Source of the DNA: Vescimonas coprocola
GTDB taxonomy: Bacteria; Bacillota; Clostridia; Oscillospirales; Oscillospiraceae
Reading direction: 5' to 3'
Assembly (NCBI RefSeq): GCF_018408575.1
Contig: NZ_AP023418.1
Coordinates: 744,001 to 808,000 of the forward strand
Length of the DNA: 64,000 bases
Part shown: in pieces, positions 1-64,000 of the stretch
How positions within the stretch are numbered: the stretch's first letter is position 1
Layout: each line of letters starts with the position of its first letter
Notes under the pieces: model-generated
Seen by the model: only the letters and a program-made list of their open reading frames with translations
What the model was told of the DNA's origin: nothing
The model's database searches: none
Made by a program: the position numbers and the translations under genes

Positions 1-302
1 CGCTGGGCCACCTCATTGACGGTGGGTGCATCCGCCGAGCCGTAGCGGGGGAGGTTGGCCACCGTCATCAGCATCAGCGCCGCAAACACGGCGCACAGCA
101 GGAAGGCCAGCACATTATAAAGCCGCAGGGAGCGCCGCAGGGAGCGTAGGAAGGTGTCCCGATCCCGCTTGGGCTGATAGGGCTCCACAGCCTCCGGCTG
201 CGGCTCGTCCTTCTCCACATACAGCTGCTGAGTCAGGTCCAGATCGCCCTCCAGCCACTGGTGCAGCAGTTCCTGCTCAGTGGGTCGCTTCGTTTTCTTC
301 AT
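1..302 (-). CDS. MbhE-like antiporter subunit (partial, N-terminus only)
   Basis: Only the first 100 codons lie in the window; the gene runs off the left edge. The protein starts MKKTKRPTEQ. It has a charged cytoplasmic N-terminus of about 55 residues, then one hydrophobic segment (about residues 62-84) followed by a polar region. It is the last visible member of a minus-strand run of Mrp antiporter-like genes. In Clostridia a protein annotated as MbhE/MnhB-like usually follows the DUF4040 subunit, and the name rests mostly on that order. The start has a clear AGGAGG site and overlaps the upstream gene by 26 bases, so the two are translationally coupled. The sequence alone does not identify the family. 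Confidence 0.6.
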   Translation of the reverse strand, partial: MKKTKRPTEQELLHQWLEGDLDLTQQLYVEKDEPQPEAVEPYQPKRDRDTFLRSLRRSLRLYNVLAFLLCAVFAALMLMTVANLPRYGSADAPTVNEVAQ

Positions 303-582
303 GGGGTTCCTCCTCTCCTTGCGTCTCCTCCACGTCGGCATCCCGGTCGATGCGGTCGATGCGCCGCAGCGTCAGGAAGAACAGAATGCCGGTGATGCCT
401 GCGCCTACGGCGGCCTCGGTCAGGGCCAGATCGGGCGCCTCCAGCAGGATCCAGATGACGGACATGATGATGGAGTAGGCCATGTAGATGATGACCGCCC
501 GCAGGGGCTTTTTCACCAGCGCCGTGGCCACGGCGCACACCAGCAGACCCGCCAGCAGCAATAGACGGAACACGGTGCTCAT
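277..582 (-). CDS. DUF4040 / MbhD-like antiporter subunit
   Basis: A 101-residue membrane protein with about three hydrophobic segments and an acidic C-terminal tail. The stretch LLEAPDLALTEAAVGAG is typical of the MbhD/DUF4040 domain, which corresponds to the C-terminal part of MnhA in Mrp Na+/H+ antiporters and to a subunit of membrane-bound hydrogenases. The ATG at 582 was chosen because AGGAGG lies about 10 bases upstream and its ATGA overlaps the stop of the preceding mrpG. The gene sits in the order E-F-G-DUF4040-next subunit, so it is part of a multisubunit cation/proton antiporter. Whether that complex is a free antiporter or attached to a hydrogenase or other redox module cannot be told from this window. 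Confidence 0.82.
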   Translation of the reverse strand: MSTVFRLLLLAGLLVCAVATALVKKPLRAVIIYMAYSIIMSVIWILLEAPDLALTEAAVGAGITGILFFLTLRRIDRIDRDADVEETQGEEEPHEENEATH

Positions 583-929
583 GGGGCGCTCACCTCCTCC
601 GTCTCCTCCGGCAGCTCCAGATAGCGGGCCAGATCCTCCTGCCCGGCCCGGTATTCGAATTGCGCCAGCATATGGCTGGACAGGGGAGAGGTATACCACT
701 GGATCACCAGCACCAGCACCAGCTTCCACAGCACGGCCCGGAAGCCCACCGCCACCATGACGCCCAGCAGTACCAGCCCCAGCGCCAGCGTATCGGCAAT
801 GGCGGCAGCATGGAGCCGGTTCAGGGCATAGTCAAAGCGGAACAGGCCCAGCAGCGCCGTAAGCAGGGCGAAAAGCCCCCCCACCACGCATAGGGCCGTC
901 ACGCCGAAGCGGATCCATTCACCGATCAT
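579..929 (-). CDS. mrpG: Mrp antiporter subunit G
   Basis: A 116-residue protein with three hydrophobic segments. It contains the hallmark FRFDYALNRLHAAAIADTLA region of MnhG/MrpG, where R-hydrophobic-H-AAA-DTLG is the conserved core of the family. MrpG is a small membrane subunit of the multi-component Na+(K+)/H+ antiporter, needed for complex assembly. The C-terminal 35 residues are acidic and cytoplasmic. The gene overlaps mrpF at its start (919-929) and the DUF4040 gene at its end (ATGA), so the operon is tightly coupled. Family assignment is secure; the coupling ion is unknown. Confidence 0.9.
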   Translation of the reverse strand: MIGEWIRFGVTALCVVGGLFALLTALLGLFRFDYALNRLHAAAIADTLALGLVLLGVMVAVGFRAVLWKLVLVLVIQWYTSPLSSHMLAQFEYRAGQEDLARYLELPEETEEVSAP

Positions 930-1242
930 GGGACGCCTCCTCCTTTTTCCGCTGATTGCGCTGATAGAGATTGATGTAAATGCGACAGAGCATCATCACG
1001 GCGATAAACGACAGCACCACATAGATCAGGGCGATGTCCGCCAGATAATCCTCTCCCAACAGGAAGGTCAACACCACGATGACCATCACCACGATGGTGC
1101 CGACGAGGTTGATGCCGATGATGCGGTCCACCGTCAGCCTGGCCCGGATGATATACACCAGCGCCGCAAGAATGCCCACAGCCAGCACCACCAGAGCGCC
1201 CCAGAACAGATAATTATAGCACTGCTCGATCAGATCCATCAC
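919..1242 (-). CDS. mrpF: Mrp antiporter subunit F
   Basis: A 107-residue protein with three transmembrane segments (about 12-32, 42-62 and 69-91). It carries the MrpF/MnhF core RLTVDRIIGINLVGT (family consensus P-S/T-hydrophobic-D-R-hydrophobic) and the later DIALIYVVLSFIA segment. The tail is basic and charged. MrpF is a small subunit of the Mrp antiporter and is related to bile-acid efflux proteins. The start overlaps the end of mrpE by four bases and the end overlaps mrpG. Identification rests on both sequence and gene order. Confidence 0.9.
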   Translation of the reverse strand: MMDLIEQCYNYLFWGALVVLAVGILAALVYIIRARLTVDRIIGINLVGTIVVMVIVVLTFLLGEDYLADIALIYVVLSFIAVMMLCRIYINLYQRNQRKKEEASHDR

Positions 1243-1709
1243 TTGCTGCCCTCCAGCTTCTTCAGAATACGAACCAGATTCCAGTCCGGGATGGCCTCAC
1301 CGCCGTCCTTATCCAGACACAGTACCAGAAATTCCTCCTCCTGCTGCCGGATGGTGACGGTGCCGGGGGTCAGGGTGATGGAGTTGGACAGCAGCACACG
1401 GGAGCTGGCCTCCTCCAGCGGCACCTGCAGCCGCACCACGGCAGGGCGGTAGGCAGCCTTGGGGGAGAGAATGACCTTCATGGTCTGCACATTGGCCTTC
1501 ACGATCTCCCATACCAGCGTCACGCCGTATTGAAGATACCGCCCCAGCCGCCCCAGCACCCGCCGCTCGTTCCGGGGATGATACCCCAGCACGGCGACGC
1601 AGAAGGCATATACAAGCCCCGTTACGACGATGCCGAACAGGCAGATCTCCAGCGTCACCCGCCCGTTGAAAATAAGCCACAGCAGAAACAGAAACACACA
1701 CATCAGCAT
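1239..1709 (-). CDS. mrpE: Mrp antiporter subunit E
   Basis: A 156-residue MnhE/MrpE-type protein. It has two N-terminal membrane segments (about 1-18 and 20-42) and a soluble C-terminal domain with the family motif LLSNSITLTPGTVTI. This is the first gene of the visible minus-strand antiporter operon. The ATG at 1709 has an AAGGA-type site about 11 bases upstream and a second in-frame ATG two codons later, so the exact start is slightly uncertain. The operon begins with E rather than A, B, C or D. The large transporting subunits must therefore lie beyond the left edge, as in Mbh/Mbx-like arrangements. Confidence 0.9.
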   Translation of the reverse strand: MLMCVFLFLLWLIFNGRVTLEICLFGIVVTGLVYAFCVAVLGYHPRNERRVLGRLGRYLQYGVTLVWEIVKANVQTMKVILSPKAAYRPAVVRLQVPLEEASSRVLLSNSITLTPGTVTIRQQEEEFLVLCLDKDGGEAIPDWNLVRILKKLEGSK

Positions 1710-1761
1710 GGACTGTCACATCCTTTTCCGGGGCGGGCTGTTCCGTACCCATCCCCTGATA

Positions 1762-1798
1762 ATTTACATAAAACGTCCAAAGTTGCACGCAAAATTTA
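1762..1798 (-). promoter_or_regulatory. candidate promoter for the antiporter operon
   Basis: On the minus strand, TTGCGT is followed after 16 bases by TATGTA, about 50 bases upstream of mrpE, in an AT-rich patch inside GC-rich DNA. The match to a vegetative promoter is moderate and there is no other supporting evidence. Confidence 0.35.
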
Positions 1799-1950
1799 TT
1801 GTACCATGGTTGGAAAGCACAAGTCAATAAAAAAAGGTTTCACAATGCGAAAAAATGAAGGAAAGCCGCCGGGAAACCCGGAAAGTTCCAGTCCGCAGCA
1901 TAGGAAATCGTGCCGGTTTTTGGCATATTTCCACCGCCGGAAGGCACCCC

Positions 1951-1979
1951 TTGCGCCGGAGGGCGTCTCCTGTTATAAT
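1951..1979 (+). promoter_or_regulatory. vegetative promoter of the TetR gene
   Basis: TTGCGC at 1951-1956 and a perfect TATAAT at 1974-1979 are separated by 17 bases. A TG lies one base before the -10 (extended -10). It points to the TetR-family gene starting at 2005, whose leader is therefore only about 20 bases. Confidence 0.8.
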
Positions 1980-2004
1980 ACGGTGAAGAACAGGAGGTGC
2001 GTTC

Positions 2005-2550
2005 ATGGCGCTATACACACAAAAGGCCATCATGCGGGCCTTTGGGGAGATGCTGGAGGAGATGCCCTTCGACAAGATCACCGTGACGGCCCTTGTAAAG
2101 CGGTGCGATATCAGCTCCAACACCTTTTATTACCACTACCGGGACATCTATGATCTGTTGGATGCGTGGTTCCATCTGGAGTTGGGCCGCTTCACCGGAG
2201 AGGGTACCGACTGGCATACGTCCACCAAGGCCGTCATGCGGGAGTGTCAGGCCCATCCCGCCAAGATCTACCATGTGTTCAACGCCCTGTCACGGGACCG
2301 GATGGAGCAGTATGTGCTCTCCCTGACGGACGACACCTTTTTCCGGCTGGTGCAGCAGCAGACGGCAGACAGCGGCCTGCCGCAGGAGCGGGTGGAGGAG
2401 ATCGCCGCCTTCTGTCGCTATGCCTATGTGGGCTTTTTCCTGCAATTCCTGTGGAACCGTATGGAGGCGGACATCGACCGCAGCGTGGACCGGCTGGGGG
2501 AGCTGATGACCGCCTTTGTCCGCAGCGCCATGGCGGAGCCGGCGAACTGA
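2005..2550 (+). CDS. TetR/AcrR-family transcriptional regulator
   Basis: A 181-residue protein. The N-terminal helix-turn-helix spans about residues 8-52 and includes the typical recognition segment SSNTFYYHYRDIYDLL. The C-terminal all-helical ligand domain ends with an FFLQFLWNRM stretch, like the TetR_C domains found in DhaS-like and other Firmicutes regulators. The start is supported by AGGAGG eight bases upstream. It lies divergent from the Mrp-type operon, which makes that operon a possible target, but this is only an inference from position. No ligand can be predicted. Confidence 0.88.
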   Translation: MALYTQKAIMRAFGEMLEEMPFDKITVTALVKRCDISSNTFYYHYRDIYDLLDAWFHLELGRFTGEGTDWHTSTKAVMRECQAHPAKIYHVFNALSRDRMEQYVLSLTDDTFFRLVQQQTADSGLPQERVEEIAAFCRYAYVGFFLQFLWNRMEADIDRSVDRLGELMTAFVRSAMAEPAN

Positions 2551-2564
2551 ATTTTCGGATAAAC

Positions 2565-2598
2565 CGGCAGAAATGTCCCCAATAGGACGCTTCTGCCG
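2565..2598 (+). terminator. hairpin downstream of the TetR gene
   Basis: CGGCAGAA..GTCC pairs with GGAC..TTCTGCCG around a six-base loop, 15 bases after the tetR stop. No T-run follows, so termination is uncertain. Confidence 0.4.
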
Positions 2599-2599
2599 C

Positions 2600-2740
2600 C
2601 GTCTATGAGGGCGGGGCTATCATGCGGCCCGGGAGACGGCGGAAAAGTACGATATCAACGTGCCGTGGCTGATCCGCATGGATCCCACCTCCGCCTGCAA
2701 TATGCGCTGCACCGGCTGCGTGGCCGGACGAGCATCAAAA
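2600..2740 (+). pseudogene. remnant of a radical SAM enzyme gene
   Basis: In the frame starting at 2633 the DNA reads ETAEKYDINVPWLIRMDPTS and then ACNMRCTGC, which is the start of a radical SAM domain with its CxxxCxxC iron-sulfur motif. This form of the motif (NVPW..MDPTSACN..C.GC) is typical of a family of clostridial radical SAM proteins that should continue for more than 300 residues. Here homology stops right after the third cysteine. Upstream, an adjacent frame reads VYEGGAIMRP, then a frame change and a stop codon interrupt it. There is no start or ribosome binding site. It is a truncated, frameshifted fragment left by deletion. Which radical SAM subfamily it came from is uncertain. 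Confidence 0.7.
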
Positions 2741-2758
2741 CTGAAACCGATGAACGAA

Positions 2759-2783
2759 AGTCCCACGGCGATGCCGTGGGACT
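2759..2783 (+). repeat. perfect inverted repeat
   Basis: AGTCCCACGGC and GCCGTGGGACT form an 11-bp perfect stem with a GAT loop, just after the radical SAM remnant. It is preceded by A-rich sequence and followed by CTATT, so it may be a weak terminator or a deletion scar. Confidence 0.5.
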
Positions 2784-2892
2784 CTATTCGTCCGGAGATA
2801 AAAGACAAATTGTAACCATTTTGTGCATATTTTGTAATTGTAATTCCCATGGGGATAGACCATAATAGAATACAGTTTCACGCAGCTTACGG

Positions 2893-2927
2893 GACAGCCT
2901 GCAGAGTGATCTGCGGGCTGTCTTTCT
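2893..2927 (+). terminator. hairpin with short T-run upstream of the MBOAT gene
   Basis: GACAGCCTGCAGA pairs with TCTGCGGGCTGTC (one mismatch, four-base loop) and is followed by TTTCT. It lies in the 420-base region between tetR and the acyltransferase gene and could terminate or attenuate upstream transcription. The rest of that region (2816-2892) is AT-rich with no gene. Confidence 0.45.
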
Positions 2928-2970
2928 GGATAGACAGCATCGGTCACGTTCAATACCATAGGAGAATCGC

Positions 2971-4308
2971 ATGGGCTTTAACACACTACCCTTTATTTTC
3001 ATCTTTCTGCCGGTGTTTCTGGCAGTATATTACCTGATGCCGGAGCGACTGCGAAACGGCGTTCTGACATTAGGGAGTCTTGTCTTTTACCTGCTCGGCA
3101 CATGGAAGCGGCCGTGGTGTCTGGCGCTGCTGCTGGGGCTCATGGCTCTGACGTGGCTCTCCGGCCGGAAGCTGGCGGGGAGCAAGCCCCTGCTGGTGGG
3201 GAACCTGCTGGTGCTGGGCCTGTGCCTTTTCGGCTTCAAATATGCCGGCCTGCTGGGCAGTGGCATCGCCCTGCCGCTGGGCCTGAGCTTTTACTCCTTC
3301 CAGATGGCTGCCTACGTCATCGACGTGTACCGTGGCCGCATGGAGCCGGAGGAGTGTCCGGTGTCCTACGCCGCAGAGATCCTGATGTTCCCCAAGCTCC
3401 TCTCCGGCCCTCTCATGGACCCGGCGGATCTGAAGGAGCAGATGTACCGCCGCACCTGCACCCTGCGGGAGCTGGATGCGGGCCTGCGGGACTTCATCAT
3501 CGGTCTTTCCATGAAGGTGCTGCTGGCCAACCAGATCGGCGGCCTGTGGCGTCAGGTCAAGACCATCGGCTTCGAGAGCGTCTCCACCCCTATGGCGTGG
3601 CTGGGAATTGTGGCCTACTCTCTGCAGCTGTATCTGGACTTCTGCGGCTATTCATGGATGGCCATCGGCGTAGGGGAGATGCTGGGCTTCCGGCTGCCCC
3701 GGAACTTCGAGCACCCCTACGCCGCCCGCTCCATGCGGGACTTCTGGCGCCGCTGGCACATCAGTCTCAGCTCTTGGTTTCGGGACTATGTGTACATCCC
3801 GCTGGGCGGCAGCAAAAAGGGGGAGGGCCGTACCTACCTGAACCTGCTGGTGGTGTGGCTGTTTACGGGCCTGTGGCACGGCAGTACGCTGAACTTCCTG
3901 CTGTGGGGACTGTTCCTCTTTGCCCTCATCTCTCTGGAACGTCTGGGCTGGGGCAAGGTGCTCCGGCGCAGTCAGGTGATCTCCCGGCTCTATATGCTCC
4001 TGGTGATCCCCCTAAGTTGGATGCTCTTCGCCATCCCCTCCCTGAAGGACATCGGCAGCTATATCGGGCGGCTCTTTGCCTTCTCCGGCGGCACGGCGGT
4101 CCATGCACGGGATTTTCTGGTCTACGGACGGCAGTACGCCGTGGTATTGGTCATCGGTCTGCTGGTGTCCACGCCCTTACCGGAGAAGCTCTGGCGCCGC
4201 ATCCGCACCTCCCCGCTGGGAACGGTGCTCCTGCTGGTGCTGTTCTGGGTATGCGTTTACTGTATGGCGGTGGCCACCAACGACCCCTTTATGTATTTCA
4301 GCTTTTGA
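2971..4308 (+). CDS. MBOAT-family membrane O-acyltransferase
   Basis: A 445-residue protein with about ten hydrophobic segments. It has the MBOAT signature region RRWHISLSSWFRDYVYIPLG (from about residue 258) and a conserved histidine in LWHG (His303), the presumed catalytic residue of AlgI/DltB/PatA-type acyltransferases. These proteins pass an acyl group, usually acetyl, across the membrane onto cell-wall or exopolysaccharide. An AGGAG site lies eight bases before the ATG. The downstream gene encodes a secreted SGNH protein, the usual partner that finishes the transfer outside the cell. The acceptor polymer cannot be inferred. Confidence 0.92.
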   Translation: MGFNTLPFIFIFLPVFLAVYYLMPERLRNGVLTLGSLVFYLLGTWKRPWCLALLLGLMALTWLSGRKLAGSKPLLVGNLLVLGLCLFGFKYAGLLGSGIALPLGLSFYSFQMAAYVIDVYRGRMEPEECPVSYAAEILMFPKLLSGPLMDPADLKEQMYRRTCTLRELDAGLRDFIIGLSMKVLLANQIGGLWRQVKTIGFESVSTPMAWLGIVAYSLQLYLDFCGYSWMAIGVGEMLGFRLPRNFEHPYAARSMRDFWRRWHISLSSWFRDYVYIPLGGSKKGEGRTYLNLLVVWLFTGLWHGSTLNFLLWGLFLFALISLERLGWGKVLRRSQVISRLYMLLVIPLSWMLFAIPSLKDIGSYIGRLFAFSGGTAVHARDFLVYGRQYAVVLVIGLLVSTPLPEKLWRRIRTSPLGTVLLLVLFWVCVYCMAVATNDPFMYFSF

Positions 4309-4320
4309 GGACGAGCAGCC

Positions 4321-5274
4321 ATGAAGAGATTAAAACCAAAACAGAGAGGACTGGCCGCGCTGGCCATCCTGCTGGTGGCCACCTCCCTGGCAGCCACCGT
4401 AACGGGCCTTGTGCTGAAGGCCCAGCTGCAAAAGTATGTAGGGGGCTGGGAGGACCGTCTGGCCATCGCCGTGCCATTCATGCTGCTGCATGACGACACA
4501 GACCTCCGCCGCATGGAGCAGGCCAAGCAGCGTAGTCAGGATGAGCCAAAGCAGCCGGAGCAGCCCACTGAACCGGAAAAGCCTGCCGAGCCGGAGCAGC
4601 CCACTGAACCGGAAAAACCCGACGAACCGGAGAAGCCGCAGGTGCCGGGAGTGCCTACGGAGCTTCCCACCGTGGTGCCGGGGGCCAAGTACGGCGAGGA
4701 CGAGAGCTTTTTCGACGATGCCCTGTTCATCGGAGATTCCCGCATGGTCAGCTCCGCCTACTATGCAAGACTTGGCAAGGCAAATTACTTCACAGACGTT
4801 GGCATGAATGTTTTCCAGATGTTCTCCGTTACCGCCTCGGACGATAACTTCGATGCCACGGACCTGACGACCCTGCTGCAAAACCGTACCTATAAGAAGA
4901 TCTTCATCATGCTGGGCATCAACGAGTGTGGCTACCCCATGAGCAGCCTGCTGAGCGCCTATCAGGAGGACATCGACACCTTGAAAAGTCTCCAGCCGGA
5001 TGCCACCATCTACCTGCTGAAGGTCTACGGTGTGTCCCGCTCCGTGGCAGAGAGCGCCAGCTACTTCAGCCCCCAGCGCCTACAGGAGGTCAACGACGGC
5101 ATCGCCGGTCTGGCCGACGGCAAGAAGGTTCACTGTCTGGACGCCTCCCACCTCTACTGCGATGACGAGGGCTACATGAAAGAGGAGTACACCAGCGACG
5201 GCGTCCATCCCTACGCCAAGGATGCAGCGCTGTTTGCCCAGTGGCTGTGCCAGCAGATCAGCGGCGGCCGGTAG
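4321..5274 (+). CDS. secreted SGNH/GDSL-type esterase or acyltransferase, partner of the MBOAT
   Basis: A 317-residue protein with an N-terminal membrane anchor (about 10-33), a low-complexity Pro/Glu linker (about 74-113), and a C-terminal SGNH domain. The catalytic set is visible: Ser140 in FIGDSR, Asn201 in GINE, and Asp293/His296 in DGVHP. The linker is made of PEQPTEPEKP-like units encoded by 26-bp exact direct repeats at 4555-4580 and 4591-4616. It starts 12 bases after the MBOAT stop, so they form one operon. By analogy with AlgX/PatB/DltD-type partners it likely transfers or removes acyl groups on an extracellular polymer. Its direction of reaction is unknown. Confidence 0.85.
   Translation: MKRLKPKQRGLAALAILLVATSLAATVTGLVLKAQLQKYVGGWEDRLAIAVPFMLLHDDTDLRRMEQAKQRSQDEPKQPEQPTEPEKPAEPEQPTEPEKPDEPEKPQVPGVPTELPTVVPGAKYGEDESFFDDALFIGDSRMVSSAYYARLGKANYFTDVGMNVFQMFSVTASDDNFDATDLTTLLQNRTYKKIFIMLGINECGYPMSSLLSAYQEDIDTLKSLQPDATIYLLKVYGVSRSVAESASYFSPQRLQEVNDGIAGLADGKKVHCLDASHLYCDDEGYMKEEYTSDGVHPYAKDAALFAQWLCQQISGGR
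4555..4616 (+). repeat. 26-bp direct repeat encoding a Pro/Glu linker
   Basis: Two exact 26-bp copies (4555-4580 and 4591-4616) are separated by 10 bases and are in frame. They encode the proline/glutamate-rich spacer between the membrane anchor and the SGNH domain. The region could expand or contract by recombination. Confidence 0.8.
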
Positions 5275-5277
5275 GCC

Positions 5278-5306
5278 TTTACAGATCACCGGATGTGTGG
5301 TATCCT
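5278..5306 (+). promoter_or_regulatory. candidate promoter for the 176-residue membrane protein
   Basis: TTTACA at 5278-5283 and TATCCT at 5301-5306 have a 17-base spacer and a TG one base before the -10. It lies 34 bases before the gene at 5340. Confidence 0.5.
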
Positions 5307-5339
5307 GTGTAAGAACACAAAAGGAAAGGGGGCGGCAAA

Positions 5340-5870
5340 ATGACGGAACTCTATGACCGGGTGCAGCGCAGCCCCCGGCAAAAAACCTTCCCGTGGTGGG
5401 CGGTCATTCTGGCGATCGCTCTGGTAGTGCTGACCTGCATCGGCCTGTTCATCAGCCGGCCCCAGCACATCAAGAACCGCTACGAGGCCTGCATGGACGC
5501 CGTCTCCGCCAGCACCATCTATGCCAAGCGCCACCGGGGCGTCCGGGCGCTGGTGGACGGACAGGAGCTGCGCCTGCGGGAGAGTAACGCCCGCTCCATA
5601 TACAGCAGTCTGGCCGCTTTGGGCGTGGGCCACTTCACCGACCGGCTGCCGGAGGGGGAGCCGGATGCCACCCTCTATTACAGTGACACCTCGGTGATGC
5701 GCCTGTGGCGCTATCCGCTGAAGCGCAGCAGCTCCGGCCGTTGGGAGGGTGTGTTCGTTTCCTTTGTATCGCTGGAGGGGAACACCTACTCCTACTACAC
5801 CGATCGAACGGACTGGCAGAATATCTCATGGCCATTGTCACCTGAGAGCAACGCCCCGTGGAGCAACTGA
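5340..5870 (+). CDS. hypothetical single-span membrane protein
   Basis: A 176-residue protein that I do not recognise. Residues 1-17 are charged, 18-40 form one hydrophobic segment (WWAVILAIALVVLTCIGLFI), and the rest is probably extracytoplasmic, with many Tyr, Ser and Arg residues. The region YSDTSVMRLWRYPLKRSSSG has no motif known to me. It has an AAGGAAAGGGGG-type ribosome site and probably its own promoter. It follows the MBOAT-SGNH pair on the same strand and is closed by a strong terminator, so a role in the same envelope process is possible but not shown. Confidence 0.7.
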   Translation: MTELYDRVQRSPRQKTFPWWAVILAIALVVLTCIGLFISRPQHIKNRYEACMDAVSASTIYAKRHRGVRALVDGQELRLRESNARSIYSSLAALGVGHFTDRLPEGEPDATLYYSDTSVMRLWRYPLKRSSSGRWEGVFVSFVSLEGNTYSYYTDRTDWQNISWPLSPESNAPWSN

Positions 5871-5880
5871 AGAATGACCG

Positions 5881-5915
5881 AAGGAGGTGTGACCTGTGGG
5901 TCACACCTCCTTTTT
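5881..5915 (+). terminator. strong intrinsic terminator between convergent genes
   Basis: AAGGAGGTGTGACC and GGTCACACCTCCTT form a perfect 14-bp stem with a TGTG loop, followed by a T5 run. It ends plus-strand transcription from the 5340 gene. The minus-strand sigG gene ends right beside it. Confidence 0.85.
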
Positions 5916-6685
5916 CACAGCTCCTGCTTGATGGAGCGTATGGCATTTTTCTCCAACCGGCTCACCTGCGCCTGCGAGATGCCGATCTCGGAGGACACCT
6001 CCATCTGGGTCTTGCCCTGACAGAACCGCAGGGCCAGAATGTTCCGCTCACGGGGCTGCAAGTGGGAGATGGCGTCCTTCAGCGCCAGCTGCTGCAGCCA
6101 GCCCTCATCGCTGCTGTGGTCATCCCGGATCTGATCCATGACGCACACGGCGTCCCCGCCGTCGGCGTACACCGGCTCATACAGAGACACCGGGGCTGAC
6201 ATGGCGTCCATGGCGAACACCACCTCCTCACGGGGCAGCTCCAGCTCCTGGGCGATCTGCTCCACCGTAGGCTCCCGCTGTTGCTGGCGCAGGAGCCGCT
6301 CACGGGCCTGCAGGACCTTATAGGCAGTGTCCCGCATACTCCGGCTGACCCGCAGGGTGCTGTTGTCCCGGAGATAGCGGCGGATCTCCCCCACGATCAT
6401 GGGAACGCCATAGGTGGAGAACCGCACCGGCTGACGGATGTCGAAGTTGTCGATGGCCTTGATAAGACCGATGCACCCCACCTGAAACAGATCGTCGGCG
6501 TTCTCGCCCCGGCTGCTGAACCGCTGGATCACCGACAGCACCAGCCGGAGATTGCCCCGGATCAGCCGCTCACGGGCCGCCATATCCCCCTGCTTGGTGC
6601 GCCGGAGAAGCTCCATCATCTCGTCGTTTTTCAGGATCTCCAGCCGGGCTGTATTGATCCCGCAGATTTCCACCTTCCCCTGCAT
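5915..6685 (-). CDS. sigG: RNA polymerase sporulation sigma factor sigma-G
   Basis: A 256-residue sigma-70 family protein that is collinear with Bacillus sigma-G. It starts with the family-specific KVEICGINTARLEILKN. Region 2 contains DDLFQVGCIGLIKAIDNFD and RFSTYGVPMIVGEIRRYLRD, region 3 spans about 130-170, and region 4 contains QGKTQMEVSSEIGISQAQVS. It directs late gene expression in the forespore. A ribosome site (GGAGG) precedes the ATG, and a sequence matching the sigma-F consensus sits at 6713-6742. Unlike many Firmicutes, no spoIIGA or sigE lies next to it. A copy of an intergenic repeat lies upstream. Confidence 0.95.
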   Translation of the reverse strand: MQGKVEICGINTARLEILKNDEMMELLRRTKQGDMAARERLIRGNLRLVLSVIQRFSSRGENADDLFQVGCIGLIKAIDNFDIRQPVRFSTYGVPMIVGEIRRYLRDNSTLRVSRSMRDTAYKVLQARERLLRQQQREPTVEQIAQELELPREEVVFAMDAMSAPVSLYEPVYADGGDAVCVMDQIRDDHSSDEGWLQQLALKDAISHLQPRERNILALRFCQGKTQMEVSSEIGISQAQVSRLEKNAIRSIKQEL

Positions 6686-6712
6686 ACGCCGCCTCCACCA
6701 CTTGGATGATGA

Positions 6713-6742
6713 CAGTATTTCCCGCAGATAGGCGGCTTATAC
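6713..6742 (-). promoter_or_regulatory. sigma-F-type promoter of sigG
   Basis: On the minus strand, GTATA, a 15-base spacer, and GGAAATACTG match the known sigma-F consensus (GYATA, N15, GGNNANANTR) at every defined position. It would start transcription about 20 bases before the sigG ATG. This agrees with sigG being first transcribed by sigma-F in the forespore. Confidence 0.75.
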
Positions 6743-6793
6743 GGCGTGACAAAAATCCCGCACATTCGACGGAGAATAGAGAAAGCCTCTTGG

Positions 6794-6952
6794 CTGTCAA
6801 AAAGGGGGGACACTTTCGTCAACGGGGCGGAAGGGTGTGTGCGGGAAACCCGGAAGGGGTGTCCTGCACGATAATAATCACCATTTTTCAGAACTTTTTT
6901 GAAGTTCTGAAAAATGATTGCAGCGTGTCGAAAAAACTTTTCGACACGCTGA
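6794..6952. repeat. copy 1 of a 158-bp intergenic repeat with two hairpins
   Basis: This stretch is nearly identical to 21893-22050. Both copies hold a conserved GC-rich lead (around TTTCGTCAACGGGGCGGAAG), then a hairpin CATTTTTCAGAACTT/AAGTTCTGAAAAATG, then a hairpin CAGCGTGTCGAAAA/TTTTCGACACGCTG. Here the stems are 15 and 14 bp and perfect. It lies between sigG and iscU and has no credible reading frame. It resembles a small non-autonomous repeat family. Confidence 0.8.
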
Positions 6953-6988
6953 GTCCCTCAGCTGTCAGATACAGCTGAGGGACTTTTG
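6951..6988 (+). terminator. hairpin next to repeat copy 1
   Basis: GTCCCTCAGCTGT and ACAGCTGAGGGAC form a 13-bp stem with a CAGAT loop, followed by TTTTGAT on the plus strand. On the minus strand it lies just after iscU, but there it lacks a T-run. Confidence 0.6.
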
Positions 6989-7008
6989 ATCTGTAAACGA
7001 TTTCGCCC

Positions 7009-7446
7009 TTACACCATGCGGCAGGACTCCACCTCGCCGCAGTCATCCGGGAATTTGCTATGGTCGTACTCGATGCCGTTGCGGTCATAGTAGTTCTTGA
7101 TGGCGGACTTGATGGACTCCTCCGCCAGCACGGAACAGTGCAGCTTGTGGGCCGGCAGACCGCCCAGCGCCTCCACCACCTGCCGGTTGGTGACGGCCAG
7201 CGCCTCATCGATGGTCTTGCCCTTGATCATCTCCGTAGCCATGGAGGAGGAGGCGATGGCGCTGCCGCAGCCAAAGGTCTCGAATTTCACATCCTCGATC
7301 ACGCCGTCCTTGATTTTCAGGTACATCTTCATAATGTCGCCGCACTTGGCGTTGCCCACCTGCCCCACGCCGTCGGCGTCGGCGATCTCACCCACATTCC
7401 GGGGGTGCATGAAATGATCCATTACAGTATCGGTATACAGTGCCAT
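7009..7446 (-). CDS. iscU: Fe-S cluster assembly scaffold (IscU/NifU type)
   Basis: A 145-residue scaffold protein on which [2Fe-2S] clusters are built before transfer to target proteins. The three conserved cysteines are visible: Cys35 in NAKCGD with Asp37, Cys60 in FGCGSA, and Cys104 in LHCSVLAE. The last 20 residues (DHSKFPDDCGEVESCRMV) form an extra cysteine-containing tail. It sits 28 bases downstream of the cysteine desulfurase gene iscS on the same strand, so the two are one operon. HscA, HscB and ferredoxin are absent, as is normal for the short clostridial iscSU arrangement. Confidence 0.93.
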   Translation of the reverse strand: MALYTDTVMDHFMHPRNVGEIADADGVGQVGNAKCGDIMKMYLKIKDGVIEDVKFETFGCGSAIASSSMATEMIKGKTIDEALAVTNRQVVEALGGLPAHKLHCSVLAEESIKSAIKNYYDRNGIEYDHSKFPDDCGEVESCRMV

Positions 7447-7474
7447 GATAGTACTCCTTTCACTAAATCAACGC

Positions 7475-8659
7475 TTACAGCATGAATTGCTTCTTACCGG
7501 ATTCCAGATCCTTCCATACCGGGGACATGGACCGCAGATACGCCACCACACGGGGAACCTCCCGCAGGATGTGGTCGATCTCCCAGGGCTGGTTCCACTC
7601 GCTGAGGCTCAGCCGCAGGGAGCCATGGGCCACCTCATGGGGCCGCCCGATGGCCAACAGCACATGGCTGGGATCCAGCGAGCCGGAGGTACAGGCGGAG
7701 CCGGAGGAGGCGCAGATGCCTGCATCATCCAGCAGCAGCAGGAGAGACTCGCCTTCAATGCCCTCGAAGCAGAAGTTGACGTTGCCGGGCAGCCGGTTCA
7801 CCGGGTCGCCGTTGAGAGCGCTGTGGGGGATCTGGGACAGCCCCGCAATGAGCTTGTCCCGCAGAGCCGTCACCTTGGCCCGGTTCTCCTCCATGTGGGC
7901 GCAGGCATCCTCCAGCGCAGCGGCCATGGCGGCGATGCCGGGGACGTTCTCCGTACCGGCTCGCTTGCCCCGCTCCTGTGCGCCGCCCTCGATGAGACTG
8001 GTGATGGGTACGCCCTGCCGGACATACAGAGCACCTACGCCCTTGGGGCCGTGGAACTTGTGGCCGGAGAGACTCAGCATATCGATGTGCTGGGCCTTGA
8101 CGTCAATGGGCAGATGTCCCGTCGCCTGTACGGCGTCGGTGTGGAACAGCACGCCCGCCTCCCGGCATACGGCGCCGATCTCCTCGATGGGGAGGATGCT
8201 GCCGATCTCGTTGTTGGCGTACATCACCGTTACCAGACAGGTATCCGGCCGGATGGCCTCCTTCACCTGCTGGGCGGTAACGGTGCCGGTGGGGCCCACC
8301 GGCAGCAGCGTCACCTCGAAGCCCTGCTTCTCCAGACGCTTCAGGGAGTGGAGGACGGCGTGGTGCTCAAAGGCGGTGGAGATGATGTGCTTCTTGCCCT
8401 TCAGCCGTCCCAGCTCCGCAGCGGACAGCAGAGCCTGATTGTCGGCCTCACTGCCGCCGGAGGTGAAGAGGATCTCACGGGGCTTGCAGTTCAGGCACCG
8501 GGCCATGGCCTCACGGGCGCTCTGCAGCAGCTCGGCGGCGTGCTGGCCCACACTGTGCAGGCTGGAGGGGTTTCCGTAGTTGTCCTCCAGCGCCGGCAGC
8601 ATGGCGGCCAGCGCCACAGGGCTCATCTTGGTGGTAGCGGCATTATCTGCGTATATCAT
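7475..8659 (-). CDS. iscS: cysteine desulfurase (IscS/NifS type)
   Basis: A 394-residue PLP enzyme that takes sulfur from cysteine for Fe-S clusters. The PLP lysine is Lys201 in SGHKFHGPKG, and His100 stacks on the cofactor. The persulfide-forming cysteine is Cys323 in SSGSACTSGS, with the long active-site loop of group I enzymes. The start is ATADNAATT-like (MIYADNAATT), with GGAGG about nine bases upstream. It heads the iscS-iscU operon and has a strong promoter with IscR-like operator sites (8682-8734). The iscR gene that usually precedes it is not in this window. Confidence 0.95.
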   Translation of the reverse strand: MIYADNAATTKMSPVALAAMLPALEDNYGNPSSLHSVGQHAAELLQSAREAMARCLNCKPREILFTSGGSEADNQALLSAAELGRLKGKKHIISTAFEHHAVLHSLKRLEKQGFEVTLLPVGPTGTVTAQQVKEAIRPDTCLVTVMYANNEIGSILPIEEIGAVCREAGVLFHTDAVQATGHLPIDVKAQHIDMLSLSGHKFHGPKGVGALYVRQGVPITSLIEGGAQERGKRAGTENVPGIAAMAAALEDACAHMEENRAKVTALRDKLIAGLSQIPHSALNGDPVNRLPGNVNFCFEGIEGESLLLLLDDAGICASSGSACTSGSLDPSHVLLAIGRPHEVAHGSLRLSLSEWNQPWEIDHILREVPRVVAYLRSMSPVWKDLESGKKQFML

Positions 8660-8682
8660 AGGGATTCCTCCTGAAAAGATTT

Positions 8683-8730
8683 ACCTACCATTTTGGTATG
8701 TTAGTAGTATAGCAGGATTAACCTACCAAG
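8683..8730. promoter_or_regulatory. IscR-like (Rrf2-family) operator pair
   Basis: The octamer ACCTACCA occurs twice, at 8683-8690 and 8721-8728, on both sides of the -10. The first is part of a palindrome TACCATTTTGGTA (8686-8698). This arrangement around an iscS promoter resembles binding sites of Rrf2-type Fe-S sensors such as IscR. The binding protein is inferred, not encoded nearby. Confidence 0.6.
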
Positions 8731-8734
8731 TCAA
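8706..8734 (-). promoter_or_regulatory. promoter of iscS-iscU
   Basis: On the minus strand, TTGACT and TATACT are 17 bases apart, about 45 bases upstream of iscS. The -35 region overlaps one of two ACCTACCA elements, so regulator binding there would compete with RNA polymerase. Confidence 0.85.
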
Positions 8735-8780
8735 GGGGTATTGAAAATTTTGGGAGAAAAAGCCCTCTCCGCCGGTGCGC

Positions 8781-8809
8781 TTGCATCTCACCCTGCTTTG
8801 TGATACACT
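8781..8809 (+). promoter_or_regulatory. promoter of mrnC-rqcH
   Basis: TTGCAT at 8781-8786 and TACACT at 8804-8809 have 17 bases between them and a TG one base before the -10. It lies 34 bases upstream of mrnC. Confidence 0.75.
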
Positions 8810-8842
8810 GAAGCACATATATAGATTCAGGAGATAACGCAT

Positions 8843-9247
8843 ATGACCGACTACCTTCACATACAGCTGCCGCCGGATCAGATCCGGGGCATCAGCAGCA
8901 TCGGATTGGCCCATATGGGGGATGCCGTGTATGAGCTGCTGGTGCGGACATGGCTCTGCGCCCACGGCAAGGCCACTGGCAAGGGCCTGCACCGGGCCAC
9001 GGTGGCGCTGGTGTGCGCCCCCAAGCAGGCGGAGCTGGCCCAGCGCATTCTGCCCCTGCTGACAGAGGAGGAGCAGGCGGTGTTCCGCCGGGGTCGCAAC
9101 GCTAACGTCCACTCCATTCCCGCCCACGCCAGCCGTGCGCAGTACCAGCAGGCCACGGCGCTGGAAGCGCTGCTGGGCTGGCTGCATCTCAGTGGCCGCC
9201 ACGACCGGGTGGAGCAGCTGTTCGCCGTGATGATGGAGGGGGAATAA
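8843..9247 (+). CDS. mrnC: Mini-ribonuclease III
   Basis: A 134-residue RNase III catalytic domain without the double-stranded RNA-binding domain, as in Mini-III of Bacillus, which matures 23S rRNA. The catalytic region IGLAHMGDAVYELLVRTWL contains the acidic residue of the active site, and the second motif lies near YQQATALEALLGWLHL. Length and motifs match the family. The AGGAG site precedes the ATG. It is followed within two bases by rqcH, so they are co-transcribed. In many Firmicutes mrnC lies by cysS; that neighbour is not present here. Confidence 0.93.
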   Translation: MTDYLHIQLPPDQIRGISSIGLAHMGDAVYELLVRTWLCAHGKATGKGLHRATVALVCAPKQAELAQRILPLLTEEEQAVFRRGRNANVHSIPAHASRAQYQQATALEALLGWLHLSGRHDRVEQLFAVMMEGE

Positions 9248-9248
9248 T

Positions 9249-10985
9249 ATGCCGCTGGACGCCATTTGTATGCAGGCCGTGGTCCGTGAGACCGCCGCAC
9301 AGATAGAAAATGCCCGCATTGAGAAGATCCAGCAGCCGGCACGGGATCAGGTGATCCTGCTGCTGCGGGGCGGGCGGCGCCTGCTGCTCAACGCCGGAGC
9401 CAGCCAGCCCCGGCTGCATCTGACCCAGCAGCTGCGGGACAACCCCGCCCAGCCCCCCATGTTTTGTATGCTGCTGCGGAAGCATCTGGCCGGGGGACGG
9501 CTGCTGCGTCTGGAGCAGGAGCCGCTGGAGCGTGTGGTGACGCTGACCGTCCGGGCGGTGGACGAGCTGGGGGAGCAGAGCGACTACCGCCTGATCCTGG
9601 AGGCCATGCCCCGCCACGCCAACCTCATTCTGGTGGATCGGGAGGGCCGCATCGTGGACTGCCTGCGCCGGGTGGACTTCGAGATGTCCCAGCAGCGTCA
9701 GGTACTGCCGGGGCTTTACTACCACCTGCCGCCCCGTCAGGATAAGTGCGACCCGCTGACGACGGAGGAGGATGCCTTCCGCCGCCTGCTGGCCCGGCGC
9801 CCGGAGGACAGTCCGCTGGACCGCTGGCTCATGGATACCTTCACCGCCATTCCGCCTCTGCTGGCACGGGAGTTGGTCTGCCGCACCTGCGGCGAGACGG
9901 ACGCCCGCAGCGCCGAACCCGATGCCCTGTGGCAGACCTTCCACACATGGCAGCAGCAGGTGCAGGAGGGCCGCTTTCTCCCGCAGCTGCTGGAGCGTGA
10001 GGGCCGACCGGCGGACTTTTCCTATTTCCCCGTGACCCAGTACGGACCCTCGGTCACCTGCCGCACCTACGACACCTTCGCCCAACTGCTGGATGACTTC
10101 TATCAGGGCCGGGAACAGGCGGACCGTGTTCGCCAGAAGGGGCAGGATCTGATGAAGGCCGCCACCGCCGCACGGGATCGTGTCCGCCGGAAGCTGGCCC
10201 TTCAGGAGAAGGAGTACGCCGCCGCACAGGACCGGGAGCCTCTGCGACTGGCCGGTGAGCTCATCACCGCCAATCTCTACCGCTTGGAGCGGGGCATGAC
10301 CCACCTGACGGCGGAGAACTACTACGAGGAGGGCTGCCCCCAGCTGGATATCCGTCTGGACCCGCTGCTGACGCCTCAGCAGAACGCCGCCCGCTATTTC
10401 AAGCAGTATGCCAAGGCCAAGACGGCGGAGCGCATCCTGACGGAGCAGCTGGAAAAGGGCCGGCAGGAGTTCTCCTATCTGGAGAGCGTGGTGCAGGAAC
10501 TACAGCAGGCGGAGTTGGAGCAGGACTTCAACGACATCCGTACCGAGCTGACGGAGGGCGGCTACCTTCGGGGCCGGGGCAAGAAACAGCCCGGCTTCCA
10601 GCGGGCTTCCCGCCCACGGGAGTTCCGCTCCACGGCGGGCCTGCGAATTCTGGTGGGCCGCAGCAACCGTCAGAACGACAAGCTGACGTGCAAGGACGCC
10701 GACCGCCGGGATATCTGGTTCCACACCCAAAAGATCCACGGCTCCCATGTGATCCTCTGCACCGGCGGCACAGAGCCGGACCGCCGGAGCATTGAGGAGG
10801 CCGCTTCGCTGGCCGCCTACTATTCTCAGGGCCGGGAGGGCGGCAAGGTGCCGGTGGATTATACCCCGGTGAAATTCGTGAAAAAGCCCGCCGGGGGGAA
10901 GCCCGGCATGGTAGTCTATACCACCTATCAGACGATCTACGCCGTACCGGATGAGGCACTGACCCGCCGTCTGTCGGTGAGGTAA
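9249..10985 (+). CDS. rqcH: ribosome-associated quality control factor RqcH (NFACT family)
   Basis: A 578-residue Rqc2/FbpA homologue. The N-terminal NFACT-N domain (about 1-200) contains AMPRHANLILVDREGRIVDC. A long helical coiled-coil region spans about 260-430, and the C-terminal NFACT-R domain contains ILVGRSNRQND and DIWFHTQKIHGSHVIL. RqcH recruits tRNA-Ala to stalled large ribosomal subunits and adds alanine tails to incomplete proteins. Older annotations call it fibronectin-binding protein. It follows mrnC by two bases, and a terminator follows it. Confidence 0.94.
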   Translation: MPLDAICMQAVVRETAAQIENARIEKIQQPARDQVILLLRGGRRLLLNAGASQPRLHLTQQLRDNPAQPPMFCMLLRKHLAGGRLLRLEQEPLERVVTLTVRAVDELGEQSDYRLILEAMPRHANLILVDREGRIVDCLRRVDFEMSQQRQVLPGLYYHLPPRQDKCDPLTTEEDAFRRLLARRPEDSPLDRWLMDTFTAIPPLLARELVCRTCGETDARSAEPDALWQTFHTWQQQVQEGRFLPQLLEREGRPADFSYFPVTQYGPSVTCRTYDTFAQLLDDFYQGREQADRVRQKGQDLMKAATAARDRVRRKLALQEKEYAAAQDREPLRLAGELITANLYRLERGMTHLTAENYYEEGCPQLDIRLDPLLTPQQNAARYFKQYAKAKTAERILTEQLEKGRQEFSYLESVVQELQQAELEQDFNDIRTELTEGGYLRGRGKKQPGFQRASRPREFRSTAGLRILVGRSNRQNDKLTCKDADRRDIWFHTQKIHGSHVILCTGGTEPDRRSIEEAASLAAYYSQGREGGKVPVDYTPVKFVKKPAGGKPGMVVYTTYQTIYAVPDEALTRRLSVR

Positions 10986-10988
10986 GGT

Positions 10989-11023
10989 AAGCCCCGGAGG
11001 CCCTTCCTCCGGGGCTTGTAAAT
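10989..11023 (+). terminator. terminator after rqcH
   Basis: AAGCCCCGGAGG pairs with CCTCCGGGGCTT around a CCCTT loop; a mixed GTAAATTT tail follows. It separates rqcH from the OLE RNA promoter. Confidence 0.7.
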
Positions 11024-11085
11024 TTCTTAACGGCCGATTTTTCCCCGGATGACTTAAAATATACGGAATATCTTGCATAAATCAG

Positions 11086-11114
11086 TTGTAAATTCGGCGG
11101 AAGTATGATAATAT
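11086..11114 (+). promoter_or_regulatory. promoter of the OLE RNA transcript
   Basis: TTGTAA at 11086-11091 and TAATAT at 11109-11114 are 17 bases apart, with TG one base before the -10. Transcription would start near 11121, at the first base-paired residues of the structured RNA. Confidence 0.75.
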
Positions 11115-11120
11115 ATTGAA

Positions 11121-11775
11121 TCACTGAACAGCGGCGCAGTATCCTAGTCAGATCTGCCGTCTTCTAAGAAGGGCCTAAAAATCCTTTTAAGGGCACAACT
11201 GTGAAACTCCTGGTGCCTGCTGCTTACGCCCAGTTTGGGGTGGGTGCTGGGAGGAGATGCGGGAGCCCCCGCATCTGCGGTGGTGGGGCGCCCTCCAATG
11301 GCATGGAGGACCCGACCCTGCCTCTGTGGAGACCTGCTGTTGTGCACAGGCGTACTCCCTTTGTGGTCAAGCGACTTGTGTACGAGGCAGATTATGAACC
11401 TGCAATGCGGTGCTACCCGGCCTTGTGCCGTGAACGCTGTGTGCAGAGTAGCCTGCCTTGCGTGGGTAGGGTAGATAGGGAAGTGGAAGCACCACTGCCC
11501 CTGGCCAGGGGCAGCGTGTTGATTCTCTCGAAACCCTGCCTGCAAAAGAGGCTAAGAGACGGTTTGACTGCTGTGGAAATCACCTAGGCTGTCCCACAGG
11601 GGCGCAGGGGGGATTGCAGTGCGGACTAAGTGGCAGTCGGGTTTCATGACCGGTAACATCATGGCGCAGCACCGAACGGGAAACCGCCTGATCGGCAACG
11701 AGAGGTGTGCTGTGGGGAAATCCTACCCGTACCTAAGCCGCAAGATTAACCCTCGGCGCTGCCCTGTTCAGTATT
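11121..11775 (+). ncRNA. OLE RNA (ornate large extremophilic RNA)
   Basis: This is a 655-base region without a credible protein gene, between a promoter and the gene for an OapA-like membrane protein. Its two ends pair: CTGAACAG at 11124-11131 with CTGTTCAG at 11764-11771, extended inward by GGCGC matches, giving a closing stem for a single large RNA. Many internal hairpins are visible, for example GATGCGGG/CCCCGCATC near 11255-11275. Established knowledge: OLE RNAs are about 600 bases, lie directly upstream of oapA, and are embedded in isoprenoid clusters with dxs, tlyA, argR and recN. All of these are present here in order. I did not align it to the published consensus, so the call rests on context, size and end pairing. 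Confidence 0.85.
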
Positions 11776-11824
11776 TTCTTATGAAGCATCTATATTTTTG
11801 CAAAGCAAAGAGAGGGATATTCCT

Positions 11825-12406
11825 TTGAGCGAAAGCGATAAAACCGATAGAAATAAGGGAAAGAGCAAGAGTAAGAACAAGAAGAAAAGCGGCTGCAGCT
11901 GGGCGCTGCGGGTCTTTCTGCTGGCGGTGGCGCTGTCGGCGCTGCTGAGCTTTTTCTCCTCCACTGCGCTGGAGGGGACCGGCTACGCCGTGGCCATCAT
12001 CGTGCTGGCGGTGTTCATCGCCCTCGGCATCGTGTTTGATATGATCGGCGTGGCCGTCACCGCCGCCGACCCCAAGCCCTTCCACTCCATGGCGGCCCAC
12101 AAGGAAAAGGGCGCCAAGGAGGCCATCCGTCTGCTGAAAAACGCCAATCAGGTCAGCTCCTTCTGCAACGACGTGGTGGGCGACATCTGCGGCATCGTCA
12201 GCGGCTCCACGGCGGCTGTCATCGTGGTGGAGCTGCAGAAGGACCTGAGCACTACCTCCATTCTTATCTCCATCGCCGTGACGGCGCTGATCTCCGGTAT
12301 CACCATCGGCGGCAAGGCGCTGGGAAAGACGGTGGCCATCAACGAGTGTACCGGCGTGGTGTACCGGGTGGCCCGGCTCATGCATACCCTGCATCTTTAC
12401 CGATGA
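11825..12406 (+). CDS. oapA: OLE-associated protein OapA (DUF21-like membrane protein)
   Basis: A 193-residue protein with a very basic, Lys/Ser-rich N-terminus (first 24 residues), suited to contact RNA. About four hydrophobic segments follow (near 30-50, 58-80, 128-148 and 155-175). The middle AAHKEKGAKEAIRLLKNANQ and the later ITIGGKALGKTVAIN resemble the DUF21 membrane domain of Mg2+-related CNNM/CorC proteins. OapA binds OLE RNA and brings it to the membrane in other Firmicutes. The start is taken as TTG 11825 because GAGGG lies eight bases upstream; an upstream in-frame TTG at 11798 lacks such a site. It is 15 bases before dxs. Confidence 0.87.
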   Translation: MSESDKTDRNKGKSKSKNKKKSGCSWALRVFLLAVALSALLSFFSSTALEGTGYAVAIIVLAVFIALGIVFDMIGVAVTAADPKPFHSMAAHKEKGAKEAIRLLKNANQVSSFCNDVVGDICGIVSGSTAAVIVVELQKDLSTTSILISIAVTALISGITIGGKALGKTVAINECTGVVYRVARLMHTLHLYR

Positions 12407-12421
12407 AATGGAGCGATCAAC

Positions 12422-14275
12422 TTGCTGTTGGAACAGATACATGACCCCTCCGATGTGAGGAAACTGAATGATGAACAGGCCCGCCTGCTGTGCCGTGAGC
12501 TGCGCACCTTCCTGCTGGAGCAGGTGTCACGGACAGGCGGGCATCTGGCGTCCAATCTGGGCGTGGTGGAGTTGACGGTGGCCATCCACCGGGTATTCGA
12601 CACGTCGCAGGATCGTCTGGTGTTCGACGTGGGACACCAGTGCTATGTCCACAAGGCCCTCACCGGGCGGCGGGAGCTGTTTGGCACCCTGCGCCAGCTG
12701 GACGGCCTCTCCGGCTTCCCCAAGCCGTGGGAGAGTCCCCATGATGCCTTCATCGCCGGCCACGCCTCCAACTCCGTGTCCGTGGCCTTGGGCATGGCAC
12801 GGGCCCGGACGCTGCTGCATCAGCACTATCAGGTGCTGGCCCTGATCGGCGACGGAGCCTTGGGCGGCGGTCTGAGCTTCGAGGGACTGAATGACGCCGG
12901 GGCCTCTCACGAGCCTATGATCGTGATTTTGAACGATAACGGGATGTCCATCGACCCCAATGTGGGCGGGATGTCCCGGCATTTGTCACGCCTGCGCAGC
13001 AAGCCCGGCTACTACGCCTTCAAAAAGCGCTACCGTCAGGTGTTGGAGTCCTCCCAGACGGGGCAGAGGCTCTATTCCGTCAGCCACGACGTGAAAACGG
13101 CATTGAAAAAGTCCCTGCTTCCCGGCAGCACCCTGTTTGAGAACATGGGCTTTACGTATATGGGGCCGGTGGACGGCCACGATGTGGTCCAGCTGACCCG
13201 GATGCTGCGGGAGGCTAAAGATCTCCACTGTCCGGTGCTGCTCCATGTCCACACGGTGAAGGGGCAGGGCTACGGCCCCGCCGAGGCGGATCCCGGCCGG
13301 TTCCACGGCATCGGACCCTTCGATGTCCGTACCGGCAGCGGCAAGCCCGCCGCACCCAGTTTTTCCTCCGTGTTCGGTGAGACACTGACCCGACTGGCGG
13401 GGGAGGATCGCCGCATCTGCGCCCTGACAGCCGCCATGGTGGACGGTACGGGGCTGACGAAATTCTCCAAGACCTACCCCAGCCGCTTTTTCGATGTGGG
13501 AATTGCCGAGGGCCACGCCGTGGCCACGGCGGCGGGCATGGCCAAGCAGGGCCTTGTGCCGGTGCTGGCGGTGTACTCCAGCTTTCTACAGCGTGGCTAT
13601 GATATGCTGCTGCATGATGTGGCCCTCAGCGGGCTCCATGTGGTGCTGGGGGTGGACCGGGCCGGACTGGTGGGGGCTGACGGCGAGACCCACCACGGCT
13701 GCTTCGACGTGATGTACCTGTCGCAGGTGCCGGGCATGAAGGTGTTCTGCCCCGCCAGCTTTGCCGAGCTGCGGACCATGCTGCGCCGTGCGGTGCAGGA
13801 GGAGACCGGTCCCGTGGCGGTGCGCTATCCCCGTGGCGGGGAGGGGGCCTATCAGGAGGATCGCAGCGATGAGGCCATCGCCTGCCTGCGTCCGGGGACG
13901 GATATCACCCTCCTGACCTACGGCACCCTCATCAACGAAGCCCTGTCCGCCGCCGATCTGCTGGCACAGCGGGGTATCTCCGCTCAGGTGCTGAAGCTCA
14001 GCACCATTGCCCCTTTGTCCCCGGAGACCATCCGCACGGCTTTGACCGGCACGGAGCGTCTGCTGGTGCTGGAGGACTGCGTGGAGACCGGCTGCGTGGG
14101 CCAGCGGGTGGCGGCCATGATGGCCCAGCTGGGCATGGCCCCCCGGCGGCTGGTGCTGAAAAATACAGGCGACCGCTTTATCCCACAGGGCAGTGTAGCG
14201 GAGCTGCGTCATCTCTGCGGACTGGACGCTGAGGGCGTCGCCGCTGCGGCAGAGGAGGCTGTGCATGAGCAATAA
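12422..14275 (+). CDS. dxs: 1-deoxy-D-xylulose-5-phosphate synthase
   Basis: A 617-residue thiamine-diphosphate enzyme that joins pyruvate and glyceraldehyde 3-phosphate, the first step of the MEP isoprenoid pathway. It carries DVGHQCYVHKALTGR, the TPP motif starting at GDG 143-145 and ending with NDNGMSIDPN, and the transketolase pyrimidine domain FDVGIAEGHAVATAAGMA. It begins with TTG: GGAG lies nine bases upstream and the sequence aligns from MLLEQI. It is the third element of the OLE-oapA operon and overlaps tlyA by 11 bases. ispE at 20023 belongs to the same pathway. Confidence 0.95.
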   Translation: MLLEQIHDPSDVRKLNDEQARLLCRELRTFLLEQVSRTGGHLASNLGVVELTVAIHRVFDTSQDRLVFDVGHQCYVHKALTGRRELFGTLRQLDGLSGFPKPWESPHDAFIAGHASNSVSVALGMARARTLLHQHYQVLALIGDGALGGGLSFEGLNDAGASHEPMIVILNDNGMSIDPNVGGMSRHLSRLRSKPGYYAFKKRYRQVLESSQTGQRLYSVSHDVKTALKKSLLPGSTLFENMGFTYMGPVDGHDVVQLTRMLREAKDLHCPVLLHVHTVKGQGYGPAEADPGRFHGIGPFDVRTGSGKPAAPSFSSVFGETLTRLAGEDRRICALTAAMVDGTGLTKFSKTYPSRFFDVGIAEGHAVATAAGMAKQGLVPVLAVYSSFLQRGYDMLLHDVALSGLHVVLGVDRAGLVGADGETHHGCFDVMYLSQVPGMKVFCPASFAELRTMLRRAVQEETGPVAVRYPRGGEGAYQEDRSDEAIACLRPGTDITLLTYGTLINEALSAADLLAQRGISAQVLKLSTIAPLSPETIRTALTGTERLLVLEDCVETGCVGQRVAAMMAQLGMAPRRLVLKNTGDRFIPQGSVAELRHLCGLDAEGVAAAAEEAVHEQ

Positions 14276-15068
14276 AACAAGGCTGGACGTACTCCTGACG
14301 GAGCGTGGCCTGGCGGAGAGCCGCCAGAAGGCACAGGCCGTCATCATGGCGGGCCACGTGTTCGTGGCGGGCCAGCGGGTGGATAAGCCCGGCACGGCGG
14401 TGCTGAGCGACGCCCCTATCGAGGTCCGAGGCCACGCTCTGCCTTATGTGAGCCGGGGCGGATTAAAGCTGGAAAAGGCCATGAAGACCTTTCCCATCAC
14501 CCTGACCGATAAGATCTGCGCCGACATCGGCGCCTCCACCGGGGGCTTTACGGACTGTATGCTGCAAAACGGCGCCCGGAAGGTCTATTCCGTGGACGTG
14601 GGCTACGGCCAGCTGGACTGGAAGCTCCGCAGCGATCCCCGCGTGGTGTGCATGGAGCGCACCAACGCCCGGTATCTGACTCCGGAACAGATCCCCGATC
14701 CACTGGACTTTGCCAGTATCGACGTGTCCTTCATCTCCCTGAAGCTGATCTTCCCGGCGCTGTACGGTCTGCTGCGGCAGGGGGGCGAGATCGCCTGCCT
14801 CATCAAGCCCCAGTTCGAGGCCGGCCGGGAAAAGGTAGGCAAAAAAGGTGTGGTACGGGACCCTGCTGTACATCTCGAAGTGCTGGAGCACTTCCTGACC
14901 CATGCCAAGGAGAGTCGCTTTACAGTGCTTGGAATCACTTACTCTCCCATCCGTGGACCGGAGGGGAACATCGAATATCTTGGCTATTTGAAAAAGTGCG
15001 ATGAGCCGGACGGCAGCTTTGACCTACCGACACTGGTGGCGGAGTCGCACAGTCAGCTGAAGGACTGA
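14265..15068 (+). CDS. tlyA: TlyA-family rRNA 2'-O-methyltransferase
   Basis: A 267-residue protein. The N-terminal S4 RNA-binding domain spans about 5-65 (RLDVLLTERGLAESRQKAQ). The FtsJ-like methyltransferase domain carries the SAM motif ADIGASTGGFTDCML and the later DVSFISLKLIFPAL. TlyA/YqxC proteins methylate ribose in rRNA or act as hemolysin-like factors; the first role is better supported. It overlaps dxs at its start and precedes nadK, the conserved clostridial order. Confidence 0.93.
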   Translation: MSNKTRLDVLLTERGLAESRQKAQAVIMAGHVFVAGQRVDKPGTAVLSDAPIEVRGHALPYVSRGGLKLEKAMKTFPITLTDKICADIGASTGGFTDCMLQNGARKVYSVDVGYGQLDWKLRSDPRVVCMERTNARYLTPEQIPDPLDFASIDVSFISLKLIFPALYGLLRQGGEIACLIKPQFEAGREKVGKKGVVRDPAVHLEVLEHFLTHAKESRFTVLGITYSPIRGPEGNIEYLGYLKKCDEPDGSFDLPTLVAESHSQLKD

Positions 15069-15080
15069 GGAGGAGTAGAT

Positions 15081-15953
15081 ATGAAAAAAGTGATCCTCTG
15101 CCCCAATCCCTATCGGGATAGCGAGCTGCGGGTGTGCAAGGAGGCCAAAAAGCTGCTGGATGCCCTGCATTTTCAGACGGTGGTGTGCCTGCCCTTCCAG
15201 CGGGAGGGCTACGGTGCGGAGCTGGGCCTGCGAATCACCCCGCTGCATCAGGAGATCCGCTCGGCGGATCTGCTCATCGCCTTCGGCGGCGACGGCACCA
15301 TTCTGCATCTGGCCCGGACGGTGGCGCTGCACAGCGTCCCGGTGCTGGGAGTGAATCTGGGAAGCCTCGGATTCATGTCGGAGCTGGAGGTGGACGAGCT
15401 GGACCGCCTGCGGGATCTGGCGGACTGGAGCTTCGACGTGGAGTCCCGGATGATGCTGGACGTGTCCGTCCTCCGGGGCGGAAAGTCCGTGTATAACAAC
15501 ATCGCCCTCAACGACGCTGTCATCTCCAAGGGCTCTATTGCAAGGGTTGTAAGGCTGAATATCTTTACAGAGGAGGGCCAGCTCACCAAGGTCGGCGGCG
15601 ACGGCGTCATCGCCAGCACCCCCACTGGCTCCACCGGCTACTCCATGGCCGCCGGCGGCCCCATCGTGGAGCCCACGGCCCGGAACCTGCTGCTGACCCC
15701 CATCTGCCCCCACTCCACCCGCTCCAGCAGCTACGTCCTTTCGCCGGAGCACGTCATCACCGTGGAGGCACCGGACGCCAACCGCAAGTTCGTCTACCTG
15801 TCCGTGGACGGCGGCAAGGCGTTCTCTCTGAAAAACAACGATCAGGTGCGTGTCAGCACCTCCAGATACACCACCAAGCTGGTGCGGCTGTCCAAGAAGA
15901 GCTTCTGCGAGATCCTGGATAAGAAAATGGGCGGGGAGGTCACAAAAGCATGA
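15081..15953 (+). CDS. nadK: NAD kinase
   Basis: A 290-residue enzyme that phosphorylates NAD to NADP. The diagnostic motifs are IAFGGDGTILHLAR (GGDG, ATP/polyphosphate site), ALNDAVISKGS (NE/D motif) and GDGVIASTPTGSTGYSMAAG, which forms the NAD-binding loop. A GGAGGAG site lies nine bases before the ATG. It lies between tlyA and argR and shares an ATGA overlap with argR, so translation is coupled. The family assignment is firm. Confidence 0.95.
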   Translation: MKKVILCPNPYRDSELRVCKEAKKLLDALHFQTVVCLPFQREGYGAELGLRITPLHQEIRSADLLIAFGGDGTILHLARTVALHSVPVLGVNLGSLGFMSELEVDELDRLRDLADWSFDVESRMMLDVSVLRGGKSVYNNIALNDAVISKGSIARVVRLNIFTEEGQLTKVGGDGVIASTPTGSTGYSMAAGGPIVEPTARNLLLTPICPHSTRSSSYVLSPEHVITVEAPDANRKFVYLSVDGGKAFSLKNNDQVRVSTSRYTTKLVRLSKKSFCEILDKKMGGEVTKA

Positions 15954-16402
15954 AAAATCAGCGTCAGGAGCATCTGCTGCAGATCATTGCCGAGGAGACG
16001 GTGGAGACACAGGAACAGCTGCTGGAACGGCTTCAGGAGCGGGGGATCCGCAGCACGCAGGCCACCATTTCACGGGACATCAAGGAGCTGCACCTCATCA
16101 AGGAGCCGGTAGGGCAGGGCCGCTACCGCTATGCCGTGTCCGCCCATCGGACAAAGCTGAACTTTGCCGACCGCCTGCGTACCATCTTCCGGGAGGGTGT
16201 CCTCAGCGTGGACTACGCCCAGAATCTGGTGGTCATCAAGACCATGCCGGGTCTGGCCAACGGTGCCGCCGCTGCGCTGGACGGCATGGAGGTTCCCTAT
16301 CTGGTGGGGTCTCTGGCGGGGGACGACACCGTTCTGCTGGTGCTGCGTGACAACGCCGCAGCGGCGGAGTTTGCCGACGAGATCAAGGAGATGCTGCGCT
16401 GA
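15950..16402 (+). CDS. argR: arginine repressor ArgR
   Basis: A 150-residue ArgR/AhrC protein. The N-terminal winged helix has GIRSTQATISRDIKELHLIK, the conserved DNA-binding helix. The C-terminal domain has GTxAGDDTV-like SLAGDDTVLLVLRD, where the two Asp residues bind arginine in the hexamer. It represses arginine synthesis genes. Its place between nadK and recN is the standard Firmicutes arrangement and says little about its targets. It starts inside the nadK stop (ATGA). Confidence 0.95.
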   Translation: MKNQRQEHLLQIIAEETVETQEQLLERLQERGIRSTQATISRDIKELHLIKEPVGQGRYRYAVSAHRTKLNFADRLRTIFREGVLSVDYAQNLVVIKTMPGLANGAAAALDGMEVPYLVGSLAGDDTVLLVLRDNAAAAEFADEIKEMLR

Positions 16403-16429
16403 AACAGCGCCTGTACGGAGGGATGACAG

Positions 16430-18103
16430 ATGCTGGAATTGCTCCATATCGAAAATATCGCCATCATCGATCGGGCGGATATCACCTTTGAGCCGGGCTT
16501 CAACGCCCTCACCGGCGAGACCGGCGCCGGTAAATCCATCGTCATTGACTCGCTGAGCGCCGTGCTGGGTCAGCGCACCTCCCGTGACCTGATCCGCACC
16601 GGGGCCGACAAGGCCTACGTCAGCGCCTGCTTCACCGGCATCCCGCCGGAGGTAGGGGAGGACTTGGGCATCACATGGGATGAGGAACTGCTGCTGCAGC
16701 GGGAGATCCACGCCGACGGCAAAAACGTCTGCCGGGTGGGCAGCCGCCCCGTCACGGTGACGCAGCTGCGCACCTTGGGCAGCCGCCTGCTGAACATCCA
16801 CGGTCAGCACGACGGCCAGCAGCTGCTGGATGAGGAGCAGCACCTGCTGTATCTGGACAGCTTCGGCCGCACCGAGCCGCTTCTGACCGCCTATCGGGAG
16901 AAATACGCCAAGCTGACGGATATCCGTCGCCAGATGCACGCCCTGCAAATGGACGAGGCGGAGAAGGCCCGCCGCATGGATACCCTGCGCTACCAGATCC
17001 AGGAGCTTCAGCGGGCCAAGCTGAGGCCCGGTGAGGAGGAGGAGCTGACCTCCCGCCGCAACCTGCTGCGCAACGGCGAAAAATTCATGTCCGCCGTCTC
17101 CGAGGCAGACTTCTGCCTCAGCGGCGACGACAGCACCAGCGGCGCACTGGCCCTGCTGCGGCAGGCCCAGAGCGCTCTGGAGCCCATCCGCCGTCTGGAC
17201 GACAGCTTCGAGGAGCTGTACCAGCGGCTGGAGGCGGTGTACAGCGAGGTCTACGATCTGGCCTACACTGTGCAGGACAAGCGGGACGCCTTCGACTTCT
17301 CCCCGCAGGAGCTGGACGAGGTGGAGGGCCGTCTGGATCAGCTGTACCGGCTGAAAAAGAAGTATGGCCCGGATGTAGAGAGTATGCTGGCCTATCTGGA
17401 CCGCAGCACCAAGGAGCTGGACGCCATCGAGGACGCCGGCGACACCCTGCTGCACCTGCAGCAGCTGGAGAAGAAGGCCCTGTCTGCTGCCCAGTCTGCG
17501 GCGGAGGAGCTGTCCAAGGCCCGCCATCAGGCGGCCGAGCGGCTGGAGGAGCAGATCCTCACGGAGCTTCGCCAGCTGGATATGGGCCGCATCCGCTTCG
17601 CCATCGACTTCCAGCCCCAGCCCCTGTCTGAGTCCGGAATGGACGCCGTGCGCTTCCTTATGTCCGCCAACGTGGGCGAGGAACTGCGTCCCATCCAGAA
17701 GATCGCCTCCGGCGGCGAGCTGGCCCGCATCATGCTGGCCATGAAGAACGTTCTGTCGGAGCAGGACCGGGTAGGCACCATGGTCTTTGACGAGGTGGAT
17801 ACCGGTGTCTCCGGCCGGGCCGCTCAGAAGGTGGCGGAGAAGATGGCCCGCATCAGCCGCACCAAGCAGGTGCTGTGCGTCACCCATCTGCCCCAGCTGG
17901 CCGCTATGGCCGATACCCATTTCTCCGTGGAGAAGGGCGTCACCGACGGCCGCACCTTTACCCATGTGCGGCGGCTGGATCGGGCCCAGCGGCGGCAGGA
18001 GCTGGCCCGCCTCACCGGCGGCGCCCATATCACTCCCACCATGCTGGAGGGGGCGGAGGAGCTGCTGTCTGCGGCGGAGGATTTCAAGCGTACGCTGGAA
18101 TAG
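16430..18103 (+). CDS. recN: DNA repair protein RecN
   Basis: A 557-residue SMC-like ATPase acting in double-strand break repair. Walker A is GETGAGKS at residues 29-36. The helical arms between about 150 and 370 form a coiled coil, with a hairpin tip near the middle. The ABC signature KIASGGELARIMLAMK and Walker B TMVFDEVDTGVSG follow near the C-terminus, then TKQVLCVTHLPQLAA. GGAGGG precedes the ATG. It is the last gene of the OLE-oapA-dxs operon. Confidence 0.96.
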   Translation: MLELLHIENIAIIDRADITFEPGFNALTGETGAGKSIVIDSLSAVLGQRTSRDLIRTGADKAYVSACFTGIPPEVGEDLGITWDEELLLQREIHADGKNVCRVGSRPVTVTQLRTLGSRLLNIHGQHDGQQLLDEEQHLLYLDSFGRTEPLLTAYREKYAKLTDIRRQMHALQMDEAEKARRMDTLRYQIQELQRAKLRPGEEEELTSRRNLLRNGEKFMSAVSEADFCLSGDDSTSGALALLRQAQSALEPIRRLDDSFEELYQRLEAVYSEVYDLAYTVQDKRDAFDFSPQELDEVEGRLDQLYRLKKKYGPDVESMLAYLDRSTKELDAIEDAGDTLLHLQQLEKKALSAAQSAAEELSKARHQAAERLEEQILTELRQLDMGRIRFAIDFQPQPLSESGMDAVRFLMSANVGEELRPIQKIASGGELARIMLAMKNVLSEQDRVGTMVFDEVDTGVSGRAAQKVAEKMARISRTKQVLCVTHLPQLAAMADTHFSVEKGVTDGRTFTHVRRLDRAQRRQELARLTGGAHITPTMLEGAEELLSAAEDFKRTLE

Positions 18104-18106
18104 GGC

Positions 18107-18135
18107 TTGACAAACCCGCCGATACCCCCTATAAT
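18107..18135 (+). promoter_or_regulatory. promoter of the tyrS T-box leader
   Basis: A perfect TTGACA at 18107-18112 and a perfect TATAAT at 18130-18135 are 17 bases apart. It starts four bases after the recN stop. Confidence 0.93.
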
Positions 18136-18141
18136 GTCCTC

Positions 18142-18431
18142 ACAGCAACTACAAAAACTACTGCAAGGAAGGGAACAAGTAACAGCGCCTGCTGCCTGCC
18201 CAGAGAGCCTCTGTCCGGTGAAAAGAGGAGAGGAGCGCCGCTGCGAATACATCCCGGAGCAGCCGCCCCAACGCCCCGCTGCGGGCCAGTAGGCACGGTC
18301 GGGCCCGCCCGTTACAGCGGCGGAGTGTGATGGCACTCCATGAGGCCGCCTTCCGTGAGGGAGCGGCGAAACTGAGGTGGTACAGCGATGATACATCGCC
18401 CTCTGTCTGCGGACAGGGGGCGTTTTCTTTT
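18142..18431 (+). promoter_or_regulatory. tyrosine T-box riboswitch
   Basis: A leader RNA that senses uncharged tRNA-Tyr and controls tyrS. The T-box core AGGTGGTACAGCG is at 18375-18387. The specifier loop reads GAATACATC with the Tyr codon TAC at 18248-18250. The terminator is CGCCCTCTGTC (18397-18407) paired with GACAGGGGGCG (18412-18422), followed by TTTTCTTTT. When tRNA-Tyr is uncharged, its acceptor end would pair with the T-box bulge and block the terminator. Confidence 0.92.
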
Positions 18432-18481
18432 CCCCCTGCGCCCGATCACATCCCACATAAAGGAGAAAGGAAAGAACAACT

Positions 18482-19708
18482 ATGGGAATTTATGAAGAGC
18501 TGGTGGCCCGTGGCCTGATCGCACAGGTCACCAACGAGGAAGAGATCCGTGAAATGATCAACAACGGCAAGGCCACCTTCTACATCGGCTTTGACTGCAC
18601 GGCGGACTCTCTGACGGCGGGTCATTTCATGGCCCTGACCCTGATGAAGCGCCTGCAGATGGCGGGCAACAAGCCCATCGCCCTCATCGGCGGCGGCACC
18701 ACCATGATCGGTGACCCCTCCGGCCGCACCGATATGCGGAAGATGCTCACCAAGGAGGATATCGACCACAATGCCCAGTGCTTCAAACGCCAGATGGAGC
18801 GCTTTATCGAGTTCGGCGAGGGCAAGGCCGTCATGCTCAACAACGCCGACTGGCTGCTGAAGCTGAACTATGTGGATCTGCTGCGTGAGGTGGGTGCCTG
18901 CTTCTCCGTCAACAATATGCTGCGGGCCGAGTGCTATAAGCAGCGCATGGAGAAGGGCCTGAGCTTCCTGGAGTTCAACTACATGATCATGCAGAGCTAC
19001 GACTTCTACTATATGTTCCAGCACAACGGCTGCAATATGCAGTTCGGCGGCAACGACCAATGGAGCAATATGCTGGGCGGCACGGAGCTGATCCGCCGCA
19101 AGCTGGGCAAGGATGCCCACGCCATGACCATCACCCTGCTGACGGACTCTCAGGGCAACAAGATGGGCAAGACCGCCGGCAACGCCGTGTGGCTGGATCC
19201 CAACAAGACCAGTCCCTTCGAGTTCTATCAGTACTGGCGCAACGTGGCGGATGCCGATGTGCTCAAGTGCATCCGGATGCTGACATTCCTGCCTCTGGAG
19301 CAGATCGACGAGATGGCCGGCTGGGAGGGTGCAAAGCTTAACGAGGCCAAGGACATTCTGGCCTATGAGCTGACGAAGCTGGTCCACGGCGACGAGGAGG
19401 CCGACAAGGCCCGTCAGGCCTCCAAGGCTCTGTTCTCCGGTGCCGGCGACGCCGCCCATATGCCCACCACGGAGCTGACCAACGACGATCTGGGAGGCGG
19501 GCAGATCAATATTCTGAACCTGATGGTCCGCTGCGGCCTGTGCGCCAGCAAGGGCGAGGCCCGCCGTCTGGTGCAGCAGGGCGGCGTCAGCGTCAACGAC
19601 CGGAAGGTGGAGTCCATTGACGAAGCCTTGGGCTGTGAGCAGTTCACCGGCGATGGCGTCATCATCCGCAAGGGTAAGAAGGTGTTCCACAGGGTCGTAC
19701 TGGTCTGA
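18482..19708 (+). CDS. tyrS: tyrosyl-tRNA synthetase
   Basis: A 408-residue class I synthetase charging tRNA-Tyr. The HIGH-like motif is TAGHFM (near residue 40), and YIGFDCTADSL precedes it. The KMSKS-like motif is KMGKT, as in one of the two known bacterial TyrRS types. The anticodon-binding part is followed by a C-terminal S4 domain (about 340-408, LCASKGEARRLVQQGGVSVN). AGGAGAAAGG precedes the ATG. It is under the tyrosine T-box directly upstream, which is independent support for the specificity. Confidence 0.97.
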   Translation: MGIYEELVARGLIAQVTNEEEIREMINNGKATFYIGFDCTADSLTAGHFMALTLMKRLQMAGNKPIALIGGGTTMIGDPSGRTDMRKMLTKEDIDHNAQCFKRQMERFIEFGEGKAVMLNNADWLLKLNYVDLLREVGACFSVNNMLRAECYKQRMEKGLSFLEFNYMIMQSYDFYYMFQHNGCNMQFGGNDQWSNMLGGTELIRRKLGKDAHAMTITLLTDSQGNKMGKTAGNAVWLDPNKTSPFEFYQYWRNVADADVLKCIRMLTFLPLEQIDEMAGWEGAKLNEAKDILAYELTKLVHGDEEADKARQASKALFSGAGDAAHMPTTELTNDDLGGGQINILNLMVRCGLCASKGEARRLVQQGGVSVNDRKVESIDEALGCEQFTGDGVIIRKGKKVFHRVVLV

Positions 19709-19900
19709 TCTCCCAGAGAGCGAAATACCGTAAACCGGGGGCCAGCGTCCTGAAAGACACCGGTCTGCCCGCTGCCGAAGGGCGGCAATGTGTGCGCCAT
19801 CCCACAAAAAGCGGGGAACCATAAGGGGAATGCCCTCACCTCCGGAAGCGGGAAAGGCAAAGACTTTTAAGAAAGGCCCGGCATTTCGACGGTCATACCA

Positions 19901-19941
19901 CAAGACTCCGACCCTTTTGGATCGGAGTCTTGACCATTTTT
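19901..19941 (+). terminator. terminator after tyrS
   Basis: CAAGACTCCGA and TCGGAGTCTTG form an 11-bp stem with a ten-base loop, followed by ACCATTTTTC. Confidence 0.75.
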
Positions 19942-19980
19942 CACGAATTTCCTTCTCACTATGGAATTTCCGCATGACTT

Positions 19981-19990
19981 GTGATATAAT
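19981..19990 (+). promoter_or_regulatory. extended -10 promoter of ispE
   Basis: TGTGATATAAT contains TATAAT at 19985-19990 with TG one base upstream. No good -35 is seen, which is common for extended -10 promoters. The start of ispE follows 33 bases later. Confidence 0.65.
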
Positions 19991-20022
19991 CATCGAGAGA
20001 ACAAGGAGAGTGAGGGAGCGGC

Positions 20023-20871
20023 ATGAAGCGGCAAGAATTGGCACCCGCCAAGGTGAACCTGACGCTGGATGTGGGGGCCAGACGCCCCGACGGCTATCAC
20101 GAGGTAGTCTCGGTGATGCAGAGCGTGGCGCTGTACGATACGGTGACGATGGAGAGCGGCACAGGGGAGGGCATCTCCCTGACCTGCGACGATGCGGCGA
20201 TCCCCGCCGACGGGAGCAATCTGGCGTGGCGGGCGGCGGAGGTGTTCTTCCGCACCACAGGCGTGGCCTGCGATGGCCTGCATATTACCTTGGAAAAGAG
20301 TATCCCCTCTCAGGCGGGGCTGGGCGGCGGCAGCAGCGACGCTGCCGCTGTGCTGCGTGGCCTGCGGAAGCTGTACGCCCCGGAGCTGCCCATGGAGGCG
20401 CTGGAACGCATGGGCATGGAGTTGGGCAGTGACGTCCCCTACTGCGTCCGGGGCGGCACGGTGCTGGTGCAGGGGAAGGGAGAGCAGCTGCTGTCGCTGC
20501 GGGCGCTGCCGGAGTGCTGGTTCGTTGTGTGCAAGCCGCAGGTGTCCTTCTCCACGGCGGAGATGTACCGGCGACTGGATGAGGCGGGGATGGCGGTCCA
20601 CCCGGACACCCGCCGGATGATGGATGCCTTACAGCGCCGGGATCTGGCGGAGATCTTCTCCCGGATCGGCAACGTCTTTGAACAGGTGCTGTCACCGGAG
20701 AGTGAAATTTTTGTCATCCGGAATAGGCTCCTGACATTAGGGGCGGGGGCGGCCTGCATGAGCGGCTCCGGATCCGCCGTGGTGGGAATTTTTTCTCAGG
20801 AGGAAGCTGCCCGGTCATCCGCAGCGGCCATGACCGAGGTCCCCTTTGTCCGCTGCGTGGGACGGGGGTAA
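20023..20871 (+). CDS. ispE: 4-diphosphocytidyl-2-C-methyl-D-erythritol kinase
   Basis: A 282-residue GHMP kinase of the MEP isoprenoid pathway. The N-terminal APAKVNLTLDVGARRPDGYH and the ATP-binding glycine loop QAGLGGGSSDAAAVLRGL (about 97-114) are both typical of IspE. The C-terminal MSGSGSAVVGIF is the third GHMP motif. It phosphorylates the 2-hydroxyl of CDP-methylerythritol. It shares the pathway with dxs in the preceding operon. Its own promoter lies 33 bases upstream. Confidence 0.96.
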   Translation: MKRQELAPAKVNLTLDVGARRPDGYHEVVSVMQSVALYDTVTMESGTGEGISLTCDDAAIPADGSNLAWRAAEVFFRTTGVACDGLHITLEKSIPSQAGLGGGSSDAAAVLRGLRKLYAPELPMEALERMGMELGSDVPYCVRGGTVLVQGKGEQLLSLRALPECWFVVCKPQVSFSTAEMYRRLDEAGMAVHPDTRRMMDALQRRDLAEIFSRIGNVFEQVLSPESEIFVIRNRLLTLGAGAACMSGSGSAVVGIFSQEEAARSSAAAMTEVPFVRCVGRG

Positions 20872-20903
20872 TTTGCCCGACGGCGGCCTGATATCCTTTT
20901 AGG

Positions 20904-20950
20904 CATTTCTCTGGACATTTCTCTGGACATTTTTCTGGACATTTATCGGA
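20904..20950. repeat. 12-bp tandem repeat
   Basis: The unit CATTTCTCTGGA occurs twice exactly (20904-20915, 20916-20927), then as CATTTTTCTGGA and a degenerate CATTTATCGGAC. It is just after ispE in non-coding DNA. Confidence 0.8.
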
Positions 20951-21035
20951 CGTCCAGCGGACAAAAAGGAAGAAAAAAGAGGTCGTGATTTTGTCCCGGC
21001 TTTGTCCTGTGATCGTCCAAAATTTTTCCGTACCG

Positions 21036-21065
21036 GTATAAAACGCAAAAGCACCGTCCACAATG
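21036..21065 (+). promoter_or_regulatory. candidate sigma-F promoter of spoIIR
   Basis: GTATA at 21036-21040, a 15-base spacer, then GTCCACAATG at 21056-21065 fit the sigma-F consensus with one mismatch in the -10. It lies 71 bases upstream of the spoIIR start. It overlaps the hairpin at 21048-21092, which weakens the call. Confidence 0.45.
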
Positions 21066-21096
21066 CAGATAAGCTGCATGGGACGGTGCTTTCATC
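21048..21096 (+). terminator. hairpin between ispE and spoIIR
   Basis: AAAGCACCGTCC pairs with GGACGGTGCTTT, with an inner ATGCAG/CTGCAT stem. A short TTCAT tail follows. It is probably the ispE terminator. Confidence 0.6.
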
Positions 21097-21135
21097 CTTC
21101 CGTGCAAAAATCAACGACACGGAGAGGTGTTTCCT

Positions 21136-21768
21136 ATGCGGAAGAAAACTGGAAATAAATTACATACATGGGAGGCGGCGCTGCTGCTGGCAGTGGCGGC
21201 GGCTTTGCTGTGGGGGGCCTGCACCCTCCAGCGGCAGGATGCGCTGGAGCAGAAGGTCATCCGACTCCACGTCATCGCCAATTCCGACAGCGAGGCGGAT
21301 CAGGCCCTGAAGCTGCGGGTGCGGGATCGGGTGCTGGTGCTGGCGGAGGACATCCTGCGCCAGTCGAGAGACATGGAGGAGGCCCGGCAGCGTCTCGCCG
21401 AGGCGCTGCCCCGGCTGCAGCAGACGGCGGCGGAGGAGATCGCCGCTCAGGGCAGCCGATACACCGTCAGCGCCTGGTTGGAGGAGACGGAGTTTCCTAC
21501 ACGGGAGTATGACGGCTTTGCATTACCCTCCGGGGAGTATCTGGCTCTGCGGGTGGTCATCGGGGAGGGAGCCGGGAAAAACTGGTGGTGCGTGGTGTTC
21601 CCACCCCTGTGTACCACTGCCGCCTGCGACTTTCAGGAGACGGCCGTCTCCGGCGGCTTGGGGGAGGAGGATCTGTCCCTCATCACCGAGGAGGACGGCG
21701 GCTACGTCCTGCGGTTCCGGGCGGTGGAGCTTTGGGAGGGCCTGCGCCAGTGGCTGGGAAAGCACTGA
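21136..21768 (+). CDS. spoIIR: stage II sporulation protein R
   Basis: A 210-residue secreted signalling protein. After an N-terminal hydrophobic segment (about 11-30) it has the family motif KVIRLHVIANSDSEADQALK, then YLALRVVIGEGAGKNWWCVV. SpoIIR is made in the forespore and triggers SpoIIGA to process pro-sigma-E in the mother cell. The ATG at 21136 is preferred to the upstream GTG because GGAGAGG sits eight bases before it. A sigma-F-like promoter lies upstream. SpoIIGA and sigE themselves are not in the window. Confidence 0.93.
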   Translation: MRKKTGNKLHTWEAALLLAVAAALLWGACTLQRQDALEQKVIRLHVIANSDSEADQALKLRVRDRVLVLAEDILRQSRDMEEARQRLAEALPRLQQTAAEEIAAQGSRYTVSAWLEETEFPTREYDGFALPSGEYLALRVVIGEGAGKNWWCVVFPPLCTTAACDFQETAVSGGLGEEDLSLITEEDGGYVLRFRAVELWEGLRQWLGKH

Positions 21769-21850
21769 GCGGAGAGGGCGGCCGGTCGGATGGGTTGGTG
21801 AGAAGATTCCATATGGAATGTTGAATCTGTACAGCTTTAAGATATACGAT

Positions 21851-21888
21851 ACATGACCCTCTCCGGTAAACACCGGGGAGGGTCATGT
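21851..21888 (+). terminator. hairpin downstream of spoIIR
   Basis: ACATGACCCTCTCCGGT pairs with ACCGGGGAGGGTCATGT around an AAAC loop with one mismatch. No T-run follows. Confidence 0.55.
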
Positions 21889-21892
21889 GAGC

Positions 21893-22050
21893 CTGTCAAA
21901 AGAGCGGAAACCTTTCGTCAACGGGGCGGAAGGGTGTGTGCGGGAAACCCGGGAAGGGTGTCCTGCACGATGATGATCCGCATTTTTCAGAGCTTTTTGA
22001 AGGTCTGAAAAATGCCTCAGCGTGTCGAAAAGACTTTTTCGACACGCTGA
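21893..22050. repeat. copy 2 of the 158-bp intergenic repeat
   Basis: Nearly identical to 6794-6952. The first hairpin has an 11-bp stem extended across a mismatch, and the second keeps a perfect 14-bp stem (CAGCGTGTCGAAAA at 22018-22031 and TTTTCGACACGCTG at 22036-22049). Like copy 1, it is bounded by GC-rich hairpins of different sequence. Confidence 0.8.
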
Positions 22051-22051
22051 C

Positions 22052-22085
22052 ATGGCCCTCCCCGGCATTTGCCGGGGAGGGCCAT
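22052..22085. repeat. perfect 16-bp inverted repeat beside repeat copy 2
   Basis: ATGGCCCTCCCCGGCA and TGCCGGGGAGGGCCAT form a perfect stem with a two-base loop. It abuts copy 2 of the intergenic repeat and could terminate transcription from the minus-strand DHHW operon, although no T-run is seen. Confidence 0.7.
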
Positions 22086-22210
22086 ACTGTGGATGCGTGA
22101 TGTTTGCAGGGATGAAGGCGGTCAGATATACCGCTGCCAGCCAGGGCCATACTGTGGATGCGTCGGGGTTAGCAAGGGGTCAAGAGTACCGCTGCCAGAC
22201 AGGGGAATGC
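22079..22210. repeat. imperfect duplication of a 58-65-bp segment
   Basis: GGGCCATACTGTGGATGCGT occurs at 22079-22098 and 22144-22163, and ACCGCTGCCAG at 22130-22140 and 22188-22198. Between the conserved blocks the sequence has diverged and changed length. The function is unknown. Confidence 0.65.
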
Positions 22211-22235
22211 TGCGGCCACGTCAGGGATGACGGGG

Positions 22236-23336
22236 TCATTTCAGGGTGTCGCTGTGGTTCAGGACGGGAACGCTATACAGAAACAGCACATCCTGATCTG
22301 TAAAGGTAAGATACTTTCCAAGCGTTGTGCTGGAAAGGTATCGGATGTCCACCAGCGTGATCTTGGCATACTGCTCCACCAGAAGGGGGGCCAGACTGCT
22401 GGCGAAGGAGTCCCGGAAGATCACAAGCTCCCGGTCCGTGGCAGCATGGGGATTTTCCACCGTCAGCAGGGACTCGGAGCCGGAGAGGAACCACTCGTAG
22501 GGGTCCCGCCCGGCACCCTTCTCCCCATCGTAGATGCCGGTGGTCTGGCCGGTCTCGTAGTGGTAGACGGTGCAGCTCTCCAAGGTGTCATTGGTGAGAT
22601 AGCGGATGGTGTCCGGCTCCATGGGCAGGGCAGCGTAGCCGTAGTACACGCCGTAGTAGGGGGTGGGCAGAGTCTCCTCTCGGAAGGTGCCAGGGGCTTC
22701 GGCCCCCATCCCCTCCAGCAGGCGGGCAGCCACGTCCGTCAGCTGCTCCTGCCGCCAGTGGAGGTCGGTGCGGTAGTAGTCCTCCAGCGACAGCAGATCG
22801 CCTATCGGCAGATAGGTGAGGTAGGGAGTTTTTTCCCGCAGGCTTTGGGTGAAGGCCCCGTAGTCCAGCGCCGGATAACCGTGGGAGGAGGCCAGAAAGG
22901 CATTCTTGTCCGGGATCACCGACAGATACAGCCGGCAGTTCGTGCCGGAGAGATAGGTGTCGTACAGGTAGTCAAAGCGCCGGGCGGCGTGGGCGATGGA
23001 GTCCTCCTGCATGGGGTACTCCAGACGGGAGACATAGCCCTCCGCCAGATATACGCCGTTGGTGTCTCTCTGGCGCAGCAGGTAGAGACTGGTCAGGGAT
23101 TTCAGGGTCCGGAACTGCTCCCGCAGGGGGAATTGATCCGGGGCGTATGTCTCGAAATCCGACATATAGCGCCCACTGTAAATGCTTTCTACTGTACATC
23201 TTGGCTTTGGAGTCAGCTTGCGGCGCTCACTCTGGGAAAAGGCGCCGTCGGGCTTCAGGTACGCCCAGAGGGAGAATGTCAGCAGAAAGGCCCCCAGCAG
23301 GCATACCGTCAGCAGGGCAGTGCGTTTTTCGTTCAC
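22236..23336 (-). CDS. DHHW-family secreted protein (acyltransferase partner)
   Basis: A 366-residue protein with an N-terminal membrane anchor (about 8-26). It has the DHHW-type motif YRTDLHW (TDLHW 190-194) and the later IFRDSFASSLAPLLVEQY, which in this family supply the catalytic-type residues of an SGNH/AlgX-like fold. DHHW proteins are regularly encoded with an MBOAT, as here: it starts 12 bases after the MBOAT stop. The start is GTG at 23336 with AGGAGG seven bases upstream. It probably acts outside the membrane in acetylation of a surface polymer. Confidence 0.85.
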   Translation of the reverse strand: MNEKRTALLTVCLLGAFLLTFSLWAYLKPDGAFSQSERRKLTPKPRCTVESIYSGRYMSDFETYAPDQFPLREQFRTLKSLTSLYLLRQRDTNGVYLAEGYVSRLEYPMQEDSIAHAARRFDYLYDTYLSGTNCRLYLSVIPDKNAFLASSHGYPALDYGAFTQSLREKTPYLTYLPIGDLLSLEDYYRTDLHWRQEQLTDVAARLLEGMGAEAPGTFREETLPTPYYGVYYGYAALPMEPDTIRYLTNDTLESCTVYHYETGQTTGIYDGEKGAGRDPYEWFLSGSESLLTVENPHAATDRELVIFRDSFASSLAPLLVEQYAKITLVDIRYLSSTTLGKYLTFTDQDVLFLYSVPVLNHSDTLK

Positions 23337-23348
23337 GGTCAGCCCTCC

Positions 23349-24744
23349 TTAAAACCGAAAATACAGGAAGGGATTGAAGGAGCCGTCCACCAGATACGCC
23401 GTACAGAGCGCCAGCAGCAGCACCAGCGCCACAGGTTCCGCAGCGGACAGCACGGCGCTGCCGGCAGAGGTGTCCCGAAGGCGCTGCACCGCCTTGACGG
23501 GCAGGGGGGTGGCCCCCAGCAGGGCAATGACCAGCACCACAGCGTAGCTGCGGAGGTAGTAAAGGCTCTCCACCCCGGAGGCGGGCAGGCCGCCGAAACC
23601 AAAGAGGGCGGCGATCTGCTGCCCGGCGGCGGGGAGGTCGGCGGCATTGAAGAGTACGAAGCTCACCGCCAGCAGGGGGAACATATACAGGTGCTTTAAG
23701 AGCCGGGTCTTTTCCAGCCCGTGGCCGTACCACAGCTTTTCCGCCGCCAGCAGGACGGCGAAAAACAGGCCCCACAGCACGAAATTCCATGCCGCCCCGT
23801 GCCACAGGCCCGTCAGGCCCCAGACAAGGAACACGTTCAGCAGCCACCGGCTGCGGGAGCATCGGCTGCCCCCCCAGCGGGATATAGACGTAGTCCCGGA
23901 ACCAGCTGCCCAAACTGATATGCCAGCGCCGCCAGAACTCCGTGACGCTGCCGGAGAGGAAGGGGTAGCGGAAGTTTTCCGGGAAATGAAAGCCAAAGAT
24001 CCGGCCGAGGCCCACGGCCATATCGCTGTAACCGGAGAAGTCGAAGTAAATTTGCAGGGCGCAGGCCACGGCGTAGAGCCATGTAAACAGCACCGAGGGC
24101 TGGATGGACTGCAAAAAGGCGGACATCAACTCATACAGCACGTTGGCGATCAGGACCTTTTTCCCAAGCCCCACCACGAAACGCCGTGCGCCGGCGGCAG
24201 CGTCCGCCAGCGTGGGGCGGCGGCGGGTCAGCTCCGGGGCAATGTCTGCATAGCGGACAATGGGTCCGGCAATGAGCTGGGGGAACATGGCCACATAGGT
24301 GGCCAGCTGCAGCAGGTTCCGCTGGGGCGGCACCGTGCCACGGTAGACATCGATGACGTAGCTGAGCACCTGAAAGGTGTAGAAGCTGATGCCGATGGGC
24401 AGGGCGATCTGCAGAGCCGGCAGGGAAAGGCCCGTCAGCGCACCCAAGGTGCGGAGGAAGAAGCCGGCGTATTTGCAGTAGCCCAGCAGACTCAGACTCA
24501 GCACTGCCGAGAGAATGAGAAAGGGCCGCTTATGACGGGGATACCGCTCCATGAGCCGACCGAAGGCGTAGCCCTGAGCGATGGAGGCCAGCATGAACAG
24601 CAGGAACCGGGGCTCGCCCCAGCCGTAGAACACAAGGCTGCTCAGCAGCAGAGTCAGATTCTTCCAACGGTCCGGCGTCAGGAAGTAGAGCAGCAGCACC
24701 GGCGGCAGGAAGTAAAAAAGAAAGGGGATACTGGAAAAGAGCAT
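23349..24744 (-). pseudogene. MBOAT-family O-acyltransferase, frameshifted at a G7 tract
   Basis: Read from the ATG at 24744, the protein is a normal MBOAT up to WFRDYVYIPLGG, with WRRWHISLGSWF just before. It then changes frame. The missing C-terminal half continues in another frame as SRWLLNVFLVWGLTGLWHGA, containing the catalytic-type LWHG histidine, and runs to a stop at 23349. The shift falls in a run of seven C on the plus strand (23869-23875); six would restore a protein of about 464 residues. Both halves are well conserved, so this is recent. It may be phase variation, a fresh mutation, or a sequencing error. It lies between the lipoprotein and DHHW genes. Confidence 0.85.
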
Positions 24745-25298
24745 CAGGCGATGGGCTCGTCGTAGACTACAGCGGCGGAGGAGAAGCAGTTCTGGAGCTT
24801 ATCCCGGAAGGTATCCACCAGATCCTCGGCACCGTAGACGGAGACCACAAACTGGCCCATGGTGATGACCACCAGCTTGTCGGGGAAGCCGCACATCCAC
24901 TGGCGGTTCATGATATTATCCCGCAGGGAGGAGGCTACGTCGGCGGCGCTGACGTCATCGCTGAGGTGGTAGGCGCCGCAGGTGAAGGTGTTGGCGTTCA
25001 TCATGTGCATCAGGGATGCTGCGTCCACCAGATTGGCCACGGAGGGGCCGGGGAAGCCCAGCATATAGTCCATGTTGTCGGCGTTGGAGATGTCGAAGGC
25101 ACCGGGAGCGTCGTCCACGGGGTGGTCATAGTCGCCGCCGCTGACGGGGAACTTTTCCTCCTCGCTGTAGGTGGCCCAGACGGTGTTCAGCAGGGTCAGG
25201 GCATCGGACACGTCACCGGTGCCGCTGTTCTTGCTGCCGCAGGCAGCCAGAGAGAGCACCAGCAGTACGGCCAGCGCCAGAGATACGATTTTTTTCAT
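24744..25298 (-). CDS. putative lipoprotein of the MBOAT-DHHW operon
   Basis: A 184-residue lipoprotein with a signal peptide and lipobox LSLAACGS (Cys20). The mature part is acidic and contains QWMCGFPDKLVVITMGQFVV and a later YGAEDLVDTFRDKL. It resembles the small lipoproteins (DUF4358-like) that often accompany clostridial MBOAT-DHHW pairs; that family name is tentative. The start at 25298 was chosen since GGAGG is five bases upstream. Its stop shares one base with the MBOAT start (TGATG), so they are translationally coupled. Confidence 0.78.
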   Translation of the reverse strand: MKKIVSLALAVLLVLSLAACGSKNSGTGDVSDALTLLNTVWATYSEEEKFPVSGGDYDHPVDDAPGAFDISNADNMDYMLGFPGPSVANLVDAASLMHMMNANTFTCGAYHLSDDVSAADVASSLRDNIMNRQWMCGFPDKLVVITMGQFVVSVYGAEDLVDTFRDKLQNCFSSAAVVYDEPIA

Positions 25299-25446
25299 AG
25301 GTTCCTCCAAAAGTCGATTTTTTGTCTGCCGGAGAGCAGACGCCCTTATATTGTACCCGATTTTCAGGGAAAAGCAAGCAAAATATGTACTTCCCGCAGG
25401 AAATTGCTAAAAATTCTGGAAAACAGCGGATTTTACAAAAGCGTGC

Positions 25447-25475
25447 TTGGATTATGTCCCACGGCAAGGTATAAT
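25447..25475 (+). promoter_or_regulatory. promoter of the HAD-addB-addA operon
   Basis: TTGGAT at 25447-25452 and TATAAT at 25470-25475 have a 17-base spacer, 41 bases upstream of the HAD gene. Confidence 0.85.
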
Positions 25476-25516
25476 ATAAGTGTTGAAAAAGGCCAATTCA
25501 GAAAGGAGCATGATCC

Positions 25517-26299
25517 ATGGAGGAACTGAGAAAGAAGAAGGGCTTTATCTGCGACATGGACGGTGTGATCTATCATGGGAACCGTCTGCTGCCGGGGGTG
25601 AAGGAGTTTGTGGAGTGGCTGTATCGGGAGCAGAAGAATTTCCTGTTCCTCACCAACTCCTCCGAGCGGTCTCCTAAGGAGCTGCAGCAGAAGCTGCACC
25701 GCATGGGGCTGGATGTGGACGAGAGCCACTTTTATACCAGCGCACTGGCCACGGCCCGGTTCATCAGCAGTCAGGCGCCGGGATGCAGCGCCTATGTCAT
25801 CGGCGGGGCGGGGCTCATTATGGCCCTTCACGACGAGGGCATCACCATGAACGATGTGGACCCGGACTACGTCATCATCGGCGAGGGCAATACGTATAAC
25901 TATGAGAACATCCTCAAGGCGGTTCGGCTGGTGCTGAAGGGGGCCAAGCTCATCGGCACCAACAGCGATCTGACGGGGCCTGCCGAGGACGGCATCATCC
26001 CCGCCTGCCGGGCTATGATCGCACCCATCGAGATGGCCACCGGACAGAATGCGTACTTTGTGGGCAAGCCTAATCCCCTGATGATGCGGACGGGCCTGCG
26101 GATCCTTGGGGTACACTCCGAGGAGGCGGCCATGATCGGTGACCGGATGGATACGGATATGGTGGCAGGCATCGAGTCAGGCCTTGATACGGTGCTGGTG
26201 CTGTCGGGCATCACCAGCCGGGCGGACATCAAGAAGTTCCCGTACCGGCCCCGGCTGGTGCTGGACGGCGTGGGAGATATCCCCGGCGTGACGGAGTAA
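25517..26299 (+). CDS. HAD-IIA family hydrolase (NagD-like phosphatase)
   Basis: A 260-residue protein with the HAD nucleophile motif ICDMDGVIYHG (Asp13, Asp15), motif II LTNSS near residue 46, motif III Lys in VGKPNPLMM, and motif IV IGDRMDTDM. The C2 cap insert of the NagD/4-nitrophenylphosphatase class lies between motifs II and III. Such enzymes dephosphorylate nucleotides or sugar phosphates; the substrate here is unknown. It precedes addB by 17 bases and shares its promoter. Confidence 0.92.
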   Translation: MEELRKKKGFICDMDGVIYHGNRLLPGVKEFVEWLYREQKNFLFLTNSSERSPKELQQKLHRMGLDVDESHFYTSALATARFISSQAPGCSAYVIGGAGLIMALHDEGITMNDVDPDYVIIGEGNTYNYENILKAVRLVLKGAKLIGTNSDLTGPAEDGIIPACRAMIAPIEMATGQNAYFVGKPNPLMMRTGLRILGVHSEEAAMIGDRMDTDMVAGIESGLDTVLVLSGITSRADIKKFPYRPRLVLDGVGDIPGVTE

Positions 26300-26316
26300 G
26301 GTGAAGGAGGGAAGCC

Positions 26317-29300
26317 ATGCTTTCCATATGGATCGGACGGGCGGGGGCCGGAAAGTCCCGCCGGGTGCTGGAGACCATGGCCCGGCAGCGCAGCCAGAGG
26401 CCGCAGGTGCTGCTGGTGCCGGAGCATATCTCCCATGAGGCGGAGGTGGATCTGTGCCGGGCGTTGGGGCCTACGGCCTCCCGTGATGCGGAGGTGCTGA
26501 GCTTCCAGAGCCTCGGCAGCCGGGTGCTGGCCCAGACCGGCGGACTGGCGGAGTTTACGCTGGACGGCGGCGGAAAGCTGCTGACCATGCGGCTGGCGCT
26601 GCAGGAGCTGCACAGCCGGCTGAAGGTGTTCGGACGGCCCTCCCAGCGGGCGGCGTTTCTGCGGCAGCTGACGGATCTGACGGAGGAGTTCTACGCCTAT
26701 GAGATCACGCCACAGGCTCTGTGGCAGCAGGTGGAGGATATGGAGGGCGCCATGGGCGATAAGCTCCGGGATCTGGCGCTGCTGTATGCCGCCTATGACG
26801 GGAAGCTCCATGCCGAGGGCGTGGACGCCCGGTCCCGGCTCCAGAAGCTGCGGGACCGGCTGGCGGAGAGCGACTATCTCCGGGGCAAGGACGTGTATCT
26901 GGACGGGTTCTCCTACCTGAACAAGCTGGAGGAGAGCGTGCTGGAGCAGGTGATGCGTCAGGCGGAGAGCGTGACGGTGACGCTGCTGGGCGACCGGGCG
27001 GAGGGGACGCTGTTTCAGAATGCCCTGCGTCAGCGGCAGCGGCTGGAGCGGATGGCCCGGCAGCTGGGGACGGAGTGCGAGATCGTGTGGCTCACCGGCT
27101 CTGGAAAGGGGCCGCTGGCCCATCTGGAGAAGCACCTGCTGGGGGAGGATATGCCCTATGAGGGGGACGACTGCCGACAGCAGGTGGCGCTGTGGGAGTG
27201 CGGCACGGTATACGGCGAGGTGGAACGGACGGCGGCGCAGATTCGGAAGCTGGTGGCCTCCGGGGCCTGCCGCTGGCGGGACATTGCCGTTACCGCCCGG
27301 AACATGGAGGTATACGGCCCGGTCATCGAGAGCGTTTTTCAGCGGGATGGCATCCCGGCGTACATCAGCCGCCGCAGCGATATTCTGGCAAAGCCGCCCC
27401 TGACCATGCTGCTGGGGGCGGTGGATGCCGTTACCGGCGGCTTCCGGCGGGAGGATATGTTCCGCTATCTCAAGACGGGGATGGCGGGCATCACGGCGGA
27501 GGAATGTGACCTGCTGGAGAACTATGTGATCCTGTGGAGCATCCGGGGAAATATGTGGCTGCGGGACACGGAGTGGACGGCAAACCCCGACGGCTACGGG
27601 CAGGAGATGACCCCGGAGCGGCAGCAGCGGCTGGCGGATGTCAACCGCATAAGGCAGAAGGTGCGCTCTACGCTGCTGCCCCTGAGCGATGGCCTGAAGG
27701 ATAGGCCGAAGGCCAGGGATAAAGCGGAGATGCTTTACATATTTGCCGAGGAGTCCGGCGTGCCGCAGCGCCTGAAGGAGACGACAGAGGAGCTGCTGCG
27801 GCAGGGACAGGCCCAGCTGGCGGAGGAATACAGCCAGCTGTGGAGGATCCTGTGCGGCGTACTGGATCAGATGGCGGAGATCCTGGGGGAGATGGAGCTC
27901 TCCGGCGAGGAATTTGCCCGGCTTCTGCGGCTGGTGCTGACCCAGTACAGCGTGGGAACCATCCCGGCGACGCTGGATCAGGTGAAGGTCAGCGAGCTGA
28001 CCCGCAACGACCGGCACTCGGTGAAGCGGCTGTTTCTGCTGGGGGCCAACGACCATGTGCTGCCCCAGCCGCCGTCGGGCCACGGCCTGCTGGAGCCGGA
28101 GGAGCGGGAGATTTTGCAGCAGCGGGACATTCTGCTGTCGGATGCGGCCTTTGACCCGCTGGACAACGAATTGCAGAACATCTATGCCTGTCTGGCCCAG
28201 CCGTCGGAGCATCTGACGGTGAGCTATCCGGTGACGGATCACAACGGCGGACAGCTGCGGCCCTCCTTTGTGGTGCGGCGGCTGGAGCGGTTGTTTCCGG
28301 GCTTGATGCCGGAGCGGGAGACGGTGCGTCTGCTGACCCCGGCGGTGGCGCTGGAGGAGGCCGGTCAGGAGATGGGCGGCTCCCTGTGGCGGTACTTTGC
28401 CGGGAGAGAGGAGTACGCCGGGACGCTGGCGGCCATGGAGCGGGCCAGACAGCTGCGCCGGGGACGGCTGTCCCCGGCGGCGGTGCAGTCCCTGTACGGG
28501 ACCCGGATGGGGATGTCCGCCTCCCGGATGGATCGGGTGCGGCAGTGCCACTTCGGCTACTTTATGCAGTACGGCCTGCGGGCCAAGGAGCGGCGTCCGG
28601 CGGGCTTCGAGGCCCCGGAGATCGGGACGTTTCTGCACTATCTGCTGGAGAACACCGCCCGTGAGGTGGCAGGCAGCGGCGGCTGGGCGGCGGTGAAAAC
28701 GCCGCAGCTACACGCTATGGTCCGTAAATACATTGACCTTTACATCCGGGACGAGATACCGGGTTACGAGGAAAAGAGCGCCCGGTTCCGCTATCTGTTC
28801 GGGCGGCTGCGCACCACGGCGGAGGACATCGTGGACCGCATGGCGGAGGAGCTGGCGGAATCGGATTTCAAGCCCGTGGCCTTTGAGCTGGGCTTCGGCG
28901 GACGGGACGGCACACTGCCGGCCATCACCATTCAGGAGGGGGATGCCACCCTCTCCGTCAGCGGAAAAGTGGACCGGGTGGACGGCTGGCTCCACGACGG
29001 GAAGCTGTATCTGCGGGTGGTGGACTATAAGACGGGGCGCAAGTCCTTCGATCTGTCGGATGTGCGGTACGGGCTGGGGATCCAGATGCTGCTGTATCTG
29101 TTCACGCTGGAGAAGGAGGGACAGTCCTGCTTCGGATACCCCATTGTCCCGGCGGGGGTGCTGTACCACCCGGCACGGGATCTGATCCTGAAGACCGAGC
29201 GGGACATTTCACCGGAGGCCCTCCGCAGGGCCATGGATCGGGAACTGCGGCGGGACGGCATGGTGCTGGGAGACCCGGAGGTGCTGCGGGCCATGGAGCA

Positions 29301-29646
29301 CAGTGCGCTGGAGGCGCCGTGCTTCCTGCCCATTCAGGTGAGCAAGGACGGCGGCATCAGCGGCGGCGTGGCTACGGCGGCGCAGCTGGGGCGGCTGGGG
29401 CAGTATGTGGAGAAGCTGCTGCACCAGATCACCCGTGAGCTGCGGCAGGGGAACATCGATGCAGACCCCTGCTGGCGGGGGCCTCAGGAGAGCGCCTGCA
29501 CCTACTGCGATTTTGCCTCGGCCTGTCACTTCCAGGACGGGCAGGCCGACGACCGGCTGCGGCCGCTGAAACGGGTGAAGGCCGACGAGTTCTGGGAATT
29601 TGTAGCGCATGAGACGGGAGAGGAGGGACGTCATGGGGAGCTTTGA
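26317..29646 (+). CDS. addB: ATP-dependent helicase/nuclease subunit B
   Basis: A 1109-residue AddB. The N-terminal GRAGAGKS (about 7-14) is the Walker A-like motif of the inactivated helicase core. The C-terminal nuclease domain shows GKVDRVDGW and VVDYKTGRKSF. The iron-sulfur cluster ligands are visible as Cys744 (RVRQCHFGYF) and Cys1061, Cys1064 and Cys1070 (ACTYCDFASAC). AddAB resects double-strand breaks up to Chi and loads RecA. It overlaps addA by 14 bases. GGAGGG precedes the ATG. Confidence 0.96.
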   Translation: MLSIWIGRAGAGKSRRVLETMARQRSQRPQVLLVPEHISHEAEVDLCRALGPTASRDAEVLSFQSLGSRVLAQTGGLAEFTLDGGGKLLTMRLALQELHSRLKVFGRPSQRAAFLRQLTDLTEEFYAYEITPQALWQQVEDMEGAMGDKLRDLALLYAAYDGKLHAEGVDARSRLQKLRDRLAESDYLRGKDVYLDGFSYLNKLEESVLEQVMRQAESVTVTLLGDRAEGTLFQNALRQRQRLERMARQLGTECEIVWLTGSGKGPLAHLEKHLLGEDMPYEGDDCRQQVALWECGTVYGEVERTAAQIRKLVASGACRWRDIAVTARNMEVYGPVIESVFQRDGIPAYISRRSDILAKPPLTMLLGAVDAVTGGFRREDMFRYLKTGMAGITAEECDLLENYVILWSIRGNMWLRDTEWTANPDGYGQEMTPERQQRLADVNRIRQKVRSTLLPLSDGLKDRPKARDKAEMLYIFAEESGVPQRLKETTEELLRQGQAQLAEEYSQLWRILCGVLDQMAEILGEMELSGEEFARLLRLVLTQYSVGTIPATLDQVKVSELTRNDRHSVKRLFLLGANDHVLPQPPSGHGLLEPEEREILQQRDILLSDAAFDPLDNELQNIYACLAQPSEHLTVSYPVTDHNGGQLRPSFVVRRLERLFPGLMPERETVRLLTPAVALEEAGQEMGGSLWRYFAGREEYAGTLAAMERARQLRRGRLSPAAVQSLYGTRMGMSASRMDRVRQCHFGYFMQYGLRAKERRPAGFEAPEIGTFLHYLLENTAREVAGSGGWAAVKTPQLHAMVRKYIDLYIRDEIPGYEEKSARFRYLFGRLRTTAEDIVDRMAEELAESDFKPVAFELGFGGRDGTLPAITIQEGDATLSVSGKVDRVDGWLHDGKLYLRVVDYKTGRKSFDLSDVRYGLGIQMLLYLFTLEKEGQSCFGYPIVPAGVLYHPARDLILKTERDISPEALRRAMDRELRRDGMVLGDPEVLRAMEHSALEAPCFLPIQVSKDGGISGGVATAAQLGRLGQYVEKLLHQITRELRQGNIDADPCWRGPQESACTYCDFASACHFQDGQADDRLRPLKRVKADEFWEFVAHETGEEGRHGEL

Positions 29647-32600
29647 GCCCACGCCGCAGCAGCGGCGGGCCATGGAGGACCGGGGCGGCAGTCTGCTGGT
29701 GTCCGCCGCCGCCGGTTCCGGCAAGACCAAGGTGCTGGTGGAGCGGCTGTTCGGCTATATGGAGCGGGAGCGCTGCCGCATCGACGATTTCCTCATCATC
29801 ACCTTCACCAAAGCGGCGGCGGCGGAGCTGCGGGGCCGGATCGCCGCAGAGCTGAGCCAGAGAGTGGCCCGTCAGCCGGAGAATATGCACCTGCGCCGCC
29901 AGATGATGCGGGTGTATCAGGCGGACATCAAAACGGTGGATGCCTTTTGCGGGAGCCTGCTGCGGGAGAACATCCACCTGCTGCCGCCGGAGGGGCAAAG
30001 GAGCCTGACCCCGGATTTCCGGGTGCTGGATCAGCAGGAGGCGGAGCTGCTGCGGATGCAGGTGCTGGAGCAGGTATTGGAGGAGTTTTACCAGCGCATC
30101 GGCCGGGGGGATACTCAGGCCCAGCAGCTGGCGGAGACGCTGGGCGCCGGGCGGGACGACCGGGCGCTGGAGCGGTTGGTGCTGGATATCCACGGGAAGA
30201 TCCAGAGCCACGCCTACCCCATGCGGTGGCTGGAGCGGCTGCGGGAGCAGTGGCAGCAGGTGCCGGAGTCCGTGGGGCCTTACCGGGAGGTACTGACGGA
30301 CAGCATCCTGCGGCGGACCCGGTTCTGGGCGAGGAAGCTGACGGAGACGGCGGCGTGGATGGAGCAGTATCCGGATCTGTACCGGGGCTACGGCGACCGG
30401 TTTCTGGAGATGGCGGAGCAGCTGCAGGGCTATGAGACGGCGGCGCAGGAGGGCTGGGACGCCATGGCCCGGCTGAAGCCCTCCTTCCGGCGGATGGGCG
30501 TCGTCAAGGGCTGCGACGGGGCCAAGGAGCAGGCGCAGGCGGTACGCAAGCGGTGCAAGGACGAGCTGGATGAGATCGGTGCGCTGCTGGCGGTCAGCGA
30601 GAGCGAGCAGCTGGAGGATCTGGAGGCCATGGCCCCGGCCATGCTGGCGTTGGTGCAGCTGACGGAGGACTTCACCGCCGCCTATCAGGCGGAGAAGGTG
30701 CGGCGCAACTGCATGGATTTCAGCGATCAGGAACACTATGCCATCCGGCTTTTGCAGGGTGACGACGGTGCGCCGACGCCGCTGGGGCGGCAGCTGTCCG
30801 GGCGATATCGGGAGATCATGGTGGACGAGTATCAGGACACCAACGAGGTGCAGAACTGCATCTTCCGGGCCATTTCACGGGACGGGCAGAACCTGTTCAC
30901 CGTGGGGGATGTGAAGCAGAGCATCTATCGGTTCCGGCTGGCGGACCCCACCATTTTTCTGGAGAAATATCTGGCCTACCGACCGGCAGAGGAGGCGGAG
31001 GAGGGGCAGCCACGAAAGGTGCTGCTGAGCCAGAACTTCCGCTCCCGGCGGCAGGTGCTTTCGGCTGCCAACTTTGTGTTTGGCAGCATCATGTCCCGGC
31101 AGATGGGGGAGATGGACTACGGGCCGGAGGAACGACTGAACTACGGGGCCGCAGGCTATCCGGAGCGCAGCGACACGGATACGGAGTTCCATCTGATCAG
31201 CGTGGCGGATACGGAGGAGGAACGCTTCGACCGGACGGAGGTGGAGGCCCGGTTCGTGGCTCATCGCATCCGGCAGCTGCTGGACGAGGGCTTCCCCGTG
31301 CAGGGGGAGGACGGGCAGCAGCGCCCTGTTCAGCCGGAGGATATCGTGATCCTGATGCGCTCTCCAGCGGCAAGGCGGAAGGCCTTCACGGCGGCTCTGC
31401 AGCGGGAGGATATCCCCTGCGCCGGCGGGGAGGAGCAGTCCTTCTTCGAGACCATGGAGATCGCCGTGATGGTGTCGTTTTTGCAGATCGTGGACAATCC
31501 ACGGCAGGATGTGCCGCTGCTGGCGGTGCTGCGGTCGCCGCTGCTGGGCTTTTCGCCGGATCGGCTGGCCCAGATCCGGGGCGGGCATCCGGGGGGAGAC
31601 TACTACGGCGCTCTGTGTGCCGACGACGGCGAGGATAGCCGTGCCTTTCTGGAGCGGCTGGCGCAGCTGCGGGCGGCGGCCGGGGAGCTGACGGCGGATC
31701 GGCTGCTGTGGAAGCTGTATACGGACTGGCAGGCACTGGCGGTGTTCGGGGCCATGGAGGGTGGTGCGCAGCGGCGCAGCAATCTGCTGGCGCTGTACGC
31801 CTACGCCGGGCAGCTGGCGGCTGCGGGACGGGGGAACCTGTTCGATTTTGTCAGCTATCTGCATGACTTGATGGAGAGCGGCGACCTGCCGGATATCAGC
31901 GCAAGGCAGGAGAGCGGCGGCGTACAGCTGATGACCATCCACAAGTCCAAGGGATTGGAGTTCCCGGTGGTGATCCTGGCGGATCTGCAGAAGGGCTTCA
32001 ACCGGGACGATTTCCAGCGGCCTGTGCTGGTGCATCCCCGGCTGGGACTGGGGACGGAGCGGGTGGATCGGAGGAGGCGTATCCGGTACGATACCGTTTC
32101 CAAGCAGGCCATTCAGCTGGCCCTGTCACGGGAGAGTCTGGCGGAGGAGATGCGGATCCTGTACGTGGCCATGACCCGTGCCAAGGAGAAGCTGATCTGC
32201 GTGGACTGTATGCGCTTTGCACGCAATCGGGTCCGGGGCCTGCTCAGTGTGGCGGGCTGTCCTGCGGCGCCGGAGGCCGTGGGGAGCGCCAAGGCGCCGG
32301 GGGACTGGATCCTGCTGCCGCTGCTGTGTACGCCGGAGGCGGCGGTGCTGCGGCAGTGGGCGGACATGGAGCCGGAGCAGCCGGCCCTCTCCGATGGTGG
32401 CTGGCAGGTGCGGCTGTGGGAGAACCCGGTGTTTGAATGTGGGTCTGCGGCTGCGGCCCCGGAGGAGGCTGCGGTGCAGGAGCGGCGGTATGATCTCTCC
32501 GCCATGGAACTGCGCTATGGCCACACGGCGGCCTGCACCATCCCCACCAAGGTGACGGCTACCCAGCTGAAGGGCAGGGTGCTGGATGAGGAGATCGCAG

Positions 32601-33169
32601 AGGGGGCGGCATCCGCCCGGCCACGGCGGCTGGACTTTCAGCGACCCCTCTTTTTGCAGCAGGAGCGCAGGCTCACTGCTGCGGAGCGGGGGACGGCCAT
32701 GCATCTGGTGATGCAGTATCTGGAGCTGGACGGCCCGGACCCGGAGGAGCAGGTGCGGCAGCTCACGGAGCGGCGGCTTCTGACGCCCCAGCAGGCGGAG
32801 GCGGTGGACACGGAGCGCATCCGGGCGTTTCTGGCGACGCCGCTGGCGCAGGAGATCCGGCAGGCCCGGCAGGTCTGGCGGGAGTATCGCTTTGCCCTGC
32901 TGATGCCGGCGGCGCTGTACGACCCGGCGGCGGAGGGAGAGGAGCTGATGCTTCAGGGCGTTGTGGACTGCGCCTTCCGCACGAAGGAGGGGCTTGTGGT
33001 GGTGGACTTCAAGACCGACCGTCTGGCTCCCGGCGAGGAGCCGCAGCGGGCGGAGGAGTACCGGCCCCAGCTGGAGGCCTATGCTCAGGCGCTGGAGCGG
33101 GTGATGGAGGAGAAGGTCTGCCGCAAGGTATTGTACTTTTTCTCCACGGGCGCCACAATAAATTTGTAA
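29633..33169 (+). CDS. addA: ATP-dependent helicase/nuclease subunit A
   Basis: An 1178-residue UvrD-like helicase with nuclease. Motif I is LVSAAAGSGKTKVLVERL, motif Ia is FLIITFTKAAAAELRGRI, motif II is MVDEYQDTN, motif III is VGDVKQSIYRFR, and motif V/VI are MTIHKSKGLEFPVV and VAMTRAKEKL. The C-terminal nuclease motif is VVDFKTDR. ATG 29633 is preferred over an upstream in-frame start because AGGAGGG sits seven bases before it. It overlaps addB, giving coupled production of the two subunits of the resection enzyme. Confidence 0.96.
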   Translation: MGSFEPTPQQRRAMEDRGGSLLVSAAAGSGKTKVLVERLFGYMERERCRIDDFLIITFTKAAAAELRGRIAAELSQRVARQPENMHLRRQMMRVYQADIKTVDAFCGSLLRENIHLLPPEGQRSLTPDFRVLDQQEAELLRMQVLEQVLEEFYQRIGRGDTQAQQLAETLGAGRDDRALERLVLDIHGKIQSHAYPMRWLERLREQWQQVPESVGPYREVLTDSILRRTRFWARKLTETAAWMEQYPDLYRGYGDRFLEMAEQLQGYETAAQEGWDAMARLKPSFRRMGVVKGCDGAKEQAQAVRKRCKDELDEIGALLAVSESEQLEDLEAMAPAMLALVQLTEDFTAAYQAEKVRRNCMDFSDQEHYAIRLLQGDDGAPTPLGRQLSGRYREIMVDEYQDTNEVQNCIFRAISRDGQNLFTVGDVKQSIYRFRLADPTIFLEKYLAYRPAEEAEEGQPRKVLLSQNFRSRRQVLSAANFVFGSIMSRQMGEMDYGPEERLNYGAAGYPERSDTDTEFHLISVADTEEERFDRTEVEARFVAHRIRQLLDEGFPVQGEDGQQRPVQPEDIVILMRSPAARRKAFTAALQREDIPCAGGEEQSFFETMEIAVMVSFLQIVDNPRQDVPLLAVLRSPLLGFSPDRLAQIRGGHPGGDYYGALCADDGEDSRAFLERLAQLRAAAGELTADRLLWKLYTDWQALAVFGAMEGGAQRRSNLLALYAYAGQLAAAGRGNLFDFVSYLHDLMESGDLPDISARQESGGVQLMTIHKSKGLEFPVVILADLQKGFNRDDFQRPVLVHPRLGLGTERVDRRRRIRYDTVSKQAIQLALSRESLAEEMRILYVAMTRAKEKLICVDCMRFARNRVRGLLSVAGCPAAPEAVGSAKAPGDWILLPLLCTPEAAVLRQWADMEPEQPALSDGGWQVRLWENPVFECGSAAAAPEEAAVQERRYDLSAMELRYGHTAACTIPTKVTATQLKGRVLDEEIAEGAASARPRRLDFQRPLFLQQERRLTAAERGTAMHLVMQYLELDGPDPEEQVRQLTERRLLTPQQAEAVDTERIRAFLATPLAQEIRQARQVWREYRFALLMPAALYDPAAEGEELMLQGVVDCAFRTKEGLVVVDFKTDRLAPGEEPQRAEEYRPQLEAYAQALERVMEEKVCRKVLYFFSTGATINL

Positions 33170-33184
33170 ATTTGCAAAAAGTGC

Positions 33185-33213
33185 TTGCATTTTGCCATGA
33201 GATGTGGTATCAT
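33185..33213 (+). promoter_or_regulatory. promoter of rpmE
   Basis: TTGCAT at 33185-33190 and TATCAT at 33208-33213 with 17 bases between, 55 bases upstream of rpmE. Confidence 0.8.
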
Positions 33214-33268
33214 CACAGTTGCCTTTGTGAAAGAGGACTATTGTACCAGAAAGAGGTGAACCAGAGCA

Positions 33269-33472
33269 ATGAAGGAAGGAATCCATCCCAATTATCAGCA
33301 GACTACTATCAAATGCGCCTGCGGTAATGTAATTGAGACAGGTTCTACGAAGAAGGATATTCGCGTAGAAGTCTGCTCTAAGTGTCACCCCTTCTTCACT
33401 GGCAAGCAGAAGCTGGTGGATACCGGCGGACGTGTGGCGAAGTTCAACAAGCGCTTCGGCCTGGACAAGTAA
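33269..33472 (+). CDS. rpmE: 50S ribosomal protein L31 (zinc-binding form)
   Basis: A 67-residue L31 starting [10 protein letters not shown]. It has all four zinc ligands: Cys16, Cys18, Cys36 and Cys39 (KCACG and [13 protein letters not shown]). This is the zinc-containing type that bacteria replace with a cysteine-free paralogue under zinc limitation. No paralogue is in the window. The gene has its own promoter and a strong terminator, as usual for a single-gene ribosomal unit. The ribosome site is AGAGGTG, followed by CAATG. Confidence 0.97.
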
Positions 33473-33486
33473 AGACACTTTTTACA

Positions 33487-33522
33487 GGACCCGCAGCTTT
33501 TTGGCTGCGGGTTCTTTACTTT
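33487..33522 (+). terminator. terminator of rpmE
   Basis: GGACCCGCAGC pairs with GCTGCGGGTTC around a T-rich loop, followed by TTTACTTTT. Confidence 0.85.
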
Positions 33523-33573
33523 TGCCGCCGGGTATACTATATTATTAGGTGAAAACCGGAAGCGAGGATGTAC

Positions 33574-34884
33574 ATGGAACGCAGAACTTTGGAAGAAAAC
33601 AGGGAAAATAAGAGAGACTATGCGGTGCTGGTGGGGCTGCGCTCCCCGGTGCTGCGGGAGGATAACGCAGACGAGGAGAGTCTGGCGGAGCTGGCGGCTC
33701 TGGTAGAGACCGCCGGAGGGCAAGCCGTCGGCACCATTTTGCAGAGCCGGGAGAAGCCGGACCCCCACAGCTTCATCGGAGAGGGCAAGGTGGAGGAGGT
33801 ACGGCGCATGGTGCAGGAGGAAGAGGCCACCATGGTCATCTTCGACAACGACCTCTCGCCCTCACAGATCCGGGTGCTGACGGAGATGACCGGGGTACAG
33901 GTGTTGGACCGCAGCGGCCTGATCCTGGACATCTTTGCCCAGCGGGCCAAGACCAAGGAGGGCTGCTTGCAGGTGGAGCTGGCCCAGTACCAGTATTTGC
34001 TGCCGAGGCTGGTGGGTATGTGGACTCATCTGGAGCGACAGGCCGGAACCAGCGGCAAGGGCCCCATCGGCTCCAAGGGCCCCGGCGAGACACAGCTGGA
34101 GACGGACCGCCGCCACATTCACCGGAAGATCGACAAGCTGAAGGCGGAGCTGGAGGAGGTGCGGCGGGTCCGCAGCACCCAGCGCCAGCGGCGGCAGAAA
34201 AACGAGATCCCGGTGGTGGCCATTGTGGGCTACACCAATGCCGGAAAATCCACCCTGCTCAACGCCATCACCGGGGCGGGTATCCCCGCCAACAACCGGC
34301 TGTTTGATACGCTGGACACCACCACACGGCTGCTCACCGTCAGCGATACGCTGGATGTGGTGATCTCCGACACCGTGGGCTTTATCCGTAAGCTGCCCCA
34401 CCAGCTGGTGGAGGCCTTCAAGGCCACGCTGGAGGAGCTGGAGTACGCCGATCTGCTGCTGCACGTCATCGACGTGTCCAATCCCCAGTGGCAGCAGCAG
34501 GCCTCCATTGTGGAGGACCTGATCCACGAGCTGAAGGCGGATCAGATCCCCTGCATCCGGGTATACAACAAGTGCGACGTGGCCTTCTCCGGAGAGCGAA
34601 GCCATGAGGAGGACGCCGTGTCCATCTCCGCCAAGACCGGGGAGGGCATCCCGGCGCTGATGGAGGCCATCGACCGGAGGCTGGACAAGGGCACCCGCCG
34701 GGTGGTGATCCATCTGCCCTATGACAAGGCGGGGATGCTGGACAGCCTCTATCGAGAGGCCAAGGTGGAGGATGTGGCCTATCAGGAGAGCATTGATGTG
34801 ACGGCGGTGTGCCCCCCCAAGGTGCTGGGCCAGCTGAAGGACTATATCGAGGGCTGGACGGAGCCGAAGGAGGACTGGGAATGA
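33574..34884 (+). CDS. hflX: ribosome-splitting GTPase HflX
   Basis: A 436-residue GTPase. The N-terminal HflX domain shows KPDPHSFIGEGKVEEV and DNDLSPSQIRVL, and then GPGETQLETDRR before a coiled linker. The G domain has GYTNAGKSTLLNAITG, DTLDTTTR, SDTVGFIRKLPHQLVEAFKA and NKCD. HflX rescues stalled ribosomes after stress such as heat or antibiotics. ATG 33574 is chosen over 33568 because the GAGG site is then six bases away. The stop overlaps the next gene by ATGA. Confidence 0.95.
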   Translation: MERRTLEENRENKRDYAVLVGLRSPVLREDNADEESLAELAALVETAGGQAVGTILQSREKPDPHSFIGEGKVEEVRRMVQEEEATMVIFDNDLSPSQIRVLTEMTGVQVLDRSGLILDIFAQRAKTKEGCLQVELAQYQYLLPRLVGMWTHLERQAGTSGKGPIGSKGPGETQLETDRRHIHRKIDKLKAELEEVRRVRSTQRQRRQKNEIPVVAIVGYTNAGKSTLLNAITGAGIPANNRLFDTLDTTTRLLTVSDTLDVVISDTVGFIRKLPHQLVEAFKATLEELEYADLLLHVIDVSNPQWQQQASIVEDLIHELKADQIPCIRVYNKCDVAFSGERSHEEDAVSISAKTGEGIPALMEAIDRRLDKGTRRVVIHLPYDKAGMLDSLYREAKVEDVAYQESIDVTAVCPPKVLGQLKDYIEGWTEPKEDWE

Positions 34885-35414
34885 TGGAGACGGAACGGCT
34901 GCTGCTGCGGCCGTGGCAGGAGAGCGATGCCGAGGCGCTGTACCGCTGGGCCAGCGACCCGGAGGTAGGCCCCGCCGCCGGATGGTCGCCCCACACCTCC
35001 GTGGAAAACAGCCGGGACATCATCCGGACGGTGCTGGCCAAGGAGGGAACCTTTGCCGTGGTGCTCAAGGGCGGGGACGGCGGCCCCATCGGGGCCATCG
35101 GCGTATTCCCCACGGAGATACCGGAGGGGAGGGGTGAGCCGGAGATCGGCTACTGGATCGCCCGCCCCTACTGGGGACAGGGACTGATCCCGGAGGCTGT
35201 GGAGGCGATGCTGCGCTGGCAGTTTCGGGAGATGGGTGCGGAGCGTGTGTGGTGCGCCCATTTTCCGGGGAATGAACGATCCCGGCGGGTGCAGGAGAAG
35301 TGCGGCTTCCGCCATGTCTGCGATACGCCGCCGTCGCCGTGGCCCGACGGAACGGAGCATCCCGGCGTGTGTCAGGCCATTACGAGACAGGAGTGGGAGG
35401 TGCGCCATGGCTGA
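34881..35414 (+). CDS. GNAT-family N-acetyltransferase (RimJ-like)
   Basis: A 177-residue protein with the GNAT fold: METERLLLRPWQESDAEALY at the N-terminus, GEPEIGYWIARPYWGQGLIP (acetyl-CoA binding, Q/R-x-x-G-x-G/A variant WGQGLIPEA), and NERSRRVQEKCGFRHV near the end. This pattern is typical of RimJ/RimL-like N-terminal or amino-group acetyltransferases. The substrate is unknown. It is translationally coupled to hflX by an ATGA overlap, with AGGAGG seven bases before the start. It overlaps yigZ at its end. Confidence 0.9.
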   Translation: MMETERLLLRPWQESDAEALYRWASDPEVGPAAGWSPHTSVENSRDIIRTVLAKEGTFAVVLKGGDGGPIGAIGVFPTEIPEGRGEPEIGYWIARPYWGQGLIPEAVEAMLRWQFREMGAERVWCAHFPGNERSRRVQEKCGFRHVCDTPPSPWPDGTEHPGVCQAITRQEWEVRHG

Positions 35415-36042
35415 CGGCTTTCGCATCCCCTTTCAGGAGGCGGAGAGCGAGTTTGTGGAGAAGCGCTCCCGGTTCATCAGCCACGTGTGGCGGGTGGAGA
35501 CGGAGGAGGAGGCCCAAGCCCGGATCCAGGAGACGAAGAAGAAGTATTATGACGCACGGCACAACTGCTGGTGCTATCTGCTGGGGCCGAATCTGGTGCG
35601 CTACTCCGACGACGGAGAGCCTCAGGGAACGGCGGGACAGCCCATGCTGAACGTATTCCAGCGGGAGAACGTCACCGGAGCGGTGTGCGTGGTGACCCGG
35701 TATTTCGGCGGTATCCTGCTGGGGGCCGGAGGACTGACCCGTGCCTACTCCAAGGGCGCACGGGATGCCTTGGCGGCGGCGGGCGTGGCCACCATGGGTC
35801 TGTGGGCCCGTGTGCGGCTCAGCTGCCCCTATCCGCTGTTTGAGCGGGTGAAGCTGGAGATCGCCGCTGCGGACGGTATTCTGGACGATATGGACTACGG
35901 CGCTGATGTGACGCTGACGGTATCTCTGCCGTCGGAGAGGCGGGAGACCCTGCAGGGGCGGCTGACGGAGCTGTCCGCCGGAGGGCTGACCTTGGCGCTG
36001 ATGGAGGAGAGCTACCGTCCCGGCCCACGGGAGGAGTTATAA
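35407..36042 (+). CDS. YigZ/IMPACT family protein
   Basis: A 211-residue protein of the UPF0029/IMPACT family. The N-terminal domain carries FVEKRSRFISHVWRV, YYDARHNCWCYLLG, SDDGEPQGTAGQPML and TRYFGGILLGAGGLTRAYSK, all family hallmarks. The C-terminal ferredoxin-like DUF1949 domain spans about 140-205. Homologues affect translation regulation in eukaryotes and are poorly characterised in bacteria. Starts eight bases inside the end of the GNAT gene. Confidence 0.92.
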   Translation: MADGFRIPFQEAESEFVEKRSRFISHVWRVETEEEAQARIQETKKKYYDARHNCWCYLLGPNLVRYSDDGEPQGTAGQPMLNVFQRENVTGAVCVVTRYFGGILLGAGGLTRAYSKGARDALAAAGVATMGLWARVRLSCPYPLFERVKLEIAAADGILDDMDYGADVTLTVSLPSERRETLQGRLTELSAGGLTLALMEESYRPGPREEL

Positions 36043-36061
36043 CGGAAAAGGAGAAGAAGGA

Positions 36062-36328
36062 ATGAAGTACACGGAATACACCGACGAACAGATCCAGGAG
36101 ATCAAGCGCCAGCGGGACCGGCGCAAGCGGCAGCAGATCACGGTCATCGTCTTTATCCTCGGCGTGCTGTTTGCGCTGGTGGGGATCCTGGAGCGGGGCG
36201 GCGCCATCTATCTGGTGCTGGGCATCGCCTGCCTGCTGATGGGCGTGATGCTGCTGGTGGATCATATCCGCAGGGAACGGGAGGAGAAAGCCAAGAAGCA
36301 GGATGCGGCGGACACTGACAAGGAGTAA
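36062..36328 (+). CDS. small membrane protein of unknown function
   Basis: An 88-residue protein. The first 24 residues are charged and rich in Lys/Arg/Gln. Two hydrophobic segments follow (about 25-42 and 46-66), then a charged tail DHIRREREEKAKKQ. I recognise no domain. It has an AAGGAGAAGAAGG site and lies 19 bases after yigZ, so it is likely the last gene of the hflX operon. Confidence 0.75.
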   Translation: MKYTEYTDEQIQEIKRQRDRRKRQQITVIVFILGVLFALVGILERGGAIYLVLGIACLLMGVMLLVDHIRREREEKAKKQDAADTDKE

Positions 36329-36359
36329 GCCTTGCCATTTGTTCACGGATTCTTTACGG

Positions 36360-36388
36360 AAAACCCCTTGCCCTGAGGGGGCTTTTCA
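36360..36388 (+). terminator. weak terminator after the hflX operon
   Basis: ACCCCT and AGGGGG pair across a short loop and are followed by CTTTTC. The stem is short. Confidence 0.4.
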
Positions 36389-36489
36389 TGGTAGAATAGT
36401 ATCAACGAAGAGACGAGGCGTATCTGCCCGATGTGCGGACAGGTGCGCTCTCGTTTTGTCAGGAGAAAATTGGAAAAGGAGGAAGATAT

Positions 36490-38070
36490 TTGTCTCGTAA
36501 GCCATTGAGCGTACAGGCGCAGCAGGATCGCCTGCGGCGCAAGCGGCGGGAGGCCGGAGAGGTGCTGACCATTTTCCGCAAGCCCCTGAAGGAATCGCTG
36601 ACCTCGGTGCTGCCCATCACCGCCATTGTGCTGGTGCTGTGCTTTACCATCACCCCTATCTCCAACAACGCCATGATGGCGTTTTTGCTGGGGAGTCTGC
36701 TGCTGATCGTGGGCATGGGGTTGTTCACCTTGGGCTCAGAGATGTCCATGATCCCGCTGGGTGAGGCGGTAGGTAAGGAGATCACCAAGTCCAAAAAGGT
36801 GTGGGTCATTGTGGCCATCAGCTTTTTGATCGGCGTCATCATCACCGTGGCGGAGCCGGATCTGCAGGTGCTGGCAGGGCAGGTGCCGTCTATCCCGGAT
36901 CGGGTCATCATCTGGTCTGTGGCGCTGGGTGTGGGGGTTTTTCTGGTGATCGCCCTGCTGCGTATCCTGTTTGCCATCCAGCTGTCGTATCTGCTGATCG
37001 GGTTTTATGCCATCGTGTTCGTGCTGGCGGGCTTCGTGTCCCCGGACTTCTGGGCCGTCGCCTTCGACTCCGGCGGCGTCACTACCGGCCCCATGACGGT
37101 ACCCTTTATCATGGCGCTGGGCGTGGGCGTCAGTGCTGTGCGTAACGATAAGGACGCCGGGGGCGACAGCTTCGGTCTGGTGGCCCTGTGTTCCATCGGC
37201 CCCATCATCACGGTGCTGCTGCTGGGCCTGCTGTATCAGCCAGACGGCAGCTCCTATACCCCGGTGAGCGTGCCAGATGCCAAGGACACGGCGGAGATGT
37301 TCCGGTCGTATACCCATGCGCTGCCGGAGTATTTCAAGGAGATCTTCCTTTCTCTGGCGCCCATTCTGGCGTTTTTCGTCCTGTTCCAGCTGGTCACCCG
37401 GCGGATGCACCGGCGGGAGGTCATGAGTATGCTCTTTGGCCTGCTGTACACCTATATCGGGCTGGTGCTGTTCCTTACCGGTGTCAACGTGGGCTTCATG
37501 CCCGTGGGCAGCTTCCTGGGGGAGAGCATCGCCGCCCATGAGAGCTACAGCTGGCTGCTGATCCCCATTGCCATGCTCATCGGATACTTCATCGTGTCGG
37601 CGGAACCGGCGGTCCATGTGCTGAACCGGCAGGTGGAGGAGATCACCGCCGGAGCCATTCCCGCCAGCGCCATGAATGCGGCGCTCTCCATCGGCGTGTC
37701 GGTGTCGCTGGCGCTGGCCATGATCCGGGTGCTGACGGGTATCTCCATCATGTGGTTTTTGATCCCCGGCTATGTGCTGAGTCTGGCGCTGTCCTTTGTG
37801 GTGCCGAAGATCTTTACCTCCATCGCCTTCGACTCCGGCGGCGTGGCCTCCGGTCCGATGACGGCCACGTTCCTGCTGCCCTTTGCCATGGGGGCCTGTG
37901 ATGCGCTGGGGGGCAATGTGGTGACGGACGCCTTCGGCGTGGTGGCCATGGTGGCTATGACGCCGCTGGTGACCATCCAGCTGCTGGGCGTCAGCTATCA
38001 GCGAAAGCTCAGCAAGCGCACTCCTGTACCGGCCGTTGGGCAGGTGGAGGAGATCATCGAGCTGGCATAG
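36490..38070 (+). CDS. DUF1538 membrane transporter
   Basis: A 526-residue protein with about twelve membrane segments formed by two homologous halves. The repeated signature is FDSGGVTTGPMTVPF in the first half and FDSGGVASGPMTATF in the second, each after a SPDF/VVPK-type loop. DUF1538 proteins are uncharacterised predicted transporters. The next gene encodes a PII-like protein, and this pairing suggests regulation by energy or nitrogen status. The start is TTG 36490 with GGAGG seven bases upstream; no in-frame ATG lies in the conserved N-terminus. Confidence 0.9.
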   Translation: MSRKPLSVQAQQDRLRRKRREAGEVLTIFRKPLKESLTSVLPITAIVLVLCFTITPISNNAMMAFLLGSLLLIVGMGLFTLGSEMSMIPLGEAVGKEITKSKKVWVIVAISFLIGVIITVAEPDLQVLAGQVPSIPDRVIIWSVALGVGVFLVIALLRILFAIQLSYLLIGFYAIVFVLAGFVSPDFWAVAFDSGGVTTGPMTVPFIMALGVGVSAVRNDKDAGGDSFGLVALCSIGPIITVLLLGLLYQPDGSSYTPVSVPDAKDTAEMFRSYTHALPEYFKEIFLSLAPILAFFVLFQLVTRRMHRREVMSMLFGLLYTYIGLVLFLTGVNVGFMPVGSFLGESIAAHESYSWLLIPIAMLIGYFIVSAEPAVHVLNRQVEEITAGAIPASAMNAALSIGVSVSLALAMIRVLTGISIMWFLIPGYVLSLALSFVVPKIFTSIAFDSGGVASGPMTATFLLPFAMGACDALGGNVVTDAFGVVAMVAMTPLVTIQLLGVSYQRKLSKRTPVPAVGQVEEIIELA

Positions 38071-38078
38071 GAGGGCAT

Positions 38079-38780
38079 ATGAAGCGACTGTATTTGATGA
38101 TCACCATTACCAACCGGGTGATGGGCTCCAAGCGATTTGTGGATTTCTACCGGGCCTTCGGCGCACCGGTGGTGTTTACGGCGCTGGGCCGTGGGACTGC
38201 CAGCGATGAGGTACTGAGCTATCTGGGTCTGGAGGCCACAGAGAAGTCCGTGATGCTGTCGGTGGTGACGCCGGCGTGCAAGGAGGTGCTGATGAAGGAG
38301 TTGGTCAGCACCATGCACCTGACCAACCCCGGCACCGGCATTGCCATGTGCCTGCCTTTGAGCAGCATCGGCGGGCGGACGGCCATGAACTATTTGATTA
38401 CCGGCAACCCGGAGGCGGAGCCGGATGTGGAAGTGAAGGAGGATGAGAGCATGAAGGATGCAGCGTATCAGCTGATCGTGGCCATTGCCAATCAGGGCTA
38501 CACCGACACGGTGATGGGAGCCGCTCGCAGCGCAGGAGCCCACGGCGGCACCATTCTGCACGCCAAGAGCACCGGCGCCGAGGATGCCGGGAAGTTCTTT
38601 GGAATGTCCATTGCCGAGGAGCGGGAGATCATCCTCATGGTGGTGCCTACCGGCGACAAGAACACCGTGATGCAGGCCATCATGGCCCAAGCGGGGGCGC
38701 ATACCGAGGCGCAGGCCGTGACCTTCTCGGTGGCGCTGGAGGATGTGGCGGGGCTGTACCACATCAACGCCGACGAATAA
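38079..38780 (+). CDS. tandem PII-like signalling protein, partner of the DUF1538 transporter
   Basis: A 233-residue protein made of two PII-like domains. The C-terminal half (about 125-233) is clear: YQLIVAIANQGYTDTVMGAA, then RSAGAHGGTILHAKS and FFGMSIAEEREIILMVVP, which match the core of PII-like proteins. The N-terminal half (about 1-105) shows a related but divergent fold (MKRLYLMITITNRVMGSKRF). PII-like proteins bind nucleotides or small molecules and control membrane transporters by direct contact. It starts eight bases after DUF1538, so both are one operon. The ligand is unknown. Confidence 0.85.
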   Translation: MKRLYLMITITNRVMGSKRFVDFYRAFGAPVVFTALGRGTASDEVLSYLGLEATEKSVMLSVVTPACKEVLMKELVSTMHLTNPGTGIAMCLPLSSIGGRTAMNYLITGNPEAEPDVEVKEDESMKDAAYQLIVAIANQGYTDTVMGAARSAGAHGGTILHAKSTGAEDAGKFFGMSIAEEREIILMVVPTGDKNTVMQAIMAQAGAHTEAQAVTFSVALEDVAGLYHINADE

Positions 38781-38874
38781 GAGGCGGCGAGGGGCAATCT
38801 CCAATCAAGCGGCGCAAGGCCGCGCCGTCTGTGGGTGGCCCTTAGAAAAAGCTTTAGATGTTTTAGCGTGAAAG

Positions 38875-38905
38875 CTGCCGGGAGGAGAGTCCCGGCAGTT
38901 TTTCT
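38875..38905 (+). terminator. terminator of the DUF1538-PII operon
   Basis: CTGCCGGGA and TCCCGGCAG pair around GGAGAG and are followed by T5CTCTT. Confidence 0.85.
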
Positions 38906-38906
38906 C

Positions 38907-38935
38907 TTGTCAAATCCGGCGGCAGGGGGTATACT
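38907..38935 (+). promoter_or_regulatory. promoter of pepD
   Basis: TTGTCA at 38907-38912 and TATACT at 38930-38935, 17 bases apart, 38 bases upstream of the pepD start. Confidence 0.85.
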
Positions 38936-38973
38936 AAGGGTGATATCCCATACAGAGAAAAGGAGCGATGTAT

Positions 38974-40413
38974 ATGGCAGTTCTGGAGCATCTGGAGCCG
39001 GGACGGGTATTTCACTTTTTTGAGCAGATGAGCGCTATTCCCCGCGGTTCGGGCAACACCAAGGCCGTCAGCGACTGGCTGGCGGAGTTTGCCAGGGAGA
39101 GGGGCCTGCGGTATCAGCAGGATGCGCTGAACAACATCATCATCTTTAAGGACGCCTCCGCCGGGTACGAGGGGGCGGAGCCGGTGATTTTGCAGGGTCA
39201 CATGGACATGGTGTGTGAAAAGGCGCCGGACTGCGGCAAGGACATGACCCGTGAGGGGCTGGATCTGGCCATCGACGGAGATTTTGTCTATGCCAAGGGG
39301 ACCACGCTGGGCGGCGACGACGGCATCGCCGTGGCCATGGCGCTGGCGGTGCTGGACGACGAGAGCCTGCCCCATCCTCCCATTGAGGCGGTCATCACCG
39401 TGGACGAGGAGACGGGCATGGACGGGGCCATGGGCATTGACGTGTCCGGCCTGAAGGGCCGTCGGATGCTGAATATCGACTCTGAGGACGAGGGCGTGTT
39501 CACCGTCAGCTGTGCCGGAGGCGCTCGGATGGACTGCGTGCTGCCGGTGCGGCGGGAGGTCTTTGCGGCTCCTGTGCAGCGCATTACCGTTCAGGGGCTG
39601 GTAGGCGGCCACTCCGGCACGGAGATCGACAAGGGCCGGGGCAACGGCGTTCAGCTGATGGGCCGTGTGCTGGCCTCTGTGGCGGAGGAGACGGAGCTGC
39701 GGCTGGTGGAGGTCTGCGGCGGTCTGAAGGACAACGCCATTCCCACCGGCGCACAGGCGCTGATTTCCGCCAACGCCGAGGTCACCGCCGAGGTCTGCCG
39801 CCGCATGACGCAGTCCCTGCGGGAGGAGTACCGGGTGACGGATCCCGACGTAGAGGTAACGGTGGAGCCTGCCGAGACGGCCATGCTGCCTATGGACGCA
39901 GTGTCCACCCGCCGGGCGGTGTGCCTGCTGGTGTGCCACCCCAACGGCGTACAGGTCATGAGCGCCGACATCCCCGGTCTGGTGCAGACCTCCCTGAACA
40001 TGGGCATCCTCACCACCGGCGAGACGGCGGTGCATCTGTCCAGCAGCGTTCGCAGCAGCGTGGAGAGCCAGAAGCAGATGCTGCTCCAGCGCATCGCCTG
40101 CCTGACGGCGGAGCTGGGCGGGGAGACCTCCACCCGTGGGGAGTACCCCGGCTGGGCCTATCTGCCGGATTCTCCGCTGCGGGATCTGATGGTGGAGGTG
40201 TTCACCGATCAGTACGGCTATGAACCCAAGGTGGAGGCCATCCATGCCGGTCTGGAGTGTGGGCTGTTCTCCGCCAAGCTGCCGGGGCTGGATTGCGTGT
40301 CCTTCGGACCGGATCTGAAGGAGATCCACACCTTCCGGGAGAAAATGTCCATCTCCTCCGTGCAGCGGGTCTGGAAGATGCTGGTGGAGCTGCTGCGCCG
40401 CATGAAGCCCTGA
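38974..40413 (+). CDS. pepD: aminoacyl-histidine dipeptidase (M20 family)
   Basis: A 479-residue cytoplasmic metallopeptidase that cleaves dipeptides such as Xaa-His. Metal-site motifs are visible: LQGHMDMVCEK (His), TTLGGDDGIAVAMALA (Asp bridging two metals), VDEETGMDGAMG (catalytic Glu) and MLNIDSEDEG. The lid domain lies between about 190 and 380. ATG 38974 is preferred over 38968 because the AGGAG site is then eight bases away. It is a single-gene unit with its own promoter and terminator. Confidence 0.95.
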   Translation: MAVLEHLEPGRVFHFFEQMSAIPRGSGNTKAVSDWLAEFARERGLRYQQDALNNIIIFKDASAGYEGAEPVILQGHMDMVCEKAPDCGKDMTREGLDLAIDGDFVYAKGTTLGGDDGIAVAMALAVLDDESLPHPPIEAVITVDEETGMDGAMGIDVSGLKGRRMLNIDSEDEGVFTVSCAGGARMDCVLPVRREVFAAPVQRITVQGLVGGHSGTEIDKGRGNGVQLMGRVLASVAEETELRLVEVCGGLKDNAIPTGAQALISANAEVTAEVCRRMTQSLREEYRVTDPDVEVTVEPAETAMLPMDAVSTRRAVCLLVCHPNGVQVMSADIPGLVQTSLNMGILTTGETAVHLSSSVRSSVESQKQMLLQRIACLTAELGGETSTRGEYPGWAYLPDSPLRDLMVEVFTDQYGYEPKVEAIHAGLECGLFSAKLPGLDCVSFGPDLKEIHTFREKMSISSVQRVWKMLVELLRRMKP

Positions 40414-40435
40414 AAGGGAAGAAGTGAATAGAGAA

Positions 40436-40470
40436 ACGCCCTCCGGCCATGCCGGAGGGCGTCTTTTGTT
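40436..40470 (+). terminator. bidirectional terminator between pepD and the EamA gene
   Basis: ACGCCCTCCGGC and GCCGGAGGGCGT form a perfect 12-bp stem with a CAT loop, followed by CTTTTGTT. Confidence 0.9.
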
Positions 40471-40484
40471 GATTTGTAAAGGCC

Positions 40485-41405
40485 TTACTGGAGCTGCTTG
40501 GCCTTTTTGGCGGGGAACTGGACCTGCGCCAGCACCACGGCAATGAACATCAGAGCACAGCCGATATACTCCCGCAGGGACATCTGCTGGTGCAGGATGA
40601 TGGCACCGGCGATGACGGCGAACACGCTCTCCAGACTCAGCAGGATGGTGACCACCGTGGGGTTGGAATCCTTCTGGGCCAGAATTTGCAGGGTGTAGCC
40701 CACGCCGCAGGAGAACACGCCCACGTACAGCAGGGGCAGGATGCACTCCCAAAGGACGTGGAAGTCAATGGTGTCGAAGATCAGGGCCAGAATGGTGGAC
40801 CAGATAGCGGCGAACAGGAACTGCAGGCAGGAGAGCTTCACGCCGTCGCAGCGGGCGGTGAAGTGGTCAATGAGGAGAATGTGTACGGCAAAGCACACAG
40901 CGCACACCAGCACCAGCAGGTCGCCGGGGGCCAGAGAGAAGCCGCCCTTGATGCACAGCAGGTACAGGGATACCACGCTCAGCACCACGGCGATCCACAC
41001 CGGGCCGCTGACCTTCCGGCGGAAGAACAGACCGAACAGGGGAACCAGCACCACATACAGCGCCGTGATGAAGCCCGCCTTGCCGGCGTCGGTGCCGGCC
41101 ACCAGACCCGCCTGCTGGAAGTTGGAGGCGACGGCCAGAGCGGTGCCGCAGCAGAGGCCGCCCAGCCACAGCTGCTTGCGGGAGGCCTTCTTTTCCTCCG
41201 CCGTGGGCTGGGGCCGGTCCTTCCGAGTGGTGTTCATGACGGCGATCACCACCAGCAGAGACAGTACGGCGATGAAGTAACGGGTGCCGTTGAAGGTGAA
41301 GGCCCCCATGGAGTCGGCGCAGATATCCTGCGACACGAAGGAAGTACCCCAGATAAAGGCCGCCAGAATGGGGAATACCACCTGACGCATTTGGTTGTGT
41401 TTCAT
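40485..41405 (-). CDS. EamA/DMT-family transporter
   Basis: A 306-residue protein with ten predicted membrane segments in two EamA repeats. The first has FIWGTSFVSQDICADSMGAF and the second begins near LAPGDLLVLVCAVCFAVHIL. DMT transporters export or import amino acids, nucleotide sugars or other metabolites; the substrate cannot be told. The start at 41405 has AAGGA about nine bases upstream. It lies 31 bases after plsY on the same strand and ends the DUF512-der-plsY operon. An upstream extension of the open frame overlaps plsY and was not used. Confidence 0.88.
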   Translation of the reverse strand: MKHNQMRQVVFPILAAFIWGTSFVSQDICADSMGAFTFNGTRYFIAVLSLLVVIAVMNTTRKDRPQPTAEEKKASRKQLWLGGLCCGTALAVASNFQQAGLVAGTDAGKAGFITALYVVLVPLFGLFFRRKVSGPVWIAVVLSVVSLYLLCIKGGFSLAPGDLLVLVCAVCFAVHILLIDHFTARCDGVKLSCLQFLFAAIWSTILALIFDTIDFHVLWECILPLLYVGVFSCGVGYTLQILAQKDSNPTVVTILLSLESVFAVIAGAIILHQQMSLREYIGCALMFIAVVLAQVQFPAKKAKQLQ

Positions 41406-41436
41406 GTGCTTGGTTCCTTTCTGTTTATTCTCTCTC

Positions 41437-42096
41437 TTATTTAGGCGGATCCTTGCCCTCCGTGGGGTTGACGTGCCACTTGAATTTTTTCTCCGTTCCG
41501 TGGAGAAGGCGCTGGATATTTTCCCGATGACACCAGACCACCAGAGCCGCCACCGCCAGACACAGACCGGTGTAGAGCCAGTTGTGGCCATAGACGAAGT
41601 ACACGGTAATGGGGGCGCTGCAGGTGGCGGTGATGGAGGCCAGCGAGACGTATCGGGTGGTGAGCCACAGCAGCAGGAACAGCGCCCATGCCACGGCGGC
41701 CACCCGCCAGTTCAGCAGCAGCACCAGCGTGCCGCCGGAGAGGATGCCCTTGCCGCCTCGGAGACCGTAGAACACCGGGAAGATGTGGCCCAGTTCACAG
41801 CCGAGGCCCGCCAGAAGCGTACCCAAGGTGCCGTCCCAACCCAGACAGCGGAAGAAGAAGCTGCCCAGCAGGCACGCCGCCACGGTCTTGCCCATGTCGC
41901 AGGCGATGACCAGCAGGGCGTATTTGGCGCCGTAGGTGCGATAGAAATTGGTGAGACCGGCGTTGCCGCTGCCGTGCTTGCGGACGTCGTCCCGGATGAT
42001 GAAGTGGGATACCATGAAAGAGCCGTTGAAGCAGCCGAAGAAGTAGGACAGCAGCATCACCAGCAGTACGGCGAAGGCTACAGTCACGTTATGCAT
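41437..42096 (-). CDS. plsY: glycerol-3-phosphate acyltransferase PlsY
   Basis: A 219-residue membrane enzyme that moves an acyl group from acyl-phosphate to glycerol-3-phosphate, the first step of phospholipid synthesis. Family motifs are KHGSGNAGLTN (motif 1), GHIFPVFYGLRGGKG (motif 2) and an EN motif near HRENIQRLL (motif 3, following VVWC). About five membrane segments are present. It overlaps the end of der by eight bases; der-plsY is a conserved clostridial pair. Confidence 0.95.
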   Translation of the reverse strand: MHNVTVAFAVLLVMLLSYFFGCFNGSFMVSHFIIRDDVRKHGSGNAGLTNFYRTYGAKYALLVIACDMGKTVAACLLGSFFFRCLGWDGTLGTLLAGLGCELGHIFPVFYGLRGGKGILSGGTLVLLLNWRVAAVAWALFLLLWLTTRYVSLASITATCSAPITVYFVYGHNWLYTGLCLAVAALVVWCHRENIQRLLHGTEKKFKWHVNPTEGKDPPK

Positions 42097-43417
42097 CTTC
42101 TTCTCCCTTCTGACGGATGCTCATGATGATGGGCGTACCCTCCAGCCCGAACACGCTGCGGATCTGATTTTCCAGATACCGGCGATAGGAGAAGTGGAAG
42201 AGCTTTTTATCGTTGCAGAACACCACAAAGTGGGGCGGGCGGATGCCCACCTGCGTCATATAATAGATCTTCAGGCGGCGGCCCTTATCCGTGGGGGGCT
42301 GCACACGGGTCTGTGCATCCGCCAGAACGGAGTTGAGCATACCGGTGGTGATCCGCATGGAGGACTGCTCCCGGACATAGTTGATGAGCTCGAAGAGACG
42401 GGTGACACGCTGGCCGGTCAGGGCGGAGATGAACACGATGGGGGCGTAGGTCATATAGCTCAGGTCCCGGCGGATATCCTCCCGCATCCGGTCCATGGTC
42501 TTGTCGTCCTTTTCCACCAGATCCCACTTGTTCACCACGATGATACAGGCCTTGCCGGCCTCGTGGGCCAGACCCGCCACCTTGGTATCCTGCTCCGTGA
42601 CGCCGTCCTGTGCGTCGATCATGATGAGGCACACATCGCTGCGCTCGATGGCCATGGTGGCCCGCAGGACACTGTATTTTTCGATGTTGTCGTCCACCTT
42701 GGACTTTTTCCTCATTCCGGCGGTGTCGATGAAGTTATACTTACCGGTCTCGTTTTCAAAGTAGCTGTCGATGGCGTCCCGTGTGGTGCCGGCCACGTTG
42801 CTGACGATGACCCGCTGCTGGCCCAGGATACGGTTGGTGAGGGAGGACTTGCCCACATTGGGCTTGCCGATGATGGCCACCTGAATGACGTCGCTGTCCT
42901 CTTCCTCCTCGTCCTCCGGGGGGAAGTATTGCAGGCAGGCATCCAGCAGGTCGCCGGTGCCGTGGCCGTGGACGGCGGACACGGCGATGGGGTCGCCCAG
43001 ACCCAGATTGTAGAACTCATAGAAGTCCGGGTCTACGGCGCCGGTGGAGTCCATCTTGTTCACTGCCAGCACGATGGGCTTCTTAGAGCGCTGGAGCATC
43101 CCGGCCACCTCCTGGTCGGCGGCGGTCATGCCGGTCTTGATGTCGGTAACGAAGATGATGACGTTGGCGTTGTCGATGGCGATCTGAGCCTGCTCCCGCA
43201 TGAAGGCAAGGATCTGGTTGTCGGTATTGGGTTCGATACCGCCGGTATCCACCAGGCGGAACTTGCGGCCGTTCCAATCGGACTCCCCGTAAATGCGGTC
43301 ACGGGTGACACCGGGAGTGTCCTCCACGATGGACAGACGCCGACCGATGATCTTGTTGAACAGCATGGACTTGCCCACGTTGGGCCGTCCGACGATGGCA
43401 ATCAAGGGTTTGGACAT
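42089..43417 (-). CDS. der: ribosome assembly GTPase Der (EngA)
   Basis: A 442-residue GTPase with two tandem G domains and a C-terminal KH-like domain. The first domain has IVGRPNVGKSMLFN and VDTGGIEPN; the second has IIGKPNVGKSSLTN, DTAGMRKKSKVDDNIEKYSV and NKWDLVEKD. The KH-like end contains GRRLKIYYMTQVGIRPPHFV. Der acts in 50S subunit maturation. It lies five bases downstream of the DUF512 gene and overlaps plsY. Confidence 0.97.
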   Translation of the reverse strand: MSKPLIAIVGRPNVGKSMLFNKIIGRRLSIVEDTPGVTRDRIYGESDWNGRKFRLVDTGGIEPNTDNQILAFMREQAQIAIDNANVIIFVTDIKTGMTAADQEVAGMLQRSKKPIVLAVNKMDSTGAVDPDFYEFYNLGLGDPIAVSAVHGHGTGDLLDACLQYFPPEDEEEEDSDVIQVAIIGKPNVGKSSLTNRILGQQRVIVSNVAGTTRDAIDSYFENETGKYNFIDTAGMRKKSKVDDNIEKYSVLRATMAIERSDVCLIMIDAQDGVTEQDTKVAGLAHEAGKACIIVVNKWDLVEKDDKTMDRMREDIRRDLSYMTYAPIVFISALTGQRVTRLFELINYVREQSSMRITTGMLNSVLADAQTRVQPPTDKGRRLKIYYMTQVGIRPPHFVVFCNDKKLFHFSYRRYLENQIRSVFGLEGTPIIMSIRQKGEEDA

Positions 43418-43422
43418 GGGTA

Positions 43423-44751
43423 TCAGCTCCTTCCGTTGTCCTGCCGGCTTTCCGCCGGGGCAAAGAGGGCGTCGGCCAGATCGAAGCCGTCCAGACCCAC
43501 CACCTGTACGGGGCGGTCCAGCTCCTGAGACAGACGCTCTACTGTATAATCATCCAGAAATACCGTTTCACCGTGCCGCAGCATATGCAGCGGGATCAGC
43601 ACCCGGTCTCCCAGCGGCCGCTTTTGCAGCTGGGCGGAGATGTCCTGTCCCGTCAGCAGGCCCGCCACGTCGATGGTGTGGCCGAAGAAGTCGTTGTCGA
43701 TGGCCACCACCTCGCCCCGGAGGTCGGGAAAGCGGGCCTGTGCCTGCTGCACCAGTCCCGTCAGGAAGGGGGCCGCCGCCGTGCCGGTGGCGATGGTGAA
43801 GGAGGAAAATTCCTCCGGTACATCCACCGTATCCAGCGCTGCCAGAAAATCGTCCCCCAGCGAGCGCAGCATCCCCACGCCGTTTTCCAGCTGGCGGTAG
43901 CCCTCGTAGTAGTCCTCCTCCGGCAGGGGGCGGCCCGCCCGCAGGAACAGCTCGTCGGCGCAGAAAAAGCGCCGGGTGCCGAAGCGCTCCAGATTCTCCC
44001 GGCCGAATTCGTCTGCGATGTCGATGATCTCGGCGGCGGTGGCGGCGTCCACGGGGCGCAGCTTGGCAAGGCCCTTGCGGTACTTGGTGATGCCCACCGG
44101 CACCAGCGAGCAGCTGGAGAACTCCATCTCCGTCAGGTCCCGCAGGGTGCGGCGCAGCTGGTCGCCGTCGTTCCAGCCGGGGCAGATGACGATCTGCCCG
44201 TTCATGACGATGCCGGCCTCACAGAACCGGCGCATATACTCCAGAGAGCGCACGGCGTTCTTGTTGCCCAGCATGGTGCAGTGGAGCTGGGGGTCCGTGG
44301 TGTGGACGGAGACGTTGATGGGGCTGATGCGCAGGTCGATGATGCGCTGGGCCTCCCGTTCCGTCAGGTTGGTGAGGGTGATATAGTTGCCCTGCAGAAA
44401 ACTCAGCCGGGCGTCGTCGTCCTTAAAATAGAGGGTCTGGCGCATTCCGGGGGGCATCTGGTCCACAAAGCAGAACACACAGTGGTTGGCGCAGCAGCGC
44501 ATTTCGTCCATCAGATAGGTGTCGAAATTCAGCCCAAGATCCAGGCCCTCTTCCTTTTTGATCTGTACATTCCGCACGGAACCGTTGGGCTCCAGCAGCT
44601 CCAGCCGGCATTTGGCATCGTATCCGTAGAAGCGGTAGTCCAGCACGTCCACGATCTCGTGGCCGTTGATGGTCAGCAGCTTCTCTCCGGGCCGGACCCC
44701 CGCCCGCTGGGCCGGGCTGCGGTGATCCACAGAGGTGATAACAGTACTCAT
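43423..44751 (-). CDS. DUF512 radical SAM protein with N-terminal PDZ domain
   Basis: A 442-residue protein. The N-terminal PDZ-like domain (about 1-70) has SPAQRAGVRPGEKLLTINGH. It is followed by a radical SAM-type cysteine motif CANHCVFCFVDQMPPGMRQT and the DUF512 region with SLVPVGITKYRKGL. Members of this family occur in most anaerobic Clostridia next to der, but no reaction is established. It heads the operon DUF512-der-plsY-eamA. The promoter at 44790-44818 supports the ATG at 44751. Confidence 0.93.
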   Translation of the reverse strand: MSTVITSVDHRSPAQRAGVRPGEKLLTINGHEIVDVLDYRFYGYDAKCRLELLEPNGSVRNVQIKKEEGLDLGLNFDTYLMDEMRCCANHCVFCFVDQMPPGMRQTLYFKDDDARLSFLQGNYITLTNLTEREAQRIIDLRISPINVSVHTTDPQLHCTMLGNKNAVRSLEYMRRFCEAGIVMNGQIVICPGWNDGDQLRRTLRDLTEMEFSSCSLVPVGITKYRKGLAKLRPVDAATAAEIIDIADEFGRENLERFGTRRFFCADELFLRAGRPLPEEDYYEGYRQLENGVGMLRSLGDDFLAALDTVDVPEEFSSFTIATGTAAAPFLTGLVQQAQARFPDLRGEVVAIDNDFFGHTIDVAGLLTGQDISAQLQKRPLGDRVLIPLHMLRHGETVFLDDYTVERLSQELDRPVQVVGLDGFDLADALFAPAESRQDNGRS

Positions 44752-44789
44752 GGGTTCATTCCTTCATATTTCACATTAGCATCCAGTCT

Positions 44790-44818
44790 ATTATAGCCAA
44801 ACCAACGGAATTGTGCAA
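44790..44818 (-). promoter_or_regulatory. promoter of the DUF512-der-plsY-eamA operon
   Basis: On the minus strand, TTGCAC and a perfect TATAAT are 17 bases apart, 38 bases upstream of the DUF512 gene. Confidence 0.85.
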
Positions 44819-44893
44819 GCAAAATGCAGAATTATTCCATGAAAAATACCAGCAGCAGTAGAGGAAAAACTTTCGTTTGCCGCAAAATTCACC

Positions 44894-44922
44894 TTGACAA
44901 GAGGGGAAGAATAGGGTATGAT
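44894..44922 (+). promoter_or_regulatory. promoter of ylxM-ffh
   Basis: A perfect TTGACA at 44894-44899 and TATGAT at 44917-44922 with a 17-base spacer, 45 bases upstream of ylxM. Confidence 0.9.
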
Positions 44923-44967
44923 AGTCATGCTTGTAAAGCAAATCGACTTTACATAGGAGGGATCTTC

Positions 44968-45333
44968 GTGAAAAACCAGACCTATCGCATGACGATGCTG
45001 TTCGATTTTTATGGGGAGATCCTCACGGACCGGCAGAAGGAGTTCTTTGATCTTTACTACAATGAGGATCTGTCACTGGCGGAGATCGCTGAGAACTACG
45101 GCATCTCCCGGCAGGGCGTCCGGGACGTCATTGTCCGGGCGGAGGCCGCCATGACGGAGCTGGAGGATAAGACGGGTCTCATCCGGCGCTTCATGCAGAT
45201 GCAGAAGAAGGTGCAGGGCATTGAGGACGCCGCCAAGGAGATCAGAACTATCAACTACCGGCAGTATGAGAATCCGGAGCTGGAACGGCTGACGGCGCAG
45301 ATCTGCGAATATGCCGCCGCTCTGAGGGAGTAA
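44968..45333 (+). CDS. ylxM: YlxM/p13-like DNA-binding protein
   Basis: A 121-residue protein of the UPF0122/YlxM family. It has a sigma-70 region-4-like helix-turn-helix, FDLYYNEDLSLAEIAENYGI followed by SRQGVRDVIVRAE. It is located upstream of ffh in most Firmicutes and is thought to modulate the signal recognition particle pathway; its target is not known. The start is GTG 44968, with TAGGAGGG seven bases upstream; the longer open frame lacks a start with a ribosome site. Confidence 0.92.
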   Translation: MKNQTYRMTMLFDFYGEILTDRQKEFFDLYYNEDLSLAEIAENYGISRQGVRDVIVRAEAAMTELEDKTGLIRRFMQMQKKVQGIEDAAKEIRTINYRQYENPELERLTAQICEYAAALRE

Positions 45334-45336
45334 GCT

Positions 45337-46722
45337 ATGGCATTTGAAGGACTTTCCGAAAAACTCAACGCCGCATTCAAAAAGCTCCGTGGCAAGGGCC
45401 GTCTCACCGAGGCGGATGTCCGGGAGGGGATGCGTGAGGTGCGGCTGGCGCTGCTGGAGGCGGACGTCAGCTATAAGGTGGTCAAGGATTTTGTGGCGCA
45501 GGTCACAGATCGCTGTGTAGGCGCAGATGTGCTGGACAGCCTGACCCCCGGTCAGCAGATCGTCAAGATCGTCAACGAGGAGCTAACGGCCCTGATGGGC
45601 GGCTCCAACGCTCGGCTGACCTTTGCCTCCAAGGGCCCCACCATTGTGATGATGGTGGGTCTGCAGGGTGCCGGTAAGACCACCAACGGCGCCAAGCTGG
45701 CGGGCCTGATGCGCCGACAGTTCGGCAAGCGGCCGTTGCTGGTGGCCTGCGATGTGTACCGTCCGGCCGCTATCAACCAGCTGCAGGTAGTGGGCAAACA
45801 GTTGGATATCCCGGTGTTTGAAATGGGTCAGGCGGACCCGGTACACATTGCCGAGGAGGCCGTCAAGTACGCCAGGGACCACGGCAACGACATGGTCTTT
45901 CTGGATACCGCAGGACGGCTGCATATCGATGAGGCCCTGATGGACGAGCTGAAGGCCATCAAGGCGGCGGTGAAGCCCACAGAGATCCTGCTGGTGGTGG
46001 ATGCCATGACCGGTCAGGATGCGGTGAATGCCGCCTCCGCCTTTGACGAGGCGCTGGGTATCGACGGTGTGCTTCTCACCAAGCTGGACGGCGACGCCCG
46101 TGGCGGTGCAGCGCTCTCCATCCGGGCGGCCACCGGCAAGCCCATCAAGTTCGTGGGTACCGGCGAGAAGCTGGACATGATCGAGCTGTTCCATCCGGAG
46201 CGCATGGCCTCCCGGATCCTGGGCATGGGCGATATGCTGACCTTCATCGAGAAGGCGGAGCAGCAGTACGACGAGAAGCAGGCCAAGAAGCTGGAGGAGA
46301 AGCTCCGCAAGAACCGACTGACGTTGACGGACTATCTGGATCAGATGGAACAGCTGCAGAACATGGGCGACCTGAGCCAGATCGCCGGGATGCTGCCGGG
46401 GAATCTGGGCAAGCAGCTGGATGCCAGCCAGATCGATGAAAAACAGATGGCCCACACCAAGGCCATCATCCTCTCCATGACGCCGCTGGAGCGGGAGAAT
46501 CCCCAGATCCTCAACGCCAGCCGCAAACGGCGCATCGCCGCAGGCTGCGGCTTGCAGGTGGTGGATGTGAACCGGCTGCTGAAGTCCTTCGAGATGCTCC
46601 AGCAGCTCACCAAGTCCATGAGCAAGGGACGCTTCCGGGGGATCCCCGGCATGGGCGGAATGCCCGGTATGGGTGGCCGTGGAAAAATGCAGGGCTTCGG
46701 GCGTAAGAAGCGGCTGAAGTGA
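45337..46722 (+). CDS. ffh: signal recognition particle protein Ffh
   Basis: A 461-residue SRP54-type GTPase that, with SRP RNA, brings nascent membrane proteins to FtsY. The N domain covers about 1-90. The G domain contains GLQGAGKTTNGAKLA, DTAGRLHIDEALMDEL, TKLDGDARGGAALSI and FVGTGEKLD. The methionine-rich M domain ends with MGGMPGMGGRGKMQGFGRKK. It follows ylxM by three bases. The SRP RNA gene is not in this window. Confidence 0.97.
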   Translation: MAFEGLSEKLNAAFKKLRGKGRLTEADVREGMREVRLALLEADVSYKVVKDFVAQVTDRCVGADVLDSLTPGQQIVKIVNEELTALMGGSNARLTFASKGPTIVMMVGLQGAGKTTNGAKLAGLMRRQFGKRPLLVACDVYRPAAINQLQVVGKQLDIPVFEMGQADPVHIAEEAVKYARDHGNDMVFLDTAGRLHIDEALMDELKAIKAAVKPTEILLVVDAMTGQDAVNAASAFDEALGIDGVLLTKLDGDARGGAALSIRAATGKPIKFVGTGEKLDMIELFHPERMASRILGMGDMLTFIEKAEQQYDEKQAKKLEEKLRKNRLTLTDYLDQMEQLQNMGDLSQIAGMLPGNLGKQLDASQIDEKQMAHTKAIILSMTPLERENPQILNASRKRRIAAGCGLQVVDVNRLLKSFEMLQQLTKSMSKGRFRGIPGMGGMPGMGGRGKMQGFGRKKRLK

Positions 46723-46800
46723 CCGGCGCAAAGACCGTAAATAAGTGCAGGAGCATTTATCAAATACAATTCTATTTTACATTATTGGAGGAAAAACATC

Positions 46801-47040
46801 ATGGTTAAGATCAGACTGAGAAGAATGGGCGCTAAGAAGGCTCCTTACTATCGTGTGGTAGTGGCGGATTCCCGCTATCCCCGTGACGGCCGTTTCATCG
46901 AGGAGATCGGCACCTACAACCCCTGCGTGTCTCCCGCTGAGATCAAGATCGACGCTGACCGGGCCCGTGAGTGGATCAAGACCGGTGCTCAGCCCACTGA
47001 GACCGTTCGTGCTCTGCTGAAGAAAGTCGACGTTCAGTAA
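46801..47040 (+). CDS. rpsP: 30S ribosomal protein S16
   Basis: A 79-residue S16 with the family start [20 protein letters not shown] and the segment [25 protein letters not shown] lies 11 bases before the ATG. It follows ffh by 78 bases and precedes khpA, the standard ffh-rpsP-khpA order. In most Firmicutes rimM, trmD and rplS come next; here a strong terminator and pepF follow instead. Confidence 0.97.
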
Positions 47041-47055
47041 AGCGGAGGCAGAGGC

Positions 47056-47286
47056 ATGAAGGAGCTGCTGCTCTACATCGCCAGAAGCCTTGTTCAGCAT
47101 CCCGATCAGGTCACTGTGACGGAGGTAGAAACCGGCGATGAGCTGACGCTGGAGCTGCGTGTGGCCCCGGAGGATATGGGCCGGGTCATCGGCCGTCAGG
47201 GCCGCATCGCCAAGGAGATCCGTACCCTGATCCGCTCCTACGCACAGCGCACCGGCGTGAAGGCTTCGGTGGATATTGTAGACTAA
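47056..47286 (+). CDS. khpA: KH-domain RNA-binding protein KhpA
   Basis: A 76-residue single KH-domain protein with the GxxG loop in VIGRQGRIAKEIRTLIRSYA. KhpA works with KhpB (EloR/Jag) as a dimer in RNA chaperone roles tied to cell division in Gram-positive bacteria. GGAGGCAGAGGC precedes the ATG, 15 bases after rpsP. It is the last gene before the terminator. Confidence 0.95.
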   Translation: MKELLLYIARSLVQHPDQVTVTEVETGDELTLELRVAPEDMGRVIGRQGRIAKEIRTLIRSYAQRTGVKASVDIVD

Positions 47287-47314
47287 AGGGAAGGCACATC
47301 CCGTCAAATCGTGT

Positions 47315-47352
47315 AAAACTCCCCCTGCGCCATATGGCGCAGGGGGAGTTTT
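47315..47352 (+). terminator. perfect palindromic terminator after khpA
   Basis: AAAACTCCCCCTGCGCCAT is followed directly by its exact complement, a 19-bp perfect stem that ends in TTTT on the plus strand and, symmetrically, on the minus strand. Confidence 0.9.
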
Positions 47353-47385
47353 GGTATGAGGTTTGGATGAGATCATTCCGAAAGG

Positions 47386-47422
47386 CATCCCCCATTCTGC
47401 CGGGGCAGCGGAATGGGGGATG
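47386..47422 (-). terminator. hairpin downstream of pepF
   Basis: CATCCCCCATTC and GAATGGGGGATG form a 12-bp stem, with an inner CTGCC/GGCAG stem. On the minus strand it follows pepF by about 36 bases and is succeeded by CCTTTC. Confidence 0.7.
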
Positions 47423-47457
47423 GTCATAGGTCGGGATAGCTGTGCAGGAAAACTGCT

Positions 47458-49257
47458 TTACAGCAGCTCTGCCAGCTCGTCTACCAGCTCACCAAACAGG
47501 GCCAGAGCGCTGTTGACGGGCTCCGGAGAACTCATATCCACGCCGGCGATCTTCAGCAGGCTGATGGGGTCGGTGCTGCAGCCGCCGGAGAGGAACTTCT
47601 TATAGTCCGCCACGGCGGGAGCGCCCTCCTTGAGGATGCGGTTGGCGATGGCAACGGCGGCGGAGAAACCGGTGGCGTACTGGAACACATAGTAGTTATA
47701 GAAGAAGTGGGGGATTCTGGCCCACTCCAGAGCGATCTGGTCATCGGAGATCATATCCGGGCCGAAGTAGAGCTTATTGAGTTCATGATACTTCCTGCAC
47801 AGGGCGTCCGCCGTCAGGGCCTCGCCGTTTTCGGCCATCTTGCCCATGGCCAGTTCGAACTCAGCGAACATGGTCTGGCGGTACACGGTACCCTTGAACT
47901 GATCCAGGAAGTGGTTGATGAGATAGGCACGCTGCTTCTTGTCGGTGGTCTTGCTCAGCAGGTGGCGCATCAGCAGTACCTCGTTGCAGGTGGAGGCCAC
48001 CTCGGCTACGAAGATGACATAGTCGCTGGTGCTGATGGGCTGATACTTGCAGCTGTGGTAGCTGTGCAGGGCGTGGCCCATTTCGTGGGCCAGCGTGAAC
48101 TGGCAGTCCAGATTGTTCTTGTGGTTCAGCAGCACATAGGGGTGGGGACGGCTGATGCCGGAGGAATAGGCGCCGCCACGCTTGCCCACGTTCTCGTAGA
48201 CGTCGATCCAGCGGTTGTTGAAGCCCTCCTTCAGCAGAGCCACATAGTCATCGCCCAGCACATGGAGGGCCTCCAGCACGGTCTCCTTGGCCTGCTCATA
48301 GGTGATCTCCTTGTCGGCGTCCGCCACAATGGGGGTATAGACGTCGTACATATGCAGCTCGTCCACGCCCATGACCTTTTTTCGCAGGGCCACATAGCGG
48401 TACATCTTATCCAGATTGCCGTGGACTGCCTCAATGAGGTTCAGATACACCGGCACCGGCACCTCGGTGGCGTCCAGAGATGCCTGAAGGGTGCTGTCGT
48501 AGTGGCGGGCGTTGGCGAAGAAGCACAGCTGCTTGAACTGGCCGTCCAGCGTGGCGGCCACGGTGTTCTTATACTGGCCCAGCGCCTTGTAGTAGGTCTC
48601 GAAGGCACGGCGGCGCAGTTCCCGGTCGGGGCTCATCAGCATGGGGACGAAGGTGGCGTCCGTCAGCTGATGGGCATTGCCGGCCTCGTCCACCACGTCA
48701 GGATAGACCATATCGGCGTTGCGGAACACGCTGGCTACGTTCTCGGAGGCGTTGGCCATCTCGCCGGCGGAGGCCAGCAGCTTCTCCTCGGCAGGGGAGA
48801 GGATATGGGCCTTGCGGCGGCGGATCTGATACAGGCTGCGGCGGTAGGTCTCCAGCTCCGGCTGGGCGGTGTAGAACAGATTCAGGGTATCCTCCGGGAT
48901 CTCCATGATCTCCGGGGTGGCGAAGGCGGCGGCGCTGGAGATGGTCACCAGCGTGCTCATGGCTTTGCCGCGCATATCCTGATAGAAACTGTTGCCGGTG
49001 TCCTCGTCGCCCTTGCAGCTGGCGTAGCCATACAGGCGGCTCAACCGCTCCTCCACCTGATCCTGGAGCCGGAACCATGCCAGCAGGTCCTCGGCACTGC
49101 GGCCCAGCGTGCCACGGAAGGCGGCGATCTGCTTCGGGAGGGCCTTCAGGGCTTCGTATTCTTCATTCCAAGCCTGATCGCTTTCATACAGGTCCTTCAG
49201 GTTCCATGTGTATTCCTCCGGAACCTCACTGCGCTGGGGGATGATCTGGTTTGCCAT
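47458..49257 (-). CDS. pepF: oligoendopeptidase F
   Basis: A 599-residue M3 metallopeptidase that degrades oligopeptides in the cytoplasm. The zinc motif HEMGH (His391, Glu392, His395) lies in CQFTLAHEMGHALHSYHS, and the third ligand Glu is in FVAEVASTCNE. Length and N-terminal PQRSEVPEEYTWNLKDLYES match PepF. The start has AGGAGG about eight bases upstream. It is a single gene with its own promoter (49294-49299 as -10) and hairpin. Confidence 0.96.
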   Translation of the reverse strand: MANQIIPQRSEVPEEYTWNLKDLYESDQAWNEEYEALKALPKQIAAFRGTLGRSAEDLLAWFRLQDQVEERLSRLYGYASCKGDEDTGNSFYQDMRGKAMSTLVTISSAAAFATPEIMEIPEDTLNLFYTAQPELETYRRSLYQIRRRKAHILSPAEEKLLASAGEMANASENVASVFRNADMVYPDVVDEAGNAHQLTDATFVPMLMSPDRELRRRAFETYYKALGQYKNTVAATLDGQFKQLCFFANARHYDSTLQASLDATEVPVPVYLNLIEAVHGNLDKMYRYVALRKKVMGVDELHMYDVYTPIVADADKEITYEQAKETVLEALHVLGDDYVALLKEGFNNRWIDVYENVGKRGGAYSSGISRPHPYVLLNHKNNLDCQFTLAHEMGHALHSYHSCKYQPISTSDYVIFVAEVASTCNEVLLMRHLLSKTTDKKQRAYLINHFLDQFKGTVYRQTMFAEFELAMGKMAENGEALTADALCRKYHELNKLYFGPDMISDDQIALEWARIPHFFYNYYVFQYATGFSAAVAIANRILKEGAPAVADYKKFLSGGCSTDPISLLKIAGVDMSSPEPVNSALALFGELVDELAELL

Positions 49258-49293
49258 ATCTGATTCCTCCTATGATAAAGATACGTTAGAGAC

Positions 49294-49299
49294 ATTATA
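49294..49299 (-). promoter_or_regulatory. -10 element of the pepF promoter
   Basis: TATAAT on the minus strand with TG one base upstream, 37 bases before pepF; the -35 (TTCCCT at 16 bases) is poor. Confidence 0.6.
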
Positions 49300-49398
49300 C
49301 CATAAGTTTCCGAAAAGGGAAGTCCCCAGTTTCACGGCGGTGGCATAGAATGGGATGAGCCGCTTGGCTCACACATGACCTGTGAGGAGGAAGGACTC

Positions 49399-49860
49399 TT
49401 GTACACAGAAATCACCAACGCTGCGGCGGAGAATAAGTGCCCGGAGGGGAAGGGGCAGCTGCCGGGACGGTGCGCCGCTATGGCGTTTCCCTTTGTGGCT
49501 ATGCAGGGGCAGGACCCCAAGCGCTACGATCAGCGGGAGGCCTTGCAGCAGGGGACGCTGTTCCCCGGACTGGACCTGCCGTTTCATAAGGAGCTGAAAA
49601 GCCGGTTCCCGGCGGCCAACACGGCGCTGTCAGAGCTGATGGCACTGGATTTCGCCATCGACGAGCTGGGGCTGTATCTGGTGACCCATGCCGAGGATCA
49701 GGAGGTGCTGGCCCTCTACTGGGAATATATCCGGTTGGCGCAGGAGGGGAGAGCCCGCTATGAGGCGCAGTACGGCCCCTTGACCCAGACCACCGTTACC
49801 GAGGGCGGCTACCGGTGGCTCAAGGACCCGTGGCCCTGGGATGAAGGAGGTTCGGACTGA
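49399..49860 (+). CDS. fused spore coat protein CotJA-CotJB
   Basis: A 153-residue protein that joins two normally separate coat proteins. Residues 1-70 are CotJA-like (AFPFVAMQGQDPKRYDQREA then LQQGTLFPGLDLPFH). Residues 75-153 are CotJB-like (ELMALDFAIDELGLYLVTH, LALYWEYIRL, YGPLTQT and WLKDPWPWDEGG). The reading frame is continuous, with no stop between them. The start is TTG 49399 with GGAGG eight bases upstream. CATAGAAT at 49344 resembles a mother-cell sigma -10. It ends on the ATG of cotJC. Confidence 0.88.
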   Translation: MYTEITNAAAENKCPEGKGQLPGRCAAMAFPFVAMQGQDPKRYDQREALQQGTLFPGLDLPFHKELKSRFPAANTALSELMALDFAIDELGLYLVTHAEDQEVLALYWEYIRLAQEGRARYEAQYGPLTQTTVTEGGYRWLKDPWPWDEGGSD

Positions 49861-50456
49861 TGTTTGTCTATGAGAAGAAGCTGCAATACCCGGTACGCAT
49901 CGCCAACCCCAATCCCAAACTGGCGGCCTTCATCATCAGCCAGTACGGCGGGCCGGACGGAGAGCTGGGAGCCTCCCTGCGGTATCTCAGCCAGCGCTAC
50001 ACCATGCCATACCCGGAGCTGAAGGCGCTGCTGACGGATATTGGTGTGGAGGAGCTGGGGCATCTGGAGATGGTGGGAACCATCGTTCACCAGCTGACCA
50101 GGAACATGACGGAGCAGGAGGTAAAGGACGCCGGCTATGAAGCGTACTTCGTGGATCACACCGCCGGGGTCTATCCCACTGCCGCCTCCGGCTTCCCGTG
50201 GAACGCCGCCTCCATGGCGGTGAAGGGGGACCTGATTGCAGATCTGACAGAGGACCTTGCAGCAGAGCAGAAGGCCCGTGTGACCTATGACAACATCCTG
50301 CGGTTGTCGGATGACCCCGACGTCAACGATGTCATCAAGTTCCTGCGGGCCCGTGAGATCGTCCATTTCCAGCGCTTCGGCGAGGGGCTGCGGCTGGCAA
50401 AGGAGAAGATGGATCAGAAGAATCTCTACTTCGTCAACCCCTCCTTCGATCAGTAG
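49860..50456 (+). CDS. cotJC: spore coat protein CotJC (manganese-catalase family)
   Basis: A 198-residue ferritin-like protein. The four-helix core includes EKKLQYPVRIANPNPKLAAF, GELGASLRYLSQRYTMP, DIGVEELGHLEMVGTIVHQL (Glu and His ligands) and AREIVHFQRFGEGLRLA. CotJC belongs to the Mn-catalase family and is a coat component in Bacillus and Clostridia. It begins one base inside the CotJA-CotJB stop, so they are coupled. The strong terminator follows. Confidence 0.94.
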   Translation: MFVYEKKLQYPVRIANPNPKLAAFIISQYGGPDGELGASLRYLSQRYTMPYPELKALLTDIGVEELGHLEMVGTIVHQLTRNMTEQEVKDAGYEAYFVDHTAGVYPTAASGFPWNAASMAVKGDLIADLTEDLAAEQKARVTYDNILRLSDDPDVNDVIKFLRAREIVHFQRFGEGLRLAKEKMDQKNLYFVNPSFDQ

Positions 50457-50464
50457 GAGAACTG

Positions 50465-50499
50465 CAAAAAATGTCCGGCCCTATGGCCGGACATTTTTT
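50465..50499 (+). terminator. bidirectional terminator between cotJC and pfp
   Basis: AAAAAATGTCCGGCC and GGCCGGACATTTTTT form a 15-bp perfect stem with a CTAT loop, with T-runs on both strands. Confidence 0.93.
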
Positions 50500-50509
50500 A
50501 TGGCTGCAA

Positions 50510-51748
50510 TTATTTTGCCAGAATTTTCTTCAGCTTGGCGAAGCGGGGGAGAGAGTCCACCTTGGGCAGATCCGGCTCACCCTGAATCAGAGGCAGGGCG
50601 TACTCGATGAACTGGTGGTTTACGCCGTTGCCCTCGGCATTGATCCACTCACGGGGGATTTTCTTCTCCACATTGGCCACCTCCATCAGAGGGATCAGCT
50701 TGGTTTTGCAGGCATAGCGGCCGTCCCGGACGCCGCGCTCAAAACCGATCATGCGGCCGTTGATGCCGTTGACGGCGTTTTCCACGGCGGCCTTGCCCGC
50801 CATAAAGGACTCCTCGATATCCGTCTCGGAGGCCAGATGTGCGCCGCAGCGCTGCAGCAGATTCAGCTCGATGCCACGGACCTTGGCGCCGGTCTCCTCC
50901 TTCAGCACCTGCGCCAGAATGGCGGCCAGACCGCCCAGCTGAGCATGGCCGAAGCCGTCATTGGCGGCTACCTTGGCCTCGGAGACGAAGCCGCCGTCCT
51001 CATAGTGGATGCCCTCGGAGACGGCGATGATGCAGCTGCCCTTTTCAGCATAGACCCGCTTCACGTCCTCGATGAACTTGGGCATACTGAAATCCGTTTC
51101 CGGCAGATAAATGAGGTCGGGACCTGCGCCGTACTCCGACGCCAGCGCCGCAGAGGCGGCCAGCCAGCCGGCGTGGCGGCCCATGATCTCCATGACCACG
51201 ATCATGCCGGTGTCATAGACATGGGCGTCGTGATAGACCTCCATCATGGACGTGGCGATGTACTTGGCCGCCGAGGCGTAGCCGGGGCAGTGGTCGGTAC
51301 CGAAGAGGTCGTTATCGATGGTCTTGGGTACGCCCATGACCCGGCACTCGTAGCCCACGGATTGCATATAGGTGTTGATTTTGTTGCAGGTATCCATGGA
51401 GTCGTTGCCGCCGTTATAGAAGAAGTAGCGGACGTTATGCTTCTTGAACACCTCCAGGATCCGGCGATAGTCGGTATCGTCCTTTTCCGGGTCTGCGATC
51501 TTATAGCGGCAAGAGCCCAGAGCAGAGGAGGGAGTGTATTTCAGCAGCCGCAGCTCCTCCGGGTCCTCCAGCCCCATGTCGAACAGACGGTCATTCAGCA
51601 CGCCCTTGATGCCGTGCTCGGCGCCCAGCACCTGCGTGATGCAGGGGGACTTCAGCGCCGTGTCGATGACACCGTAGGCACTGGCGTTGATGACCGATGT
51701 AGGCCCGCCGGACTGTCCGATGATGCAGGCACCCTTTAATTCTTTCAT
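50510..51748 (-). CDS. pfp: diphosphate-dependent phosphofructokinase
   Basis: A 412-residue phosphofructokinase that reversibly interconverts fructose 6-phosphate and fructose 1,6-bisphosphate with PPi. The donor site reads NGGNDSMD (113-117 GGNDS) with Asp at the position that blocks ATP. PKTIDND at 141-147 has the Lys that marks PPi enzymes. MGRHAGWLAA and RGIELNLLQRC follow. Contrast pfkA at 55181, which has GGDGT and PGTIDND. It lies divergent from fba, with a shared 177-base promoter region. Confidence 0.93.
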   Translation of the reverse strand: MKELKGACIIGQSGGPTSVINASAYGVIDTALKSPCITQVLGAEHGIKGVLNDRLFDMGLEDPEELRLLKYTPSSALGSCRYKIADPEKDDTDYRRILEVFKKHNVRYFFYNGGNDSMDTCNKINTYMQSVGYECRVMGVPKTIDNDLFGTDHCPGYASAAKYIATSMMEVYHDAHVYDTGMIVVMEIMGRHAGWLAASAALASEYGAGPDLIYLPETDFSMPKFIEDVKRVYAEKGSCIIAVSEGIHYEDGGFVSEAKVAANDGFGHAQLGGLAAILAQVLKEETGAKVRGIELNLLQRCGAHLASETDIEESFMAGKAAVENAVNGINGRMIGFERGVRDGRYACKTKLIPLMEVANVEKKIPREWINAEGNGVNHQFIEYALPLIQGEPDLPKVDSLPRFAKLKKILAK

Positions 51749-51790
51749 GATCTATACCTCCACAGAAGAATTTTTAATCAAGCTCTATCA

Positions 51791-51819
51791 GTTTAGCACG
51801 GAAATGCCATAAAGTAAAT
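51791..51819 (-). promoter_or_regulatory. promoter of pfp
   Basis: On the minus strand, TTTACT and TAAACT with a 17-base spacer and TG one base before the -10, about 43 bases upstream of pfp. Confidence 0.6.
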
Positions 51820-51829
51820 GACTGGGGGT

Positions 51830-51857
51830 TGCAAAAAAGAAAAAGTGTGATACAATA
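51830..51857 (+). promoter_or_regulatory. promoter of fba
   Basis: TTGCAA at 51830-51835 and TACAAT at 51852-51857 with 16 bases between and TG one base before the -10. It lies back to back with the pfp promoter; the two -35 regions are about 11 bases apart. Confidence 0.75.
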
Positions 51858-51925
51858 AGCCATGGATATATTATTCCAATCATTCCGTACAAGTCAAGAA
51901 CTATTTTGCTAAAGGAGCGATTTTT

Positions 51926-52894
51926 ATGCCACTGGTCACTTCCAAGGAAATGTTTGAAAAGGCCTATAACGGCGGCTACGCCATCGGCGCTTTCAACGTC
52001 AACAACATGGAGATCGTACAGGGCATCACCGAGGCCTGCCAGGAGGAGCACGCCCCCGTGATCCTTCAGGTCAGCAAGGGCGCCCGTGCCTATGCCAACC
52101 ACACTTATCTGGTGAAGCTGGTGGAGGCCGCTGTGGAGTGCTGCCCCGATATCCCCATCGTGCTGCATCTGGACCACGGTCCCGACTTCGAGACCTGCAA
52201 GAGCTGCATCGACGGCGGCTTTACCTCTGTGATGATCGACGCATCCTCCAAGCCCTTTGCCGAGAACATCGAGATCACCAAGCGTGTGGTGGAGTATGCC
52301 CACGACCACGGCGTGGTGGTGGAGGCCGAGCTTGGTACGCTGGCCGGCATTGAGGATGAGGTGAAGGTGGCCGCTCATGAGGCATCCTATACCCGTCCGG
52401 AGGAGGTGGAGGAGTTCGTGTCCAAGACCGGCTGCGACTCTCTGGCCATCGCCATCGGTACCAGCCACGGCGCCTATAAGTTCAAGCCTGAGCAGTGTAC
52501 CCGCAACGAGCAGGGCATTCTGGTGCCGCCTCCCCTGCGGTTCGACGTGCTGAAGGAGGTCTCCCGCCGTCTGCCCGGCTTCCCCATCGTGCTGCACGGC
52601 TCTTCCTCCGTGCCGCAGGAGTACGTGAAGATGATCAACGACCACGGCGGCCGGATGCCCAATGCCATCGGTGTGCCGGAGGAGCAGCTGCGTGAGGCGG
52701 CCAAGCTGTCCGTGTGCAAGATCAATATCGACTCTGATCTGCGGCTGGCTATGACCGGCACCATCCGTCAGTTCATGGAGGAGCATCCCGACAAGTTCGA
52801 CCCCCGTGAGTATCTGAAGCCCGCCCGTGCCAACATCAAGGAGCTGGTGCGCCACAAGCTGGTGGACGTGCTGGGCTGCGCCGGCAAGGCTTGA
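51926..52894 (+). CDS. fba: class II fructose-1,6-bisphosphate aldolase
   Basis: A 322-residue zinc-dependent aldolase that splits fructose 1,6-bisphosphate. It has VLHLDHGPDFETCKSCIDGG (His ligand, LDHG), VEAELGTLAGIEDE (Glu and the cation loop), IAIGTSHGAYK and IVLHGSSSVPQEYVK. Fba-type (class IIA/IIB) sequence order and length match. AAAGGAG lies nine bases before the ATG. It lies divergent from the PPi-phosphofructokinase, which makes or uses its substrate, so the pair form a glycolysis/gluconeogenesis module. Confidence 0.96.
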   Translation: MPLVTSKEMFEKAYNGGYAIGAFNVNNMEIVQGITEACQEEHAPVILQVSKGARAYANHTYLVKLVEAAVECCPDIPIVLHLDHGPDFETCKSCIDGGFTSVMIDASSKPFAENIEITKRVVEYAHDHGVVVEAELGTLAGIEDEVKVAAHEASYTRPEEVEEFVSKTGCDSLAIAIGTSHGAYKFKPEQCTRNEQGILVPPPLRFDVLKEVSRRLPGFPIVLHGSSSVPQEYVKMINDHGGRMPNAIGVPEEQLREAAKLSVCKINIDSDLRLAMTGTIRQFMEEHPDKFDPREYLKPARANIKELVRHKLVDVLGCAGKA

Positions 52895-52913
52895 TAGCGT
52901 CTATTGACTCATA

Positions 52914-52952
52914 AAAAATTCCCGGAGAACGAAGGCTCTCCGGGAATTTTTT
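52914..52952 (+). terminator. terminator of fba
   Basis: AAAAATTCCCGGAGA pairs with TCTCCGGGAATTTTT around a short loop, with a T6 run. It is also the left edge of the mobile-element remnant. Confidence 0.92.
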
Positions 52953-54380
52953 GTGTCTCGCTGCCGACGGGGAGTGTGGGGGACGGAAAAGCTCATCGGC
53001 AAACTGAAGGACTTCATCGCCAAGGTGAAGGCGTACTTCGATGGGCTGACCACCAACACCAAGGCGGAGGCGGCGCTCTTGAAGGAGATGCGGGACGGCG
53101 GACTGCACTATCTGGAGCGCATTGTGGAAGCCTATGACAAGGCGGCCACGGCAGCGGTGGAGAGCTATCAGGGAGCGGAGACCCGGAGCGAGGGCGGCGA
53201 AACCCAGTACATGGCAAGGGGCAAGTATTGGCGGCCGCAGCTGAAACGAGCGGAGTGGGAGCTGCTGGAACGGCGGATGAACGACGAGATCAAAAGCGGG
53301 GAAAACTTTCTTGACGAGGCAACCAAGTGGGTGTATGCTGATGAAAAAGGCGTACAGGTGTTCGCCTTGTACGGCATTGGCGATGGCACCGAAGCCACTC
53401 CGCTGTATGCAGTGGGCGGCAAACAAGCTGTTAAAGAAGCTAAGAATATTAATGTTTATATGGAGGGCTCGAACAATGACGGAAGCACAGTCGATTTTAA
53501 AAGGTGGCTTGAAGTACATCAGCATTCCCGAATGGGTCAGGGCGGCAGTGTTCTGCAAAGTGGCCGGGGAGGACGAAACGGCGATGAAAATGGCAGAATT
53601 CATAGCGGACAACATGAACGCAACGCCGGAAGAGCTTCTGGACGAAGCTCGGAGAATCAGCGGGGAGTAAAGGATCAGTTCTCTATCCGGGAGATCAAGG
53701 GCGAGGACGGGAGGAATTACGGCAAGGGTGTCTATCTGGATTCCACGCTGCTGGAGGGGCTGACGGACGCAGAGCGCAAGGAGATGATGCGTGAGCGGGT
53801 GAAGGAGTTGGGGGGCCAGACCATCACGGCCTATGACCCCAACGGGGAAGCGGTGGATATCCGCATCGCAGCTCCCAGCGAGAAGTTCCGCAACCGGAAT
53901 GGGCGGAAGGTTGCCGCTACAAAAGATATTGCTGTAAAGGGGAACGCTGTAAAGATTAAGCAGGAAACCGTCGTTTTGGCGGATGAGGTGATCCGAACTT
54001 CCCAGTATAAGGAAAGTAAACCTGCTTCTTACCCCCATGGGTGGTTGGACAACAACGGGAAGAACGCATGGGACAAGCGAATTACATATTTACAGGATAA
54101 AAATAACACCGTATGGGAGGCGACGCTTCACATCGCAACATCCACAAACGGTGTAAAATACCTGTATGATATCAGCCCAATAAAAAAAGTGGGGCGGGCC
54201 AGAGAATTGGCCACATCCACCACTGGAGATATTGTAGCACAGGGCCAGACGGAAAGTCAAGCACAAATTCGCAGCTCGCCGCTTTCCGACCGGGACGTGC
54301 TGCGGATCGCCGCCCAAATGGCGAAAAACTCCGAGTCCATGCTGGACATAAAAAAGAACCATCCCGCTTCTTCGCTCTTC
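52953..54380 (+). pseudogene. C-terminal remnant of a large polyvalent mobile-element protein
   Basis: The open frame has no ribosome site and begins at the fba terminator, so the N-terminus is missing. Residues near 12-90 (KLIGKLKDFIAKVKAYFDGL) are helical. From about nucleotide 53680 the frame reads a domain recognised from large polyvalent proteins of phages and conjugative elements: YGKGVYLDSTLLEGLTDAER, KELGGQTITAYDPNGEAV, KFRNRNGRKVAAT and PHGWLDNNGKNAWDKRITYL with WEATLHIATSTNGVKYLYDI. SPLSDRDVLRIAAQMAKN ends the recognisable part, and the frame then reads meaningless sequence to 54878. AT content is higher than in the neighbours. It is a decayed fragment of an integrated element. Confidence 0.75.
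53476..53670 (+). CDS. small ORF overlapping the mobile-element remnant
   Basis: A 64-residue frame (MTEAQSILKGGLKYISIPEW then VRAAVFCKVAGEDETAMKMA) lies in a different frame inside the larger remnant. GGAGG is about ten bases upstream of its ATG. The amino-acid sequence looks like a real small helical protein, while the larger frame over the same bases is a low-complexity Gly/Arg/Gln linker. It may be a genuine small gene of the mobile element or an overlapping pair. The function is unknown. Confidence 0.5.
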   Translation: MTEAQSILKGGLKYISIPEWVRAAVFCKVAGEDETAMKMAEFIADNMNATPEELLDEARRISGE

Positions 54381-54503
54381 CGGGCTTACAATAGCGTCCC
54401 GGCAGCTTCTGCGGAATGGTTATATTGGCAGTATAACCTATGCTGGGCAGAATGTCAACATCAAGGGCTTGCCTTTTTCCTCCGTGGTTCGGTTAATCGG
54501 TTT

Positions 54504-54767
54504 TCAGTCAATTTCTTTTCCATCGAGGTCATAACAGCAAGTCTCTCCTTTTTTCGTACTATTCAGGTATGCTGCGTCGATATCGAAATCAAGACCGATT
54601 TCACGGCGCATATCTGGCGAACACGCATCCTGAAGTACACTAAGAGCCTCAGTATAGCCGATCAATTCCCCGGATTCAACATCATTTCTGTGCTCTTTTT
54701 GACTGAGTTCCTGTGCATATTCTTTGATAAGTGCAACAGCATCTTTGATGATATCAGCAGGATTCAT
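54504..54767 (-). CDS. hypothetical protein next to the CRISPR remnant
   Basis: An 87-residue soluble, acidic protein that I do not recognise: MNPADIIKDAVALIKEYAQE, then GYTEALSVLQDACS and a C-terminus ending LDGKEID. It is mostly helical in appearance. The ATG at 54767 has AAAGGAG about 11 bases upstream; the longer open frame reads back into CRISPR repeats and is not real. It faces the mobile-element remnant and has AT-richer codon use than the core genes, so it was probably acquired with it. Confidence 0.65.
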   Translation of the reverse strand: MNPADIIKDAVALIKEYAQELSQKEHRNDVESGELIGYTEALSVLQDACSPDMRREIGLDFDIDAAYLNSTKKGETCCYDLDGKEID

Positions 54768-54855
54768 TCGGACAGCACTCCTTTGGAACATTTTTTCTCT
54801 ATGCCGTGTAGGGAGGCGGCGACTCTGCCTGACTGTACCTGCGTCAGAACAATGA

Positions 54856-54959
54856 ATTTCAATCCATGCGCCCCGTGAGGGGGTGCGGCTAAGTATACCA
54901 TGTATATCTTGAATTATCAACTATGATTTCAATCCATGCACCCCGTGAGGGGGCGCGGC
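54856..54959. CRISPR. two-repeat type I-C-like CRISPR remnant
   Basis: Two 34-base repeats at 54856-54889 and 54926-54959 share ATTTCAATCCATGC, an inner CCCCGTGAGGGG stem and a GCGGC end, with only two differences. They flank one 36-base spacer. The repeat matches the type I-C pattern (ATTTCAATCCACGC...GTGCGAC reversed), and read on the minus strand it encodes the well-known pseudo-peptide SRGAWIEI. No cas gene is in the window. A very degenerate third copy may lie at 54790-54823. Confidence 0.8.
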
Positions 54960-55119
54960 GGCAAAAATGCACAATAACAGATGAACATTTTTGACAAAAC
55001 AGGCAGGTTCGGCGCAGAACACAACAAACAGCGCTCCGTGACGCAGAGGGAGCATAAGAAAAGTTTCCTATTACGAACCATAAGATTCGATGTCCGTCAA
55101 CGCTTTTTGCACAAAAAGA

Positions 55120-55152
55120 CCATGGAGAAGAAGCTGTGCTTCTCCTCCATGG
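55120..55152 (-). terminator. terminator of pfkA
   Basis: On the minus strand CCATGGAGGAGAAGC pairs with GCTTCTTCTCCATGG (one mismatch) and is followed by TCTTTTTG. It lies about 30 bases after the pfkA stop. Confidence 0.85.
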
Positions 55153-55180
55153 GATACTCTTATTCTATTTCGTATATGGC

Positions 55181-56158
55181 TCACACACCGGTCATAACGG
55201 TCATGACCTCGAATTCCTCGGCGTTGAGGGTCTTTTTCATGGCCAGTCCCTCATCGATATCCACGTTGACGATCTGGTCATCCCGGACGCATATGACCCG
55301 GTTGGTCATGCCCTCGGCCAGCACCCGCACCGCCTCGTAGCCCATGCGGGTGGCCAGCACACGATCCTTGGCGGTGGGACTGCCGCCCCGCTGGATGTGG
55401 CCCAGAATGGTGACACGGGGGTCAAGCCCCAGATGCTCTTTGATCTCCTTGCCCACATCCATGGCGCTGGCGGCACCCTCGGCCACCACGATCATGAAGT
55501 TGGTTTTGCCCCCCAACCGGGCTGCGCGGATCTTCTCGGCCACGTGCTTTTCAAAGTCATACTGATGCTCCGGTACCAGCACAGCGGTGGCCCCCACGGC
55601 TACGCCCACATACAGAGCCAGATACCCGGCGTGACGGCCCATGACCTCCACCACGGAGCAGCGTTCGTGGGACTGCATGGTGTCCCGCAGACGGTCAATG
55701 CACTCCACGGCGGTATTGGCGGCGGTATCGAAGCCGATGGTATAGTCGGTGCAGACGATGTCGTTGTCGATGGTACCCGGCACACCCACCACGGACACGC
55801 CGAATCTGGACAGATCCTGCGCCCCCCGGAAGGTGCCGTCGCCGCCGATGGCCACGATGCCGTCCAGCCCCAGCAGCTTGCAGGTGTTGGCGGCCTTCTT
55901 CTGTCCCTCTGGCGTGCGGAACTCGTCGCTGCGGGCGGTGTAGAGAATGGTGCCGCCCCGGTTGATGATGCGGCTGACGCTGCCGGAATTCATGGGACAG
56001 ATATCCCCGGCGATAAGGCCCGCCCAGCCCCGGCGGATGCCCACGCACTCGATGCTGTTCTTCATTGCCGTCCGCACCACCGCACGGATGGCGGCGTTCA
56101 TGCCGGGAGCGTCGCCGCCGCTGGTCAGCACGCCGATGCGTTTCACTGCACTTTCCAT
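55181..56158 (-). CDS. pfkA: ATP-dependent 6-phosphofructokinase
   Basis: A 325-residue PfkA. GVLTSGGDAPGMNAAIRAVV opens the nucleotide site. GIVAIGGDGTFRGA has the Gly that allows ATP. VPGTIDNDIVCTDYTIGFDT is the fructose 6-phosphate site. EVMGRHAGYLAL and LGHIQRGGSPTAKDRVLA complete the active and effector sites. It commits sugar to glycolysis. It coexists with the PPi-type enzyme at 50510, so the cell can use either phosphate donor. It has its own promoter and terminator and no operon partner. Confidence 0.96.
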   Translation of the reverse strand: MESAVKRIGVLTSGGDAPGMNAAIRAVVRTAMKNSIECVGIRRGWAGLIAGDICPMNSGSVSRIINRGGTILYTARSDEFRTPEGQKKAANTCKLLGLDGIVAIGGDGTFRGAQDLSRFGVSVVGVPGTIDNDIVCTDYTIGFDTAANTAVECIDRLRDTMQSHERCSVVEVMGRHAGYLALYVGVAVGATAVLVPEHQYDFEKHVAEKIRAARLGGKTNFMIVVAEGAASAMDVGKEIKEHLGLDPRVTILGHIQRGGSPTAKDRVLATRMGYEAVRVLAEGMTNRVICVRDDQIVNVDIDEGLAMKKTLNAEEFEVMTVMTGV

Positions 56159-56211
56159 ATTCGGATACCCCTTTTCTCAGCCGAAGCTTAAATGTTCCAA
56201 ACGTTACATAC

Positions 56212-56240
56212 ATGATACCACGGTCGGAGGAGATTTTCAA
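56212..56240 (-). promoter_or_regulatory. promoter of pfkA
   Basis: On the minus strand, TTGAAA and TATCAT are 17 bases apart, with TG one base before the -10, 53 bases upstream of pfkA. Confidence 0.75.
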
Positions 56241-56301
56241 GCGCTTTTTCCTGATTTTGCCGCCGGGTGTCTATTTTTGACTGTCCTTTTTCGGCAGGCT
56301 G

Positions 56302-56310
56302 TGGTATACT
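56302..56310 (+). promoter_or_regulatory. extended -10 promoter of the 89-residue gene
   Basis: TGGTATACT (TATACT at 56305-56310) lies 28 bases before the gene at 56339. The upstream TTGACT is 22 bases away, too far for a normal -35. Confidence 0.55.
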
Positions 56311-56338
56311 GATAAAAAACAAAAGGGGAGGGGACAGG

Positions 56339-56608
56339 ATGCATCCACAATTTGCAGAGCTGACGCCCCGTTGGTTCAAGCGGGCCTTTGTCTATACCGG
56401 CAGCATCGGAGACTTCCGCTACCGCTTTGACATGGGGAAGGAAAAGGGCATACTGCACACGGCGGTTTATTCCGTGTACTGCTACGAGGTGGCGCAGGAC
56501 AGGCAGGAGAGAGATTTCCCATGGGACGAGGCCGGTGTGGAGGAGCTGAAGCAGTGGCTTCAGGCGAAATACGATCAGTTTTCCGCCGGGAAAGGTCTGG
56601 CGGACTGA
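56339..56608 (+). CDS. hypothetical small protein
   Basis: An 89-residue protein of unknown function, starting MHPQFAELTPRWFKRAFVYT. It contains GDFRYRFDM, HTAVYSVYCYEVAQDR and WDEAGVEELKQWLQ, with aromatic and charged residues and no membrane segment. GGGGAGGGG lies six bases before the ATG, and a strong terminator follows, so it is a self-contained gene. I recognise no domain. Confidence 0.75.
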   Translation: MHPQFAELTPRWFKRAFVYTGSIGDFRYRFDMGKEKGILHTAVYSVYCYEVAQDRQERDFPWDEAGVEELKQWLQAKYDQFSAGKGLAD

Positions 56609-56616
56609 GAGAGCAT

Positions 56617-56652
56617 AAAGAGGACAGGGCGCAGCCCTGTCCTCTTTTGTTC
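56617..56652 (+). terminator. terminator after the 89-residue gene
   Basis: AAAGAGGACAGGGC and GCCCTGTCCTCTTT form a 14-bp perfect stem with a GCA loop, then TTTTG. Confidence 0.9.
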
Positions 56653-56697
56653 AGAGGGTGTCCTTGCCGTCCGCAGATGATGCTGAGGGTCACTCGC

Positions 56698-57330
56698 TTA
56701 CAGGTCGACCTTCTCGTATCGGGCGGCGGCACCCCGGAAGATCAGGGGCCAGCTGCCGCACCAGATCACCAGTCCCGCCGCCAGCAGCGGCAGCTGACAG
56801 GCCAGGTCATAGCCGTTGAAGCGGCTCAGTGCCGGGAAGTGGACGGCGGCCTCCATGATGATCGCCGCCACCGCCATGACGATACACGCCTTCACGAAGG
56901 ATACGCCCACCTTGTAGGCCGTCCGGTAGAAGGACAGCAGGAACACGGCGTTGAACACGGCGAACAGCATCAGTCCGCAGGCGAACAGCGTCACATTGGC
57001 ATTGAGGCCCACGGGATTGTCCCCGATACCCAGCTTCGCCCGCAGCAGGGCGAAGGGGACGGCGATGACCAGCGCCAGCAGCTCGATGAGCCCCACGAAC
57101 AGGCAGTTGGCCTTGACGGTGTCCCGCTTTCGGATGGGCAGCAAGGCGGAGTAGTACACGTCCTTCTGCTCCCGCCCGTTGAGGAAGGAGAAGAACAGCC
57201 CCAGCATCACATAGAACCACATGACGGTATAAGGGTAGGCCGGAATCAGCAGCATGGCTCCGAACAGGCAGAATACCAGCGTCATAGGCTGGCACACCAG
57301 CCGCAGCTGCTTATATAATAGCGTTTTCAT
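56698..57330 (-). CDS. ABC transporter permease (ABC-2 type)
   Basis: A 210-residue membrane protein with about six hydrophobic segments: MKTLLYKQLRLVCQPMTLVF, then FYVMLGLFFSFLNGREQKDV, then several more. The motif NGREQKDVYYSALLPIRKRD resembles ABC-2 permeases of multidrug or lantibiotic-type exporters. It starts inside the ABC ATPase gene (overlap 57311-57330) and follows the AbrB-type regulator. Substrate unknown. Confidence 0.85.
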   Translation of the reverse strand: MKTLLYKQLRLVCQPMTLVFCLFGAMLLIPAYPYTVMWFYVMLGLFFSFLNGREQKDVYYSALLPIRKRDTVKANCLFVGLIELLALVIAVPFALLRAKLGIGDNPVGLNANVTLFACGLMLFAVFNAVFLLSFYRTAYKVGVSFVKACIVMAVAAIIMEAAVHFPALSRFNGYDLACQLPLLAAGLVIWCGSWPLIFRGAAARYEKVDL

Positions 57331-58063
57331 CCAAGGGCCTCCTCTCCACGGAAACGATGATGTCCTCCAGCGTCAGCTCCTGTCCCGGCTGGCGGAGGTA
57401 GTCGTAGTGCTGCCGGAAGTCCGCCAGCGTGCCGGTGTGCTGGATGGTGCCGTCCTTGATGAAGGTGATGTGGCTGGCGCATTTCTCCAGATCCGAGGTG
57501 ATGTGGGTGGAGAACAGCACACTGCGCTGCCCGTCGGCGGCAATGCGCCGCAGCAGCTCCGTCAGCTCGTCACGGGATACCGGGTCCAGCCCACTGGTGG
57601 GCTCATCCAGGATCAGCAGCCGGGCATCGTGGCTCAGGGCCAGAGCGATCATGTACTTTACCCTCATGCCGGTAGACAGCTGATCCACCCGCTTCTCCTG
57701 GTCAATGCCGAACAGATTCAGGTAGTGACGGTACTTCTCCTCCTGCCAGTTGCCGTAGAACCGGCGGGTCACGTCGCTGAGGAGCCGTACCTTCTTCTTG
57801 GGATAGAAGTCGATGCCGCCCAGCACCACGCCGATGCGCTCTTTAATAGATTGTTCCTCCTCCCGGAAGGACTTGCCCAGCACCGTTACCTCCCCGGCAT
57901 CCGGGTGTACCAGCCCCAGAAGAGCCTTCAGCGTGGTGGATTTGCCCGCTCCGTTGCGTCCGATGAAGCCCATGACGGCTCCCTCCGGCACGGAAAAGCT
58001 CACGTTCTCCAGCGAAAAGGCCGGATAGCGCTTACACAGCCCCTTGACCGCCAGTGCGTTCAT
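57311..58063 (-). CDS. ABC transporter ATP-binding protein
   Basis: A 250-residue ABC ATPase. Walker A is GRNGAGKSTTLKALLGLVHP, the signature motif VDQLSTGMRVKYMIALALSH is near residue 135, and Walker B is RLLILDEPTSGLDPVSRDEL. It matches the exporter-type family used with ABC-2 permeases. It overlaps the AbrB-type gene by four bases and the permease by 20. The three genes make one operon. Confidence 0.94.
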   Translation of the reverse strand: MNALAVKGLCKRYPAFSLENVSFSVPEGAVMGFIGRNGAGKSTTLKALLGLVHPDAGEVTVLGKSFREEEQSIKERIGVVLGGIDFYPKKKVRLLSDVTRRFYGNWQEEKYRHYLNLFGIDQEKRVDQLSTGMRVKYMIALALSHDARLLILDEPTSGLDPVSRDELTELLRRIAADGQRSVLFSTHITSDLEKCASHITFIKDGTIQHTGTLADFRQHYDYLRQPGQELTLEDIIVSVERRPLDENAII

Positions 58064-58290
58064 TCCTCCGCCTCCTCGTCTCCCGGCAGCTGCTGAAACA
58101 CCCGCCGCAGCAGGGGATTCAGCTTATCCGCCGTCTGTAGGGCGATGCCCTTTTTGGTGTCTGCCAGCAGCACCAGCGTGTCCCCCGGCTCCAGGCCGAA
58201 CATGGCCCGTGCCTCCTTGGGGATGACGATCTGGCCCTTGGGGCCGATTTTTACCGAGGACATATAGTACCGGTCGTCCTTCTTTCCCAC
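58060..58290 (-). CDS. AbrB/MazE/SpoVT-type DNA-binding protein
   Basis: A 76-residue protein with the SpoVT-AbrB fold: VKIGPKGQIVIPKEARAMFG, then LEPGDTLVLLAD. Such proteins bind AT-rich operators as dimers. The start is GTG 58290 with AGGAGG seven bases upstream. It heads the ABC transporter operon, and a palindrome AAAAGTATAACTTTT overlaps its promoter, so it probably controls itself and the transporter. Confidence 0.93.
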   Translation of the reverse strand: MGKKDDRYYMSSVKIGPKGQIVIPKEARAMFGLEPGDTLVLLADTKKGIALQTADKLNPLLRRVFQQLPGDEEAEE

Positions 58291-58312
58291 TGCAATCCCT
58301 CCTAATATGAAA

Positions 58313-58340
58313 AGTATAACTTTTCTTACTTTTACTCCAA
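58313..58340 (-). promoter_or_regulatory. promoter of the AbrB-ABC operon with overlapping palindrome
   Basis: On the minus strand, TTGGAG and TATACT are 16 bases apart. The palindrome AAAAGTATAACTTTT at 58310-58324 covers the -10 region and is a plausible AbrB-type autoregulation site. Confidence 0.65.
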
Positions 58341-58390
58341 TATATCACCGCGGGCATCGCTTGTCAATCCCACGTTCACAAAAACTTCGG

Positions 58391-58419
58391 TTTACACCGG
58401 CAGGAAAACGTGGTACACT
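58391..58419 (+). promoter_or_regulatory. promoter of the FtsW/RodA gene
   Basis: TTTACA at 58391-58396 and TACACT at 58414-58419 with a 17-base spacer, 43 bases upstream. Confidence 0.75.
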
Positions 58420-58461
58420 AAATTGATATAAGCTCTATATAGATCATTCGAGGAAACATCC

Positions 58462-59610
58462 ATGCTGAAAAGTGTGAAAAATACCATATTAGATATTATC
58501 CGTCAAGCAGATCTTCTACTGCTGGCCCTGTGTACCGTGACGTCCCTCTTCGGCGTGGTGATGATCTACAGCGCCACCCGGTATCAGGGGGGACTCAAGT
58601 GCGTCATCATCCAGCTGTGCGGCTTGGCGCTGGGCATTGTGCTGTATTTCGTGGTGTCCATGGTGGACCTGACGGAGATCAGCAAAAAGTGGCAGTGGCT
58701 GCTGGCCTTTAACCTTGGCTTCTTCCTGCTGCTGAAAACTCCGCTGGGTGTGTCGGCCAACGGCAATCTGGCGTGGCTGGGCGTCCGGGGCATCCCCATT
58801 CAGGTGCAGCCGGCAGAGGTGGTGAAGCTGACCTTTATCCTGCTGCTGGCCCGCCAGCTGGTGTGGATGAAGGGCCGGGGCGACATGAAGTCCATCCCCG
58901 CTGTGGGTTTGTTGGCGGGGAATCTGCTGGTGACCATCGGCCTTTACTACGCGATCTCCTCCGACATGGGCAGCGCACTGGTGTATGTGTGTATCTTCGC
59001 CTGCATGGCCTTTGCCGCCGGGGTAGCCCTCCGGTGGTTCGCTCTGGGCATCTTTGGCGCCGGGGCTGGCTTTTACCTACTGTGGGAGCTGGACAAGATC
59101 CCACCCTATATGAAGGAGCGCTTTCAGGTACTGGTGGACCACAGTCTCTATCCGCTGGGGGCCGGATGGCAGCAGACCCGGAGCCTGATGGCCATCGGCG
59201 GCGGTCGCCTGACGGGACAAGGGCTGCTCCACGGGGCTCAGACCCAGAGTACCTCCTCCGTGAACCTGCCCTTCCGGCACACGGACTTCATCTTCGCCGT
59301 CATCGGGGAGGAGTTGGGGATGCTGGGCTGTGTGCTGACGCTGGCGCTGCTGGCGGCCATCGTTATCCGCTGTATCGTGGCGGCCCGCAACGCCAAGAGC
59401 CAGCTGGACGCATACATCTGCGTGGGCGTAGCGGGGATGCTGGTGTTCCAGATCGTCTCCAACGTGGGGATGTGCCTGTTTGTGCTGCCGGTGGTGGGCC
59501 TGACGCTGCCCTTCATCAGCTATGGCGGCTCGTCGGTGGTGACGCTGTTCATCGCCATGGGCATGGTCTCCGGCATCCAGAAGCGCTCCCTGCCGGACCG
59601 GCTGCGTTAG
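58462..59610 (+). CDS. FtsW/RodA/SpoVE-family peptidoglycan polymerase
   Basis: A 382-residue protein with about ten membrane segments. It has IYSATRYQGGLKCVIIQLCG, WLGVRGIPIQVQPAEVVKLT, LPFRHTDFIFAVIGEELG (conserved Asp) and VGLTLPFISYGGSSVVTLFI, all signatures of the SEDS family that polymerises lipid II into glycan with a partner transpeptidase. Sequence alone does not say whether it acts in elongation (RodA), division (FtsW) or sporulation (SpoVE). It is followed by ddl and murF after a terminator. Confidence 0.93.
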   Translation: MLKSVKNTILDIIRQADLLLLALCTVTSLFGVVMIYSATRYQGGLKCVIIQLCGLALGIVLYFVVSMVDLTEISKKWQWLLAFNLGFFLLLKTPLGVSANGNLAWLGVRGIPIQVQPAEVVKLTFILLLARQLVWMKGRGDMKSIPAVGLLAGNLLVTIGLYYAISSDMGSALVYVCIFACMAFAAGVALRWFALGIFGAGAGFYLLWELDKIPPYMKERFQVLVDHSLYPLGAGWQQTRSLMAIGGGRLTGQGLLHGAQTQSTSSVNLPFRHTDFIFAVIGEELGMLGCVLTLALLAAIVIRCIVAARNAKSQLDAYICVGVAGMLVFQIVSNVGMCLFVLPVVGLTLPFISYGGSSVVTLFIAMGMVSGIQKRSLPDRLR

Positions 59611-59627
59611 CTGCATAGAGCTTTTCC

Positions 59628-59656
59628 AAGAACCGCCCCATGGGGCGGTTCTTTTG
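59628..59656 (+). terminator. terminator after the FtsW/RodA gene
   Basis: AAGAACCGCCCCA and TGGGGCGGTTCTT form a perfect palindrome with T-runs on both strands. Confidence 0.9.
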
Positions 59657-59679
59657 TCGTTGAAAATTTCCCTGCCCGG

Positions 59680-59708
59680 TTGTAATCGCCGGAGGGATAT
59701 GCTATACT
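59680..59708 (+). promoter_or_regulatory. promoter of ddl-murF
   Basis: TTGTAA at 59680-59685 and TATACT at 59703-59708 have a 17-base spacer and TG one base before the -10. Confidence 0.85.
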
Positions 59709-59781
59709 GACATACTGATATAATAGGTGGCTTGCAGTCGGCGGGCCGCCCTGTGATTCAAGGGAAAGCGAGGCAAAGCTT

Positions 59782-60843
59782 ATGAAGATCGTTGTGTTGG
59801 CCGGTGGACTCAGCACGGAGCGTCAGGTGGCTCTGACCTCCGGCACCGGTGTGTGCCGGGCGCTGCGGGAGCGGGGACATCAGGCTATTCTGGTGGATAT
59901 GTTCCTGGGGCTGGAGAGCTATGAGGGCCGGCTGGAGGATATCTTCGATGCCCCGGACGGCCTGTGCGGCGACAACCGGGTCACGGAGGAGGCTCCGGAT
60001 CTGGAGGCCGTGCGCCGCAGTCGGAAGGATCAGGGGCCGTCCCTGCTGGGCAAGGACGTGCTGGCGGTGTGCGCCATGGCGGATATCGTGTTTCTGGCGC
60101 TCCACGGCTCCTGCGGCGAGGACGGTCGTATTCAGGCCACGCTGGATCTGCTGGGAGTACCCTACACCGGCTCTGGCTATCTGGGCAGTGGCATGGCCAT
60201 GGACAAATCCGTTACCAAGCGGTTTTTGGAGTCTGAGGGTATTCGCACGGCACCGTGGCGTGACGTCCATTACACGGCCTCCGATATCCCCCGTCTGGTG
60301 GAGGAGTTGGAGGTCCCCTGCGCCGTGAAGATCGTCAACGGCGGCAGTTCCATCGGTGTGGAGCTGCCGGATACCAAGGAGCAGCTGCGGGAAGCCCTGG
60401 CCAAGCTGCTGACCTACGGCGACCACGTGGTGGTGGAGAAGAAGATCAAGGGCCGTGAGATCCAGATTGCCGTGCTGGGGGACGCCTATCTGCCTGCGGT
60501 GGAGATCATCCCCCGTGGCGAATATTTCGACTACGTTTCCAAATATCAGAAGGGCGGTGCTCAGGAGATCTGCCCCGCCCCCATCACGGAGGAGGAGTGG
60601 CACCAGATCGGTGAGATGGCGCTGAAGCTCCACCGGGGACTGGGCCTGTCGGTGTATTCCCGCTCCGATTTTTTGCTGGATGAGGAGGGAAAGGCGTGGT
60701 GCCTGGAGATCAACACACTGCCGGGCATGACCCCCACCAGTCTGGTTCCGCAGGAGGCGGCGCAGGTGGGTTTGAGCTATGCCGACCTCTGTGAGAGGAT
60801 CGTGGAGGAGTCTCTGAAGGCGAGAGGAGTGCAGCGGACATGA
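59782..60843 (+). CDS. ddl: D-alanine-D-alanine ligase
   Basis: A 353-residue ATP-grasp enzyme joining two D-alanines for cell-wall precursors. The start VVLAGGLSTERQVALTSGTG and ALHGSCGEDGRIQATLDLLG, the loop VKIVNGGSSIGV and the active-site EYFDYVSKYQKGGAQEICPA are typical of Ddl rather than D-lactate ligases. EINTLPGMTPTSLVPQEA is the C-terminal metal-binding motif. It shares an ATGA overlap with murF, whose product adds the D-Ala-D-Ala. Confidence 0.95.
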   Translation: MKIVVLAGGLSTERQVALTSGTGVCRALRERGHQAILVDMFLGLESYEGRLEDIFDAPDGLCGDNRVTEEAPDLEAVRRSRKDQGPSLLGKDVLAVCAMADIVFLALHGSCGEDGRIQATLDLLGVPYTGSGYLGSGMAMDKSVTKRFLESEGIRTAPWRDVHYTASDIPRLVEELEVPCAVKIVNGGSSIGVELPDTKEQLREALAKLLTYGDHVVVEKKIKGREIQIAVLGDAYLPAVEIIPRGEYFDYVSKYQKGGAQEICPAPITEEEWHQIGEMALKLHRGLGLSVYSRSDFLLDEEGKAWCLEINTLPGMTPTSLVPQEAAQVGLSYADLCERIVEESLKARGVQRT

Positions 60844-62195
60844 TGACCTGTACGGCAAAGGAGCTGTGTGCGGCCACCGGCGGCACGCTGGTGCAGGACG
60901 GCGAGGGCTTTTCCTGCGTCAGCACCGACAGCCGCAGGGTCGAGCAGGGCTGCCTGTTCATCCCACTGGTGGGTGAGCGCTTTGACGGCTACACCTATCT
61001 GACGCAGGCGCTGGAGAACGGCGCTGCGGGCTGCCTGTGCAGCCGCCTGCCGGAGGCGCTGGTGCCGGGGAAGTTCTATGTGCAGGTGGAGGATACCCTC
61101 CGGGCGCTGGGACAGCTGGCGGGGTGGTATCGGGAGAAATTCCCCATCCCCGTGGTGCAGATCACCGGCTCCGCCGGAAAGACCACCACCAAGGAGATGA
61201 TCGCCTCGGTGCTGAGCCGGCATTTCCTTACCCTCAAGACCGAGGCCAACTACAACAACGAGATCGGTACGCCACAGACCCTGCTGCGCCTGATGCCGGA
61301 GCATCAGGCGGCGGTCATCGAGACGGGCATGGATCACTTCGGCCAGATCCGCTATCTGGGGGAGATGGTGCGTCCCACGGTGGCGGTCATCACCAACATC
61401 GGGGATGCCCACATCGAAAATCTCGGCAACACCCGTCAGGGTACCCTGCGGGCCAAGAGCGAGATCTTCGAGCATCTGCAGCCCGGCGGGCTGGCAGTAC
61501 TCAACGGCGACGATGCTCTGCTGGCAGGACTGGAGCTGCCCTTCGAGACCATCCTCTGTGGCCGGGGAGAGAACTGCACCGTCCGTGTTACGGACATTGT
61601 CACCCACGGAGTGGAGGGCCTCTCCTGCACCGTGACCACGCCCTGCGGCGTTTATCCGCTGCACATTCCGTCACCGGGAGACTACATGATCTATCCGGCG
61701 TCCATGGCGGTGGCCATTGGCGAGCGGCTGGGTCTGACGGCACAGCAGATCCGGGAGGGCGTGGCGCATTATGTCTCCACGGGCTCCCGGATGCGGCGCA
61801 TCCGTCTGCCGGAGGAGCGGCTCATCATCGACGACTGCTATAACGCCAATCCTCAGGCCATGGCGGCGGCGCTGACCATTCTGGCGGACACCGACTGCCG
61901 TCGCCGGGTGGCGGTGATGGGAGACATGGGCGAGCTGGGCCGGCTCAGCAGCGACGCCCACCGAGAGGCCGGTGCGCTGGCGGCCCGGCTGGGGCTGGAT
62001 CAGGTCATCGCCATCGGTGAAAAGGCCCGGCTTATGGCGCAGGGAGCGGGGAATATCGCCCTGCACTTTGACACGGTGGAGCAGGCAATGCCCGCCGTCC
62101 AGGAGGCCCTGACCCCCGGCACAGCCATGCTGGTAAAGGCGTCCCATGCCATGGAGTTCCACCGCATCGTGGAGGCCCTTACTCAGGAAGCATAG
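60840..62195 (+). CDS. murF: UDP-N-acetylmuramoyl-tripeptide-D-alanyl-D-alanine ligase
   Basis: A 451-residue Mur ligase. The ATP loop is ITGSAGKTTTKEMIASVL, followed by LKTEANYNNEIGTPQTLLR, and the C-terminal domain carries DDCYNANPQAMAAAL and VMGDMGELG. It adds D-Ala-D-Ala to the UDP-MurNAc-tripeptide. It is translationally coupled to ddl by ATGA, a logical pairing because Ddl makes its substrate. Confidence 0.96.
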   Translation: MMTCTAKELCAATGGTLVQDGEGFSCVSTDSRRVEQGCLFIPLVGERFDGYTYLTQALENGAAGCLCSRLPEALVPGKFYVQVEDTLRALGQLAGWYREKFPIPVVQITGSAGKTTTKEMIASVLSRHFLTLKTEANYNNEIGTPQTLLRLMPEHQAAVIETGMDHFGQIRYLGEMVRPTVAVITNIGDAHIENLGNTRQGTLRAKSEIFEHLQPGGLAVLNGDDALLAGLELPFETILCGRGENCTVRVTDIVTHGVEGLSCTVTTPCGVYPLHIPSPGDYMIYPASMAVAIGERLGLTAQQIREGVAHYVSTGSRMRRIRLPEERLIIDDCYNANPQAMAAALTILADTDCRRRVAVMGDMGELGRLSSDAHREAGALAARLGLDQVIAIGEKARLMAQGAGNIALHFDTVEQAMPAVQEALTPGTAMLVKASHAMEFHRIVEALTQEA

Positions 62196-62231
62196 TATAC
62201 ATCTGAAAACAACGAAACGGACGAAATATCT

Positions 62232-64000
62232 ATGATCGATATCAGCGTGAACCGGCTGGTCAAGTCCTTTGACCTGGAAAAGAAAATATTGGATGGCATC
62301 ACCTTCCAGATCGACACCGGGGAGCGGGTGGGCCTGCTGGGGAAAAACGGCGCCGGTAAGACCACCTTATTTCGTATCCTCACCGGAGAACTGGACTACG
62401 ATGAGGGACAGGTAATGGTGGCCCCCGACCGCCGGGTGGGCCTGATCTCCCAGATCCCGGTGTATCCCGACGGATACACCGTGGAGGATGTGCTGCGCTC
62501 TGCCTTTGAACGGATGTTCCGGATGAAGGAGGAGATGGACCGCCTTACCGAGCAGATGGCGGCGGGAGACAGCTCTTCCCAGACCCTGAAGCGGTACGGC
62601 GAGCTGACGGCCCGGTTCGAGGGGTTGGGCGGCTACGATACGGATACCGCCGTCAACAAGGTGGCCAACGGCCTCTCCATCGATACCGAGATGCGCCAGC
62701 GGCTCTTTGACCAACTCTCCGGCGGGGAAAAGACACGGGTGAATTTGGGCCGTCTGATCTTAGAGGACACGGATATCCTGCTGCTGGACGAGCCCACCAA
62801 CCATCTGGACCTTCAGGCCACGGAGTGGCTGGAGGAATATATCCGCACCTTCCGTGGCACGGTGGTGACCATCTCCCACGACCGGTATTTTCTGGACCGC
62901 ACCGTTACCCGCATCATCGAGGTGCTGGACGGAAAGGCGGAGTTTTACAGCGGGAATTACAGCTTCTACGCCGTGGAGAAGGAGCGCCGCTACCAGGAGC
63001 GCCTGAAGCAGTATCTCAAGGAGCAGGCCAAGATCCAGCAGCTGGAAAAGGCTGCCGAGCAGATGCACCTGTGGGCCTTCATGGGCAATGACGCCCTCCA
63101 TAAGCGGGCCTTCTCCATGGAAAAGCGCATCCAGCGGATGCGTACTACGGAGAAGCCCACCAAGGCCAAAAAAATGGATGCCCGCTTTGCCAGCCGCCAG
63201 TTCAAGGGCGACGAGGTGCTGCAGGTGAAGGGGGTTTCCAAGGCCTTCGACGGACGGACACTGTTCTCCGACATCTATTTGCGGGTGGAGGATGGTGAGC
63301 GCATCGCCCTGATCGGCGAAAACGGCACCGGAAAGACGACGCTGCTGAATATGCTGCTGGGGATAGAGCCCACAGACAGCGGCATCTTTAAGCTGGGGCC
63401 GTCTATAAAGGCAGCGTACTTGCCACAGATCATTCACTTTGACCACCCGGAGCGCAGCATTTTGGATACTATGCTGTACGAGAAAAAGGGTATGACGGCC
63501 CAGAGCGCCCGGAACCGGCTGGCCGCCTACCAGTTTCAGGGGGAGGATGTGTTCAAGCCGGTGTCGGTGCTGTCCGGCGGCGAGCTGAGCCGCCTGCGGC
63601 TGTGTATGCTGATGGACGAGGAGATCAACCTCCTCATTCTGGACGAGCCTACCAACCATTTGGACATTGCCGCACGGGAGTGGATCGAAGAGGCGGTGGA
63701 GGCCTTTGACGGCACGCTGCTGTTCGTCTCCCACGATCGCTACTTCATCCAGCGGTTTGCCACCCGTATCTGGGAGCTGGCGGACGGCACCATCACTGAC
63801 TACCCCATGGGCTTTGCCCAGTACCGGGCGGTGAAGGCGCAGGAGAAGGCTCCCCAGCCGGTGAAGGCTCAGGAGAAGAAAGGGGATACCCGTCCGCCAC
63901 GTGGAAACCGCAGCCAGCAGGCCGCCCGGCGGCAGCTGACCATCTGCGAAACAGGGATCAGCAAGCTGGAGGCGGAGTGCCGCCGGCTGGACGAGGAGAT
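62232..64000 (+). CDS. ABC-F family ATPase (partial, C-terminus beyond window)
   Basis: At least 589 residues of a cytoplasmic protein with two ABC domains. Domain 1 has GLLGKNGAGKTTLFRIL, signature LSGGEKTRVNLGRLIL and ILLLDEPTNHLDLQATEWLE. Domain 2 has LIGENGTGKTTLLNMLLG, LSGGELSRLRLCMLMD and LLILDEPTNHLDIAAREWIE. Between them is a long linker with an interdomain basic helix, and no membrane segments are seen. ABC-F proteins act on the ribosome in translation or antibiotic protection. The C-terminal coiled-coil is starting at the window edge. ATG 62232 has only a weak upstream site. Confidence 0.93.
   Translation, partial: MIDISVNRLVKSFDLEKKILDGITFQIDTGERVGLLGKNGAGKTTLFRILTGELDYDEGQVMVAPDRRVGLISQIPVYPDGYTVEDVLRSAFERMFRMKEEMDRLTEQMAAGDSSSQTLKRYGELTARFEGLGGYDTDTAVNKVANGLSIDTEMRQRLFDQLSGGEKTRVNLGRLILEDTDILLLDEPTNHLDLQATEWLEEYIRTFRGTVVTISHDRYFLDRTVTRIIEVLDGKAEFYSGNYSFYAVEKERRYQERLKQYLKEQAKIQQLEKAAEQMHLWAFMGNDALHKRAFSMEKRIQRMRTTEKPTKAKKMDARFASRQFKGDEVLQVKGVSKAFDGRTLFSDIYLRVEDGERIALIGENGTGKTTLLNMLLGIEPTDSGIFKLGPSIKAAYLPQIIHFDHPERSILDTMLYEKKGMTAQSARNRLAAYQFQGEDVFKPVSVLSGGELSRLRLCMLMDEEINLLILDEPTNHLDIAAREWIEEAVEAFDGTLLFVSHDRYFIQRFATRIWELADGTITDYPMGFAQYRAVKAQEKAPQPVKAQEKKGDTRPPRGNRSQQAARRQLTICETGISKLEAECRRLDEE

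Follow-up and report, generated by a model that had tools for sequence, protein, structure and literature searches.

The ole locus and its neighbours

OLE RNA is among the largest bacterial RNAs whose biochemical function is unknown. In the window analysed here, a stretch of 64,000 nucleotides from the genome of Vescimonas coprocola, the RF01071 covariance model matches positions 11115-11781 of the plus strand over its full length (model positions 1-616), with 415.5 bits against a gathering threshold of 50 and an E-value of 1.3e-118. This is a genuine full-length OLE RNA, as an earlier note on this DNA had proposed, and a single copy was found across the genome (2,557,760 bases in two contigs). 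Directly 3' of it lies oapA (11825-12406, plus strand), encoding 193 amino acids, and OLE is found upstream at 79 of 80 OapA loci. The expected DUF21-like membrane protein is indeed there: OapA has a CNNM-like membrane domain (PF01595, CNNM/DUF21, 29.7 bits, cut-off 28.4) and carries the DxxxD motif as NDVVGD, the motif being present in 110 of 110 loci. The cluster continues on the same strand, in the order given earlier, with dxs (12422-14275, TIGR00204, 674.8 bits), tlyA (14265-15068, TIGR00478, 290.9 bits), nadK (15081-15953, PF20143 and PF01513), argR (15950-16402, TIGR01529, 139.3 bits, cut-off 130.45) and recN (16430-18103, TIGR00634, 550.2 bits). Covariance model, protein family, fold and gene order together support both the OLE and the OapA identification.

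The TTG start codon described for OapA stands, with its position corrected. A TTG at 11798 has no Shine-Dalgarno sequence by eye, and the one at 11825 is preceded by the Shine-Dalgarno-like AGAGAGGG, so that translation most likely begins at 11825. When oapA starts in the relatives (L001-L120) were called by a simple Shine-Dalgarno rule, TTG was the commonest (68 of the 91 loci with a scorable start; a further 16 of the 107 loci had none), which makes it likely that this unusual start is conserved. That OapA's positive charge hints at RNA binding has already been published (PMC12265935). OLE and OapA are likewise known, and so is the occurrence of both in gut Bacillota: the text of Fernando and Breaker (2024) gives 2,822 OLE hits in Bacillota, gut clades included (PMC11332333). 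OLE is present in this gut-type anaerobe, as the earlier note said, but its occurrence outside the classical extremophiles is no surprise.

Upstream, the NFACT/RqcH-like gene ends in a strong intrinsic terminator (10987-11019, plus strand; a 14-pair stem followed by a T-rich tail), and therefore OLE probably starts its own transcript from its own promoter. A possible promoter, TTGTAA and TAATAT separated by 17 nucleotides (11086-11114, plus strand), was picked by eye and would place the RNA start near 11121; similar promoter-like hexamers were seen by eye at the matching position in 15 close relatives. The strong promoter claimed earlier did not hold up: this site is weak by consensus and falls below the threshold of a consensus scan of 10900-12500, which returned no sites where 1.0 was expected by chance, and a strong sigma-70 promoter is rejected as unsupported. 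No terminator was reported by the terminator scan between OLE and oapA, which fits a shared transcript, and a shared ole transcript is described for Halalkalibacterium halodurans in the published text (PMC12265935).

Some other features in the window and at related loci can be recorded here. The minus-strand ORF at 5915-6685 resembles by eye a sporulation sigma factor, perhaps of the SigG type; published work connects OLE with sporulation genes. A T-box leader (RF00230, 18157-18406, 95.3 bits, gathering threshold 93) adjoins tyrS upstream, an ordinary place for such an element. At one related locus (L111) a large gene with a lipoprotein-like start occupies positions 1574-3880 between ole and oapA, two others (L119 and L132) have an ole-oapA gap of similar size, and a fourth (L086) has two ORFs like this gene ahead of oapA and lacks an OLE in the surrounding 4 kb. 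Two proteins tested from such ORFs matched no Pfam family at E 0.001, nor did any NCBIfam model come near its cut-off; the gene, rare and without a family match, was set aside as a possible new partner. One short metagenome contig (CAJFPI010000244.1) holds two OLE-OapA hits of equal score in opposite orientation, probably an assembly artefact.

Fold of the OLE RNA

We infer that the mature OLE RNA probably runs from about 11121 to 11773. The 654-base RNA has a folding energy of -292 kcal/mol (z = -5.6 against 20 shuffles), and in an alignment of 90 relatives 29 of the 34 consensus helices show one or more covarying pairs. The self-pairing ends described earlier are the terminal helix P1, in which CTGAACAG (11124-11131) pairs with CTGTTCAG (11764-11771); its conserved core, 11129-11135 with 11761-11766, is 95.4% paired in the 90 relatives, with five of seven pairs covarying. 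The next helix, whose 5' strand (11136-11147) contains a CUAG palindrome and whose partner is 11584-11592, is 98.6-100% paired and, by its likely correspondence to the published nomenclature, is probably P2, one of the OapA sites. Two stems of 5 and 7 pairs with 5' strands at 11149-11163 and partner at 11556-11570 fit P3 and P3.1 (92.2% and 90.3% paired, with 4 and 7 covarying pairs), and under that naming this would be the stem proposed to span the membrane. Farther along the plus strand come J4a/5 (11195-11206), the bulged kink-turn strand with C11199, a three-base bulge and G11203 A11204; the P5 hairpin (11207-11253, 97.8% paired); the P6 hairpin (11277-11327, two helices, 95.2% and 90.0% paired); and J6/7 (11328-11333, GGAGAC), the partner strand of k-turn 1b, with an invariant GGAG. 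Two hairpins with loops GGUAAC and GGCAAC (11644-11705), delimited by pairing in the alignment of relatives, are probably P12.2 and P13, which the published text names as the OapB-binding region (PMC12265935).

The full-length secondary structure is shared with the OLE RNA of H. halodurans, as are the position of oapA directly downstream and the genes for OapB, OapC and bS21. The RNA differs in having an extra hairpin in J5/6 and in lacking CCUCC on the P6 strand taken as the anti-Shine-Dalgarno mimic, the bS21 site. The 3' strand of P6, where the mimic position was placed from the published text, lacks CCUCC in 90 of 90 family sequences; among the matches listed outside the family, CCUCC occurs there in 9 of the 117 loci parsed out of 148. 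The conserved CCC is kept, and the published mutants M1-M3 retained binding despite an altered mimic sequence. A pairing of Shine-Dalgarno and anti-Shine-Dalgarno type at the tip of P6 (CCCUCC...GGAGG in this window) was considered and rejected as not conserved, being found in only 8 of the 90 family sequences.

A hairpin in place of the J5/6 tract

In the RF01071 alignment, 21 bases that separate the conserved UU from the AAGG of J5/6 fall outside the model, and here a lineage-specific hairpin (11255-11276, plus strand) replaces the short UUAAG tract. In the family alignment it is 90.8% paired, with seven of eight pairs covarying; 500 shuffles, which ignore relatedness, gave a mean of 76.9% and a maximum of 79.7%. 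The hairpin alone folds with -18.8 kcal/mol, and 2 of 200 shuffles did as well. Its flanks are near-fixed in the 78 rows of this form, with G11253, U11276 and G11277 kept in 78 of 78 and A11255 in 77, and its length varies among those rows. Three OLE matches are enlarged, at 841 bases in genome G008 (L130), 833 in G105 (L131) and 762 in G111 (L129); in L129 and L131 a very long J5/6 insert accounts for part of the extra length.

We call type B the RNAs with the J5/6 hairpin and type A those with the short J5/6 form. Of the 150 genomes sampled from the host's family, 41 had an OLE match, 28 of them type B and 13 type A. Measured as the spacing from the P5 loop to the P6 loop, J5/6 is long (at least 62 bases) in 97 of the 112 parsed family rows, out of 121 rows of which some repeat a genome; L128 carries the hairpin by eye. 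The string UUAAG occurs in only one of the 97 long rows (L022), inside the insert. A class-wide sample held OLE in 164 of 393 genomes, and the outside-family set consisted of 148 OLE loci among the matches listed, with 14 OLE genomes left out. All 148 have a short J5/6: machine parsing gave a spacing of 47-50 bases in 140, and the other 8 are short by eye. The 140 parsed loci comprise 107 with UUAAG, one with UUAAA, 31 with another UAA form and one with neither.

On this sequence evidence, the OLE of this lineage is a structural subtype marked by a predicted hairpin that takes the place of the UUAAG tract in J5/6. Such a hairpin was not found in the open-access OLE texts searched, which mention variation from J6/7 to P8 and the variants 1 and 2; figures, supplements, other parts of these papers and subscription papers may show one. 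Those variants, from the TANB77 and RF39 clades, resemble the present case as lineage-specific OLE changes in uncultured gut Bacillota with OapC missing, and by the published text variant 1 has P7, P8 and P9 shortened and often loses nucleotides of the OapB site, and variant 2 is without P7 and P8 (PMC11332333). Here, in contrast, P7, P8 and P9 are kept, the change lies in J5/6, and of the family's 30 OLE genomes of high quality (completeness 90% or more, contamination 5% or less) OapB was found in 29.

Partner proteins and the distribution of OapC

The genome encodes the known partners. The OapB gene lies between map and infA, and its product is homologous to the solved OapB structure 7k9b (E 5.2e-8, 36 bits); counting all 41 OLE genomes of the family, OapB was found in 32. 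A gene for an L7Ae-like protein, OapC/YbxF, lies immediately upstream of rpsL, and YbxF-type proteins are the top PDB matches of its product (E 1.2e-9). A bS21 gene is present, and one further CNNM-domain protein is encoded by a 426-amino-acid frame. OapA differs from the CNNM Mg2+ transporters MpfA, CorB and CorC: its 193 residues leave no room for the CBS and CorC domains found in MpfA, it carries the DxxxD motif, and it has an RNA as partner.

OapC was searched for with a 14-sequence profile at E 0.001, which gave hits in 70 of the 150 family genomes; the hit in G123 (8e-4), a weak and partial match, was not counted as OapC. The protein was found in all 13 type-A genomes and in 9 of the 28 type-B genomes (Fisher p 3e-5, ignoring shared ancestry), and among high-quality genomes in 11 of 11 against 9 of 19 (p 0.004, again ignoring shared ancestry). 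Genomes of the family in which OLE was not found had OapC in 47 of 109, a frequency no different from that of type B (p 0.39; in high-quality genomes 36 of 67 against 9 of 19, p 0.80; both ignoring shared ancestry). There is no simple link between OLE and OapC within the family: OapC occurs in 22 of the 41 genomes with OLE and in 47 of the 109 in which OLE was not found (p 0.27). The rpsL locus was inspected in 13 of the 19 type-B genomes lacking OapC, and no OapC was found there, one of these loci having only 277 bases upstream; the other six had no rpsL match in the assembly. Outside the family, the search covered the genomes of 80 of the 148 loci among the matches listed, and 76 of these 80 short-form genomes had an OapC hit, 75 of them at E < 1e-15. 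This exceeds the figure of roughly 45% that the published text gives for OLE organisms (PMC11332333), which came from other sampling and another search model.

A tree of the RNA without its J5/6 region (40 family rows and four from outside, G105 being left out) required, by parsimony, five changes of OapC and three of J5/6 type, with two independent pairs on supported branches. Three type-A sequences fall near type-B ones, so that the hairpin may or may not have arisen once. Because the independent events are too few, the tree-based proof of a hairpin-OapC link failed and the link is unproven.

The kink-turn and the possible role of the hairpin

We consider that a functional OLE RNA gene heads an ole-oapA-dxs-tlyA-nadK-argR-recN cluster, and we give this reading, including the mechanism and the role of the junction set out below, a probability of about 0.85. 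Transcription would most likely begin at the RNA's own promoter, with OLE forming the leader of a transcript that it shares with the genes downstream. Once cut free, the RNA would dimerise and be anchored at the membrane by OapA, a CNNM-like membrane protein that has Mg2+ transporters among its relatives. Together with OapB, OapC and bS21 it would work there as a ribonucleoprotein that responds to stress and metals. Membrane localisation, dimerisation and stress function may be carried over from the published work on H. halodurans and from cryo-EM of other OLE RNAs; the present analysis itself provides the identity of the RNA, its covariation, neighbours and partner genes, and the J5/6 hairpin. 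That the region is a decayed relic, kept only as the leader of the oapA cluster, would suit the patchy occurrence of OLE in the family, but the full-length match, the covariation in most of the helices and an intact oapA with its motif make this very improbable. Hardly credible is a protein-coding gene such as the 128-codon GTG ORF at 11201-11587, which exists mechanically inside the RNA and was rejected as a gene: the covariance model accounts for the entire stretch and substitutions preserve base pairs.

Two arrangements have been published for the kink-turn of J4a/5. Lyon et al. (2022) mapped the OapC site to a kink-turn that J4a/5 forms with J5/6 and a portion of P6 (PMC9723947), whereas in the text of a cryo-EM paper J4a/5 pairs with J6/7 instead (PMC12286853); Wencker et al. 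(2025) name these k-turns 1a and 1b (PMC12054373). From the published description (J5/6, left shoulder of P6), we infer that UUAAG is the k-turn 1a strand. This feature is absent here, the hairpin having replaced the tract, and k-turn 1a is a subtype marker and not a requirement for the OLE class. The sequence elements of k-turn 1b, C-NNU-GA in J4a/5 and GGAG in J6/7, are invariant in 90 of 90 rows: C11199, U11202 and G11203 A11204, as well as GGAG at 11328-11331, are kept in all 78 type-B and all 12 type-A sequences. The 11 type-B genomes without OapC that were inspected have these elements too, and the elements may serve the RNA's own fold. If the hairpin replaces the strand needed by k-turn 1a, any OapC contact must use the 1b elements (J4a/5-J6/7) or a related k-junction, and OapC would be easier to lose in this lineage. 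The hairpin may thereby have released OLE from OapC in type B. The fuller proposal, in which it structurally replaces the OapC-induced k-turn 1a, making the ribonucleoprotein independent of OapC so that lineages then lose the protein, is tentative and on the doubtful side.

There is about an even chance that the hairpin is neutral, inserted where the RNA tolerates it, and that the OapC pattern stems only from common descent and from OapC being lost generally in the family. The few independent changes on the RNA tree, the 62 of 109 OLE-negative family genomes in which OapC was not found, the similarity of these genomes to type B in OapC frequency, and the variable length of the hairpin, with very long inserts in G111 and G105, all agree with this. 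Less easily reconciled with it are the near-invariant flanks, the almost complete absence of UUAAG from long J5/6 rows, the uninterrupted site in all outside-family loci among the matches listed, and OapC in every type-A genome of the family. We also regard as possible, though unlikely, that type B keeps the kink-turn of J4a/5 with J5/6 as a k-junction, in which G11203 A11204 would form tandem G-A pairs with G11254 A11255, the hairpin would be a third helix on the unbulged strand, and OapC or metal ions would still act there. Such a third helix on the unbulged strand is a feature of k-junctions (PMC10573300), those of the TPP riboswitch and DUF-3268 sharing also the kink-turn-like G-A elements, and directly before the hairpin G11254 is kept in 68 of 78 rows and A11255 in nearly all, C11199 and G11277 being invariant. 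The putative type-B C helix would differ in having a single possible pair, C11199-G11277, position 11198 being G, opposite C11278, in 9 of 78 rows; besides, the predicted fold already uses G11277 and C11278 in P6, and A11255 in the hairpin.

For the kink-turn in OLE, published biochemistry points to 1a and cryo-EM to 1b. A natural subtype without the 1a tract, with the 1b elements, and either with or without OapC makes the role of this kink-turn directly testable. Should the proposed replacement of k-turn 1a by the hairpin be true, the universal fold would more likely be k-turn 1b or a k-junction, and in one of the largest non-coding ribonucleoproteins of bacteria an RNA element would have taken over from a protein partner.
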